Shown piece by piece: positions 1 through 45,546 of a stretch of 45,546 nt of DNA; the stretch's first letter is position 1, and each line of letters opens with the position of its first letter. A program made the position numbers and the translations under genes. The notes beneath the pieces were generated by a model. It had not been told where the DNA came from and ran no database searches. It saw only the letters and a program-made list of their open reading frames with translations. Origin of the DNA: an uncultured bacterium (lineage in GTDB: Bacteria; Bacillota; Clostridia; Lachnospirales; Lachnospiraceae). The stretch spans positions 1 to 45,546 of the forward strand of contig CANRWP010000025.1 in NCBI GenBank assembly GCA_947643595.1, written 5' to 3'.

Positions 1-83
1 GCGCGGCCGCAAGCGAAGAGTTGTCCAGCCAGTCACAGCTTATGAGGGGACTGGTTGAAAGGTTTAAGTTGAAAAAAGGATAA
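1..83 (+). CDS. Methyl-accepting chemotaxis protein, C-terminal end only (partial)
   Basis: The frame starting at base 3 is open to the TAA at 81-83 and encodes about 26 residues containing ASEELSSQSQ and ending LVERFKLKKG. This matches the usual C-terminal end of chemoreceptors, where a run like AASEELS-Q-L-LV-RF-L closes the cytoplasmic signalling hairpin. The rest lies outside the window, so ligand domain and membrane topology are unknown. The call rests on a short match; the orphan cheR at 40968 fits a chemotactic organism. Confidence 0.6.
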   Translation, partial: AAASEELSSQSQLMRGLVERFKLKKG

Positions 84-140
84 GGCAGGAAAAGGGCTTT
101 TGGTATATAATTATTTCAACAAAAATTTTCCGAGGAGAGA

Positions 141-1508
141 ATGATGATCAATTTTTTTGAAGTAGTAGAGACTAATGAGATGATAGATAAAGAGAATCTG
201 GACGTCCGTACGATCACGCTGGGCATCTGCCTTTTGGACTGTATCGACGCGGACCTGGAGAAATGTAAGGAAAAAATTTACCGGAAGATCAGGGAGAAGG
301 CGGGGAACCTGGTGCAGACGGGCGAGGAGATCTCCCGGGAGTTTGGCATTCCCATCGTCAATAAAAGAATTTCCCTCACTCCCATCGCGCTGGTGGGCGG
401 GGCCTGCTGTAAGACGCCTGCAGATTTTGTTTCCATTGCAAAGGTGTTGGATCAGGCGGCGCACGAGGTGGGCGTCAACTTTATCGGCGGTTATTCCGCG
501 CTGGTGGCAAAGGGGATGACAAAGGCGGACAGGTTATTGATGGAATCTATACCCGAGGCGCTCGCCTGTACGGAGCGGGTGTGCAGCAGCATCAATCTGG
601 GCTCCACCCGCACCGGGATCAATATGGATGCGGTGCGCATGATGGGAGGTATCATCAAAAGGGCGGCGGAATTGACAAGAGAGAGGGATTCCATGGGCTG
701 CACGAAGCTGGTGGTCTTCTGCAATGCGCCCGATGACAATCCCTTTATGGCGGGGGCTTTCCACGGCGTGACGGAGGCGGATGAGATCATCAATGTGGGC
801 GTAAGCGGCCCCGGCGTTGTGAAGACAGCGCTGGAAAAAGTGCGGGGCGAGAGTTTTGAGGTGCTCTGCGAGACGATCAAAAAGACCGCGTTCAAGGTGA
901 CGAGGGTGGGACAGCTTGTGGCAAAGGAGGCATCCAGACGGATGCAGGTGCCCTTCGGCATTGTGGATCTGTCGCTTGCACCGACGCCTGCCATCGGGGA
1001 TTCTGTGGCGGATATTCTCTGTGAGATCGGGCTGGAGAGAGTGGGAGCGCCTGGAACCACAGCGGCTCTCGCGCTGTTAAATGATCAGGTGAAAAAGGGC
1101 GGCGTCATGGCGTCCTCCTATGTGGGCGGGCTTTCCGGCGCGTTTATACCGGTCAGCGAGGATCAGGGGATGATCGATGCGGTACAGGCAGGAGCGCTCA
1201 CGCTGGAAAAATTGGAGGCGATGACCTGTGTGTGCTCGGTGGGGCTTGATATGATAGCGATCCCCGGCGACACGAAGGAGACGACGATCGCAGGGATCAT
1301 TGCGGATGAGATGGCGATCGGCATGGTGAACCAGAAAACCACGGCAGTCAGGATCATACCGGTGATCGGGAAAGGCGTGGGGGAGAACGTGGAATTTGGC
1401 GGCCTTCTTGGATATGCGCCGATCATGCCGGTCAATCCCTTCGGGTGTGAGAACTTTGTAGACAGAGGCGGCAGAATTCCTGCGCCGATCCACAGCTTTA
1501 AAAACTAA
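141..1508 (+). CDS. PFL family protein (UPF0210/DUF711)
   Basis: A 455-residue protein of the PFL/UPF0210 family, which is structurally related to glycyl-radical enzymes but has no established reaction. Family features are the N-terminal [11 protein letters not shown] stretch, Gly-rich segments such as [15 protein letters not shown], and the C-terminal GYAPIMPVN. Length is normal for the family (about 450). ATG codons lie at 141 and 144; AGGAG at 133-137 sits 3 bases before the first and 6 before the second, so 144 is equally or more likely. A TATAAT-like box at 106-111 precedes it without a good -35. A strong terminator follows, so it is probably monocistronic. The usual small ACT-domain partner is not seen immediately upstream. 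Confidence 0.9.
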
Positions 1509-1521
1509 ACTGCTGTTTGTG

Positions 1522-1569
1522 AAAAATTCTTCCTATTTTCTTTTATGAGATTGACAGGAAGAATTTTTT
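1522..1569 (+). terminator. Rho-independent terminator after the PFL gene
   Basis: A 13-base arm at 1522-1534 (ending TTCTTCCT) pairs perfectly with 1556-1568 (starting AGGAAGAA), and the right arm runs into a T tract. It lies 14 bases after the stop codon of the PFL gene. Confidence 0.85.
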
Positions 1570-1586
1570 ATGTTATCTTCAAATCG

Positions 1587-1614
1587 TAAGTAGTAAGTAG
1601 TAAGTAATAAGTGA
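1587..1614 (+). repeat. Four tandem heptamers (TAAGTAG-like)
   Basis: Units TAAGTAG, TAAGTAG, TAAGTAA and TAAGTGA occupy 1587-1593, 1594-1600, 1601-1607 and 1608-1614. Since 7 is not a multiple of 3, the block places stop codons in all three forward frames. It lies in the leader of the next gene, after the terminator. Confidence 0.85.
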
Positions 1615-1647
1615 CAAAAGGCTGGAATACAGCAGAAAGGGAAGAGT

Positions 1648-2571
1648 ATGAAAAAAGAATATACATTATCACAACAGTTTGCTCTGATCAGTCTGGACGG
1701 TCTCTCCTGCAATCATCGTTCGGCGGCAAAATATGCGGCGTTGAGGGGAATTGCGGCGGCAAAACTTTTGGAAGAGATTCTGCTTGGGAGGGAGGATATG
1801 CCTGCTGTGCAGGAGTTTCAGACAGAGTTGGAGGCGGGCATTGCAGCGATAAAAAACAGGAAAAAGAAGGAGATGGATGCGGTGGAAAGGGAGACGGCAG
1901 ATCTGCTGCTGGCCGATGGCGGAATAGAGATCGTGCCGGATCTGCTGGGGTGCGATATGAACTATTACACGGCAGGCATTTCAATGAAGTCATACCGCAG
2001 CGACAGAGAGGTATATCTGTCCATAGTGGAGAGCGTGCGCGCTGAAATTTTGGAGGAAGGGCCGATTACAATGGAGTGCGCCTGCCTTTTGTGGCTGATC
2101 AGGGAGAGCGGGTGCATCCATGATATCTGTTCCGTGAAAGAGCAGGAGAAGATTCAGGTGAGAATGACGGCTCTGTGCGGTGAGGAAGAATTGACGGATG
2201 CGGATTATATCGGTATGATATGGAGACAGGAGTTTCACAGGAGCGGAGAACATATGATAAAGTCATTTCTGAAAGGGAAGCGGGAATTGTTTAAAAACCC
2301 CTATCTGGAAGGCGTCAATCTGTTGTTTCCCTTTTTGGACAGACGGCAGGCGATCTTTGTGGACTTTGTAATATTTGGAACAACGGTGAAGGACAGACGG
2401 TGGGCGATGATGGAATTTCTCTCGGAGAGGGGACATTTTGTGGAAGAGACGAAAAACGGAAACGAGACACTTTTGCGGATAGATAATGCATATTATCGCG
2501 TGTGGCCTAAAACTGTGCGCAGCTACAAGATCCCGATACAGGGAGCGAGCCTGTTGCCGGTTTATTGGTAG
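1648..2571 (+). CDS. Conserved hypothetical protein, possibly GPP34-like
   Basis: A 307-residue soluble protein with no signal peptide or clear membrane segment. I do not recognise the family with certainty. The N-terminus (LSQQFALISLDG, then an Ala/Leu-rich helix and LLLADGGIEIVPDLLG) resembles the all-helical GPP34/Golgi-phosphoprotein-3-like proteins of bacteria; this is a weak inference from pattern. The C-terminal third is mixed and ends in an aromatic VYW. The start at 1648 follows GGAAGAG with normal spacing. It is 15 bases upstream of a small MerR-like gene, so the two are probably co-transcribed and may form a regulator/effector pair. Confidence 0.55.
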   Translation: MKKEYTLSQQFALISLDGLSCNHRSAAKYAALRGIAAAKLLEEILLGREDMPAVQEFQTELEAGIAAIKNRKKKEMDAVERETADLLLADGGIEIVPDLLGCDMNYYTAGISMKSYRSDREVYLSIVESVRAEILEEGPITMECACLLWLIRESGCIHDICSVKEQEKIQVRMTALCGEEELTDADYIGMIWRQEFHRSGEHMIKSFLKGKRELFKNPYLEGVNLLFPFLDRRQAIFVDFVIFGTTVKDRRWAMMEFLSERGHFVEETKNGNETLLRIDNAYYRVWPKTVRSYKIPIQGASLLPVYW

Positions 2572-2586
2572 AAAGAGAAGAAAATC

Positions 2587-2844
2587 ATGTCGAGACAAAG
2601 AACAATGGAGAAAATCCTTGCCTCCGAGTATGTGACGATCGGCGAGCTGGCGAGACTGACAGGCTGCAGATACAGTACACTGAAGTTCTATACGGAGGAG
2701 GGGATGCTGCCCTATGAGCAGGCTGAGGAGAATCTGACGAGAAGATACAGACAGGAGGAAAGTGTGGAGCGGGTGGCTTGGATCCGCGAAAAACGGGAGG
2801 AAGGAAGGACCGTACCGGAGATTAAAAAACTACTCACAGAATAA
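2587..2844 (+). CDS. Small MerR-type helix-turn-helix protein
   Basis: An 85-residue protein with a MerR-like winged helix: VTIGELARLTGCRYSTLKFYTEEGML matches the consensus of recognition helix and wing (IGELA...TG...TLRYYE..GLL). The second wing/helix region carries RRYRQEE and the C-terminus ends VPEIKKLL. It lacks the long coiled-coil dimerisation helix and any effector domain, so it is a minimal DNA-binding module about the size of excisionase-like MerR proteins. It follows the 307-residue gene by 15 bases. Its 3' end overlaps the convergent tmcAL gene by 11 bases. The Shine-Dalgarno is weak, and a start at 2605 is possible. Confidence 0.7.
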   Translation: MSRQRTMEKILASEYVTIGELARLTGCRYSTLKFYTEEGMLPYEQAEENLTRRYRQEESVERVAWIREKREEGRTVPEIKKLLTE

Positions 2845-4102
2845 CGATATTCTGAGCATATTCGCTTCCGGGAACCGTGCCGGGCAGTGCGGCACGGTAC
2901 AACTCGGAAGCTTTTATTGTCTGTTCAAGCTGGGCGAGGGCAGACGGAGACAGGGTTTTTGGCGCATCCGCCAGTTTGGAGACAAGAGGGATGGAGGAGT
3001 GCTTTTTGATCTCGGAGAGCAGGGGTTCTGCCTGCCTGCGAAAGCCCAGGATCCTGGCATAGAGGGCGAAGCCCTGTTCCCTCTCGGCGGCCACGGCGTC
3101 CTTTGTCAGGTGCAGCAGGATATGCAGGAGGCAGCGATGTATTCTGGCGGAGGTCAGGTTCTTTGCCTTCAGGGCGGCGCTTAGTTCTTCGATGGAAGAA
3201 CACCGCCGGAAGATGCCGGAAAGTCTCTCGGAAAGCTCAGGCGTTACATCCTGATATCGGGAGAGAGTTTTGGTGTCGGTATACTGCAGAGTATAGTACA
3301 GCGGCAAAAAGAGGGCGTCAAAGGTCAGGTATTGTCTCTGCCGCAGCGCTTCCAGATAGAGGGGCTGGCAGGCTTGCGGGACATAATTGTGCAACAGACC
3401 TTCCATTCTATCAGTACCGGGGGAGGATGAGAAGGCTTTTCTCAGTCCGGAAGCAGAGGCATATTCTGCACCCGGACTTACCGCTTCGTGGTAACCTGCT
3501 CCGAGACGCTTTACGGTGACAGGGATGATGGAAGAGCGCAGCTTATAAAGCGCTTTGCAGTATTCCGTGCCGAGGATATTGTTCGGACTCTCGAGGAGAG
3601 AGAGAAGAAACGTAATATTGCCCTCAGATGCATATTTTTCGGAATCATCCGGACAGAGAGATAACGCTTCATATCTGGCTCTCGGAAAGCTCATGCCCGC
3701 CTTCAGAAACTGCCGCAGGAGGCGCCGGTAGGTATCCGGCTCTTTCGAGAGGAACTTCCCGGCAGACCGAAAGGCATAAACATCCCCGCTTTCACTGCCG
3801 AAGCCCAGATGGGTGACGCACCCCAGACGATTAAGCAGAGAGACAGCGCCCTCCGCAAAATATTCCGCGCTCCCGGTGGAGACGGAGAGGGGCAGTTCCA
3901 GTACAAGATCCGCGCCGGATAAAAGGGCCGCCTTTGTCCGCAGGAATTTGGAAAAGAAGGCGGGTTCTCCGCGCTGTACGTAGTCTCCGCTCATCACCAC
4001 AATGCAGAATTTTGCTCCGCACTCTGAGCGCAGCTGCCGTATCAGATATTCATGTCCCGTATGAAGCGGATTGAATTCCGCTATAACGCCTGCTGTCTTC
4101 AT
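2834..4102 (-). CDS. tmcAL: tRNA(Met) cytidine acetate ligase (TmcAL/YlbM family)
   Basis: A cytoplasmic nucleotidyltransferase-fold enzyme that, in Bacillus, uses acetate and ATP to acetylate cytidine 34 of elongator tRNA-Met. The N-terminus AGVIAEFNPLHTGH contains the HxGH adenylylation motif at about residues 14-17. MSGDYVQRGEPA and ADLVLELP are family signatures. A longer frame opens at 4135, but GGAGG lies at 4112-4116 inside that extension, 11 bases before the ATG at 4102, and the family starts at MKTAGVIAEFNP, so 4102 was chosen (422 residues). It runs opposite to its upstream neighbour and its end overlaps the MerR-like gene by 11 bases. Confidence 0.93.
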   Translation of the reverse strand: MKTAGVIAEFNPLHTGHEYLIRQLRSECGAKFCIVVMSGDYVQRGEPAFFSKFLRTKAALLSGADLVLELPLSVSTGSAEYFAEGAVSLLNRLGCVTHLGFGSESGDVYAFRSAGKFLSKEPDTYRRLLRQFLKAGMSFPRARYEALSLCPDDSEKYASEGNITFLLSLLESPNNILGTEYCKALYKLRSSIIPVTVKRLGAGYHEAVSPGAEYASASGLRKAFSSSPGTDRMEGLLHNYVPQACQPLYLEALRQRQYLTFDALFLPLYYTLQYTDTKTLSRYQDVTPELSERLSGIFRRCSSIEELSAALKAKNLTSARIHRCLLHILLHLTKDAVAAEREQGFALYARILGFRRQAEPLLSEIKKHSSIPLVSKLADAPKTLSPSALAQLEQTIKASELYRAALPGTVPGSEYAQNIVIL

Positions 4103-4193
4103 AAAACTGCGTACCTCCACATGCTGGACACCCACTGTAAGCTTCTACGTTCCAGGTGGCCTCTGAAAGGCATTTTATCATGAAAAAGTGTTT

Positions 4194-5159
4194 TTATTCA
4201 ACTGTATACTGTATGATCTGTTCTACTGTCTGCTCGGAATGTCTTTTAAGGATGGAAGGATCGTCTGTATACTTTCCGGTCCGAAAATCGTAGATGAGGA
4301 TCTGGCGGGGCTTTTCCAGGGAGATCCATATTTCAAAATCTCTGCTCTCAAATTCGCCGTCTGTGATGAGCTGGTCGTTGAAGGTCCAGAAGGATGCATC
4401 TTCACCGACGATGGAATCGACGGAAAATCTGACGCCTTCCACTCCGTCTACAGATTCGATCCCGCCATTATACCATAATGGATCTTTATCCCGGCTCAGC
4501 TCAGGATAGTGTTCATATATTTCATTTTCCAGCTCATCCAGCAGGTCATAATGGTGATGCTTCCAGTTAAATATTTCCTGTCGGTCGTAATCCGGGCAGG
4601 CGAAATAGGCTTTCTTGCCTTTCATATCGGGAACGGATATCTTAAATTCTCTTTTTTCTGATTGAAAGGGCAGTGTTTCCGCTCCGTATACGAGAATGTT
4701 TACCTCGTTTTCGTTCTCCTCATCCGGTTTCCACACCACGCGGCTGACACGGCAGGAGGCAAGATCGATAGTGCCGTTTATTTCAAGGCAGGACGTCTCC
4801 TCGTTGTAGGAGAGCTCTGAGCGTAACTTATGGGTGGATAAGGGCTCGCCGATCAAAAAGATTTTCACGAAGAAGGACAAAATAAGAAAAAACAGCAGTC
4901 CGGTGACCGTTGTGACGGCGATCTTCAGCATTTTAGTGCACCGCCGTACTTTCTTAAAGCCGTCGAGTGCGATTTCCTCCTTTGTTTCTGTATCCGCGGG
5001 AAGTTCCTCCTTCATTTCCAGGTAAGCCTGATGGCAATTCCCGCATTCCTCCAGATGCTCTCTGACTGTCTCTGATCCCGTTTCGCTCAAAATACCGTCG
5101 ATATATCCTGGGAGCAGGTCTTTTATGATATTACAGGGAATATTGTTATTCATGTGCAT
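4194..5159 (-). CDS. Anti-sigma factor with N-terminal zinc finger and one membrane helix
   Basis: A 321-residue membrane protein that probably holds the adjacent ECF sigma factor inactive. Residues 35-42 (HLEECGNC) give H-x3-C-x2-C, the zinc-binding anti-sigma signature, in the cytoplasmic N-terminal part. A single membrane helix spans about residues 79-103, followed by a roughly 215-residue extracytoplasmic domain that I do not recognise and that may sense envelope stress. The start overlaps the sigma gene by 14 bases, which suggests translational coupling. ATGs lie at 5159 and 5153; the AGGAG upstream fits either. Signal and release mechanism cannot be read from sequence. Confidence 0.85.
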   Translation of the reverse strand: MHMNNNIPCNIIKDLLPGYIDGILSETGSETVREHLEECGNCHQAYLEMKEELPADTETKEEIALDGFKKVRRCTKMLKIAVTTVTGLLFFLILSFFVKIFLIGEPLSTHKLRSELSYNEETSCLEINGTIDLASCRVSRVVWKPDEENENEVNILVYGAETLPFQSEKREFKISVPDMKGKKAYFACPDYDRQEIFNWKHHHYDLLDELENEIYEHYPELSRDKDPLWYNGGIESVDGVEGVRFSVDSIVGEDASFWTFNDQLITDGEFESRDFEIWISLEKPRQILIYDFRTGKYTDDPSILKRHSEQTVEQIIQYTVE

Positions 5160-5655
5160 TCAACTCCTTTTTTATTTTCTGTTTTGCCCGATAGAAAACT
5201 GTTCTGCTCCAGTTTTCGCTCTTTCCTAAGATGGCGCCGATCTCGCGGAAGGAGAGTTCTCCTGTGATCCGGTACAGAACAACTTCCCGCTCTGCTTCCG
5301 GCAGATGGTGGATCGCCCTGTACAGCTCGATCCTGTTTTCCTGCTCCAGCGCGTTTGTCTCTCCCTCCGGAGCGGAAACGTCGAGAAGACAGTCTGTCAG
5401 CTCCACGGTCTCCACACGCTTCTTTTTGCGTAGCTCCTGATACAGCACGTGCTTTGCTATCTGGCAGAGCCATGTGGAGAGCTTGCAGGAGCCGTCGTAG
5501 CGGGAGATAGAGCTCACCGCCCGCAAAAATGTCTCCTGCATGAGTTCCTCGGACCAATCGGGATCATGCGTATGGGAGTACAGAAAGCGGTAGACCAGGC
5601 TCGCATACTCCTGATAGACAGAATCCATATCTGCATTTTGAGAGTTATCCCGCAC
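5146..5655 (-). CDS. ECF-type RNA polymerase sigma factor
   Basis: A 169-residue sigma-70 family protein with region 2 (LVYRFLYSHTHDPDWSEELMQETFLRA, the DxxxAEDLxQExF-like -10 recognition part) and region 4 (helix-turn-helix around LSFREIGAILGKSENW near the C-terminus). There is no region 1 or 3, which defines the ECF class. It starts with GTG at 5655; GGAGG precedes it by 7 bases and no ATG is better placed. It is co-transcribed with the anti-sigma gene, whose start it overlaps. An ECF-like promoter upstream (5718-5745) suggests autoregulation. Its other targets are not evident. Confidence 0.92.
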   Translation of the reverse strand: MRDNSQNADMDSVYQEYASLVYRFLYSHTHDPDWSEELMQETFLRAVSSISRYDGSCKLSTWLCQIAKHVLYQELRKKKRVETVELTDCLLDVSAPEGETNALEQENRIELYRAIHHLPEAEREVVLYRITGELSFREIGAILGKSENWSRTVFYRAKQKIKKELNAHE

Positions 5656-5717
5656 TTTTTCACCTCCTTCGCACTTCCCATTTCGGTTGACACGGGATTT
5701 TTTGTAGCTTACCTCTT

Positions 5718-5745
5718 ATATCGCAACATAAGGGGATTTGTTACA
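5718..5745 (-). promoter_or_regulatory. Candidate autoregulatory ECF promoter of the sigma/anti-sigma operon
   Basis: Read on the minus strand, TGTAAC (5745-5740) is followed after 16 bases by CGATAT (5723-5718). An AAC-containing -35 and a CGT/CGAT-type -10 are characteristic of ECF sigma factors of the SigW/SigX/SigV kind. It lies about 63 bases upstream of the GTG start. Confidence 0.5.
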
Positions 5746-5856
5746 ATAAAAAATGAATTTTATTGAAAAAATCCTGATTTCGTGGTAAGCTAAGCGCGGT
5801 AAATATGTGATACAGCTTTCCGGGAACGCGGAGAGTTATAAAATACAGGAGACATC

Positions 5857-6690
5857 ATGGGAAAGATACGGGACAGTCAGAAAAAGTGTGCGGTCATCAA
5901 CGATTTATCCGGTTTCGGCAGATGTTCCATCGCCGTGGAACTGCCGATTATTTCCGCCATGAAAATACAGTGCTGCTTTGTACCGACGGCAGTTTTTTCC
6001 AACCATACCGGTTTTCAGTCCTTTTATCTGGAGGATTTTACGGAGAGAATGCGTCCTTATATGAAGGAGTGGGAAAAGCTGGAACTGCATTTTCAGGGAA
6101 TCTGCAGCGGTTTTTTAGGTTCGCCTGAACAGATCGAAATTGTGGAGACATTTTTTAAAAATTTTAAGGACAAGGATACCGTGGTCGTTGTCGATCCCGT
6201 GATGGGAGATTACGGAAAGATGTATCCGACCTATTCCCTGGAAACCTGTCTGAAAATGCGGGAACTGATTCCGTGGGCGGACATCATCACGCCGAATTTG
6301 ACGGAAGCCTGTATTTTAGCCGGTATTCCCTATGAGGAAAAGTGGACCAGAAAGAGGCTTTTGTGGCTGGCGGAGAAGCTTTCGGCGATGGGACCGGAGA
6401 AAGTGGTGATCACCGGTATCATCCAGGGGGAATTTATCGCGAATTATTGTTATGAAAGGGACGGTGAGCCCCGGATCTTCCGAACGATCAAGGCCGGAAC
6501 GCAGAGGAGCGGGACAGGCGATATCTTCGCCTCTATTATCGCGGCGGACGCGGTGAACGGCGTGCCCTTTGAACAGTCGGTGAAAAAGGCGGGCAGATTT
6601 ATCAAGAAATGTATCCTGAAGTCGATCGAGATGGGGATTCCCCTCACGGACGGCGTTTGCTTTGAGGAATTTCTGCATACTTTAAAATGA
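5857..6690 (+). CDS. Pyridoxal/pyridoxamine kinase (PdxY/PdxK-like, ribokinase fold)
   Basis: A 277-residue cytoplasmic kinase predicted to phosphorylate B6 vitamers in PLP salvage. The N-terminus has AVINDLSGFGRCSI, the pyridoxal-kinase substrate loop; VVVDPVMGDYGKMY and ITPNLTEA are family signatures; and GTQRSGTGDIFASII near residue 220 holds the GTGD motif with the catalytic Asp. ThiD-like kinases share the fold, but the DPVMGDYGK...Y and ITPNLTEA pattern favours pyridoxal kinase. It begins a run of + strand genes; the next gene starts 16 bases later, so they are probably co-transcribed. Confidence 0.88.
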   Translation: MGKIRDSQKKCAVINDLSGFGRCSIAVELPIISAMKIQCCFVPTAVFSNHTGFQSFYLEDFTERMRPYMKEWEKLELHFQGICSGFLGSPEQIEIVETFFKNFKDKDTVVVVDPVMGDYGKMYPTYSLETCLKMRELIPWADIITPNLTEACILAGIPYEEKWTRKRLLWLAEKLSAMGPEKVVITGIIQGEFIANYCYERDGEPRIFRTIKAGTQRSGTGDIFASIIAADAVNGVPFEQSVKKAGRFIKKCILKSIEMGIPLTDGVCFEEFLHTLK

Positions 6691-6706
6691 TGGAGGAGAA
6701 CAGGAA

Positions 6707-7315
6707 ATGGCGATGGAAATTTTGTATGAGGTACACAATAATTTATATGTAAATCTGACGAATCGTTGCAGCTGCACCTGCACGTTCTGCCTGAGACAGG
6801 ATCGGGATAAGATGGGGAAATCAGGCAGCCTCTGGCTGGAACATGAGCCGACAGCGCAGGAGGCGATAAATGAATTTTCAAAATTTCACAGGGAAGATTA
6901 CAGTGAGGTGGTGTTCTGCGGTTTCGGTGAGCCCACGGAAGCTTTTGATGTGTTGAAGGAAGTGGCTGCTTTTGTGAAAAAGGAGTGGAAGTGCCCGGTC
7001 CGCATCAATACGAACGGGCAGGGTTCCCTGATCAACGGCAGGAATATCGCTCCGGAACTGGAGGGACTTATCGACACGGTCTCCATCAGCTTAAACCATC
7101 CGGATCCGGAGAAATATCAGGAGATCGTGCGCAGCAGATTCGGGGAGGAAGGTTACAGGGGGATGCTTGCCTTTGCGGGAGAATGTGTAAAATATGTGCC
7201 TCATGTAGTTATGACGACGGTGGACACGACGATCACAAAGGAGGAGGAGGAACGCTGTCGAAAGATATGTGAGGATCTGGGAGTCGTCTATCGGATCAGA
7301 GAGTGGGAAGCGTGA
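6707..7315 (+). CDS. Short radical SAM protein, TatD-associated type
   Basis: A 202-residue protein with the radical-SAM [4Fe-4S] motif C21-x3-C25-x2-C28 (NRCSCTCTFC), followed by the GFGEPT strand (GGEP-like, SAM binding) near residue 72 and INTNGQG near 103. It is far shorter than most radical SAM enzymes and covers only part of the barrel. The length, the N-terminal YVNLTNRC start and the extra Cys23 fit the family described as 'TatD-linked radical SAM', often encoded with or fused to a TatD nuclease. No tatD gene is in this window. The substrate is unknown. GGAGGA at 6692-6697 supports the start at 6707. Confidence 0.85.
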   Translation: MAMEILYEVHNNLYVNLTNRCSCTCTFCLRQDRDKMGKSGSLWLEHEPTAQEAINEFSKFHREDYSEVVFCGFGEPTEAFDVLKEVAAFVKKEWKCPVRINTNGQGSLINGRNIAPELEGLIDTVSISLNHPDPEKYQEIVRSRFGEEGYRGMLAFAGECVKYVPHVVMTTVDTTITKEEEERCRKICEDLGVVYRIREWEA

Positions 7316-7362
7316 GGGAATATCCGGATTAAGAGACAGACAGTGAATAACGGAGAGGAAGA

Positions 7363-7827
7363 ATGGAAGGACTACGGGAATTACTGCACAACGATATATT
7401 GATCGCAGGCGTTTTGAGCTGGTTTACGGCGCAGGTCATCAAAACGATTCTGTACGCGGTACTCAACAAAGAGATAGATTTTTCGAGGATGATCGGGGAT
7501 GGAGGAATGCCCAGCGCCCACTCGGCCACAGTGACAGCGGTGGCGGCTATGACCGGACTGACGGGCGGGTTCGGTTCTTCCCTCTTTGCGGTGGCCTGTA
7601 TCGTTGCGATCATTGTGATGCATGACGCCATGGGGGTGCGGCTGGAGACGGGAAAACAGGCAAAGATACTGAACGAGATGATAACGCTTCTGGAAGCCCT
7701 GGGACAGTCGAAACTGAGCATGGAGAAAAAGCTGAAAGAATTTGTCGGGCATACGCCGACCCAGGTGATGGCGGGAATGCTTCTGGGGATCGCCGTTGCG
7801 GCAATCTATTATTTTGTATTCTTGTAA
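7363..7827 (+). CDS. Divergent PAP2-family membrane protein (YuiD-like)
   Basis: A 154-residue integral membrane protein of the divergent PAP2 (acid phosphatase/vanadium-haloperoxidase related, DUF212) family. Visible landmarks are GDGGMPSAHSATVTAVA (the PSAHSA core holding the catalytic-type His) and HDAMGVR, with about four membrane helices including the C-terminal AGMLLGIAVAAIYYFVFL. The role in bacteria is not established; a lipid-linked phosphate substrate is plausible. Length is normal for the family. It lies 47 bases after the radical SAM gene; the promoter of the next gene overlaps its stop codon. Confidence 0.88.
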   Translation: MEGLRELLHNDILIAGVLSWFTAQVIKTILYAVLNKEIDFSRMIGDGGMPSAHSATVTAVAAMTGLTGGFGSSLFAVACIVAIIVMHDAMGVRLETGKQAKILNEMITLLEALGQSKLSMEKKLKEFVGHTPTQVMAGMLLGIAVAAIYYFVFL

Positions 7828-7850
7828 AAAAAACAAAAATATTTTATAAT
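7822..7850 (+). promoter_or_regulatory. Sigma-A type promoter upstream of the DUF1905/C39-like gene
   Basis: TTGTAA at 7822-7827 (overlapping the stop codon of the PAP2-like gene) and TATAAT at 7845-7850 are separated by 17 bases. The start codon at 7885 lies 34 bases downstream. Confidence 0.65.
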
Positions 7851-7884
7851 ATAAACCAATCTATAGAAGGGTATGGTATAACTT

Positions 7885-8547
7885 ATGAAGTACACGTTTG
7901 AAAAAGAGATCGAAAAGAGCGAAAGCGGCGCCTTTATCGACATTCCTTTTAACGTATGGGAGATCTGTAAGCGGGAGGGCGAAGTTCCGGCGAAGGTCAG
8001 GGTGGGAGAGACTCTGTTTGTATGTAATCTGGAGCCGAAGAAGAACGGTTATTACAATATTCCTGTACAGCCGGAGATCATGGAGAAGCTTTCCTACGAT
8101 AAAAAGTACAGGATATCTTTCCGCATCACAAAGAACAGCGTGGGGGACAGTCCTTACAGTACGTCCAACCCGATCCGCAGGATCGAGCATATCGATTGTC
8201 TGATCCAGCCGCATGACGGGCTCTGTGGACAGGCATGTATCGCAATGCTGGCGGGCATCACGCTGGACGAGGCGATCAATGTGATGCACTGCAGCGAGTG
8301 GCAGGCGACTATCGCCAAGATCATCGATACGCTCAACTACTTCGGTCTGGAGCATTCCGAAGAGATCGTCTACACTTGCGGGGAGGAGGATGTAACTCTG
8401 CCGAAATGCGCGATCATTCTGGAGAAGATGGGCCGTTACAGTCACTATCTGGTGGCCTTTGACGGAAAATTTTACGATTCCAATCTGGGGGTGCTGGATC
8501 GCTATGATATGACGAAAATGAAGGGATATCTGGAAATTTTGGTATGA
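7885..8547 (+). CDS. DUF1905-like domain fused to a C39-like cysteine peptidase domain
   Basis: A 220-residue cytoplasmic protein with two parts. Residues 1-82 (YTFEKEIEKSES-GAFIDIPFN ... GYYNIPVQPEIMEKL) look like DUF1905, a small beta-barrel domain. Residues from about 100 look like a papain-fold C39/C39-like peptidase: Gln108 (oxyanion), Cys114 in LCGQACIAML (compare DCGxAxLxM), His187 in SHYLVAF, and Asp198 in the next strand. There is no signal peptide or ABC transporter domain, so it is not a bacteriocin exporter. The substrate is unknown. The domain reading is from motifs; a non-catalytic C39-like domain is an alternative, but the triad appears intact. The stop overlaps the next gene's start (ATGA). 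Confidence 0.7.
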   Translation: MKYTFEKEIEKSESGAFIDIPFNVWEICKREGEVPAKVRVGETLFVCNLEPKKNGYYNIPVQPEIMEKLSYDKKYRISFRITKNSVGDSPYSTSNPIRRIEHIDCLIQPHDGLCGQACIAMLAGITLDEAINVMHCSEWQATIAKIIDTLNYFGLEHSEEIVYTCGEEDVTLPKCAIILEKMGRYSHYLVAFDGKFYDSNLGVLDRYDMTKMKGYLEILV

Positions 8548-9467
8548 ACAGATTTGTGTTGAGGCAGTCGTTTCTTCTTCTGCTGACTGCGGCGATCTGG
8601 GGTGTGGCTTTTGTGTCCCAGAGCGTTGGTATGGATTATGTAGGACCTTTTACTTTCAATGCGGTGCGGAGCCTGCTCGGCGCCGCGGTTCTTGTCCCCT
8701 GTATTGCCTTCTTAAAAAAAATACAAAAAAAGGATGGGGAACAGGAAGTACATAAGACAGAGGATAAAAGGACATTGTGGATCGGAGGCGTGTGCTGCGG
8801 AGTGATCCTGGCGGTGGCGAGCACGTTCCAGCAGTTTGGAATTCAATATACGACCGTCGGAAAAGCGGGATTTATCACGGCCATGTACATTATCATAGTG
8901 CCGCTTTTGGGTATTTTTCTGAAAAAGAAAGTGGGACTGCGGATCGGTGTCAGCGTGGCGATCGCGGTGGCGGGGCTTTACCTGCTCTGCATGACGGAAA
9001 ATCTGCGGCTGGAGACGGGGGATATTCTGGTGATGATCTGCGCCCTCGTGTTTTCTTTTCACATCATGGTGATCGATCATTTTTCACCGCTGGCGGACGG
9101 AGTGAAGATGTCCTGCATTCAGTTTTTGACCTGCGGAGTATTGTGCGGTGTCTGCATGTTCCTCTTTGAGAAGCCGCAGCTTACCCTGATCCTTGCGGCA
9201 TGGAAGCCCATCCTGTATGCCGGTGTAATGTCCTGCGGCGTGGGTTATACACTGCAGATCGTGGGACAGAAAGGGATGAATCCCACAGTGGCGTCGCTGA
9301 TCATGAGTCTGGAATCCGTGATCTCGGTGCTGGCAGGATTTGTTCTGTTGGGAGAGGTGCTGAGTAGAAAGGAACTTTTGGGATGTGTGCTGATGTTTGT
9401 GGCGATCGTGCTGGCGCAGCTGCCGGAAAAGGCAGGGAACTTCCGGCGGCTTTTGCGGAAGAAATGA
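8544..9467 (+). CDS. DMT-superfamily transporter (EamA domains)
   Basis: A 307-residue inner-membrane protein with ten predicted helices in two EamA repeats: LLLLTAAIWGVAFVSQ opens the first (about residues 8-25), and the second repeat begins near residue 160 (DILVMICALVFSFHIMVID). PTVASLIMSLESVISVLAGFVLLGE is the typical second-repeat core. It resembles RarD/YdcZ-type metabolite exporters; the substrate cannot be read. A charged insert (KKIQKKDGEQEVHKTEDKR) separates helices 2 and 3. The start ATG overlaps the preceding stop, and the 3' end overlaps the rRNA methyltransferase frame by up to 85 bases. Confidence 0.9.
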   Translation: MNRFVLRQSFLLLLTAAIWGVAFVSQSVGMDYVGPFTFNAVRSLLGAAVLVPCIAFLKKIQKKDGEQEVHKTEDKRTLWIGGVCCGVILAVASTFQQFGIQYTTVGKAGFITAMYIIIVPLLGIFLKKKVGLRIGVSVAIAVAGLYLLCMTENLRLETGDILVMICALVFSFHIMVIDHFSPLADGVKMSCIQFLTCGVLCGVCMFLFEKPQLTLILAAWKPILYAGVMSCGVGYTLQIVGQKGMNPTVASLIMSLESVISVLAGFVLLGEVLSRKELLGCVLMFVAIVLAQLPEKAGNFRRLLRKK

Positions 9468-10846
9468 GAGAGCTTTTCGGGAAATTGCCGGGGGTTTCGG
9501 TGTCGGAACTGCCGGCTTTTTTAAAGAGCCTGCAGGGGGAACGCAGCTTTGGGCTTCGGAGAAATCCTTTGAAGTATACCGGGGAAGAGTTCGAGAGGGA
9601 GATGCCCTTCTCGCTGAGGAAGGTTCCCTGGGCGCAGGAGGGATATTTTTACGACGGGGAGGAGCAGCCGGGAAAGAGCCCTTACCATGCATCAGGGGCT
9701 TTTTATATCCAGGAGCCCAGTGCCATGATCGCGGCGGAACTTCTGGGGGCGGAGCCGGGGGAGTGCATTATGGATCTCTGTGCTGCGCCGGGCGGGAAGA
9801 GTACGCAAATCGCCGGAAAGATGCAGGGAAAAGGTCTGTTGGTCTGTAACGAGTACGTGCCTGCGCGGGCGGAGATCCTGGCGCAGAACATGGAGAGGAC
9901 GGGCGTTTCAAACTGTGTGATACTGAAGGAGAGCGCGGAGCGGTGTGCGGAGTGTTTTCCATTGTTTTTCGACAGGGTGCTGGTGGATGCGCCCTGTTCC
10001 GGGGAGGGGATGTTTCGCAAGGAGGAGCAGGCGCTCTTACATTGGTCGCCGGAGAATGTCGCCATATGCGCCGATCGTCAGAGGGAGATTCTGGACCAGG
10101 CGGCGAAGATGGTGAAGCCCGGCGGAGTGTTAGTCTATTCTACCTGTACGTTTTCGGAGGCGGAGGACGAAGCGGTGATCCGGGATTTTCTGGAAAGACA
10201 CGTGGAGTTTTATCCGGACGGAGAGGTTTTGTCGGAGGCGCTTTTGAGGGCGGGCATATGTTCCGGGGGAGTGCCGGGTACGGTGAGGATGTGGCCCCAT
10301 AAGATTCCGGGGGAAGGACATTTTGCGGCGAAACTCAGAAGGCGGGGAGAGGAAGAGCGGGGCGGAAAAAAATCCGGTCGCGCAAAAAGGCAGTCTCCCG
10401 GGAAGAAAAATACGGAATTGGGACAGTGGAATGATTTCCGGAATTTTTGTGAACAATATCTGGAGAGAGGATATCTGCAAAAATTGGAGGAGAGCGGAAG
10501 GCTTGTCTGGAGGAGGGAGCGGCTCTACCTGGTGTCCGAACTGCTTCCCGAAACGGGGAATCTGCGGATCGGGAGAGGCGGACTGTACCTGGGGGAGGCG
10601 AAGAAAGGGCGGTTTGAGCCGTCCCACACCTGGGCCATGACGCTGAAAAAAGAGGATGTGCAGCAGTGGAAGGAAGCGGAGGATCCGGCGGTTTACCTGA
10701 GAGGGGAGACTCTGGAAAATACAGGGCTCAGAGGTTGGATCCTCATACTGTTTCAGGGCAGACCGATGGGCTGGGGCAAAGCCGGAGGGAATCTGATAAA
10801 AAATCATTATCCCAGGGGACTGCGGATCTATGGAGAGTATGAGTGA
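9383..10846 (+). CDS. 16S rRNA cytosine-C5 methyltransferase, RsmF/NOL1-NOP2-Sun family
   Basis: A SAM-dependent rRNA m5C methyltransferase of about 487 residues. DLCAAPGGKST is SAM motif I, DAPCSGEGMFRKE carries the release Cys, and YSTCTFSEAEDE the nucleophilic Cys. After about residue 300 come the RsmF-type linker and a C-terminal PUA-like domain. An ATG at 9464 overlaps the previous stop (ATGA), but the family consensus LPxxFxxxM(K/R)xL starts before it (LPAAFAEEMREL), and AAGGA precedes the ATG at 9383, so the longer start is preferred. That gives an 85-base overlap with the transporter gene. The exact 16S position modified is inferred from family only. Confidence 0.88.
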   Translation: MCADVCGDRAGAAAGKGRELPAAFAEEMRELFGKLPGVSVSELPAFLKSLQGERSFGLRRNPLKYTGEEFEREMPFSLRKVPWAQEGYFYDGEEQPGKSPYHASGAFYIQEPSAMIAAELLGAEPGECIMDLCAAPGGKSTQIAGKMQGKGLLVCNEYVPARAEILAQNMERTGVSNCVILKESAERCAECFPLFFDRVLVDAPCSGEGMFRKEEQALLHWSPENVAICADRQREILDQAAKMVKPGGVLVYSTCTFSEAEDEAVIRDFLERHVEFYPDGEVLSEALLRAGICSGGVPGTVRMWPHKIPGEGHFAAKLRRRGEEERGGKKSGRAKRQSPGKKNTELGQWNDFRNFCEQYLERGYLQKLEESGRLVWRRERLYLVSELLPETGNLRIGRGGLYLGEAKKGRFEPSHTWAMTLKKEDVQQWKEAEDPAVYLRGETLENTGLRGWILILFQGRPMGWGKAGGNLIKNHYPRGLRIYGEYE

Positions 10847-11499
10847 AGGTGACAGGGAACATTGTAAAAGAAATTACATTGGGGGATATAGTGATCTGGC
10901 TGCTCTTTCTGGGGGAGATTCCGGAAGAGGACCTGGCGGAGATGTATGCGCACTGCGGCGGGGAGCGCAGGAAAAAAATTGAGCGGATTAAGCCGGAGCT
11001 GAAGAAGAGACAGTCGATCGGCGCAGGCTATCTGCTGTACCTGCTTAGAGAAAAGTTTTCCATAGAAGCGGAGCCGACTGTTCTGTCCGGCGGGAAACCT
11101 GTTTTTTCGGGTAATGAGAGCGTTCAGTTCAACATATCCCACTGTGGAGAGACAGTCGTGCTTGCGTTTGGGAAAAGGTCTCTGGGGGTGGACACAGAAT
11201 ATGTCAGATCGGCCAATTTGAAACTGGCGGAGCGTTTTTTTGCGAAGGAGGAATATCAATATCTCCTTCAGCTGGATAACGAAACGCGAGCGGACGCTTT
11301 TTACCGGATCTGGACCGGCAAAGAGGCAGTGGTAAAGGCGGCAGGATGCGGCTTATCCACGTCGTTAAAGGGGTTTTCCGTTCTGGAAAAAACGGTGGAG
11401 ATGTCGGGAAATAAGTATGAGCTGCACCGGCAAAAACTCATCCTGGGTGAAAATTCCCTGTGGATTTCCGCAGCACAGCTCGTGGAAGATTTTCTGTAA
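10843..11499 (+). CDS. 4'-phosphopantetheinyl transferase (Sfp/AcpT type)
   Basis: A 218-residue enzyme predicted to transfer phosphopantetheine from CoA to a carrier-protein serine. FNISHCGETVVLAF, LGVDTEYV (Mg-binding Asp and Glu) and WTGKEAVVKAAGCGL (the WxxKEAxxK core) are all present in order. Two-domain Sfp length distinguishes it from the short AcpS. It starts with GTG at 10843 overlapping the preceding TGA; GGAGAG lies just upstream. A GTG at 10849 is possible. No polyketide or nonribosomal peptide synthetase is in the window, so the acceptor carrier protein is unknown. Confidence 0.9.
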   Translation: MKVTGNIVKEITLGDIVIWLLFLGEIPEEDLAEMYAHCGGERRKKIERIKPELKKRQSIGAGYLLYLLREKFSIEAEPTVLSGGKPVFSGNESVQFNISHCGETVVLAFGKRSLGVDTEYVRSANLKLAERFFAKEEYQYLLQLDNETRADAFYRIWTGKEAVVKAAGCGLSTSLKGFSVLEKTVEMSGNKYELHRQKLILGENSLWISAAQLVEDFL

Positions 11500-11500
11500 A

Positions 11501-12145
11501 TCAGTCGATACAGTCCCGGTCAAGGGGGGAACACGCGGCTTTCAATAGTTTTTGCATCTGGCGTATCCCCTCCTTCTGGGAAATGATAATGGCGTCCAAA
11601 ATGGGTATAAGCTGGGGGCAGAGAGGAAAGCACAGCGCGTTTTCGGACATTTTCACAGCCCCCTCGTGATGAGGGATCATTTCCCGCAGAAAATCACAGG
11701 GAATCCGCTCAGTGCGGGGAGCATTTTTCATTTCGGTGAACATGGTCTGCGTGATCGACCGAAAGGAGAACAGATACCGGCGCATCTGCTGATTGTTGTT
11801 TTCGTGTTCCGAACAGCAGAAAAAGGCATTTTTCATATTCTCAATGCTTTTCGTCTGTTCTTCGATGATGTTTTTGGCGATCTTATTGAGCGGGATGATG
11901 ATGTCTTTTTCGTATGTATTCCGGCAGCATTCGTGCCCTTTGCTGGAAGGCGCGGTATACTGCAGCAGATTTTCCGACATGCGTTTGGCAGCCTCATGGT
12001 GTGGGATCATCTGGCGGATAAAGAGACCGGAGATGCTTCCGTGAGGTCTTGGGGCCATCATGCCGCGAATCATGTCTTGAAGAATTTGATCAAAACAGGT
12101 AAGATAGGTGGTGGATGGTTTATTTTGTTCCTGAATATTTTGCAT
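11501..12145 (-). CDS. Tandem DUF305 (ferritin-like four-helix) protein
   Basis: A 214-residue protein with two DUF305 copies: FIRQMIPHHEAAKRMSENLL near residue 42 and FLREMIPHHEGAVKMSENAL near residue 155. The MIPHHE-A--M motif is typical of DUF305, a small helical family often linked to metal or copper handling; the His/Met residues could bind metal. No signal peptide is apparent. The frame opens at 12280, but AAGGAG lies 9 bases before the ATG at 12145, which is where recognisable protein begins. It ends 1 base from the convergent phosphopantetheinyl transferase gene and is divergent from a ZIP transporter gene, suggesting a metal-related role (inference). Confidence 0.8.
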   Translation of the reverse strand: MQNIQEQNKPSTTYLTCFDQILQDMIRGMMAPRPHGSISGLFIRQMIPHHEAAKRMSENLLQYTAPSSKGHECCRNTYEKDIIIPLNKIAKNIIEEQTKSIENMKNAFFCCSEHENNNQQMRRYLFSFRSITQTMFTEMKNAPRTERIPCDFLREMIPHHEGAVKMSENALCFPLCPQLIPILDAIIISQKEGIRQMQKLLKAACSPLDRDCID

Positions 12146-12263
12146 AGACTGCTGCTCCTTAAAAATGACAAAAGATACGGTTTCTTTATATGATATGCTA
12201 ATATTTATTTTTTGAGCCTGTGGAAGAACAGAAAGTGCAGAACAATGCGTCGGGTTCGCACAA

Positions 12264-12276
12264 ATACCGGCGGTAT
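12264..12276. promoter_or_regulatory. Perfect 13-base palindrome between the DUF305 and ZIP genes
   Basis: ATACCG-G-CGGTAT lies in the 174-base divergent intergenic region, 44 bases before the ZIP start codon. A short symmetrical site between divergent, possibly metal-linked genes could be an operator. No family consensus was recognised. Confidence 0.3.
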
Positions 12277-12319
12277 GCATAAGTTATTACAGCAGACATT
12301 TTTAAGTGGAGAGAGAAGA

Positions 12320-13111
12320 ATGAATGATTTGCAAATGAGCATTGCGGCGGGTATTTTTATACCATTTTTAGGGACAGCGCTGGGTTCCGCCTGTGTGTTC
12401 TTTATGAAGAAAGAACTGGGGGATAAGGTTCAGCGTGTGCTCACCGGGTTTGCGGCGGGCGTCATGGTGGCGGCTTCCATCTGGAGTCTTCTGATTCCCG
12501 CGATGGAGCAGGAGGAGTCCATGGGGAAACTGGCCTTTATGCCTGCGGCGATCGGCTTCTGGCTGGGCATCCTGTTTTTGTTGTTTTTGGATCGGATCAT
12601 TCCGCATCTGCACAGAAACAGCAGAGAGCAGGAGGGCCCCCACGTGGGCCTGAAAAATACGACCATGCTGCTGTTTGCGGTGGTACTCCACAATCTGCCG
12701 GAGGGAATGGCTGTCGGTGTCGTCTATGCCGGGCTGATAATGGGAAACGGGGCGGTGACTGTCAGCGGGGCGCTTGCGCTGTCTATCGGTATCGCGATCC
12801 AGAATTTCCCGGAGGGAGCCATTATCTCGATGCCGCTTCGGGCGAGAGGCATGTCAAAATGGAGAGCTTTTGTGTACGGGGTGCTTTCCGGCGTAGTGGA
12901 ACCGGTGGGGGCGCTCCTTGTCATTATCGCATCGGGATTTCTCGTTCCGGCACTGCCCTATTTTCTCAGTTTTGCGGCGGGGGCCATGTTCTATGTGGTG
13001 GTGGAGGAACTGATACCGGAGATGTCGCAGGAGCCCCACTCCAATATCGGGACGATCGCTTTCGGGGTAGGATTTACCATCATGATGATACTGGATGTAG
13101 CGTTAGGATAA
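12320..13111 (+). CDS. ZIP-family divalent metal transporter (ZupT/GufA-like)
   Basis: A 263-residue inner-membrane protein with eight predicted helices. Helix 4 contains HNLPEGMAVGV and helix 5 QNFPEGAIISMPL, the paired HNxPEG/QNxPEG metal-binding signatures of ZIP proteins. A short His-containing loop (IIPHLHRNSREQE) lies between helices 3 and 4. The predicted role is import of Zn or related divalent metals. The frame extends back to 12212, but GGAGAG precedes the ATG at 12320 and the hydrophobic N-terminus starts there. It is divergent from the DUF305 gene; the pair of small transporters follows 23 bases later. Confidence 0.9.
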   Translation: MNDLQMSIAAGIFIPFLGTALGSACVFFMKKELGDKVQRVLTGFAAGVMVAASIWSLLIPAMEQEESMGKLAFMPAAIGFWLGILFLLFLDRIIPHLHRNSREQEGPHVGLKNTTMLLFAVVLHNLPEGMAVGVVYAGLIMGNGAVTVSGALALSIGIAIQNFPEGAIISMPLRARGMSKWRAFVYGVLSGVVEPVGALLVIIASGFLVPALPYFLSFAAGAMFYVVVEELIPEMSQEPHSNIGTIAFGVGFTIMMILDVALG

Positions 13112-13134
13112 AAGTGTACTGTAATGGAGGAGAA

Positions 13135-13488
13135 ATGAAATCAAATGTCAAAAGATACGTGCTGCTGCACATTTTGCTGTTAGTGTTTTCGCTTAGCAGT
13201 GTCTGCAGTAAACTGGCGGCGCAGGAAGATGTCATGAGATTTAAATTTATAATGATGTACGGATTTGTGATTATGCTGCTTGGGGTCTACGCCATATTCT
13301 GGCAGCAGATCATAAAGAGCATGCCGCTTACGGCGGCTTATGCCAACAGGGCGATCACGGTATTTTGGGGAATGCTCTGGGGATTGATCATTTTCAAAGA
13401 AAAGATCACGCCGGGAAAAGTGGCGGGAGCGGCTTTAGTCATCTCCGGAATTATTCTGTTTGCCTTATCTGACAGGGAGGAAAAATGA
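13135..13488 (+). CDS. SMR-like half transporter, first of a pair
   Basis: A 117-residue membrane protein with four predicted helices, the size and layout of small multidrug resistance/EamA half proteins. The second half (MPLTAAYANRAITVFWGMLWGLIIFKEKITPGKVAGAALVISGIILF) matches the helix 3-4 core of such proteins. The typical SMR Glu in helix 1 is not obvious, which fits an ArnE/F- or EamA-like function more than drug efflux. An open frame extends far upstream inside the ZIP gene, but GGAGG sits directly before the ATG at 13135. The next gene starts after 1 base and encodes a similar half, so a heterodimer is likely. Confidence 0.8.
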   Translation: MKSNVKRYVLLHILLLVFSLSSVCSKLAAQEDVMRFKFIMMYGFVIMLLGVYAIFWQQIIKSMPLTAAYANRAITVFWGMLWGLIIFKEKITPGKVAGAALVISGIILFALSDREEK

Positions 13489-13489
13489 T

Positions 13490-13837
13490 ATGAGAATGTA
13501 TATGTACGCGCTGTTGATACTGGCGGGGACTTTTATTGCGGCCATTTCTCAGGTGATGCTGAAGATCGAGGCGAACAAGCCCCATAAATCACATCTGCAG
13601 GAGTATTTGAATCCGCTGGTGATCTTTGCCTATGTGCTGTTTGTCGGGACAACCCTTCTGTCGATTCTGGCATATCGGGGGATACCGCTCTCCATGGGAC
13701 CGATTCTGGAGGCTACCAGCTATATTTATATTACGATATTCGGTGTAAAGATATTCGGGGAGAAGATGAACAGGGGAAAAGCGGCGGCGCTTTTTCTGAT
13801 CATTTGCGGAATTGTCGTATATTCTTTGTTCGGCTGA
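13490..13837 (+). CDS. SMR-like half transporter, second of a pair
   Basis: A 115-residue membrane protein with four helices: MYMYALLILAGTFIAAISQVMLK opens it, and SYIYITIFGVKIFGEKMNRGKAAALFLIICGIVVYSLFG closes it with the GE-K(I/M)---K---L-LI--GI pattern shared by EamA/SMR proteins. Together with the preceding 117-residue partner it would make an eight-helix dual-topology transporter. The ATG at 13490 follows GGGAGG by 9 bases; the longer frame from 13460 lies inside the upstream gene. The substrate is unknown; drug, polyamine or lipid-linked sugar are possible. Confidence 0.8.
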   Translation: MRMYMYALLILAGTFIAAISQVMLKIEANKPHKSHLQEYLNPLVIFAYVLFVGTTLLSILAYRGIPLSMGPILEATSYIYITIFGVKIFGEKMNRGKAAALFLIICGIVVYSLFG

Positions 13838-13902
13838 GAATCGGTGTCCGATGGAGCGAATGATAGAATTTCATACATATCAATCATAAGAGCGAGGGAA
13901 AT

Positions 13903-14307
13903 ATGGGAAGAGAAGAACTGACGCCCAGCGAGAGCGAGTGGCAGGTGATGGAAGTGCTGTGGGAAAGCGGGGAGGCGATGACTTCGTCGGAAGTGATCGG
14001 CAGGCTCGGATCCGAGAGCGGTATGAATCCCAAGATGGTCCGGGTGTTGATGAACAGACTGTGTCAGAAGGGGATTCTGGCGTACCGGGTGGATGAGAAA
14101 GACTCACGAATCTATCACTATTATCCGTTGAAGACAAAGGCGGAGTGCCAGAGGGAGAAGAGCAACCGATTTATCGAGAGTTATTTTGCGGGAAATCATA
14201 TAGGCGTCGTGACGGCGCTGATAGACAGTGCAGAGTTGACGGAGGAACAGATTCGGGAGCTGGAAGATGTTCTGCAGAGAAGCAGAGGGGACAGAAGGAG
14301 ACCATGA
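13903..14307 (+). CDS. BlaI/MecI/CopY-family transcriptional repressor (first copy)
   Basis: A 134-residue winged-helix repressor. LTPSESEWQVMEVLWESGEAMTSSEVIGRL is the BlaI N-terminal helix set, and MVRVLMNRLCQKGILAYRVDEKDSRIYHYYPL is the recognition helix and wing. Family members bind as dimers and are inactivated by a membrane metalloprotease cutting the C-terminal half. The stop overlaps the start of an M56 protease gene (ATGA), giving the standard repressor/sensor operon. Upstream (13838-13902) I see no convincing operator like that of the second copy. No beta-lactamase gene is nearby, so a cell-wall antibiotic response cannot be assumed. Confidence 0.9.
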   Translation: MGREELTPSESEWQVMEVLWESGEAMTSSEVIGRLGSESGMNPKMVRVLMNRLCQKGILAYRVDEKDSRIYHYYPLKTKAECQREKSNRFIESYFAGNHIGVVTALIDSAELTEEQIRELEDVLQRSRGDRRRP

Positions 14308-15557
14308 TACCGGAGTGGATCGACAGAGGCCGGGAAGTGATCGGCTGCATAATGTGTTATTATACCGTAAATCTGGGGAGAGGGCTCTTCGTTTCCTTTT
14401 TGCTGCTTGCTGTTGTGATGTTGTTCAGAAAGCTTCCGCTTTTTCGGAACAGTTTTTGCAGGATGATCCTGTGGAGTTTTTTTCTGTGGCTTCCGTTTAT
14501 CGGCAGGCTGAAATTTTTCTATGAGACAAGGCTTGGCGTCAGGGGCTTTTTATGGTGGGCGGACTGGAATTACCGGCATACCCGGGCGGGAGGAATCTAT
14601 TTTCTGGTGATGATGCTCTACGGCGGCTTTCTGATCTGCAGAAGATGGAAACTGATGCGCGCCGTAAAAAAGCTGGAGAGGCTGAGAGAAAATATTTATA
14701 TCTGCGACAGCGCGGTGACGCCTTTCGCCGCAGGATTGTTTTTTCCGAAGATCGTGGTGCCCGGAGTGATGATCGCAGAATATGGCAGAGAGGACCTGGA
14801 AACCATACTGTTTCATGAAAAGATACATATCAGACTGGGGCATCTGTGGTGCCTTTTTGCGTGGGATGTGCTGAGAGTGCTGTTCTGGCCGAATTTTTTT
14901 CTGACACTCTGCGCCGGGGAGCTGCGGGCGGATCTGGAGGAGATGTGCGATCGGGTGACCATACAGAAGAGCGGGAGAAGCGCCTGGGATTACGGTCTGT
15001 TGCTGCTTAAGTGCATCCGACTGCTGCGGCTGGCAAAACAGGGAAGAGAGCCTGCGGACGTCGCGGCTTTTGCGGGTGAGACAGCGGGCAGCTATGAGGA
15101 GATCAGGCGGAGGATCTTAAAGATCGCGGATTTCAGCCGGTATAAAACAGGAAACGTTCTTTTTGTTATTCTGGCAGGAGTCCTGCTTCTGACGGGCGGC
15201 TTCCTGGGAATCCACAGAAATTCCTACGCCAGATACACACAGCTTGAGAGTATCACGATATTCGATGATACCGGCGCCCATGTCATTCTGGAGGACAGCG
15301 AAAAGCTGCGCCGGGCAGTTACGTTTGACGAGGAGAAGGTGACGGTCAGGACAGCGGAAATGTTTGATCTGCTGGAGGAGAGCGGCGCGCAGACGGAAGG
15401 GATATACATACTGTTCGGCGGTTTTATGAAGCAGCCCGGCGTGGGCGGCGGAGGCGATATTGTATATGCCGATATTTCACAGTTTATCGGGGATCAGACG
15501 GAGATAGCGTACGAGAAGAGTGTGGACGCGACGACCCGGATCTTTATGTTGATGTGA
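14304..15557 (+). CDS. M56-family (BlaR1/MecR1-like) membrane metalloprotease sensor, first copy
   Basis: A 417-residue membrane protein. Several helices lead to a cytoplasmic zinc protease with HEKIH at residues 171-175 (HExxH), then a final helix near residue 285 (NVLFVILAGVLLLTGGFLGI) and an extracytoplasmic tail of about 115 residues. The tail has no penicillin-binding SxxK/KTG layout, so it is not a classical beta-lactam receptor; what it senses is unknown. It presumably cleaves the adjacent BlaI-like repressor, whose stop codon overlaps its ATG. The frame extends upstream within the repressor gene, but 14304 follows GGAGACC and is the sensible start. Confidence 0.85.
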   Translation: MIPEWIDRGREVIGCIMCYYTVNLGRGLFVSFLLLAVVMLFRKLPLFRNSFCRMILWSFFLWLPFIGRLKFFYETRLGVRGFLWWADWNYRHTRAGGIYFLVMMLYGGFLICRRWKLMRAVKKLERLRENIYICDSAVTPFAAGLFFPKIVVPGVMIAEYGREDLETILFHEKIHIRLGHLWCLFAWDVLRVLFWPNFFLTLCAGELRADLEEMCDRVTIQKSGRSAWDYGLLLLKCIRLLRLAKQGREPADVAAFAGETAGSYEEIRRRILKIADFSRYKTGNVLFVILAGVLLLTGGFLGIHRNSYARYTQLESITIFDDTGAHVILEDSEKLRRAVTFDEEKVTVRTAEMFDLLEESGAQTEGIYILFGGFMKQPGVGGGGDIVYADISQFIGDQTEIAYEKSVDATTRIFMLM

Positions 15558-15648
15558 AAAATCAGCACTTGTAAAAAAGAAATTCTTGTATTATTCTGTA
15601 TAGGGTAAACAGGAGAACTTAATACGAAGATAAAGCAGGAGGACAACA

Positions 15649-16158
15649 ATGGACAAAAAAGTGGCAGAACTTTTAAACGACCAGATCAACAAGGAGCTCT
15701 ATTCGGCATATCTCTATCTCGATATGGCCAATTTTTACAGCGATAAGGGGCTGGATGGCTTTGCGAACTGGTATGAGATCCAGGCGAAGGAAGAACAGGA
15801 TCACGCGATGCTGATCTACCAGTATCTGCACAACAACAATGAGAAGGTGACACTGGAGGCTGTGGCGAAGCCGGATAAGACCTACAGCGAGCTGATCGAT
15901 CCGCTGCGGGCAGGGCTTGCGCATGAACAGTATGTGACATCCCTGATCAACAACATCTATGCGGCGGCGCAGGAGGTAAAGGATTTCCGCACCACGCAGT
16001 TTCTGGACTGGTTCATCAAGGAGCAGGGCGAGGAGGAGAAAAATTCTTCCGACCAGATCACAAAGATGGAACTGTTCGGCGATGATGCGAGAAGTTTGTA
16101 CATGTTGAACGAGGAACTGGGCGGCAGGGTCTACAGCGCGCCGTCACTGGTATTATAG
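15649..16158 (+). CDS. ftnA: Ferritin (non-haem, FtnA type)
   Basis: A 169-residue four-helix iron-storage protein forming a 24-mer cage in the cytoplasm. Ferroxidase ligands are visible: Glu16 in INKELYSAYLY, Glu49 and His52 in AKEEQDHA, Glu93 in AHEQYV, and a Glu/Gln-rich segment FIKEQGEEEK on the fourth helix. GGAGG precedes the ATG by 8 bases. A weak promoter (TTGTAA at 15569-15574, 17 bases, TATTCT at 15592-15597) and a strong terminator at 16175 suggest a single-gene unit. It sits between two BlaI/M56 regulator pairs; whether either controls it is not shown by shared operators. Confidence 0.96.
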   Translation: MDKKVAELLNDQINKELYSAYLYLDMANFYSDKGLDGFANWYEIQAKEEQDHAMLIYQYLHNNNEKVTLEAVAKPDKTYSELIDPLRAGLAHEQYVTSLINNIYAAAQEVKDFRTTQFLDWFIKEQGEEEKNSSDQITKMELFGDDARSLYMLNEELGGRVYSAPSLVL

Positions 16159-16174
16159 GAGAGTTAAGAGACAG

Positions 16175-16218
16175 ATCACCTGCGCAGGCAAAAGAGGGCT
16201 TGCGCAGGTGATTTTTTT
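16175..16218 (+). terminator. Rho-independent terminator of the ferritin gene
   Basis: A perfect 12-base stem pairs 16175-16186 (ATCACCTGCGCA) with 16201-16212, around a 14-base loop, and is followed by a T run at 16212-16218. Confidence 0.93.
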
Positions 16219-16229
16219 GTACAGATCCT

Positions 16230-16258
16230 TTGACATTTTTGTCTATTTGTGATAGACT
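16230..16258 (+). promoter_or_regulatory. Promoter of the second BlaI/M56 operon
   Basis: TTGACA at 16230-16235 is a perfect -35; after 17 bases TAGACT at 16253-16258 is a 4/6 match to the -10. The first palindromic operator lies across the spacer and -10, so bound repressor would block RNA polymerase. Confidence 0.75.
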
Positions 16259-16281
16259 AAATATGTCTATTAAAAATAGAC
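16241..16281 (+). promoter_or_regulatory. Two operators GTCTAT-N5-ATAGAC for the second BlaI-like repressor
   Basis: GTCTAT-TTGTG-ATAGAC (16241-16257) and GTCTAT-TAAAA-ATAGAC (16265-16281) have identical 6-base arms and 5-base centres, 24 bases centre to centre. They flank the -10 and the expected transcription start. Paired dyads before the repressor gene are the usual layout for autoregulated BlaI/MecI operons. The arm sequence is specific to this copy; no equivalent was seen before the first BlaI gene or the ferritin gene. Confidence 0.8.
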
Positions 16282-16296
16282 AGAGAGGAGAGAGAT

Positions 16297-16650
16297 ATGA
16301 CAGACTACAAACTGGGGGAAGTGGAATCCCGTTTTGCGGATATTATATGGGAGAATGAGCCGCTGACCACGAAGGAACTGGTGGGCTTGTGCGAGCGGGA
16401 ACTGCACTGGAAGAGGACGACGACCTATACGGTTTTAAAAAAACTGAGTGAGCACGGCATCTTTCAGATGCGGGAAAAGCAGGTGACATCCCTGATCTCC
16501 AGGGAGGACTATTACGCGGGCAGAAGCGAGCAGTTTGTGCAGGAGACGTTTCAGGGATCTCTCCCCGCTTTTATCGCCGCCTTTACGAAGCGCAAGACGC
16601 TGACGGAACAGGAGATCGCGGAGATACGAGGGATGATAGACCGATTTTAG
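16297..16650 (+). CDS. BlaI/MecI/CopY-family transcriptional repressor (second copy)
   Basis: A 117-residue winged-helix repressor: LGEVESRFADIIWENEPLTTKELV is the N-terminal part, and RTTTYTVLKKLSEHGIFQMREKQVTSLIS the recognition helix and wing (TTVYT-L--L--KG pattern). It is shorter than the first copy. GGAGAG precedes the ATG. Two perfect palindromes overlap the promoter 40-55 bases upstream, strong evidence of autorepression. An M56 protease gene follows after 8 bases. The two repressors are divergent in sequence, so they probably respond to different signals and sites. Confidence 0.92.
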   Translation: MTDYKLGEVESRFADIIWENEPLTTKELVGLCERELHWKRTTTYTVLKKLSEHGIFQMREKQVTSLISREDYYAGRSEQFVQETFQGSLPAFIAAFTKRKTLTEQEIAEIRGMIDRF

Positions 16651-16658
16651 GGGGACAT

Positions 16659-19394
16659 ATGGGACAGATTTTTTTAAAGGTATTGAATATGGGACTGACG
16701 GCGAGCTGGCTGATCCTGGCGGTGATGATCCTGCGGCTTTTTCTGAAAAGGGCGCCCCGGTGGACCGCCTGTCTGCTGTGGGCGCTGGTGGCGCTTAAAC
16801 TGATCTGCCCTTTTTCGATCGAGAGCGCTCTGAGTCTGATTCCGAGCAGTGAGCCTCTGCCGGAAAAGATCATGACCGGAAATACGTTTCAGGTGGATAC
16901 GGGGATCGGTTTTGTGGATGTTCCGGTGAACGATTATCTGGGGGATCATTATTATGAAGGGGTCACTGTACCGCTTGACAACGGAAATCGTGTGATGAAT
17001 GCGCTTGGCGTCATTTGGATAACAGGCGTTATCATAATGCTTTTGTACAGTTTTGTCAGTTGTTACAGGCTGTACCGGATCACCAGGGCGTCCATTTGTC
17101 TGAGAGAGAACATATTTCAGTGCGACGGTATTGATACCCCTTTTATTCTGGGGATCGTCAGACCGCGCATCTATCTGCCGAGCGGGATGGAGAAGGAGCA
17201 GACGGAGTATGTGATCGCCCATGAGCGGGCGCATCTGAAAAGTCGGGATCACTGGTGGAAACCGGCGGGTTTTCTTCTGCTGTCAGTCTACTGGTTCCAG
17301 CCCTTATGCTGGGTCTCCTATATTCTGCTCAGCAGAGATATCGAGTTTGCCTGTGATGAGAAGGTGATCTGTGCGTTGAGCGGAGAGGGGAAGAAGGCGT
17401 ATGCGGAGGCGCTGCTCTCCTGCAGCATAAGACAGAATATGGTCACAGCCTGTCCGCTCGCCTTCGGGGAAGTGGGCGCAAAGGAGCGAATAAAAAACGT
17501 ACTGCACTACAAAAAACCGGCGTTTTGGGTTCTTCTGGCGGCGCTCTTTTGTTGTATCACAGCGGCGGTATGCTTCCTGACGGGACCCAAGGAAGAGGGG
17601 GAGAGTACCTCGACCGAGGAGGAGATTGCGGTCTATATGGAGGACGTGCGAATGCGCGCGGAATGGTATGCGAAAACGGCCTATGAGGAAGCGCTTGACG
17701 GTCCTTACAATTATGATTACAGGAGCTGGCGCGTCAAATACTGGGAAAAGTGTTACACTTATGATGATCTGGAGAGAAAGGTCTATGAGGTTTACCGGTT
17801 TGACTATGAATTTCTGAGCGGATCGCCGGAGGATGTGGTGCTCGCGGGCGGAATGTCCGTCTCGAAGGACGGCTGGGTGACGCCGGATTATCCGGACAGC
17901 AGGTATCTTGTCTATGAGAAGGATGGAGAACAGCGGGAGTTTGCGGTGATGCTGTTTGAAAACGACTGTGTGCCCGGGGATGAGGTGTTTACGGCGGATC
18001 TTCTGGCGGCGGTGCGGGAGCAGGAATCGGAGGATACTCAGAGCGCGGAGCTGACGGAGTTTGTGGAGCGCTGGACGGAGGCTTTCGTCGCCAGAGACGG
18101 CGAGAGCATCGCGGGTATGATGTCGGCGGAGCTTAGGGCGGAGGCCATGCCGGATTCGGACGGGTACAGCTTCGGCTTCTCAAGCCCCTGGCCGCGGGAT
18201 GTCGATGCGGACTGCTTTTTTCAAATCTATGAGGAAGAGCAGAACCGGGCGGAAATCTACTACTATGCGCACACCTCGGATCCCCATGTCACCTGCTTGA
18301 GGGAGATACTGTGGCTTGGATGGGAAAATGACAGCTGTGTCGTGACAAGGAAAGAACTGAACTGGTATGAGGATATTGACACGGCGAAGGAATTTAGAGA
18401 GGCGTACACATCCTGGGGTTCTCTCGACGGGAGCAGGATGGATTACACGAAAAACGGCCTGGGGGAGACGTTAAATGAGAATGCGCTGCTCTCCAGCAGT
18501 ATGGCGTATCAAGATCTCTTTGAGCCAAAGAGCGCCGCCGCCTTTCTCTTAAATCTGTCCGACGATCCGAATAAGGTGCGGTACACGCTGCACGAGCCGG
18601 AGGGAAGCGGGCTTGTGGGACTGGATATCACCTTTTTGGAGGATAGGGAAACCTTTACGATCAGCATGTTTCAGCCCTACGGGGAAAACGGGATCTGGGT
18701 GCCGGTGGATGAGCGGATAGACGTGGTCGCAAGAATGATGAAAATAGACCGCGAGGAATGGAGCGGGTTTTGTATCGGAGAGATTCCGGAGCAGGAGATC
18801 AGGCTCTATGGCTATAACGACGAGGAAGTCGAGGACCGCGGCGTCGCGTTGGAGGTGGGGGAGGACGTATACTATTTTGACTGGTATTATACGAGCCCAA
18901 GAGACAGATTGCCGGAGTTGTACTGGGATGAAGAGAGGCAGGAACTGCAGATTTCCTGCGAAATTTATACAGGAACCGGCATTTCGGCGGAGGAATTTCA
19001 TATCCTGCGGATCGGTGACAATACAGTACAGGAGAGCCATTTCAGCCTGGAGGATTACTGCGCCATTCTGGAGGAGCGGATCGATTGGAGTTTTGATGAG
19101 GAGACCAGAAACCTTATCCTGACGGATAAAAAGAGCGGGGAAGCATTGCAGGCGGTGGCCATTCCGGAGGAACAGGGGGATAAAGTATCAGGTGTGGAAC
19201 TTGGAATGATATCCGGCTTTTCTCCCGGAAAACAAATAGATTTTCATGTCTATACGGGATACTATGTGGATGACTGGATCGGTGTGGCCGAGTATGAGAA
19301 TATGCCATGGCTTTTGTTTGAGGTGGTGACTGAGCGGAGGGAGAACGGAGATATCACTTTCGGGTTGGGGGAGTTGATAACATGGAGCGTGTGA
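16659..19394 (+). CDS. M56-family (BlaR1-like) metalloprotease with very large extracytoplasmic C-terminal region
   Basis: A 911-residue membrane protein. Residues 1-310 form the BlaR1 core: N-terminal helices, HERAH at residues 188-192 (zinc protease), FACDEKVI after it, and a final helix near residue 288 (PAFWVLLAALFCCITAAVCFL). About 590 extracytoplasmic residues follow, rich in acidic and aromatic residues, with no SxxK/KTG penicillin-binding signature. The segment near residue 465 (ELTEFVERWTEAFVARDGESIAGMMS) looks like the start of an NTF2-like domain; the rest is unassigned. It is far longer than BlaR1 (about 600). It presumably senses an extracellular signal and cleaves the upstream repressor. 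Confidence 0.82.
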   Translation: MGQIFLKVLNMGLTASWLILAVMILRLFLKRAPRWTACLLWALVALKLICPFSIESALSLIPSSEPLPEKIMTGNTFQVDTGIGFVDVPVNDYLGDHYYEGVTVPLDNGNRVMNALGVIWITGVIIMLLYSFVSCYRLYRITRASICLRENIFQCDGIDTPFILGIVRPRIYLPSGMEKEQTEYVIAHERAHLKSRDHWWKPAGFLLLSVYWFQPLCWVSYILLSRDIEFACDEKVICALSGEGKKAYAEALLSCSIRQNMVTACPLAFGEVGAKERIKNVLHYKKPAFWVLLAALFCCITAAVCFLTGPKEEGESTSTEEEIAVYMEDVRMRAEWYAKTAYEEALDGPYNYDYRSWRVKYWEKCYTYDDLERKVYEVYRFDYEFLSGSPEDVVLAGGMSVSKDGWVTPDYPDSRYLVYEKDGEQREFAVMLFENDCVPGDEVFTADLLAAVREQESEDTQSAELTEFVERWTEAFVARDGESIAGMMSAELRAEAMPDSDGYSFGFSSPWPRDVDADCFFQIYEEEQNRAEIYYYAHTSDPHVTCLREILWLGWENDSCVVTRKELNWYEDIDTAKEFREAYTSWGSLDGSRMDYTKNGLGETLNENALLSSSMAYQDLFEPKSAAAFLLNLSDDPNKVRYTLHEPEGSGLVGLDITFLEDRETFTISMFQPYGENGIWVPVDERIDVVARMMKIDREEWSGFCIGEIPEQEIRLYGYNDEEVEDRGVALEVGEDVYYFDWYYTSPRDRLPELYWDEERQELQISCEIYTGTGISAEEFHILRIGDNTVQESHFSLEDYCAILEERIDWSFDEETRNLILTDKKSGEALQAVAIPEEQGDKVSGVELGMISGFSPGKQIDFHVYTGYYVDDWIGVAEYENMPWLLFEVVTERRENGDITFGLGELITWSV

Positions 19395-19431
19395 TATATT
19401 CAGTGAAAGAGGATTGTACCTTTTTTAATAC

Positions 19432-19459
19432 TTGATTTTAGATAATGGGGGGGTATAAT
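19432..19459 (+). promoter_or_regulatory. Sigma-A type promoter of the zinc-ribbon membrane protein gene
   Basis: TTGATT at 19432-19437 and a perfect TATAAT at 19454-19459 are separated by 16 bases. The start codon at 19497 is 37 bases downstream, preceded by GAGGAGG-like Shine-Dalgarno sequence. Confidence 0.7.
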
Positions 19460-19496
19460 CAAGGTAAGGCAAAATATATATGAGGAGGAAACCGGA

Positions 19497-20072
19497 ATGG
19501 GTACATACTACAGACACAAAAAAACCGAGACCATCGATGTGCCATACTCTTTTAAGTGTGAGCAGTGCATGAAGGACAGCGGGCCGTTAAAAGCCACCAT
19601 CAAAGGCATGGAGGCGGAGATCAACAGCAATTACAGGGATCTGGAGTACAATAAGCAACAGAAACTGAACGAGATGGCGCACAAAAACCTTGTGAGCGAG
19701 GTGAAGGGAGCCTATAAGAACGCGACGGAGAAGAATATTTTCAGCAAGGCGTTTAAAGATGAATGTCCTCACTGCCACAAGCCGCAGTCCTGGGCAGTCA
19801 GCGGCATAAAAGATGATATGTTCGGAAATTCGATCGTCAGTCTGATCGTCGGTCTGATCGTGGCGGCGGGATGTTATTTCTTCTCGGGCGTGGAAAACGC
19901 GATGACGATCGCGATCGCCGCGTTTGGGATCAGCGTGGTGGTAGCGGTGGTATTCCTTGTGGTGAATATCGCGAAACTGAACGGAAAGAAAAAGCAGACG
20001 GCCAATGTGACACAGAGAAATGTGCCGGTGATCGAGTGGAGCGCGGTGCAGAATCTGCTGGATGAGAAGTAG
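19497..20072 (+). CDS. Hypothetical zinc-ribbon protein with two membrane helices
   Basis: A 191-residue protein of no family I recognise. C22-x2-C25 (KCEQCMK) near the N-terminus and CPHC (ECPHCHKP) near residue 90 could form one split zinc ribbon, separated by a charged, probably helical linker. Two hydrophobic helices follow at about residues 111-130 and 135-157, then a basic tail (LNGKKKQ). No signal peptide is present, so the ribbon is probably cytoplasmic. It has its own promoter, and the region after it contains repeats belonging to the next promoter. Confidence 0.7.
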   Translation: MGTYYRHKKTETIDVPYSFKCEQCMKDSGPLKATIKGMEAEINSNYRDLEYNKQQKLNEMAHKNLVSEVKGAYKNATEKNIFSKAFKDECPHCHKPQSWAVSGIKDDMFGNSIVSLIVGLIVAAGCYFFSGVENAMTIAIAAFGISVVVAVVFLVVNIAKLNGKKKQTANVTQRNVPVIEWSAVQNLLDEK

Positions 20073-20081
20073 AGCCGGTAA

Positions 20082-20133
20082 ATTGCCAAACCTGTCAAGA
20101 AAAACACATTGCCAACGCTGTCAAGAAAAACAC
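20082..20133 (+). repeat. Tandem 26-base direct repeat before ylxM
   Basis: Units at 20082-20107 and 20108-20133 both begin ATTGCCAA and end TGTCAAGAAAAACAC, with two mismatches in 26 bases. They fill the intergenic gap from 10 bases after the zinc-ribbon gene up to the -35 of the ylxM promoter. Confidence 0.88.
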
Positions 20134-20142
20134 TTGACAGCG
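20116..20142 (+). promoter_or_regulatory. 10-base inverted repeat overlapping the -35 of the ylxM-ffh promoter
   Basis: CGCTGTCAAG (20116-20125) and CTTGACAGCG (20133-20142) are perfect complements around a 7-base loop. The right arm contains TTGACA (20134-20139), and TAAACT (20157-20162) 17 bases on is a plausible -10. It could be an operator. It could also be a terminator for the upstream gene, since T-rich sequence follows; the T run is broken by A residues. Confidence 0.6.
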
Positions 20143-20216
20143 ATATTTATTTATAGTAAACTATCGCTTGTGGCTTGGAATACGCCGTGGCTTTTAGACG
20201 GAAAGGGCAGGCAGTT

Positions 20217-20570
20217 ATGGAAAAAATCGTGGAGCAGGGTCTTTTGTATGATTTTTACGGGGAACTGCTGACGGAACATCAGAGAAATATTTATGAGGAT
20301 GCGGTCTACAATGATATGTCTTTGGCGGAGATCGCGGAGCATTACGACATCAGCAGACAGGGTGTGCACGATCAGATCAAACGGTGCGGTAAGCTGCTGG
20401 CGGGTTATGAGGAAAAGCTGCATCTTGTAAAGAAGTTCACGGAGGCAAAGCGGATGATCGCGCGGATTGATTCGCTGGCAAAAGAGGGAGCGCTGGTGTC
20501 GGAGGAAGAGTGCAGGGAGCATCTGGAGGAGATCCGGCAGCTCACCGCAGAATTGATGGAGAATATATAA
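20217..20570 (+). CDS. ylxM: YlxM/UPF0122 family helix-turn-helix protein
   Basis: A 117-residue DNA-binding-type protein. [40 protein letters not shown] is a sigma-region-4-like helix-turn-helix and the family hallmark; the C-terminal half is a charged helix. YlxM is normally encoded directly before ffh and is thought to affect SRP, as seen here (0 bases between stop and ffh start). A TTG-initiated frame opens at 20175, but the conserved N-terminus begins at ATG 20217. It is transcribed from a promoter overlapped by direct and inverted repeats. Confidence 0.92.
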
Positions 20571-21938
20571 ATGGCTTTTGAAAGCTTGACAGATAAACTG
20601 CAGAATGTATTTAAGAAGCTGCGCGGCAAGGGCCGTCTGACCGAGGAGGATGTAAAGATCGCTCTGAAGGAAGTCAAGATGGCGCTTCTGGAGGCGGATG
20701 TAAACTTTAAGGTGGTGAAAAAGTTTGTAAAAGCCGTGGAAGAGCGGGCGATCGGTTCCGATGTGATGAACGGTTTGAACCCCGGACAGATGGTGATTAA
20801 GATCGTCAATGAGGAGATGACCGCATTGATGGGATCGGAGACGACGGAACTGAAGTTTCAGCCGGGAAAATCCATCACGACGATCATGATGTGCGGTCTG
20901 CAGGGCGCAGGTAAGACGACCACCACGGCGAAACTGGCGGGAAAGTTTAAGCTGAAGGGGAAAAAGCCTCTGTTGGTTGCCTGCGATGTGTACCGGCCCG
21001 CAGCTATCAAACAGCTGCAGATCAACGGAGAAAAGCAGGAAGTGGACGTATTTTCCATGGGTGGGAATCAGAGTCCGGTGGATATCGCGAAAGCCGCTCT
21101 GGAACACGCCCGGAAAAACGGTCATACGGTGGTAATTCTCGATACGGCGGGCCGTCTTCACGTCGATGAAGAGATGATGGCGGAACTGCAGAGGATCAAG
21201 GAAAATGTGGAAGTGCACCAGACTCTGCTCGTGGTGGATGCGATGACCGGTCAGGACGCGGTCAACGTGGCCTCCGAGTTTGATGAAAAAGTCGGTGTGG
21301 ACGGCGTTATTCTGTCGAAGATGGACGGCGATACCAGAGGCGGTGCGGCGCTTTCGGTCAAGGCGGTCACCGGCAAGCCGATCCTGTACGTCGGTATGGG
21401 TGAAAAACTTTCCGATCTGGAACAGTTTTATCCGGATCGCATGGCAGGCCGCATCCTGGGGATGGGCGACGTGCTCTCCCTGATCGAGAAAGCCCAGGAG
21501 AATATACAGATCGATGCAGACAAAGAAAAAGAGATGGCTGCAAAGATGAAAAAGGGAAAGTTCGATTTCGAGGACTATCTGGAGAGCATGAAGCAGATGC
21601 GGAACATGGGCGGGCTCGGAAGCCTTCTGTCCATGATGCCGGGACTGGGCGGGAAAGCCGATATTTCCTCCATGATAGATGAGAAGGACCTGGCGAGAAA
21701 CGAAGCGATCGTACTGTCCATGACGAAGAAAGAGCGGGCAAATCCCAAACTGTTAAATCCCGGCAGAAAGCACAGGATCGCGAAGGGGGCCGGCGTCGAT
21801 ATCGCCCAGGTGAACCGCTTTGTAAAACAGTTTGAGCAGAGCCAGAAGATGATGAAGCAGATGCAGGGAATGATGGGAAAGAAAGGCAGAGGTTCCCTCG
21901 GAGGAATGCTCGGCGGACGGGGAAGATTCCCTTTTTGA
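20571..21938 (+). CDS. ffh: Signal recognition particle GTPase Ffh (SRP54)
   Basis: A 455-residue cytoplasmic GTPase that with 4.5S/6S RNA delivers ribosomes making membrane proteins to FtsY. The N domain is at 1-90; the G domain has GLQGAGKTTTTAKLA (P-loop, about residue 107), DTAGR near 190 and SKMDGDTRGGAAL near 247; the Met-rich M domain runs from about 300 to the end, with MKKGKFDFEDYLESM and the RNA-binding stretch around IVLSMTKKERANP-LLN. The Gly-rich tail ends MLGGRGRFPF. Its ATG directly follows the ylxM stop. The next gene rpsP starts 93 bases later, so read-through or a separate promoter is possible. Confidence 0.98.
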   Translation: MAFESLTDKLQNVFKKLRGKGRLTEEDVKIALKEVKMALLEADVNFKVVKKFVKAVEERAIGSDVMNGLNPGQMVIKIVNEEMTALMGSETTELKFQPGKSITTIMMCGLQGAGKTTTTAKLAGKFKLKGKKPLLVACDVYRPAAIKQLQINGEKQEVDVFSMGGNQSPVDIAKAALEHARKNGHTVVILDTAGRLHVDEEMMAELQRIKENVEVHQTLLVVDAMTGQDAVNVASEFDEKVGVDGVILSKMDGDTRGGAALSVKAVTGKPILYVGMGEKLSDLEQFYPDRMAGRILGMGDVLSLIEKAQENIQIDADKEKEMAAKMKKGKFDFEDYLESMKQMRNMGGLGSLLSMMPGLGGKADISSMIDEKDLARNEAIVLSMTKKERANPKLLNPGRKHRIAKGAGVDIAQVNRFVKQFEQSQKMMKQMQGMMGKKGRGSLGGMLGGRGRFPF

Positions 21939-22031
21939 CGGTAGTAAAGCTGCACGGAGTGAGAAATTCTGTGAATAGCTGAAAATAAACTATATATTTT
22001 ATACTATAAAAAGAAAGCAGAGGAAAAAGAC

Positions 22032-22274
22032 ATGGTAAAAATCAGATTAAAGAGAATGGGACAGAAAAAAGCACCTTTTTACAGAATCGTGGTTTCTGAC
22101 AGCAGGAGCCCGAGAGACGGCAGATTCATCGAGGAGATCGGTACTTATGATCCCAAGACAGAGCCAAGCACCATCAAGATCAATGAGGAACTGGCAAAGA
22201 AATGGTTAGCGACCGGAGCACAGCCGACAGAGACCGTTGAAAAGCTTCTGAAAATAGCAGGTATTGAGAAATAA
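22032..22274 (+). CDS. rpsP: 30S ribosomal protein S16
   Basis: An 80-residue ribosomal protein. [21 protein letters not shown] is the universal S16 N-terminus, followed by [18 protein letters not shown] and a C-terminal [13 protein letters not shown] segment. It is full length. It opens the rpsP-khpA-rimM-trmD cluster, the standard order in Firmicutes. AGAGG lies 7 bases before the ATG. A TATATT/TATACT-rich stretch near 21990-22005 may hold its promoter. Confidence 0.98.
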
Positions 22275-22306
22275 GATGATTTCAGGTCTTCTTTTGGAGG
22301 TGTAGA

Positions 22307-22534
22307 ATGAAGGAATTGGTTGAAGTAATTGCAAAAGCGCTTGTTGATAATCCGGAAGAAGTTGTAGTGACCCAAAAAGGCGAGGGCAGAAATATTACCG
22401 TCGAACTTCACGTGGCGGCTGACGATATGGGAAAAGTGATCGGAAAGCAGGGCAGGATCGCCAAGGCGATCCGCTCCGTTGTGAAAGCGGCTTCCACGAA
22501 GGACAATAAGAGAGTAGATGTGGAAATCATCTAA
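22307..22534 (+). CDS. khpA: KH-domain RNA-binding protein KhpA (YlqC)
   Basis: A 75-residue single KH-domain protein. MKELVEVIAKALVDNPEEV and ADDMGKVIGKQGRIAKAIRSVV carry the KH GxxG loop (GKQG). In Firmicutes KhpA pairs with KhpB/Jag and binds many RNAs, influencing division and sRNA action. TTTGGAGGTG precedes the ATG. It is encoded between rpsP and rimM as usual; a hairpin right after it may reduce transcription into rimM. Confidence 0.96.
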   Translation: MKELVEVIAKALVDNPEEVVVTQKGEGRNITVELHVAADDMGKVIGKQGRIAKAIRSVVKAASTKDNKRVDVEII

Positions 22535-22541
22535 AATAGAG

Positions 22542-22570
22542 AAGAATCCTGCACTGCAGGATTCTTTTTA
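22542..22570 (+). terminator. Rho-independent terminator/attenuator between khpA and rimM
   Basis: AAGAATCCTGCA (22542-22553) is complementary to TGCAGGATTCTT (22555-22566), with the central bases forming the loop, and TTTTT lies at the end. It is only 7 bases after the khpA stop and about 20 before the rimM start, so it probably sets the ratio of S16/KhpA to RimM/TrmD. Confidence 0.85.
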
Positions 22571-22588
22571 TCGGGGTTGAGGAGTATA

Positions 22589-23098
22589 ATGCAGGATAAA
22601 TTTCAGGTGGGAGCGATCGCTTCCGTGCATGGGATCAAAGGGGAAGTGAAGGTATTCCCCACGACAGATGAGCCGACAAAATTTAAAAAGCTGAAGTCGG
22701 TTATATTGAAGACCGAAAAGGAAGAACGGGAGATAGCCCTGCAGTCGGTCCGTTTTTTCAAGAATATGGTCATCGTGAAGTTTCAGGGCATTGAAAGTCC
22801 GGAGGATGCGCAGAAGTACAGGGGCGCAACGCTCTGGATCGCGAGGGAACAGGCGGTGCCGCTGCGGGAAAATGAGTATTACCGGGCGGACCTGATAGGT
22901 TTAACCGTCGTGACGGAGGACGGAGAAGAGCTGGGTATTTTGACGGATGTCCTGGAGACGGGGGCCAACGATGTGTATGAGGTGACGCTGTCCGATAAAA
23001 AAACAGCGCTTTTTCCGGCCATCCGGGAATGTATTAAAGAGGTGGATGTGGAAAAAGGATATATAAAAGTACATGTGATGGAAGGACTTCTCTCATGA
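22589..23098 (+). CDS. rimM: 16S rRNA processing protein RimM
   Basis: A 169-residue ribosome maturation factor that binds S19 and helps assemble the 30S head. FQVGAIASVHGIKGEVKVFPTTDEP is the typical N-terminal barrel start; the C-terminal PRC-barrel contains YYRADLIGLTVVTEDGEELG and ALFPAIRECIKEVDVEKGYIKVHVMEGLL. The frame opens at a TTG at 22577, but ATG 22589 follows GAGGAG closely and starts the conserved part. Its TGA overlaps the trmD start, so the two are translationally coupled. Confidence 0.97.
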   Translation: MQDKFQVGAIASVHGIKGEVKVFPTTDEPTKFKKLKSVILKTEKEEREIALQSVRFFKNMVIVKFQGIESPEDAQKYRGATLWIAREQAVPLRENEYYRADLIGLTVVTEDGEELGILTDVLETGANDVYEVTLSDKKTALFPAIRECIKEVDVEKGYIKVHVMEGLLS

Positions 23099-23850
23099 TG
23101 CATTTTCATATTCTGACTTTATTTCCCGATATGGTGCTGCGAGGGCTCAGGGAAAGCATTATCGGCCGCGCGGAATCGGCCGGGCATATCGGTATCGAGG
23201 CTCTCAATATACGGGATTACACATTGGATAAACACAAAAAAGTGGACGACTATCCCTATGGAGGCGGCGCCGGCATGCTGATGCAGGCGCAGCCTGTTTA
23301 CGATGCATATCTGGAAGTGCAGCGCAGGATTTTTGAGCGGAGAGAAAAAGAGGGGAGTGCGGATAGACAAAAGCCCCGGGTCGTCTATGTGACTCCCCAG
23401 GGGGAGGTCTTTCGCCAGGAGATGGCAAAGGAATTTGCCGGGGAGGAGGATCTGATCCTTCTGTGCGGCCACTATGAAGGAATTGACGAGCGGGTGCTGG
23501 AAACCATAGTGACGGATTATGTGTCGATCGGGGATTATGTGCTCACCGGGGGAGAGCTGCCGGCCATGGTGATGGTGGACGCGATCGCCCGCATGGTGCC
23601 GGGCGTATTGACCAACCGGCTCTCTGGGGAGACAGAGTCCTTTTCGGACAATCTGCTGGAATATCCCCAGTATACCAGGCCGGAGAACTGGAATGGAAAG
23701 ACCGTGCCGGCGATCCTGCTCTCCGGCGACCACGCGAAAGTGGATGACTGGCGGCTGCAGATGGCGAAACAGCGCACGCGGGAGAGAAGACCGGACCTGT
23801 ATGCGCTGTATGAAAAAGTGAATCCGGTGACAGAGAAAAAGAGAAAATAA
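23095..23850 (+). CDS. trmD: tRNA (guanine-N1-)-methyltransferase TrmD
   Basis: A 251-residue knotted SPOUT methyltransferase making m1G37 in tRNAs. MHFHILTLFPDM begins it; DYPYGGGAGMLMQAQPV, LLCGHYEGIDERV and SIGDYVLTGGELPAM form the SAM-binding trefoil knot, and the C-terminal helical domain carries RRPDLY. ATG codons at 23095 and 23098 overlap the rimM stop, and the second may be used since the family starts MHF. Length is normal (about 240). Confidence 0.98.
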   Translation: MMHFHILTLFPDMVLRGLRESIIGRAESAGHIGIEALNIRDYTLDKHKKVDDYPYGGGAGMLMQAQPVYDAYLEVQRRIFERREKEGSADRQKPRVVYVTPQGEVFRQEMAKEFAGEEDLILLCGHYEGIDERVLETIVTDYVSIGDYVLTGGELPAMVMVDAIARMVPGVLTNRLSGETESFSDNLLEYPQYTRPENWNGKTVPAILLSGDHAKVDDWRLQMAKQRTRERRPDLYALYEKVNPVTEKKRK

Positions 23851-23908
23851 CAATATCTTTCCGCTTTTCCGCATATACATGGAATAAACGAGGTAAGAGG
23901 AGAATTTC

Positions 23909-25096
23909 ATGGGAATGGTTAAAAGCGGAAAAAACAGGGGAAAGTGGCTGGCCCTGACGCTCGCGGCGGTCATTGCTGTGGGAAGCATCCTGCCTGTCCG
24001 GGCGGCAGGGCCGGAGATCACCGCACCGTCGGCGATCGTGGTGGAGGCTTCCACAGGGCAGGTTGTCTATGAGAAGAATGCGGAGGAGAGAAGAAGTCCG
24101 GCCAGCATCACCAAGATCATGACCCTGCTGATTATTTTTGATTATCTGGACAACGGAAAGGTAAAACTGGAAGATGAAGTGCGGACTTCGGCCCATGCAC
24201 AGTCCATGGGCGGATCTCAGGTCTTTCTGGAGGAGGGGGAGATCCAGACATTGGATACGCTGATCAAATGTATCGCGGTGGCGTCCGGCAACGATGCGGC
24301 CGTGGCGGCGGCGGAGCATGTGGCGGGAAGTGAGGAGGAGTTTGTCTATCTGATGAATCAGAGAGCGGCATCCCTCGGTATGGAAAATACGCACTTTGAG
24401 GATTGCTGCGGTCTGACGGATTCCGACGGACACTATACGACGGCGAGGGATGTGGCGATCATGTCCAGAGAGCTGATCACAAAATATCCGGAGATCTACG
24501 ATTATACGGGGATCTGGATGGAAGATATCACGCATACGACAAACAGAGGGTCGGAGACCTTTACGCTGTCCAGCACCAACAAGCTGCTGAAAAGCTATGA
24601 GTGGGCGACCGGATTAAAGACCGGCTCCACCAGCAAGGCGAAATTTTGTCTTTCCGCCACGGCGAAAAAGGACAATATGGAGATGATCGCGGTGGTGATG
24701 GGCGCGGAGGAGGGGAAGATCCGGTTTTCCGAGGCGATCACGCTGCTTAGCTACGGCTACAGTGTAAGCCATATCTACGAGGATAAGAACGAGGATATTC
24801 TGCCGGATGTGCCGATCAAAGGCGCCATAGTGGAGAAGGCGGAGGTCGCCTACCAGGGACCATTCCGCTATCTGGATATCACCGGACAGAATCTGGACGG
24901 TGTGGAGAAGATCATCTCTTTGCCGGAGCAGGTACAGGCGCCGGTGAAGGCCGGAGATACGGCCGGGGAGGTCATTTATCTGCTCGCCGGGAATAAGCTG
25001 GGAAGCGTTCCGATCCTGTTTAAGGAGGATATTCCCAAAGCGGTTTACCGGGATTTTGTGAGGAAAGCTTTTCAGGAGTTTTTGCTGTCGGCCTGA
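23909..25096 (+). CDS. Serine D-Ala-D-Ala carboxypeptidase (DacF-like), first of two
   Basis: A 395-residue secreted or membrane-attached penicillin-binding protein that trims the terminal D-Ala of peptidoglycan peptides. A signal peptide (WLALTLAAVIAVGSILPVRAA) ends near residue 33. S66-I-T-K69 is the catalytic SxxK, ASGNDAA the SxN motif near 130, and LKTGSTSKA the KTG motif near 237. The C-terminal beta domain (PES-type PBP5_C) follows, ending with a probable amphipathic anchor FRKAFQEFLLSA. It lies 58 bases after trmD and upstream of a metallophosphoesterase gene with its own promoter. Confidence 0.94.
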   Translation: MGMVKSGKNRGKWLALTLAAVIAVGSILPVRAAGPEITAPSAIVVEASTGQVVYEKNAEERRSPASITKIMTLLIIFDYLDNGKVKLEDEVRTSAHAQSMGGSQVFLEEGEIQTLDTLIKCIAVASGNDAAVAAAEHVAGSEEEFVYLMNQRAASLGMENTHFEDCCGLTDSDGHYTTARDVAIMSRELITKYPEIYDYTGIWMEDITHTTNRGSETFTLSSTNKLLKSYEWATGLKTGSTSKAKFCLSATAKKDNMEMIAVVMGAEEGKIRFSEAITLLSYGYSVSHIYEDKNEDILPDVPIKGAIVEKAEVAYQGPFRYLDITGQNLDGVEKIISLPEQVQAPVKAGDTAGEVIYLLAGNKLGSVPILFKEDIPKAVYRDFVRKAFQEFLLSA

Positions 25097-25105
25097 GCGG
25101 ATAAG

Positions 25106-25135
25106 TGGACAAAACGGCATATGCTGTGTTACAAT
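25106..25135 (+). promoter_or_regulatory. Sigma-A type promoter of the metallophosphoesterase gene
   Basis: TGGACA at 25106-25111 and TACAAT at 25130-25135 are separated by 18 bases, in the short gap after the first carboxypeptidase gene and 34 bases before the next start codon. Confidence 0.6.
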
Positions 25136-25169
25136 CAGACAGTATGTGCAAAATGCGGACAGGAGGACA

Positions 25170-26093
25170 ATGATGAGGATGAACAGTACATGGATAGTGA
25201 CCGTATTGCTTGTACTGTTTGTGTGCCTTGTCATTGTCCTGCTCTGGGTTATGATCTGGGACAGCAACCGTTTTGTGATAAAAAAGTATGCGTTTCAGTC
25301 GGACAAGCTGAAGAAAGACTGCCGTATCCTGTTTTTGTCGGATCTGCATAACAAGGAGTATGGTGTCGGGAATGAGAGGCTTCTGCAGGCGATCGAAGAG
25401 CTCTCCCCGGATCTGATCCTGATCGGCGGCGATATGATCAATGCCAGACCGGGGGTTTCTTCTCAGAAGGGGGCGGCTTTTGTGCTGGCCTGCGCGGAGA
25501 AATATCCGGTTTACTATGCGTTTGGAAATCATGAGTATCGTGCCAGGATTTATCCCGACGTTTATGATACGATGTATCCGGACTATATGGAAAGTCTCCG
25601 GGGGAGCAATATTTGTTTTCTGGATAATGCAAACTGCCATCTGCCGGAATTTGGCATCTGTCTGACCGGGCTGACGATAGACAGAGAATACTATAAACGG
25701 TTTGTAAAAAGAAAACTGAGGGAGGGCTATCTTTCGGAGACGATAGGGGAAGCGGACAGTTCTTTCTATCAGGTACTGCTCGCACATAATCCGGAATTTT
25801 TTCCGGACTATGCGGCGTGGAAACCGGATCTGGTACTTTCCGGGCATGTGCACGGAGGCGTAGCGAGAATTCCCGGATATAAAGGAGTGATAGCGCCCTC
25901 TCTGCTGCCCTTTCCGCATTATGACGGCGGATTGTTTGAAGAGCGGGGCAGCCGTATGATCATCAGCCGCGGGCTTGGCATGCACACAATTCCCGTGCGG
26001 CTTTTCAATCCCGGGGAACTGGTGGCAGTGGATCTGCATAGGGAAAGCGGAGAAAGCGACGAAAAGAGAGGCAAAATATGGCAATTCCGGTAA
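25170..26093 (+). CDS. Membrane-anchored metallophosphoesterase (YkuE/YaeI-like)
   Basis: A 307-residue protein with one N-terminal membrane helix (about residues 4-27, rich in V/L) and a calcineurin-like phosphoesterase domain. All metal motifs are present: FLSDLHN (D-x-H), GGDMIN, FGNHE, LLAHNPEFF and SGHVHGG. The YkuE/YaeI subgroup includes UDP-2,3-diacylglucosamine hydrolase-like enzymes, but Gram-positive members have unknown substrates. A GTG frame opens at 25146; AGGAGG at 25161-25166 points to ATG 25170 or 25173. Its 3' end overlaps scpA by 16 bases, so it is coupled to scpAB. Confidence 0.88.
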   Translation: MMRMNSTWIVTVLLVLFVCLVIVLLWVMIWDSNRFVIKKYAFQSDKLKKDCRILFLSDLHNKEYGVGNERLLQAIEELSPDLILIGGDMINARPGVSSQKGAAFVLACAEKYPVYYAFGNHEYRARIYPDVYDTMYPDYMESLRGSNICFLDNANCHLPEFGICLTGLTIDREYYKRFVKRKLREGYLSETIGEADSSFYQVLLAHNPEFFPDYAAWKPDLVLSGHVHGGVARIPGYKGVIAPSLLPFPHYDGGLFEERGSRMIISRGLGMHTIPVRLFNPGELVAVDLHRESGESDEKRGKIWQFR

Positions 26094-26836
26094 AGCTGGA
26101 GGTGTTCGAGGGACCCCTCGACCTGCTCCTGCATCTGATCGATAAAAATAAAATAGATATCTACGACATCCCGATCACGCTGATCACGGAGCAGTATCTG
26201 GATTACATCAGGCAGATGGAGTCCGAGGATATGAATGTGATGAGCGAGTTTCTTGTGATGGCGGCGACGCTTTTGGATATAAAATGTAAGATGCTCCTTC
26301 CGGCGGAAGTGAATGAGGAAGGGGAGGAGGAAGATCCGAGGGCGGAACTGGTGCAGAAGCTGTTGGAGTATAAGATATACAAATATATGTCTTACGAGCT
26401 GAAAGACCTCCATATGAGCGCGGGGAAGGCGTTTTATCGGGAGGCTCATATGCCGAAGGAGATCGCGGAGTACAGACCGCCCATAGATTACGGGGAGCTG
26501 ATCGGGGAGGCTACGCTGGTCAAACTGAACGAGATGTTCCGCTTTATATTAAAGCGGCAGGAGGAGAAGATCGATCCGGTCAGAAGCGGTTTTGGCAAAA
26601 TTGAAAAGGATGAGATCGATCTGGACCGGAAGCAGGTCTATCTGCAGAATTATCTGCTCAAGCACAGATACTGTTCTTTCCGGGAGCTGCTCGAGAAACA
26701 GAACAGCAAGATGGAGATCATTGTCACCTTTTTGCTGGTGCTGGAGATGATGAAGATCGGAAAGATCGTGATCGAGCAGGAAGACCTGTTCGGCGAGATA
26801 CAGATCGTGGTAAAAAAGGAACCGATCATAACATAA
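26078..26836 (+). CDS. scpA: Segregation and condensation protein A
   Basis: A 252-residue kleisin subunit that bridges SMC heads. KLEVFEGPLDLLLHLIDKNKIDIYDIPI is the diagnostic N-terminal motif, LVMAATLLDIKCKMLLP follows near residue 70, and the C-terminal winged helix (VTFLLVLEMMKIGKIVIEQEDLFGEI) closes the protein. It overlaps the phosphoesterase gene by 16 bases and is followed by scpB after 33 bases, the usual order. Confidence 0.97.
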   Translation: MAIPVKLEVFEGPLDLLLHLIDKNKIDIYDIPITLITEQYLDYIRQMESEDMNVMSEFLVMAATLLDIKCKMLLPAEVNEEGEEEDPRAELVQKLLEYKIYKYMSYELKDLHMSAGKAFYREAHMPKEIAEYRPPIDYGELIGEATLVKLNEMFRFILKRQEEKIDPVRSGFGKIEKDEIDLDRKQVYLQNYLLKHRYCSFRELLEKQNSKMEIIVTFLLVLEMMKIGKIVIEQEDLFGEIQIVVKKEPIIT

Positions 26837-26869
26837 CATATGATATTTTTTTGAAAAGGAAGAAAAACG

Positions 26870-27439
26870 GTGGAGAAAGATAAGGCAAAAGCGGTTTTGG
26901 AAGCGATTTTATTCACGCTGGGAGATTCTGTGGAGATCGCCCGTCTGGCGGAGGTGATCGAACTCAGTAAAAAGGAGACAAAGGAACTGCTTCAGGAATT
27001 GAAACAGACATATCAGACGAAAGATCGGGGAATCGAACTGATCGAGCTGGAGGATGCGGTGCAGCTCTGCACGAAAAACGAAATGTATGAGTATCTGGTG
27101 AAGATAGCGAAGACGCCGAGAAAGCATGTGCTCACCGATACAATGCTGGAGACTCTCTCGATTATTGCCTACAAGCAGCCGGTGACAAAACTGGATATCG
27201 AAAGGATCCGCGGCGTCAGCTGTGATTTTGCGGTGAACAGGCTTCTGGAGTATGATCTTGTTCAGGAATTGGGGAGACTGGACGCGCCGGGACGTCCTAT
27301 GCTCTTTGGTACAACGGAGCAGTTCCTGAGGAGTTTCGGAGTGAAGAGTCTGAGTGATCTGCCGGAGTTAAATCCCGTCCAGGTGGAGGAGTTCAGGGAA
27401 CAGGCTGAGGCTGAGGCCCGCCAGACGGTGGACATTTAA
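26870..27439 (+). CDS. scpB: Segregation and condensation protein B
   Basis: A 189-residue protein of two winged-helix domains that binds ScpA as a dimer. AVLEAILFTLGDSVEIARLAEVIEL and LETLSIIAYKQPVTKLDIERIRGV are standard ScpB signatures; GRPMLFGTTEQFLRSFGVKSLSDLPEL is the C-terminal one. It starts with GTG; AGGAAG lies upstream at suitable distance. A TATAAT near 27476 downstream without a clear -35 may start transcription of the next gene. Confidence 0.97.
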   Translation: MEKDKAKAVLEAILFTLGDSVEIARLAEVIELSKKETKELLQELKQTYQTKDRGIELIELEDAVQLCTKNEMYEYLVKIAKTPRKHVLTDTMLETLSIIAYKQPVTKLDIERIRGVSCDFAVNRLLEYDLVQELGRLDAPGRPMLFGTTEQFLRSFGVKSLSDLPELNPVQVEEFREQAEAEARQTVDI

Positions 27440-27510
27440 TCGCTGTTTTCAGGTCTAAAGAAAAATGCGGCACCATATAATGATCGTAAAGATCAACAGG
27501 AAAGTGTCGG

Positions 27511-28758
27511 ATGAAGAGAAAAAAGAGCAGAGGGAAAATAATAACACTTGTTATCACTATGTTGGTGGGGATTCTGCCTTACCGGACGGTACAGGCAGAA
27601 CAGACAAACCTTGATTTATACGCCCGGGGAGCGGTACTTATGGACGCTGATTCCGGGCGCGTTTTATATGGAAAAGAGGCGGATGTCGCATTGCCGATGG
27701 CGAGTACGACGAAGATCATGACCTGTATTCTGGCGTTGGAGAGAGGAAACCTGGAGGACGAGGTGGAGGTTTCTTCCTATGCGGCATCCCAGCCCCAGGT
27801 GCATCTGGGTATGAGCAAAGGGGAAAGTTTTTATCTGAGAGATCTCCTGTTTTCGCTGATGCTGGAATCCCACAATGATTCGGCGGTGGCAATCGCAGAA
27901 CATATCGGCGGTTCCGTGGAGGATTTCGCGAAGCTGATGAACGAAAAGGCGGAAGAGATCGGCTGCAGCGATACGCACTTTATCACGCCGAATGGTCTGG
28001 ATGCTGTGGAAATGATAGACGGCGCGGAAGTGCGGCATTCGACGACTGCCAGAGATCTGGCGCTGATCATGCGTTACTGTATTATGGAGTCACCTGAGAA
28101 GGAGGGGTTTCTGGAGATTACTGGGGCGGCAAACTACAGTTTTGCAAACCGCCAGGGGAGCCGCAGCTACAGCTGTACAAACCACAACGCGTTTCTGAAT
28201 ATGATGGATGGCGCGCTCTCAGGGAAGACCGGTTTTACCGGCGGAGCGGGATACTGCTATGTGGGGGCGCTGCGGCGGGAGGACAGAACCTTTATCGTGG
28301 CGCTTCTCGCCTGCGGGTGGCCGAACCATAAGACATATAAATGGGTGGACACAAGAAAACTCATGGAGTACGGCCTGAATAATTATGAATACCAGAATAT
28401 CTATAAGACCGTGGAGGTAAAGCCGGTAAAGGTTCTGGAGGGGCAGCCTTTCGGGGAGCGTTTCGACCCCTATGCAGAAGTGGCAGTGGAAGTGGAGATG
28501 CGGGCAAAGGAAGGAGATAAGAACGAAGGGGAGCTGAATTTTCTGCTTTCCGTACAGGACGAGATAAAGATCGACGTAACTTACGCGGGAGAAATCAGTG
28601 CGCCGGTGGAAAAAGGAAGAACAGTGGGGAGAATAGTATATAATGTAAACGATGAACCGGTGAAGGAGTACGAGTTGGTGTTGAAAGACAGTGTGAAACG
28701 GAAAGACTGGCGTTATATGGGAAGATATATATGGCAGGAATTTCTGCTTGCCGCCTGA
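27511..28758 (+). CDS. Serine D-Ala-D-Ala carboxypeptidase (DacF-like), second of two
   Basis: A 415-residue exported D,D-carboxypeptidase. The signal peptide (ITLVITMLVGILPYRTVQAE) ends near residue 29. S65-T-T-K68 is the catalytic SxxK, ESHNDSA the SxN near residue 121, and SGKTGFTGGAG the KTG motif near 237. The C-terminal domain ends in WQEFLLAA, similar to the first copy's QEFLLSA anchor. It differs from the first in the HxTTARDLALIMRYC region and overall sequence, so it is an old paralogue. In Firmicutes, DacF next to scpAB is common. Confidence 0.94.
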   Translation: MKRKKSRGKIITLVITMLVGILPYRTVQAEQTNLDLYARGAVLMDADSGRVLYGKEADVALPMASTTKIMTCILALERGNLEDEVEVSSYAASQPQVHLGMSKGESFYLRDLLFSLMLESHNDSAVAIAEHIGGSVEDFAKLMNEKAEEIGCSDTHFITPNGLDAVEMIDGAEVRHSTTARDLALIMRYCIMESPEKEGFLEITGAANYSFANRQGSRSYSCTNHNAFLNMMDGALSGKTGFTGGAGYCYVGALRREDRTFIVALLACGWPNHKTYKWVDTRKLMEYGLNNYEYQNIYKTVEVKPVKVLEGQPFGERFDPYAEVAVEVEMRAKEGDKNEGELNFLLSVQDEIKIDVTYAGEISAPVEKGRTVGRIVYNVNDEPVKEYELVLKDSVKRKDWRYMGRYIWQEFLLAA

Positions 28759-28836
28759 ACGGATCCGGGCATGAAAATGGAAGATGTAACCGAATAGGCA
28801 AAATTTGTCGGAACAGGAAAAAATTTGTTATTTTTC

Positions 28837-28865
28837 TTGACTTTTGTCATGGATAGGGTTACAAT
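28837..28865 (+). promoter_or_regulatory. Strong sigma-A promoter of the repeat-protein gene
   Basis: TTGACT (28837-28842, 5/6) and TACAAT (28860-28865, 5/6) are separated by exactly 17 bases. The start codon is 51 bases after the -10, with AAGGAAGG before it. Confidence 0.8.
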
Positions 28866-28916
28866 TTTGGTGGGTGAAAAACCGGATTATATAACATTAA
28901 AGGAAGGGTGAATGAG

Positions 28917-29546
28917 ATGAAAAAAATGAGCATCATCAAAAAACTCAGCGCTACAGCGGTTGTTGCAGCTATGCTTGTTAGCATGTTCGGTATGACTGTA
29001 TCTGCAGCTGGTAAGGCAACATTAGAGGAGCAGGCAGCGATCGCAGCGCGCAAAGCGGCGGAAGCAGCAGCAGCTCTGGCAGAGCAGCAGGAGATCGTAG
29101 TGAGAAAGAGTTCTGAAAAAGCGGACGCTATGTCTGAAAAGGTTGATATCCAGGCGCGTCTGGATGCGGATGCAGCGGCTGTACTGGCAGAGAAGATCGC
29201 AATTCTGCAGGCTAAGGGCGGCGACGCAGCATTATTGGCAGAGCAGCTCGCAACTCTGGAACGTCTGAGCGCAGAAGAACTGGCAGCACTTCAGGAAAAG
29301 ATTGATATTCTGGCACGTGAAGATGCGGAAGCAGCAGCAGTTCTTGCTGAGAAGCTTGCTATTCTTCAGGGCAAATCCGATAATTCCGCTCTGACAGCAG
29401 AGCAGCTCGCAACTCTGGAGCGCAAGAATTCGGATGCAGTGGCAGCACTTCAGGAGAAGATCGCTATCCTTGAGCGCAAGCAGGCGGAAGCAGCAGCAGT
29501 GCTCGCTGAGAAAGAAGCTATTGCAGCTCGCAAGGCTTCCGAATAG
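28917..29546 (+). CDS. Secreted alanine-rich protein built of ten 17-18-residue helical repeats
   Basis: A 209-residue protein of no named family known to me. Residues 1-32 are a signal peptide (basic IIKKL, hydrophobic AVVAAMLVSMFGM, cleavage near VSAA). The other 177 residues divide without remainder into ten tandem repeats of 17 or 18 residues, loosely AAAVLAEKxAILxRKxAE. Units 4-6 (residues 86-138) and 7-9 (139-191) form a duplicated 53-residue block. The mature part has no Cys, His, Pro or aromatic residue, pointing to a long helix or coiled coil. GTG at 28908 could start it, but AAGGAAGG fits ATG 28917. It has its own promoter and terminator, upstream of the decarboxylase cluster. There is no sortase motif or later membrane helix. 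Confidence 0.85.
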   Translation: MKKMSIIKKLSATAVVAAMLVSMFGMTVSAAGKATLEEQAAIAARKAAEAAAALAEQQEIVVRKSSEKADAMSEKVDIQARLDADAAAVLAEKIAILQAKGGDAALLAEQLATLERLSAEELAALQEKIDILAREDAEAAAVLAEKLAILQGKSDNSALTAEQLATLERKNSDAVAALQEKIAILERKQAEAAAVLAEKEAIAARKASE

Positions 29547-29581
29547 GAATTGTCTTGAAAACAGAATTCGATAGAAAGAAT

Positions 29582-29616
29582 ACAGCATCGGCTGCGGAGG
29601 CCGGTGCTGTTTTTTT
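29582..29616 (+). terminator. Rho-independent terminator of the repeat-protein gene
   Basis: ACAGCATCGGC (29582-29592) pairs with GCCGGTGCTGT (29600-29610), with one G-U pair, around a 7-base loop, followed by seven T residues. Confidence 0.93.
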
Positions 29617-29638
29617 GAAAAAAATTTGCGGTTTTTTG

Positions 29639-29668
29639 TTGTGTTTTTCGGGAAACTTATGTTATACT
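29639..29668 (+). promoter_or_regulatory. Candidate promoter of the carboxyltransferase/Na+ pump cluster
   Basis: TATACT at 29663-29668 is a good -10; TTGTGT at 29639-29644 with an 18-base spacer is a moderate -35. A 79-base leader follows to the ATG at 29747, containing a GGGGGA/TCCCTC hairpin near 29685-29703. Confidence 0.55.
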
Positions 29669-29746
29669 AATCCAGTATGCAATATGGGGGATTTTGGTCC
29701 CTCATTCAGGTAGTTATTATTTTTTATTATAAATGGAGGAACAAGT

Positions 29747-31174
29747 ATGGGCACTACTTCAAAAGCGAGCCAAAGAATTACAGCTTTGCTCGATGAAAAC
29801 AGTTTCGTTGAAATTGGTGCGCTTGTAACAGCAAGAGCTACTGATTTTGATCTGAAACAGACAGAGACTCCTTCTGATGGTGTTATCACAGGATATGGAG
29901 TGATTGACGGTAATCTTGTATATGTATACAGTCAGGATGCGGCCGTGTTGAACGGATCCGTGGGCGAGATGCATGCAAAGAAGATTACAAACCTCTATGA
30001 CCTGGCCATGAAGACCGGAGCACCGGTGATCGGTCTGATCGATTCTGCTGGACTGAGATTACAGGAGGGCGCTGATGCGCTCAATGCGTTCGGTGAGATC
30101 TATAGCAAGCAGGTTATGGCCAGCGGCATGATTCCGCAGATCACTGCGATCTTTGGAAATTGCGGCGGCGGTATTGCTATTTTCCCGACTCTGACAGATT
30201 TTACCTTTATGGAAAAGGCAAAGGCAAAACTGTTTGTCAATTCTCCGAATGCCATCGATGGAAATGAGATCAGCAAATGCGATACTTCCGCGGCGGCTTT
30301 CCAGAGCGAAGAGGCAGGCATTGTGGATGTGGTGGCAGAAGAGGATGAGATTTACGGAAAAATCCGTGAACTGATCGGTTTCTTACCGGCTAACTGTGAC
30401 GACGAGGCAGTATCCGATTGTACGGACGACCTGAACAGGGCTTCCGCGGAGCTGGCAAACTGTGTGGGAGATACCTCTATCGCTCTGTCTCAGATTGCGG
30501 ATGACGGCGTATTTTTTGAGACGAAAGCAGACTACGGCAAGAATATGGTGACCGGCTTTATCAGACTGGACGGCATCACGGTGGGCTGTGTGGCGAACCG
30601 CACGGAAGTTTATGATGAGGAGGGCAATGTGGCAGAAAAGTTTGACGCGGTGCTTTCCCCGAGAGGCTGTGAGAAAGCTGCTTCCTTTGTGAAGTTCTGC
30701 GATGCTTTTGATATCCCTGTCCTGACGTTGACGAATGTTAAGGGTTACGCCGCTACCAAGTGTGCGGAGAAGCGCATGGCAAAGGCGGTGGCACAGATGA
30801 CGGCGGCTTTTGCGGAAGCGACTGTTCCGAAAATAAACGTGATCATTGGTCAGGCTTACGGCAGCGCTTATGTGGCTATGAATTCCAGGGCGATCGGTGC
30901 GGATATGACTTTTGCATGGCCTGATGCCGAGATCGGTTCCATGGACGCGAAACATGCGGCACAGATCATGTATGACGGAAAAGGTGCAGATGTGATCAGT
31001 GAGAAAGCGGCTGAGTACGCAAAGCTTCAGGCCAGCGTACAGGGCGCAGCGAGAAGAGGATATGTGGACAGCATTATCGAAGCGGCGGATACGAGAAAAT
31101 ACGTGATCGGCGCGCTGGAGATGCTCTATACAAAGAAAGAAGACTGTCCGGACAAGAAACATGGAACGGTCTAG
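29747..31174 (+). CDS. Biotin-dependent carboxyltransferase subunit, MmdA/12S-like
   Basis: A 475-residue crotonase-fold carboxyltransferase, related to the alpha subunit of methylmalonyl-CoA decarboxylase and the 12S subunit of transcarboxylase. SDGVITGYGVIDGNLVYVYSQD and GGSVGEMHAKK-type N-domain features are followed by the LIDSAGLRLQEG oxyanion turn and IFGNCGGGIAIFPTLTDF; the C-domain has VLTLTNVKGY, IIGQAYGSAYVAMNSRAIGAD and FAWPDAEIGSMDAKHAAQIMY. It is slightly shorter than MmdA (about 510). The acyl-CoA partner cannot be read with certainty; methylmalonyl- or malonyl-CoA is likely. It is first in a five-gene cluster. Confidence 0.85.
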   Translation: MGTTSKASQRITALLDENSFVEIGALVTARATDFDLKQTETPSDGVITGYGVIDGNLVYVYSQDAAVLNGSVGEMHAKKITNLYDLAMKTGAPVIGLIDSAGLRLQEGADALNAFGEIYSKQVMASGMIPQITAIFGNCGGGIAIFPTLTDFTFMEKAKAKLFVNSPNAIDGNEISKCDTSAAAFQSEEAGIVDVVAEEDEIYGKIRELIGFLPANCDDEAVSDCTDDLNRASAELANCVGDTSIALSQIADDGVFFETKADYGKNMVTGFIRLDGITVGCVANRTEVYDEEGNVAEKFDAVLSPRGCEKAASFVKFCDAFDIPVLTLTNVKGYAATKCAEKRMAKAVAQMTAAFAEATVPKINVIIGQAYGSAYVAMNSRAIGADMTFAWPDAEIGSMDAKHAAQIMYDGKGADVISEKAAEYAKLQASVQGAARRGYVDSIIEAADTRKYVIGALEMLYTKKEDCPDKKHGTV

Positions 31175-31190
31175 AAAGGATGCTTCGTAT

Positions 31191-31961
31191 ATGAAAAAGA
31201 AACTTTTGATATGTCTTGCCATGCTTGTCTGCATCCTCGGTTTAACAGCTTGTGGTCAGGAAATGACAGAAAACAGCTTTATCGACAAAGACAGTGCGAA
31301 ACAGTCTGCGGAGATGACATGTGAACAGATCGCCAACTTGCAGCAGATGCTTGACGCATACGGCGTCGGCATGGCTGAATATGTAGAGATGAGCGGCGGA
31401 AATCCGGAGGACGCGGCGCTTGATATCGCGGCGATGGACAGCTGGAACGCGGCATCGGAAGAGTTTGGCAGCTTTGTTTCTATTTTGAGCGACGAGACAG
31501 AGGTCACGATCACAGAGGATAAGGCCGATGTCAAGGTGAAGATACAGGGCGACAAGGTATATAAAGGCAATAAACAGAGAACGGCTACCGTGGAGATCGT
31601 AATTACGGAGAAAGGCTATGACAGTATCAGCGTCTCGGCAGATTATGATATGAGCGAACTGATGACCAAAGCAGCTCTCAACACACTGCTTGGCATGGGA
31701 ACCGTGTTTGCGGTACTGGTTCTGATCTCTCTTCTGATCTCCTGTTTTAATTTTATTCCGAAGATCCAGGAGAAATTCAGGAAGAAACCTGCACAGACAG
31801 AGAGTGCGCCGGCAGCTGCAAAGGCAGTACAGCCGACGGTGGTTGTGGAGGAGGATTCAGATGATACGGAGCTGGTAGCAGTGATCGCGGCGGCGATCGC
31901 GGCAAGTGAAGGGGCTGTATCAGCTGATGGTTATGTGGTAAGGTCTATTATCAGACGATAA
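31191..31961 (+). CDS. OadG/MmdD-like gamma subunit with an N-terminal lipoprotein domain
   Basis: A 256-residue membrane protein. Residues 1-21 are a lipoprotein signal (LLICLAMLVCILGLTAC, lipid Cys21). About 140 extracytoplasmic residues follow. A single membrane helix lies at about 163-187 (TVFAVLVLISLLISCF), then an Ala/Pro-rich cytoplasmic linker and the OadG tail DTELVAVIAAAIAAS...VVRSIIRR. Ordinary OadG/MmdD subunits are about 80-130 residues and start at the helix, so the lipoprotein half is extra. The frame opens at 31161 inside the previous gene; AAAGGA before ATG 31191 and the lipobox support the shorter start. The gamma subunit assembles the pump and binds the carboxyltransferase. 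Confidence 0.82.
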   Translation: MKKKLLICLAMLVCILGLTACGQEMTENSFIDKDSAKQSAEMTCEQIANLQQMLDAYGVGMAEYVEMSGGNPEDAALDIAAMDSWNAASEEFGSFVSILSDETEVTITEDKADVKVKIQGDKVYKGNKQRTATVEIVITEKGYDSISVSADYDMSELMTKAALNTLLGMGTVFAVLVLISLLISCFNFIPKIQEKFRKKPAQTESAPAAAKAVQPTVVVEEDSDDTELVAVIAAAIAASEGAVSADGYVVRSIIRR

Positions 31962-32005
31962 AAATAAAAGGAAAGAAATCACTCATAAATTCAGGAGGAA
32001 ATAAC

Positions 32006-32377
32006 ATGAAAAATTATACAATTACCGTAAACGGCAACGTATATGACGTAGTAGTAGAAGAGGGAGCATCCACAGGCGCAGCGCCGAAAGCAGCACCGGC
32101 GGCACCCAAGGCAGCGCCGAAGGCAGCACCGGCGGCGCCTAAGGCAGCGAGCGCAGGCGCAGGAAGCGTGAGAATTGAAGCAGGTGCGGCCGGCAAGGTG
32201 TTCAAGATCGAGGCGAGCGCGGGCCAGGCTGTGAAGAAAGGTGATGCAGTGGTAATTCTGGAAGCGATGAAGATGGAGATCCCTGTTGTGGCACCTCAGG
32301 ACGGCACTGTTGCAAGCATTGACGTGGCTGTGGGTGATCCTGTTGAGGCGGGTACACTGCTGGCAACTCTGAACTAG
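32006..32377 (+). CDS. Biotin carboxyl carrier protein (free-standing)
   Basis: A 123-residue carrier. The N-terminus (NYTITVNGNVYDVVVEE) resembles the strand that precedes such carriers, then comes a flexible Ala-Pro-Lys linker, and residues 53-123 form the biotinyl domain with EAMKM at 86-90, so Lys89 is biotinylated. It shuttles carboxyl groups between the carboxyltransferases and the OadB pump. AGGAGG precedes the ATG. No biotin carboxylase is in the cluster, consistent with a decarboxylase/transcarboxylase rather than an ATP-dependent carboxylase. Confidence 0.93.
   Translation: MKNYTITVNGNVYDVVVEEGASTGAAPKAAPAAPKAAPKAAPAAPKAASAGAGSVRIEAGAAGKVFKIEASAGQAVKKGDAVVILEAMKMEIPVVAPQDGTVASIDVAVGDPVEAGTLLATLN
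32081..32146 (+). repeat. 33-base tandem duplication in the carrier linker
   Basis: 32081-32113 and 32114-32146 both encode APKAAPAAPKA and differ at only a few third positions. It is a short coding duplication that lengthens the Ala-Pro hinge of the biotin carrier. Confidence 0.85.
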
Positions 32378-32426
32378 TGACAGTGTACAGATGCAGTAAT
32401 ATAATAAAACAACAGGAGGCTAAGAA

Positions 32427-33578
32427 ATGGATTATATTGTAACTACACTGGACAATCTGGTTCATCAGACGGCGTTCTTCAATCTGGAACCCGGAAACTA
32501 TGCGATGATCATTGTTGCCTGTGCATTTCTGTATCTTGCGATTGCCAAGGGCTTTGAACCATTACTTCTTACCCCGATCGCATTTGGCATGCTGCTGGTC
32601 AATATTTATCCGGATATTATGATAAGTATTGAGGAATCGGCCAACGGCGCTGGCGGTTTGCTGTATTATTTCTATTTGCTGGATGAGTGGGCGATCCTGC
32701 CGTCCCTGATCTTCATGGGGGTAGGCGCAATGACGGACTTCGGTCCCCTGATCGCCAATCCAAAGAGTTTTTTGCTGGGCGCGGCGGCACAGTTCGGTAT
32801 TTTCATGGCTTACTTCGGAGCGATCTGGATGGGCTTTAACGACAAGGCAGCCGCAGCTATTTCCATCATCGGCGGTGCGGACGGACCGACATCCATTTTC
32901 CTTGCGGGAAAACTGAGCCAGACGGCCATCCTCGGACCGATCGCAGTGGCGGCATATTCCTATATGTCTCTGGTACCGATCATTCAGCCGCCCATCATGA
33001 AACTGTTCACAACGAAGGAAGAACGTCAGATCAAGATGGCACAGCTGCGTCCGGTTTCCAAGCTAGAAAAGATCCTGTTCCCGGTTATCGTGACGATCGT
33101 TGTATGTATGATACTTCCCACAACGGCTCCGCTTGTCGGTATGCTGATGCTTGGCAATCTGTTCCGTGAGTCTGGCGTGGTGAGACAGCTCCAGGAGACA
33201 GCTTCCAACGCTTTAATGTATATTGTTGTTATCCTGCTCGGTACTTCTGTAGGAGCAACGACTTCCGCGGAGGCATTCTTAAACTGGGACACGATCAAGA
33301 TCGTCATCCTCGGCCTGGTGGCATTTGCTTTCGGCACGGCGGCAGGCGTGCTCTTCGGTAAACTGATGTGCAAGCTGACTCACGGCAAGGTAAATCCGTT
33401 AATCGGCTCTGCCGGTGTATCCGCAGTGCCTATGGCGGCGAGAGTTTCCCAGAAAGTGGGCGCAGAGGAGGATCCTACGAACTTCCTGCTGATGCACGCG
33501 ATGGGCCCTAACGTTGCGGGCGTTATCGGTACGGCAGTTGCAGCCGGAACCTTTATGGCTATCTTCGGTGTCTTTTAA
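32427..33578 (+). CDS. Sodium-ion-translocating decarboxylase beta subunit (OadB/MmdB/GcdB)
   Basis: A 383-residue integral membrane protein, with about nine to ten helices, that decarboxylates carboxybiotin and exports Na+. Diagnostic segments are GVGAMTDFGPLIANP, GAAAQFGIFMAYFGA, SIIGGADGPTSIF (with the essential Asp) and the C-terminal GAEEDPTNFLLMHAMGPNVAGVIGTAVAAG. It is full length. AGGAGG precedes the ATG, and it lies 49 bases after the carrier gene. The same beta subunit serves oxaloacetate, methylmalonyl-CoA or glutaconyl-CoA decarboxylases, so it does not by itself fix the substrate. Confidence 0.96.
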   Translation: MDYIVTTLDNLVHQTAFFNLEPGNYAMIIVACAFLYLAIAKGFEPLLLTPIAFGMLLVNIYPDIMISIEESANGAGGLLYYFYLLDEWAILPSLIFMGVGAMTDFGPLIANPKSFLLGAAAQFGIFMAYFGAIWMGFNDKAAAAISIIGGADGPTSIFLAGKLSQTAILGPIAVAAYSYMSLVPIIQPPIMKLFTTKEERQIKMAQLRPVSKLEKILFPVIVTIVVCMILPTTAPLVGMLMLGNLFRESGVVRQLQETASNALMYIVVILLGTSVGATTSAEAFLNWDTIKIVILGLVAFAFGTAAGVLFGKLMCKLTHGKVNPLIGSAGVSAVPMAARVSQKVGAEEDPTNFLLMHAMGPNVAGVIGTAVAAGTFMAIFGVF

Positions 33579-33623
33579 GCTTTGCACAGCTTATTCAGTA
33601 TAATAATATATGGAGGAAATAAC

Positions 33624-35051
33624 ATGTCAGAACTAAATAAAAAACCGGTTGGAATTACCGAGACAATACTGCGTGATGCCCACCAGTCTCTGATCGCTAC
33701 GAGAATGCCCACCGATCTGATGCTTCCCATCGTGGAAACCATGGATAAAGTCGGCTATCACTCTGTAGAGTGCTGGGGCGGCGCTACATTCGACGCATCC
33801 CTCAGATTTTTGAAAGAAGATCCCTGGGAGAGACTTCGCAAACTGAGGGACGGCTTCAAAAACACAAAGCTGCAGATGCTGTTCAGGGGACAGAATATCC
33901 TCGGCTACAGACCTTACGCGGACGACGTGGTAGACAGTTTCGTGGAGAAATCCATCGCGAACGGTATCGATATCATCCGTATTTTTGACTGCCTGAATGA
34001 TCTGAGGAACCTGCAGGAAGCGGTAAATGCTACCAACAAGATCAAAGCGAGAGAAGGCAGAGGCCATGCGCAGATCGCGCTCTCCTATACACTGGGCGAT
34101 GCGTACACACTGGAATACTGGGTGGACACCGCGAAGAAGATTGAGGAGATGGGTGCGGACTCCATCTGCATCAAGGATATGGCGGGGCTTCTGGTTCCCT
34201 ACAAGGCGGCGGAACTGATCGGCGCGATGAAAGAAGGAACGAAGCTTCCAATTCAGCTTCACACCCACTATACTTCCGGCGTGGCGAGCATGACTTACCT
34301 GAAGGCAGTGGAAGCGGGCGTGGACGTGATCGACTGCGCGATCTCTCCGTTTGCTCTGGGTACTTCCCAGCCGGCTACGGAGGTTATGGTTGAGACATTC
34401 AAGGGAACTCCCTATGATACGGGATTTGACCAGAATCTGCTCGCTGAGATCGCGGATTATTTCCGTCCCTACAGAGAGAAATGTCTGGAGACAGGACTGC
34501 TCAGCCCGAAGGTGCTCGGCGTGAATATTAAGACTCTGTTGTACCAGGTGCCCGGCGGTATGCTCTCCAACATGGTGAGCCAGCTCAAGGAGCAGAACGC
34601 AGAAGACAAGTACGAAGATGTGCTGCGTGAGATTCCGAACGTTCGTAAGGATCTCGGCGAGCCGCCTCTGGTTACGCCTTCTTCTCAGATTGTCGGTACA
34701 CAGGCAGTGTTTAACGTGCTGATGGGCGAGAGATACAAGATGGCTACCAAGGAGACGAAAGCTGTTCTGCGCGGTGAGTACGGCCAGACGATCAAGCCGA
34801 TGAGCCAGGAAGTCATCGACAAAGTTATTCCGGGCGAGGAAAGGATCACCTGCCGTCCCGCAGACCTGATCGAGAACGAGATGGATAAGCTGGAATCCGA
34901 GATGAAAGAGTGGAAACAGCAGGATGAGGATGTATTGTCCTATGCCCTCTTCCCTCAGGTTGCGATCGACTTCTTCAAGTACCGTCAGGCGCAGCAGGAG
35001 AAGGTGGATCTTTCTCAGGCGGATACGAAGAATGGTGCTTATCCGGTTTAA
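33624..35051 (+). CDS. Oxaloacetate decarboxylase/pyruvate carboxyltransferase subunit (OadA/5S-like, no biotin domain)
   Basis: A 475-residue TIM-barrel carboxyltransferase with a PYC_OADA C-terminal domain. ITETILRDAHQSLIATRM (metal-binding Asp and His), SICIKDMAGLLVPY (the Lys that is carbamylated) and LPIQLHTHYTSG (metal His pair) are intact. OadA normally carries a C-terminal biotinyl domain; this one ends after KVDLSQADTKNGAYPV, so it must use the separate carrier at 32006, like the 5S subunit of transcarboxylase. The frame opens at 33582, but GGAGG lies before ATG 33624. It is last in the cluster and followed by a strong terminator. Confidence 0.94.
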   Translation: MSELNKKPVGITETILRDAHQSLIATRMPTDLMLPIVETMDKVGYHSVECWGGATFDASLRFLKEDPWERLRKLRDGFKNTKLQMLFRGQNILGYRPYADDVVDSFVEKSIANGIDIIRIFDCLNDLRNLQEAVNATNKIKAREGRGHAQIALSYTLGDAYTLEYWVDTAKKIEEMGADSICIKDMAGLLVPYKAAELIGAMKEGTKLPIQLHTHYTSGVASMTYLKAVEAGVDVIDCAISPFALGTSQPATEVMVETFKGTPYDTGFDQNLLAEIADYFRPYREKCLETGLLSPKVLGVNIKTLLYQVPGGMLSNMVSQLKEQNAEDKYEDVLREIPNVRKDLGEPPLVTPSSQIVGTQAVFNVLMGERYKMATKETKAVLRGEYGQTIKPMSQEVIDKVIPGEERITCRPADLIENEMDKLESEMKEWKQQDEDVLSYALFPQVAIDFFKYRQAQQEKVDLSQADTKNGAYPV

Positions 35052-35061
35052 AAGTATTTAT

Positions 35062-35091
35062 ACAGCCTGCCAAACGGCAGGCTGTTTTTTT
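35062..35091 (+). terminator. Rho-independent terminator closing the carboxyltransferase/Na+ pump cluster
   Basis: ACAGCCTGCC (35062-35071), loop AAAC, GGCAGGCTGT (35076-35085), then T to 35091: a perfect 10-base GC-rich stem just after the OadA-like stop codon. Confidence 0.96.
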
Positions 35092-35160
35092 GTGCTCGGA
35101 TATCGGGAAGCAAAAATTTTGAAAAATGGAGAAAAATGCAGGAATAATGGCATATTTGGA

Positions 35161-35189
35161 TTGACAGGGCATGCAGACAGATTTATAAT
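35161..35189 (+). promoter_or_regulatory. Perfect-consensus sigma-A promoter of the TetR-family gene
   Basis: TTGACA (35161-35166), a 17-base spacer, and TATAAT (35184-35189) match the consensus at all twelve positions. A palindrome overlaps the -10, so the promoter is probably strong but repressed. Confidence 0.9.
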
Positions 35190-35201
35190 AACAAGTGTTA
35201 T
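35188..35201. promoter_or_regulatory. Candidate TetR-type operator (14-base palindrome)
   Basis: ATAACA-AG-TGTTAT is a perfect dyad starting inside the -10 hexamer and covering the expected transcription start. Its position 43 bases before the TetR-family start codon fits autorepression. Confidence 0.65.
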
Positions 35202-35244
35202 CAACTTTGGGGAGTAAACGGGCAACAGAGAAGGAGGGGGATGT

Positions 35245-35790
35245 ATGCCGCGCAAGGAGAGGATTACAAGGAAAGAGATCGCCGCCGCCGCTTTTCGTAT
35301 GGCGAGAAAAGAGGGGATGGAAGAGGTGACGGCAAGAAAACTGGCGGGAGCGGCAGGCTGTTCGACGCAGCCGATTTTCCGCGTGTATCAGAATATGGAT
35401 GAGGTACAGGCGGACGTGTTGGAGCAGGCTGTCGCCTTTTTTGAGGAATTTTACAATAATTATCCCAAAAGCCAGGCGGTACCTTTTGTCAATCTTGGGC
35501 TTGCCTACATAAGCTTTGCCCAGAAGGAGGGTAATCTCTTCCGGGCAATGTTTTTGAGTGAAAACCGGAACGGGAGAAGTCTGTATGAGCTGTTGAATGG
35601 GAAGAACGGAAATGTCTTAAAGGAGATAAGCAAGGCAAAGTCGGAAGGATGCCGTGATCCGCAGGAACTGTTTATGAAGATGTGGATCTTTATTCACGGG
35701 GCGGCCTGCATGGCTATCACCGGAGATTACGATCTTGGCATTACCGAGACTGTTGGACAGCTTGTTGGCGCCTATCGGGCGTTCCGCTGA
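35245..35790 (+). CDS. TetR/AcrR-family transcriptional regulator
   Basis: A 181-residue one-component regulator. The N-terminal helix-turn-helix is RITRKEIAAAAFRMARKEGMEEVTARKLAGAAGCSTQPIFRVYQNMDE; the C-terminal helical ligand domain (AQKEGNLFRAMFLSENR ... IFIHGAACMAITGDYDLG) contains the W-IHG-A pattern of the TetR_C/WHG type. AAGGAGGGGG lies before the ATG. A perfect promoter with an overlapping palindrome is directly upstream. An RpiR-family gene follows 16 bases later, and the oxidoreductase after that overlaps it, so the three are probably co-transcribed. The ligand is unknown. Confidence 0.9.
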   Translation: MPRKERITRKEIAAAAFRMARKEGMEEVTARKLAGAAGCSTQPIFRVYQNMDEVQADVLEQAVAFFEEFYNNYPKSQAVPFVNLGLAYISFAQKEGNLFRAMFLSENRNGRSLYELLNGKNGNVLKEISKAKSEGCRDPQELFMKMWIFIHGAACMAITGDYDLGITETVGQLVGAYRAFR

Positions 35791-35806
35791 GCGCAGGTGA
35801 AGACTT

Positions 35807-36733
35807 ATGGGGAAAAGAGATTTTATGGCGGATATGGGAGAGCACTTCAGCAAGATGAGCAAAAGTCAGAAGTTGATCGCATCCTACATATCGGATCATT
35901 ACGATGAAGCCGTCTTTATGACGGCGGCAAAGCTGGGAGAGACATTACATATCAGTGAGTCCACCGTCGTGCGCTTTGCGTTGATGCTGGGGTATGAGGG
36001 ATATCCGGAATTTCAGAAAGCGCTGGAGGGCTGGGTGAAGGATCAGCTCACCGGCGTTCAGCGGATGGGGGTCAAATACGCCGGAAATACGCAGTCCGAG
36101 GTGATTACGTCGGTGATGCAGTCGGATATGGATAAGATTCGCGACACGATAGAGCACTTGGACACGTACGCTTTCGAGACGGCGGTAGATATTATATTGA
36201 GAGCAAAAAAGGTTTATATTTCGGGAATCAGGAGCTGTGCACCGTTGGCAGATTTTCTATGCTTTTATCTGAATATGATGCGCGGGGAAGTGGTCTGCAT
36301 CAAGACGACGAGCATGAGCGAGACGTTTGAGCAGATGCTGCGGATCAATGAAAAAGATGCTTTTATCGGTATCAGTTTCCCGAGATATTCCATGCGGACG
36401 TTAAAGGCGATGGAGTTTGCCAATGACAGGAATGCCAAGGTGATCTGTATCACGGACAGCATTCACTCGCCGATGTGCATGTATTCTTCCTGCAATCTGT
36501 TTGCGAGAAGCGATATGGTCTCCATTGTGGATTCGCTGGTGGCGCCTCTCAGCGTGATCAATGCGCTGGTGGTGGCGATGTGTCTGAAACGTCCGACAGA
36601 GGTGAAGAACAGTCTGCACACACTGGAAGAAGTCTGGAACAACTATCAGGTTTATCTGAATGATGAGATCAATTTTATCGATGAGGAGCCGATGTTGAAT
36701 TATCCGCTGCGGAAGGAAGGCAGAAAAAAATGA
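35807..36733 (+). CDS. RpiR/MurR-family regulator (HTH plus SIS domain)
   Basis: A 308-residue regulator. Residues 1-80 form the RpiR helix-turn-helix (MSKSQKLIASYISDHYDEAVFMTAAKLGETLHISESTVVRFALMLGYEGYPEFQKAL), and a SIS sugar-phosphate-binding domain follows at about 120-260 (ILRAKKVYISGIRSCAPLADFLCFYL ... DAFIGISFPRYSMRTLKAMEFA). Members usually sense sugar phosphates or amino-sugar derivatives. No sugar-catabolic gene is adjacent, so the target is unknown. The stop overlaps the start of the flavoprotein gene (ATGA). Confidence 0.93.
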   Translation: MGKRDFMADMGEHFSKMSKSQKLIASYISDHYDEAVFMTAAKLGETLHISESTVVRFALMLGYEGYPEFQKALEGWVKDQLTGVQRMGVKYAGNTQSEVITSVMQSDMDKIRDTIEHLDTYAFETAVDIILRAKKVYISGIRSCAPLADFLCFYLNMMRGEVVCIKTTSMSETFEQMLRINEKDAFIGISFPRYSMRTLKAMEFANDRNAKVICITDSIHSPMCMYSSCNLFARSDMVSIVDSLVAPLSVINALVVAMCLKRPTEVKNSLHTLEEVWNNYQVYLNDEINFIDEEPMLNYPLRKEGRKK

Positions 36734-38037
36734 GTCAGGTTATTGTGGCCGGGGGCGGGGCCGCCGGAATGATGGCAGCGTATGCGTCTGCTGCGTCGGG
36801 GCACCAGGTGTTATTGCTGGAGAAAAATGAGAAGCTTGGGAAAAAAGTCTATATTACCGGTAAGGGCAGGTGCAATGTGACAAACACTGCCGACAGGGAG
36901 CAATTTTTCCGGAATATAGTGACAAACAGCAAATTTTTATACAGCAGTATTTATCAGTTTGACAATCAGGCGATGATGTCTTTTCTGGAAGAGTATGGTT
37001 GTCCGGTAAAGACGGAGCGGGGCGGGCGTGTCTTTCCGGTATCGGACCATGCTTCGGATGTGACGGGCGCTTTTTGTCGGGCGCTGCAGGAGATGTATGT
37101 GGAGGTCAGGCTGCATAGGGAAGTGACGGGACTTTTGTTTCAGGAGACAGGGAGAGAGGGGACATCGGACCCTGTACAAAAGCGCAGGAGGATCTGTGGA
37201 GTCAGGCTGTCAAACGGAGAAAAGCTGGAAGCGGATGCGGTGATCCTCGCCTGCGGCGGGTTGTCCTACCCGTCCACAGGCTCAGATGGAACCGGATATC
37301 AACTGGCTTTGCAGGCAGGACATTCTGTGGTTCCCTGTGTTCCGGCGCTTGTACCTTTCGAGATAAGAGAGAGCTGGTGCAAAAAACTGCAGGGGCTGTC
37401 GTTGAAAAATGTGGAAATAAAATTGTTTTTGGAAGGAGCCCGGAAAGAGGATCGTCCGCACGCGGAGCGAAAACCGATATACAGAGGATTTGGGGAGATG
37501 CTGTTTACCCATTTCGGTGTCAGCGGACCGCTCATTCTGAGTGCGAGCAGCTATTGCAGCAAGGGGATTGCGGAAGGGGCGCATGCAAGACTTTTCTTAA
37601 ATCTAAAACCTGCTATTGAGGAAGAGACGCTGGATAAGCGGCTTTTGCGGGATTTTGAGGAGAATTCCCACAAGGCGTTCAAAAATGCGCTGGGCGGGCT
37701 GTTCCCATCGAAGCTGATCCCGGTGATGGTGGAGCTTTCCGGCATTGACGGGGAGAAAAAAGTGTATGAGATCACAAGGCAGGAGAGGTTGTCTTTTGTG
37801 AAACTGATACGGAATCTGCCGCTCACAGTGACAGGGACAAGAGGTTTTGCGGAGGCGGTCATCACGCAGGGCGGCATTCCGGTGACGGAGGTAAATCCTT
37901 CCACGATGGAGTCGAAGATCTGCGGGGGACTGTATTTTGCCGGGGAGATGTTGGATATAGATGCTCTGACTGGAGGGTATAATCTGCAGCTGGCGTGGTC
38001 CACGGGGCATCTGGCAGGGGCGTGTATACCATTCTGA
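36730..38037 (+). CDS. NAD(P)/FAD-dependent oxidoreductase (HI0933/BaiN/RdsA family)
   Basis: A 435-residue flavoprotein. The N-terminal VIVAGGGAAGMMAAYASA is the FAD Rossmann motif, LLLEKNEKLGKKVYITGKGRCNVTN is the family signature, ADAVILACGGLSYPSTGSDGTGY is the second dinucleotide element, and GGYNLQLAWSTGHLAG the C-terminal FAD contact. The gut homologue BaiN was linked to bile-acid reduction, but most members are of unknown substrate, so no specific activity is claimed. Its ATG overlaps the preceding stop. Confidence 0.92.
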   Translation: MSQVIVAGGGAAGMMAAYASAASGHQVLLLEKNEKLGKKVYITGKGRCNVTNTADREQFFRNIVTNSKFLYSSIYQFDNQAMMSFLEEYGCPVKTERGGRVFPVSDHASDVTGAFCRALQEMYVEVRLHREVTGLLFQETGREGTSDPVQKRRRICGVRLSNGEKLEADAVILACGGLSYPSTGSDGTGYQLALQAGHSVVPCVPALVPFEIRESWCKKLQGLSLKNVEIKLFLEGARKEDRPHAERKPIYRGFGEMLFTHFGVSGPLILSASSYCSKGIAEGAHARLFLNLKPAIEEETLDKRLLRDFEENSHKAFKNALGGLFPSKLIPVMVELSGIDGEKKVYEITRQERLSFVKLIRNLPLTVTGTRGFAEAVITQGGIPVTEVNPSTMESKICGGLYFAGEMLDIDALTGGYNLQLAWSTGHLAGACIPF

Positions 38038-38160
38038 AGACATTTTCTGCGCTGGATGCCCTTGTTAACCGGGGGATCGCAGTTTTTTTGGAAGGGATCG
38101 GTAAATGACAGGAAACAGGCGGGGATATGGTGCCCGCACAGAAAAAACAGGAGGAGACAT

Positions 38161-38817
38161 ATGTACAATATTGCAATAGACGGTCCGGCGGGAGCCGGAA
38201 AAAGCACAATAGCAAAACAGGTCGCAAGGAGGAAGGGATATATTTATGTGGACACGGGCGCAATGTACCGCGCGATGGCGTTGTTTTTGCTCGAGAATCA
38301 GATATCGCCGGAAGAGCCGGAAAAGATCAGCGAAAAGTGCCGGGAAGCGGATATATCGATCGTCTATGAGAACGGCGAGCAGGTGGTCCTGCTAAACGGA
38401 AGGAACGTCAATGGGCTGATACGCACCGAGGAGGTCAGCAATATGGCTTCCTCCTCTTCCGTCAACGGGGACGTGCGGAAAAAGCTGGTGGAGCTGCAGC
38501 AGAAGCTGGCGGAAAAATCGGATGTTGTGATGGACGGACGGGATATCGGGACCTGTGTCCTGCCGAATGCTGACTTGAAGATCTATCTGACGGCGAGCAC
38601 CAGTGTGCGGGCAAAGCGCCGGTATGATGAGATGGCTGCCAGAGGGGAGGAATGTGACATTAATGTCATAAAGGCGGATATCGAAGAGCGGGATTACCGG
38701 GATATGCACCGGGATATCTCCCCGTTAAAGCAGGCGGATGATGCGATTTTCCTGGATTCCTCGGATATGACGATCGAGGAAGTCGTCGGAAAGATTCTGG
38801 AATTATGTGCCGGATGA
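38161..38817 (+). CDS. cmk: Cytidylate kinase
   Basis: A 218-residue kinase converting CMP/dCMP to the diphosphate with ATP. IAIDGPAGAGKSTIAKQVA is the P-loop, GYIYVDTGAMYRAMAL the CMP-binding start, MDGRDIGTCVLPNADLKIYLTAS and AKRR the later signatures, and DSSDMTIEEVV the C-terminus. The frame opens at 38056, but ACAGGAGGAGAC immediately precedes ATG 38161, where the conserved protein starts. The cmk-ispH-rpsA order is typical for Clostridia, where fusions of these genes also occur. Confidence 0.97.
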   Translation: MYNIAIDGPAGAGKSTIAKQVARRKGYIYVDTGAMYRAMALFLLENQISPEEPEKISEKCREADISIVYENGEQVVLLNGRNVNGLIRTEEVSNMASSSSVNGDVRKKLVELQQKLAEKSDVVMDGRDIGTCVLPNADLKIYLTASTSVRAKRRYDEMAARGEECDINVIKADIEERDYRDMHRDISPLKQADDAIFLDSSDMTIEEVVGKILELCAG

Positions 38818-38866
38818 GAAAAGTTTGTAAAGTGATCTGTTTATCAGAAAAAAGGAAAATGAAGAG

Positions 38867-39733
38867 ATGGAAGTAAAACTGGCGAAATCCGCAGGTTTCT
38901 GCTTTGGTGTGAAGCGGGCGGTGGAAACGGTATATGAACAGATAGAGCGACAAAAAACAGTGCGGAAAAAGCTGCCGATCTATACTTACGGCCCGATCAT
39001 TCACAACGAGCAGGTGGTGAAGGATCTGGAGGAGAAGGGAGTAAAAGTGATTGGCACCAGGGAGGAGCTGGAGGCTTTGAAGGAGGGGATCGTGGTGATA
39101 CGTTCCCACGGAATCGGCAAGGATATCTGTCAGCTGATCGAGGAAAAGGGTCTGATCTGCGTGGATGCCACCTGTCCTTTTGTCAAGCGGATCCACAATA
39201 TCGTGGAGAAGGAGAGCGCCGGGGGAAAACAGATTCTGATCATCGGAAATCCGGGGCATCCGGAAGTGGAGGGCATCAGAGGCTGGTGCAGTACTCCGGC
39301 GATCACTGTGGAATCGGAAGAGGAAATGGAGAACTTGCAGGTAGAATATGGAAAAGAAATCTGCGTGGTTTCTCAAACGACATTTAACTACAATAAATTT
39401 CAAGATTTAGTTGAAATTTTAAAAAAGAGCGGGTATAATGGTAGTGTTGTGAATACTATATGTAATGCGACTGAGGAGAGACAGACTGAAGCGAAGGAGA
39501 TAGCTTCCCAAGCGGATGTTATGATAGTTATAGGTGGAGCACATAGTTCCAATACAAGAAAGTTGTATGAAATATGCAGCAGAGAGTGTGCACAGACCTG
39601 TTTTATACAGTCACTGGCGGATCTAAACTTGGAACTTTCGGAATCAGTACGTCTGGTGGGTATTACAGCAGGGGCGTCTACCCCAAATAATATTATTGAG
39701 GAGGTTCAAAGTTATGTCAGAAATGAATTTTGA
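38867..39733 (+). CDS. ispH: 4-hydroxy-3-methylbut-2-enyl diphosphate reductase (IspH/LytB)
   Basis: A 288-residue iron-sulphur enzyme making IPP and DMAPP in the last step of the MEP isoprenoid pathway. Cluster cysteines are visible in AGFCFGVKRAV (Cys12 or 13), DATCPFV and NTICNATEERQ; ligand residues lie in RSHGIG, SSNTRKL and GASTPN. It is full length and has no C-terminal S1 domains. Its last 20 bases overlap the S1-like gene in another frame, so it is an overlapping rather than fused version of the clostridial IspH-S1 arrangement. Confidence 0.97.
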   Translation: MEVKLAKSAGFCFGVKRAVETVYEQIERQKTVRKKLPIYTYGPIIHNEQVVKDLEEKGVKVIGTREELEALKEGIVVIRSHGIGKDICQLIEEKGLICVDATCPFVKRIHNIVEKESAGGKQILIIGNPGHPEVEGIRGWCSTPAITVESEEEMENLQVEYGKEICVVSQTTFNYNKFQDLVEILKKSGYNGSVVNTICNATEERQTEAKEIASQADVMIVIGGAHSSNTRKLYEICSRECAQTCFIQSLADLNLELSESVRLVGITAGASTPNNIIEEVQSYVRNEF

Positions 39734-40877
39734 ACAGATGATCGATGCATCATTTAAAACAATACATACAGGAGAGGTAGTCGAAGGCACAGTCATTGAT
39801 GTGAAACCAGATGAAGCTGTTATTAATATTGGCTATAAAGCGGACGGCATTCTGACCAGAAACGAATATACCAATGAGTCCGGCGTGGATATGACAACGA
39901 TGCTGAGCGTCGGCGATACGATGGAAGTAAAGGTATTGAAGGTAAATGATGGAGAGGGGCAGGTTACTCTCTCTTATAAGAGATTGGCAGTGGATCGCGG
40001 GAATAAGCGAATTGAGGAAGCATTTAACAACAGGGAAGTGCTGAGCGCGGTTGTGACGGAAGTACTGAGCGGCGGCCTGTGTGTTGTTGTGGATGAAGTG
40101 AGAATTTTTATCCCGGCAAGCCTTGTGTCGGATGTCTATGAAAAAGATTTGAATAAATATGCGGGACAGGAAATTCAGTTTGTCGTGACGGAGTACAATC
40201 CGAGGAGAAGAAGATATATCGGCGACAGAAAACAGCTGGTAGTGGCGGAGAAGGCGGTGAAACAGAAAGAACTCTTTGAGCGGATCAAAGAGGGCGATGT
40301 TGTGGAAGGCGTTGTAAAGAATGTGACGGATTTCGGTGCGTTCATCGATCTGGGCGGCGCGGACGGTCTGCTTCATATTTCCGAAATGTCCTGGGGAAGA
40401 GTGGAGAATCCCAAGAAAGTATTCAAGGTTGGCGAGACTCAGAGAGTTCTGATCAAAGAGATCTCCGGAAGTAAGATCGCGCTCAGCCTGAAGTTTGCGG
40501 ATTCCGATCCCTGGAAAGACGCCGCTGAAAAGTATGCGATTGGCAATGTGGTGACCGGTAAAGTTGCAAGAATGACGGATTTCGGCGCGTTTATTGAACT
40601 GGAAACCGGAATTGACGCGCTGCTTCATGTCTCCCAGATTTCCAAGGAGCATATCGAGAAACCGGCGGATGTCTTGAAGGTCGGCGAGGAGGTAACGGCT
40701 AAGGTAGTGGATTTCAATGAGGAAGGTAAGAAGATCAGTCTGAGTATCAAGGCGCTTCTCGCTCCGGAGCCGGCACAGGAAGCTTCTGTGGCACCAGTGG
40801 AAGATGAGGATGCAGATGTAGTGTCCGTTGATATTGATGCGGTAATTGCAAGTCAGACAGACGAAGGCGATGAATAA
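39714..40877 (+). CDS. rpsA: S1 RNA-binding domain protein, ribosomal protein S1-like
   Basis: A 387-residue protein with four S1 (OB-fold) domains: about residues 15-85 (GEVVEGTVIDVKPDEAVINIGYKADG), 100-165 (VVTEVLSGGLCVVVDEVRIFIPASL), 185-255 (VVEGVVKNVTDFGAFIDLGGADGLLHISEMS) and 270-345 (VVTGKVARMTDFGAFIELETGIDALLHVSQIS), then an acidic tail. Four domains is the usual number in Firmicutes, against six in E. coli. The frame opens at TTG 39696, but GGAGG at 39700-39704 points to ATG 39714, which overlaps ispH by 20 bases, suggesting coupling. A terminator follows. Confidence 0.94.
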   Translation: MSEMNFEQMIDASFKTIHTGEVVEGTVIDVKPDEAVINIGYKADGILTRNEYTNESGVDMTTMLSVGDTMEVKVLKVNDGEGQVTLSYKRLAVDRGNKRIEEAFNNREVLSAVVTEVLSGGLCVVVDEVRIFIPASLVSDVYEKDLNKYAGQEIQFVVTEYNPRRRRYIGDRKQLVVAEKAVKQKELFERIKEGDVVEGVVKNVTDFGAFIDLGGADGLLHISEMSWGRVENPKKVFKVGETQRVLIKEISGSKIALSLKFADSDPWKDAAEKYAIGNVVTGKVARMTDFGAFIELETGIDALLHVSQISKEHIEKPADVLKVGEEVTAKVVDFNEEGKKISLSIKALLAPEPAQEASVAPVEDEDADVVSVDIDAVIASQTDEGDE

Positions 40878-40891
40878 TTTATAAAAGTAAG

Positions 40892-40919
40892 AGGCTGTCT
40901 GAGTTCGGACAGCCTTTTT
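40892..40919 (+). terminator. Rho-independent terminator after the S1-like gene
   Basis: AGGCTGTC (40892-40899) pairs with GACAGCCT (40908-40915) around an 8-base loop, followed by TTTTT. Confidence 0.92.
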
Positions 40920-40967
40920 ATATGGGCAGTGGAAATATAAAATATTATAATAAGGGGTAAATTCACT

Positions 40968-41744
40968 ATGTTATACGATTATGAGTATTTCAAAAAGGCA
41001 ATGTACGACCTGACGAAGATAGATTTGGACGCTTATAAGGAAAAACAGATGAAGCGCCGTATCGACACATTGATCAGCAAGCACAAATATAAAGGCTATC
41101 AGGATTACATTGCTGCCATTAAGACAGATAAAGATCTGATGGACGAATTTTTGGGGTATATGACGATCAATGTCTCCGAGTTCTATCGTGACCCTATGCA
41201 GTGGCAGTTTTTGGATAAGCAGGTGTTTCCGGAGCTGATCAGGAAATTTGGCAAAAACCTGAAGATCTGGAGTGCAGCATGTTCCACTGGTGACGAACCT
41301 TATTCCCTTGTTATGGCTCTTTCCAAACATATTCCGCTTGCGAATATCAGAATTTATGCGACCGATCTGGATAACCAGATTCTGGAAAAGGCAAAAGTGG
41401 GACTCTATGCGGAAAAGAGTCTTGCCGGTGTGCCGAAAGACCTGAGGGCGAAGTACTTCACAAAAGTGGGCAGTTCCTATCGCATTGCGGATGAGATCAA
41501 GAAGCGGGTTACGTTTAAGCAGCATAACCTGATCAAGGACAGATATGAGATGGGTTACCATCTGATCGTCTGCAGAAATGTGCTGATCTATTTTACGGAG
41601 GAGGCGAAAGACGAAGTCTTTGCAAAATACTATAAGTCTCTTGCATCCGGCGGCGTACTGTTCATCGGGAGCACAGAGCAGATCATGAATTATAAAGAGA
41701 TCGGGTATGAGAGGAAAAGTTCTTTCTTCTATGAGAAACCCTGA
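40968..41744 (+). CDS. cheR: Chemotaxis protein methyltransferase CheR
   Basis: A 258-residue SAM-dependent enzyme that methylates glutamates on chemoreceptors. The N-terminal helical domain (TKIDLDAYKEKQMKRRIDTLI) is followed by the catalytic domain: MTINVSEFYRDPMQW, IWSAACSTGDEPYSLVMAL (SAM motif I), IYATDLDNQILEKAK and LIVCRNVLIYF. It is full length. It stands alone between two terminators, with no cheA, cheB or cheW nearby, so the rest of the pathway is elsewhere in the genome. Confidence 0.96.
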   Translation: MLYDYEYFKKAMYDLTKIDLDAYKEKQMKRRIDTLISKHKYKGYQDYIAAIKTDKDLMDEFLGYMTINVSEFYRDPMQWQFLDKQVFPELIRKFGKNLKIWSAACSTGDEPYSLVMALSKHIPLANIRIYATDLDNQILEKAKVGLYAEKSLAGVPKDLRAKYFTKVGSSYRIADEIKKRVTFKQHNLIKDRYEMGYHLIVCRNVLIYFTEEAKDEVFAKYYKSLASGGVLFIGSTEQIMNYKEIGYERKSSFFYEKP

Positions 41745-41753
41745 CGAAAAAGC

Positions 41754-41789
41754 GGGTTGTCTGTTTTTGGCAGGCAGCCCTTATTTTTT
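41754..41789 (+). terminator. Rho-independent terminator after cheR
   Basis: GGGTTGTCTG (41754-41763) pairs with CAGGCAGCCC (41771-41780), with two G-U pairs, around a 7-base loop; TTATTTTTT follows. Confidence 0.88.
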
Positions 41790-41791
41790 GA

Positions 41792-41818
41792 TTGAATGAT
41801 GCCGATATTCTTTATAAT
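41792..41818 (+). promoter_or_regulatory. Candidate promoter of the coiled-coil protein gene
   Basis: A perfect TATAAT at 41813-41818 lies 58 bases before the start codon. TTGAAT at 41792-41797 gives a short 15-base spacer; GATTGA at 41790 would give 17. The -10 is convincing, the -35 less so. Confidence 0.5.
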
Positions 41819-41876
41819 TAACAAATGTTATCCTGAAAAATATCAGACATGCGGAACTTACAGAGGAAAGGAATCT

Positions 41877-42917
41877 ATGGGTATGGCAATGAGTACAAGT
41901 ATAAACAGGAATGCGGGAATATCAGACAAAGAGCTACAGACAGGGATGTTTGGAGCAGTCAGTATTTCCGGCAAAAAGAGAGAAGAAAAAGAGAACCGGA
42001 AAGGGTCGGTGATGCCTGGCGGGCAGTTTGATCCAATCGAGCAGAAGAAAGCGATTGCGAAGAAACAAGCCTACAAGATCGTGAGGGACGCTCTGGCGAA
42101 CGAATTGAAAATGGACAGCACGGTGCAGGAAGTGAAAGATCATGCGGACAGACTTCGGGCGGAGCTTGAAACAGCGCAGAATGAGATCGGCAGAATAGAG
42201 AAAGAAAAAGAAGCGTGGCGTGAAGAATGCGGCGTGGATGCGGATTCTCAGGAACAGAAAGATCTGGAACTTCTTGAAAAGCGGGAAGCTTACGGGAGAG
42301 GCGACCTGTCGAAAGCTTTGACGGAGGAGGAGGAGAAACGGCTGGCTGAGATAGACGAACAGGGTTATACGGAGTATCAAAAGCGCGCTCTGGCGTTGGA
42401 AAAACATAAGACGCCCTATGAAGATACCGTGAATAAAGCGGAGGCGGGAATTATGGCGGATAACGCAATGATCCGCGGGACGAGGCTTGCGAGGCTGAAA
42501 AAAGACCTTATCCGGAAGGCCCAGAACGAGGCGGAGGATGCTCTGGCGGCGGCCAGCGAGGAAGTCATCGGTATGCTGGTGGACGAAGCGAAAGGGCATA
42601 TGGATGAGAAGTCGGAAGAGCTGCAGGAGAAAGCGGAGGAGAGAGTCGAGGAGAAAGAGCAGCAGCAGGAAAAGATCGATGCGGCAAAGGAGAAGAAGGC
42701 GCAGATGGAAGCGCTGGCCGATCCGGAAAAAGCGAAAGAAGACTGCCCGGCAGACACGCGGACAGGAGCCGCCATGACGGATCCTGTGACGGAAACGATG
42801 GTGAGGCTTGACAGCCAGAGAGCCGATTACCAGCAGGAAATCGAAGAGATGATGCGGAAGATGAGCCTGATGGCGGAGGATATCAAGGGAATTAAGGTGG
42901 ATGAAACCATAAAATAA
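41877..42917 (+). CDS. Hypothetical coiled-coil protein
   Basis: A 346-residue, highly charged cytoplasmic protein that I do not recognise. After a Ser/Asn-rich N-terminus (about residues 1-45) come long Glu/Lys/Ala-rich helices with heptad character at about 65-125 and 195-290 (for example LQEKAEERVEEKEQQQEKI), then a short tail with a last amphipathic helix (YQQEIEEMMRKMSLMAEDI). There is no signal peptide, membrane helix or cysteine cluster. The frame opens at 41796, but AAAGGA sits 5 bases before ATG 41877. It follows cheR, separated by a terminator and its own promoter, so a chemotaxis role is not implied. Confidence 0.75.
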   Translation: MGMAMSTSINRNAGISDKELQTGMFGAVSISGKKREEKENRKGSVMPGGQFDPIEQKKAIAKKQAYKIVRDALANELKMDSTVQEVKDHADRLRAELETAQNEIGRIEKEKEAWREECGVDADSQEQKDLELLEKREAYGRGDLSKALTEEEEKRLAEIDEQGYTEYQKRALALEKHKTPYEDTVNKAEAGIMADNAMIRGTRLARLKKDLIRKAQNEAEDALAAASEEVIGMLVDEAKGHMDEKSEELQEKAEERVEEKEQQQEKIDAAKEKKAQMEALADPEKAKEDCPADTRTGAAMTDPVTETMVRLDSQRADYQQEIEEMMRKMSLMAEDIKGIKVDETIK

Positions 42918-42984
42918 AGGTTGTGAGTGTTCGGCGGTTTATGCTATAATATTCTCAGAAAAAAACGATTGAAAGGACATCCAA

Positions 42985-44088
42985 ATGCGTATTATCCGCC
43001 AAAAACTTGATATATCCAATATCCCGTATCCGGCAGAGCAGATCGCGCCGCTTCAAAATATCTTGTTTTTCGATATAGAAACTACGGGTTTTACTGCAAA
43101 GCGTTCGTCTATTTATCTGATAGGATGCGCCTTTTATGACGGTACTTATTTCCGCCTGACGCAGTGGTTTGCAGAAAAGTATCAGGAGGAGAAGAAGATC
43201 ATAGCGAGCTTCTTTGATATGACGAAAAATTATACCCATATTGTGCATTTTAACGGTAATAATTTCGATATTCCTTTTATCCAGCAGAAATGTGAGATGT
43301 ATGGATTTTCCTACAGTTTTGCCAATTTAAGGGGAGTCGATCTGTACAGGAGGATCGCGCCATACAAATATTTCCTGAAAATGCCTAACTGCAAGCAGAA
43401 GTCGGTGGAGGCTTTTTTGGGATTTCAGAGGAAAGATACCTACAATGGCGGTAATCTGATCAATGTGTACCATGACTATGTAAATAATCCCTCGGATGCC
43501 GCATTTCATCTGCTTCTTTTGCACAATGCGGATGATATCAGAGGGCTGATTCAGATTTTTCCTGTGCTGGCTTACTATGATATGTTTAATAAGCCGCTTC
43601 GCGCAAAGAAAGTGCAGGCAAATACCTATACGGATTATTTCGGGGTGGAACGCCAGGAACTTCTGCTGAAAGTTTCGCTTCCCGCACCGCTTCCGGCGCC
43701 CATTCGTTTTCACGCAAATTCCTGCTATTTTAACGGGGAGGGAAAGTATGCCACTTTCCGGGTTCCGATTTATCAGGAGGAGATGAAGTATTTCTACGCT
43801 TCCTACAGTGATTATTATTACTTCGCGGACGAGGATATGGCGGTCCATAAGTCTGTCGCATCTTATGCCAATAAAGAGTATCGAAAACAGGCGACGGCCG
43901 AAACCTGTTATACAAGGAAATTTTCTTCCTATCTGCCGGAGTGGGATCTGTTGGTACAGCCCTTCTTTAAAAGAGATTATAAGAGCAGAGAGATTTTTTT
44001 TGAGCTTACAGATGAAATCAAGACAAGTCGGGATACTTTTTCCCGCTACGCGGAACATATTCTGCAGATGATGGCGGATTCCTATTGA
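42985..44088 (+). CDS. RNase H-like 3'-5' exonuclease domain protein (YprB family)
   Basis: A 367-residue protein. An RNase H-like DEDD exonuclease domain covers about residues 20-200: FFDIETTGF (first D and E), VHFNGNNFDIPFI (second D) and LLLHNADDIRGL (a later D). This order fits the RNase_H_2/YprB family, whose substrate is uncharacterised. Residues 200-367 form a second region rich in Tyr/Phe (MKYFYASYSDYYYFADEDMAVHKSVASYA) with no family I know. GAAAGGA precedes the ATG. A terminator follows. Confidence 0.85.
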   Translation: MRIIRQKLDISNIPYPAEQIAPLQNILFFDIETTGFTAKRSSIYLIGCAFYDGTYFRLTQWFAEKYQEEKKIIASFFDMTKNYTHIVHFNGNNFDIPFIQQKCEMYGFSYSFANLRGVDLYRRIAPYKYFLKMPNCKQKSVEAFLGFQRKDTYNGGNLINVYHDYVNNPSDAAFHLLLLHNADDIRGLIQIFPVLAYYDMFNKPLRAKKVQANTYTDYFGVERQELLLKVSLPAPLPAPIRFHANSCYFNGEGKYATFRVPIYQEEMKYFYASYSDYYYFADEDMAVHKSVASYANKEYRKQATAETCYTRKFSSYLPEWDLLVQPFFKRDYKSREIFFELTDEIKTSRDTFSRYAEHILQMMADSY

Positions 44089-44102
44089 ATATCGTAAAAA
44101 AG

Positions 44103-44128
44103 TAGCCGTTCTCCGGACGGCTATTTTT
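44103..44128 (+). terminator. Rho-independent terminator after the exonuclease gene
   Basis: TAGCCGT (44103-44109) pairs with ACGGCTA (44117-44123), the stem extending by a G-U and a C-G pair to a 3-base loop; TTTTT follows at 44124-44128. Confidence 0.9.
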
Positions 44129-44204
44129 GTAATTTATCTCTTTCCTATTTTGTATAAAAATAGTAGAATAGTATAGAAGAAAAAGTGAGAAAAGAGGATA
44201 TCAA

Positions 44205-45521
44205 ATGGCTAAATCAACATTTGTGGGCGGGATTCATCCTTTTGAGGGGAAGGAGCTGTCCAAGGACAAGCCCATCAAGGCGGTGCTGCCGAAGGGAGAT
44301 CTGGTCTATCCGCTGTCCCAGCATATCGGGGCGCCGGCTGCGCCGATCGTGAAAAAGGGCGATCATGTACTGCAGGGGCAGAAAATAGCGGAGGCTTCCG
44401 GGTTTGTCTCGGCGCCGATCTATGCCACCGTGTCGGGGACAGTAAAAGCGATAGAGCCAAGGCGGGTGGTCACGAGCAACGAGGTGATGAGCATTGTCAT
44501 TGAAAATGACGGCCTTTATGAGGAAGTGGAGTATCCGGTACATAAGCCTTATGAGGAACTGAGTAAAGAGGAGATCATTTCGATCGTAAAAGAGGCGGGT
44601 ATCGTAGGTATGGGCGGCGCGGGCTTTCCGACCTTTATCAAGCTGTCGCCGAAGGAACCGGATAAGATCGATTATATTATAGCAAACTGCGCCGAATGCG
44701 AGCCGTATCTGACATCGGATTACAGGAGAATGATAGAGGAGCCGGAAAAACTGATCGGCGGCTTGAAGATCATGCTGCGTCTGTTTGACAACGCAAAGGG
44801 CATTTTGGCGGTGGAGGAGAACAAACCGGATGCGATCGCGCTCTTAAAGAAGCTGACGAAAGATGAGCCGGATATTATGGTGACGCCGTTAAAGACAAAG
44901 TATCCCCAGGGATCGGAGCGCTCCATCATCTACGCCACGACAGGGCGCGCCATCAATTCTTCCATGCTGCCGGCGGATGCGGGCTGTATTGTGGACAACG
45001 TGGATACGATCGTGGCAATCTATCATGCGGTGACGGACGGAAAACCGCTGATGTACCGTATTGTGACGGTGACGGGAGATGCGGTCAATGATCCGAGAAA
45101 CTTTATCGTCAGAATCGGAACCATGTACGATGAACTGATAGAGGAAGCGGGAGGCTTTAAAGAGGAACCGGCAAAGGTGATCTCCGGCGGTCCGATGATG
45201 GGGTTTGGCATGTTCGATCTGCATGTGCCGACGACAAAAACCGCATCGGCGCTTCTTTGTCTGACAAAGGACGACGTATCGGAGATGGAGCCTACGGCAT
45301 GTATCAAGTGCGGCAGGTGTGTGGAAGTCTGCCCTCAGCGGCTTGTGCCGAACAAGCTGATGGTGGCTTCCATCCACGATGACTCGGAGACGTTCTTAAA
45401 GCTGAACGGGCTTGAATGTGTGGAGTGCGGCTGCTGCAGTTATACCTGCCCGGCGAAGAGGCCTCTCACCCAGTCCATCAAATCCATGCGTAAGATGGAA
45501 CTTGCAAAGAAGAAAAAGTAG
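44205..45521 (+). CDS. rnfC: Electron transport complex subunit RnfC
   Basis: A 438-residue peripheral membrane subunit of the Rnf complex, which couples ferredoxin:NAD+ oxidoreduction to Na+ or H+ export. GGIHPFEGKELSKDKPI starts it; VGMGGAGFPTFIKLSP near residue 140 is the NADH/FMN-binding segment; NCAECEPYLTSDYR follows; two [4Fe-4S] motifs CIKCGRCVEVCP (about 365) and CVECGCCSYTCPAKRPL (about 404) close it. Length fits the short RnfC of Firmicutes. The following GTG frame should be rnfD. The promoter is uncertain: TTGTAT near 44150 with TATAGA 16 bases on. Confidence 0.96.
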   Translation: MAKSTFVGGIHPFEGKELSKDKPIKAVLPKGDLVYPLSQHIGAPAAPIVKKGDHVLQGQKIAEASGFVSAPIYATVSGTVKAIEPRRVVTSNEVMSIVIENDGLYEEVEYPVHKPYEELSKEEIISIVKEAGIVGMGGAGFPTFIKLSPKEPDKIDYIIANCAECEPYLTSDYRRMIEEPEKLIGGLKIMLRLFDNAKGILAVEENKPDAIALLKKLTKDEPDIMVTPLKTKYPQGSERSIIYATTGRAINSSMLPADAGCIVDNVDTIVAIYHAVTDGKPLMYRIVTVTGDAVNDPRNFIVRIGTMYDELIEEAGGFKEEPAKVISGGPMMGFGMFDLHVPTTKTASALLCLTKDDVSEMEPTACIKCGRCVEVCPQRLVPNKLMVASIHDDSETFLKLNGLECVECGCCSYTCPAKRPLTQSIKSMRKMELAKKKK

Positions 45522-45536
45522 AGGGAGGAAAGAAAA

Positions 45537-45546
45537 GTGAGCGATA
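45537..45546 (+). CDS. Start of the next gene, probably rnfD (partial)
   Basis: GGGAGGAAAGAAAA leads to GTG AGC GAT at 45537-45545, with good Shine-Dalgarno spacing 15 bases after the rnfC stop. Only three codons are in the window; the assignment to rnfD rests on the conserved rnfC-rnfD order. Confidence 0.5.

Follow-up and report, generated by a model that had tools for sequence, protein, structure and literature searches.

Introduction

Repeated amphipathic helices with one hydrophobic half are a feature of apolipoprotein-type repeats, and the PvMSP3-type proteins, a family of eukaryotic parasites, form alanine-rich coiled coils at the cell surface that vary between the members. In honeybee silk, the fibroins AmelF1-4 contain a helical, alanine-rich region of about 210 residues and contact each other in a bifaceted interaction mode within a tetramer (PMC12284834). 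Coiled coils in which 18 residues span five turns, at 3.6 residues per turn, are described as the outcome of a stutter spread over heptads (7+7+4) (PMC4786415). Finally, the Pfam family CSLinker (PF24429) represents the Rubisco linker of Chlorella, which is largely disordered with helices of about 10 residues (PMC11570498).

We analysed a stretch of 45,546 nucleotides from an uncultured member of the Lachnospiraceae, here called the window, which carries a gene for a putative secreted protein built of helical repeats. Like the PvMSP3-type proteins, it is alanine-rich and varies between members; no homology is claimed. An alanine-rich helical region is also shared with AmelF1-4, and the silk is extracellular and has high alanine at contact positions (PMC12284834). 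The silk, according to the same source, has a two-residue (a, d) heptad core, an antiparallel tetramer of four proteins and unstructured flanks, whereas the window protein has an 18/5 unit, is a single protein and lacks flanks; the parallel is an analogy, and here too we claim no homology. With the 18/5 coiled coils the window protein shares the 3.6 residues per turn, its own core spacings being 17 and 18. In those proteins the periodicity occurs within a coiled coil that has one core seam, whereas here the whole mature chain consists of units, with a broad arc of I/L/V/M and a seam of alanine; the period itself is already in the coiled-coil literature, and the coiled coil need not be called unusual on this ground, as a preliminary description of this DNA had done (PMC4786415).

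Results

The open reading frame at positions 28917-29546 (forward strand) encodes 209 amino acids. The preliminary description of a probably secreted repeat protein at this site was borne out in part: the gene is real, and its product comprises a putative signal peptide and 177 residues in ten units. The near-consensus promoter and the terminator of its own that had been attributed to the gene were likewise recovered (Table 1). The promoter is of the sigma-70 type and ends 51 bases upstream of the start codon. By-eye inspection of the alignment of the six genomes that bear the gene revealed an invariant -10 region (TACAAT) and 17-base spacer, and a -35 region that reads TTGACA in four and TTGACT in two genomes; in the other five genomes a hairpin also precedes a T-run, with a different stem sequence (by eye).

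Table 1. Features of the window gene and its surroundings
Feature	Position	Strand	Basis
Promoter TTGACT-17-TACAAT	28837..28865	+	Scan, 10/12 matches
Conserved 5' leader with ribosome-binding site AAGGAAGGG (28900-28908)	28866..28916	+	Alignment
Putative signal peptide, residues 1-32	28917..29012	+	By reading: n-region with KK, hydrophobic core and VSA site
Ten helical units of 17/18 residues that make up the mature chain, residues 33-209	29013..29543	+	Unit spacing, self-identity, 42-unit consensus
53-residue duplication, first copy, residues 77-129	29145..29303	+	37/53 amino acids identical to second copy, dS 1.41
Predicted turn 1, residues 100-102	29214..29222	+	AlphaFold2 break; low helix propensity; indel in G005
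Possible turn, residues 116-118	29262..29270	+	AlphaFold2 only
53-residue duplication, second copy, residues 130-182	29304..29462	+	Copy comparison
Predicted turn 2, residues 154-156	29376..29384	+	AlphaFold2 break; low helix propensity at QGKSDNS
Intrinsic terminator with a stem of 12 pairs followed by a T-run	29582..29610	+	Window scan

Two blocks of the leader, GGTGA..AACCG(G/A)ATTAT and AAG(G/A)AAGGGTGAA, are conserved in all six gene-bearing genomes, and the conservation of the leader between species exceeds the need of a ribosome-binding site. No Rfam family matched the leader at the gathering threshold. A DNA search with the leader gave a strong match at the known locus in six of the nine genomes of the genus and only short, weak matches elsewhere, the best of which covers 34 query bases in the relative G006 (E 4.8e-4). 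An in-frame GTG at 28908, three codons before the ATG, is likewise kept in the alignment. Because this GTG falls right on the ribosome-binding site, translation more likely begins at the ATG at 28917. Cleavage by signal peptidase might, by eye, occur after VSA-30 instead of G-32. The chain ends in ...AARKASE and, as had been claimed, has no cell-wall anchor: an LPXTG-type signal, with its C-terminal sorting motif and hydrophobic tail, is absent from the translation (by eye). The codon bias of the gene is unexceptional (0.67, range 0.46-0.74), and its own genome, which is 87% complete, contains one match to the protein. The estimated cost per residue, 18.8, is the lowest of 33 open reading frames in the window and is followed by a value of 21.7; the comparison took mechanically defined frames of at least 200 amino acids, antisense ones included, and omitted the signal peptide for this protein only.

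Residues 33-209 can be divided into units of 17, 18, 18, 18, 17, 18, 18, 17, 18 and 18 residues, exactly as first described. That this division leaves no remainder is weak evidence, because any chain of 170-180 residues can be cut into ten such units and because cleavage might occur after VSA-30 instead of G-32. The real evidence for the repeat is the regular 17/18 spacing of an [AQS]E[KQ] core. Moreover, the best self-identity at lags of 10-79 residues is 0.53 (lag 53), and none of 2000 shuffles exceeded 0.28; at lag 18 the identity is 0.33. The mature chain lacks F, W, Y, P, H and C, as had been noted, and the net charge is -10. The duplication of units 4-6 as units 7-9 exists, but the proposal that it is recent has to be given up because dS between the copies is 1.41 in the window protein, 0.97 in G006 and 0.44 in G008 and because these three orthologues have the duplication in common; the low value in G008 may result from gene conversion. 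The last unit does resemble the first, with 11 of 18 residues shared, but we rejected a special cap unit: unit 10 shares 11 of 18 residues with units 2, 4 and 7 as well.

The 42 units of four orthologues follow the pattern AAA[AVL]LAE[KQ][LI]AIL[EA]RK[DNG]AE. Its columns include E7 (42 of 42 units), A3 (37), L5 (33), A6 and I11 (32 each), A10 (30), A17 (29) and L12 (27), where neighbouring units share one residue if their spacing is 17. On an 18/5 helix, I/L/V/M occupy one half (positions 4, 5, 9, 11 and 12) with a lane of K/Q in the middle of the arc, and a seam of alanine runs along the opposite half (positions 3, 6, 10 and 17); pooled over the four orthologues, the opposite sector is mostly alanine (0.83-0.84). 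At 100 degrees per residue, the best half-arc holds 40 of 41 I/L/V/M residues in the window protein, 39 of 41 in G008, 39 of 40 in G006 and 46 of 47 in G005, counts reached by none of 3000 shuffles each, and 23 of 24 in the relative G004, reached by 12 of 3000; these shuffles destroy the repeats, so that one pattern is counted about ten times, and the segments were chosen after the composition had been seen. The two other wheel tests were negative for the window protein. Its mean Eisenberg moment over 18 residues (0.226) is not above that of shuffles (0.217 ± 0.026); the same holds for four of the five proteins, with values below the shuffle mean in three of the four relatives, and only G004 has a raised moment (0.232 against 0.192 ± 0.021). 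A Fourier test of 13 segments from four proteins gave no significant periodicity (shuffle p 0.08-0.91). A class A amphipathic helix of the apolipoprotein type would call for a high hydrophobic moment, which the window protein does not have.

AlphaFold2 places helices at residues 30-99, 103-115, 119-153 and 157-208 (70, 13, 35 and 52 residues). The model has low confidence and no confident tertiary fold (monomer, four sequences; mean pLDDT 66.1, pTM 0.30), and we used its secondary structure alone. A helical repeat in register with the alpha-helix, as originally proposed, is supported. The single straight long helix proposed along with it is not: composition, indel sites and AlphaFold2 all point to interruptions near residues 100 and 154, and the breaks fall at unit borders. 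Near residue 100, the core spacing in G005 is 19 instead of 17, with two extra residues. The chain is thus predicted to form several rods rather than one, since helix propensity, the extra residues of G005 and the AlphaFold2 breaks agree.

This is a conserved, real protein-coding gene under protein-level selection. Comparison with the closest relative, G001, revealed 13 synonymous and no nonsynonymous changes. In the three further pairs of equal length that we compared, dN/dS is 0.11-0.17, to be taken with caution as dS exceeds 1 in the pairs with the window gene. Units 1-3 have a higher dN than units 4-10, both for the window gene against G006 or G008 (0.31 versus 0.12) and for G008 against G006 (0.09 versus 0.04). 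Residues that belong to none of the named faces are less well conserved: over three orthologues, and with a grouping of positions chosen after the pattern had been seen, 21 of 40 such positions are identical, compared with 109 of 140 among the others.

Relatives are present in six of the nine genomes of the genus, and the same set is found with the window protein or the G004 protein as the query. The proteins have 209 amino acids in the window, G001, G006 and G008, 248 in G005, i. e. 39 more than the 209-residue form, and 310 in G004. The names of the neighbouring genes, including mmdA and the D,D-carboxypeptidase gene, are our assignments by recognition. The gene adjoins mmdA in all six gene-bearing genomes, and the carboxypeptidase gene lies on the other side in five of them; the contig of G005 ends about 190 bases upstream. 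The three genomes without the gene (G002, G003 and G007) have the two flanking genes side by side, and so does G030, a member of another genus that has the most similar mmdA (77%). No comparable reading frame was found upstream of mmdA in 21 genomes of other genera (coding strand, frames of at least 60 amino acids, by reading), and in seven of the 21 the carboxypeptidase gene lies directly upstream of mmdA (by reading). G002 is close to gene-bearing species yet lacks the gene. A poorly supported mmdA tree groups it with G003 and G007 (58); in a tree of six reading frames with missing data, it falls within the clade of the gene-bearing genomes, which has a support of 98, and the nodes around it reach 35-36. 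The simplest history, as far as these sequences indicate, would be one gain after the split from G003 and G007, with G002 representing a loss or an early branch.

Several further genes lie in the neighbourhood. Downstream (29747-35051) are genes for MmdA, a small membrane subunit, a biotin carrier, a membrane beta subunit and a carboxyltransferase, a cluster that presumably encodes a sodium-pumping decarboxylase. Within 5 kb, we take 23909-25096 and 27511-28758 to be D,D-carboxypeptidase-like genes that flank a putative phosphoesterase gene and scpA/scpB. Elsewhere in the window, a frame for 911 amino acids at 16659-19394 with a hydrophobic N-terminus presumably resembles the start of a BlaR1/MecR1-type sensor.

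The variant in G004 (L024:401-1330, minus strand) sits at the same locus and keeps the promoter, the leader and the signal peptide; from position 33 onwards it has 278 residues, of which 51% are alanine and few are I/L/V, and the identity at lag 18 is 0.48. G006, its neighbour in the trees (support 92 for mmdA and 93 for the six frames), keeps the ordinary form. Within one genus, then, the repeat can be rewritten without loss of the period or of the one-sided hydrophobic arc.

Among the genomes searched, the protein is restricted to one genus. Profile searches returned no convincing homologue outside the genus in the sampled genomes. With the signal peptide removed, the profile found only its own genome among 397 genomes of the family and three genomes among 391 of the class, none convincing besides its own; both sets are samples from larger groups, and only the candidates of a first look were scored in each search. 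The two other matches in the class are, as we recognize them, an exonuclease VII small subunit and a phage-type protein. A search of 299 genomes with the window protein matched its own genome and a protein in G242 that we take to be PspA-like. The latter was rejected as a homologue: the match (27% identity, E 3.3e-4) covers residues 73-190 only rather than the full length. By eye, this protein has no signal peptide. With the signal peptide included and E values up to 0.01, the profile matched 42 of the 397 genomes with 44 rows besides its own. The 29 rows inspected, those with a locus given, were rejected: by reading, they owe their match to the signal peptide or to low complexity and represent secreted proteins or lipoproteins that are unrelated, with a lag-18 identity of at most 0.17 in the matched frames; the 15 left out include one in G276 (positions 4-169). 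A scan of named genomes returned one locus, 600 pattern matches in viral contigs contained no relative, and plasmids gave no match. In PHROGs, three of the proteins reached E values of 0.01-0.015 to families of unknown function.

The statement that the protein belongs to no named family holds for the window protein, which has no Pfam match above the cut-off and no NCBIfam match; for four relatives, nothing in NCBIfam came near the cut-off. Against PDB sequences its best E value is 0.33, and the profile found none. In G005, the Pfam family Dict-STAT-coil scores 16.9 bits (cut-off 22). A match to a described family, which had been named as evidence against the first reading, was obtained formally but not in substance: CSLinker (cut-off 27 bits) scores 30.1 bits in G008, but 21.0 in G006, 13.9 in the window protein and 10.8 in G005, with no match in G004. 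The best stretch in G008 comprises 13 residues. Four scrambled or reversed G008 controls gave no CSLinker match at E 0.1, and the match thus depends on the order of the residues and not on composition alone. We read it as a short helical motif that is met repeatedly; binding of Rubisco in a pyrenoid we judge to be implausible for a secreted bacterial protein. In the literature, we found no bacterial protein of this design.

Discussion

We tentatively favour, at somewhat less than an even chance, the idea that the gene encodes a cheap extracellular structural protein with helices that pack by both faces. As suggested by its signal peptide, the product would be a secreted, all-helical structural protein, and the promoter points to a transcription that is probably strong. 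The helices, predicted by AlphaFold2 to be joined by short turns, would pack widely on the I/L/V/M face and closely on the alanine seam, and their partners may be helices of the same chain folding back on themselves or other copies. The product could then be a bundle, a fibre or a layer, in or outside the cell wall, and its retention without an anchor would rest on assembly or on binding to the wall. The period, the composition and the faces would be under selection, not the exact sequence, and the protein would serve as extracellular scaffold or coat material rather than as an enzyme. In favour of this reading we count the selection at the protein level, the promoter, leader and terminator kept in all six gene-bearing genomes, the single match in its own genome, the half-arc distribution and the unit columns, the predicted helices, the low cost and the G004 variant with its retained lag of 18. 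Against it we count the low confidence of the AlphaFold2 model, the unraised moment, the lack of significant periodicity by segment, the unexceptional codon bias and the absence of the gene from G002. It is tempting to speculate on a bacterial counterpart of helical silk, born in this genus, in which copies stack via their I/L/V/M and alanine faces into an extracellular fibre or sheet and selection acts on nothing but the period and the faces, so that the letters may be rewritten as in G004; in this specific form, we regard the idea as rather unlikely.

A different use of the same helices is conceivable, if unlikely: a monomeric up-and-down bundle that binds a specific partner such as a wall polymer, a surface protein or a host ligand, with the repeats as the rigid scaffold and the specificity in the variable units 1-3. 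The four helices predicted by AlphaFold2 and the higher dN of units 1-3 as compared to units 4-10 would fit such a bundle; the low pTM leaves no confident tertiary fold, however, no related solved chain was found by sequence, and the 39 additional residues of G005 and the 310-residue G004 protein with its rewritten repeat are hard to fit to one fixed bundle. The likeness to apolipoprotein-type repeats, i. e. repeated helices with a hydrophobic half, might instead suggest a protein of the apolipoprotein or surfactant type that binds lipids or interfaces, 18 residues being the ideal amphipathic period. We consider this improbable: although I/L/V/M are confined to half of the 18/5 wheel, the arc of the window protein, unlike that of apolipoprotein-type repeats, carries K/Q in its centre, its hydrophobic moment is no higher than in shuffles, the mature chain has no aromatic residues, and the net charge is -10.

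The protein could also be passive, a secreted filler, decoy or nutrient of which only solubility, helicity and low cost are demanded. Its composition is indeed the cheapest of the 33 frames compared, the gene is absent from G002, and G004 tolerates a wholesale change of sequence; nevertheless, the dN/dS values near 0.1, the glutamate at position 7 of all 42 units and the ordered faces leave this explanation only a slim chance. That the reading frame is spurious or a low-complexity artefact, as the lack of a family match above the cut-off for the window protein might suggest, is already contradicted by the 13 synonymous and no nonsynonymous changes and by the conservation of promoter, leader and terminator, and we regard it as next to impossible.

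If the structural reading is right, this is a young secreted protein whose helix period and two faces are maintained in evolution, with a sequence and a length that differ from one related species to another. It would thus provide a natural test of the minimum sequence that a self-assembling helical material needs, and it would mark a surface or matrix component that is specific for the genus.
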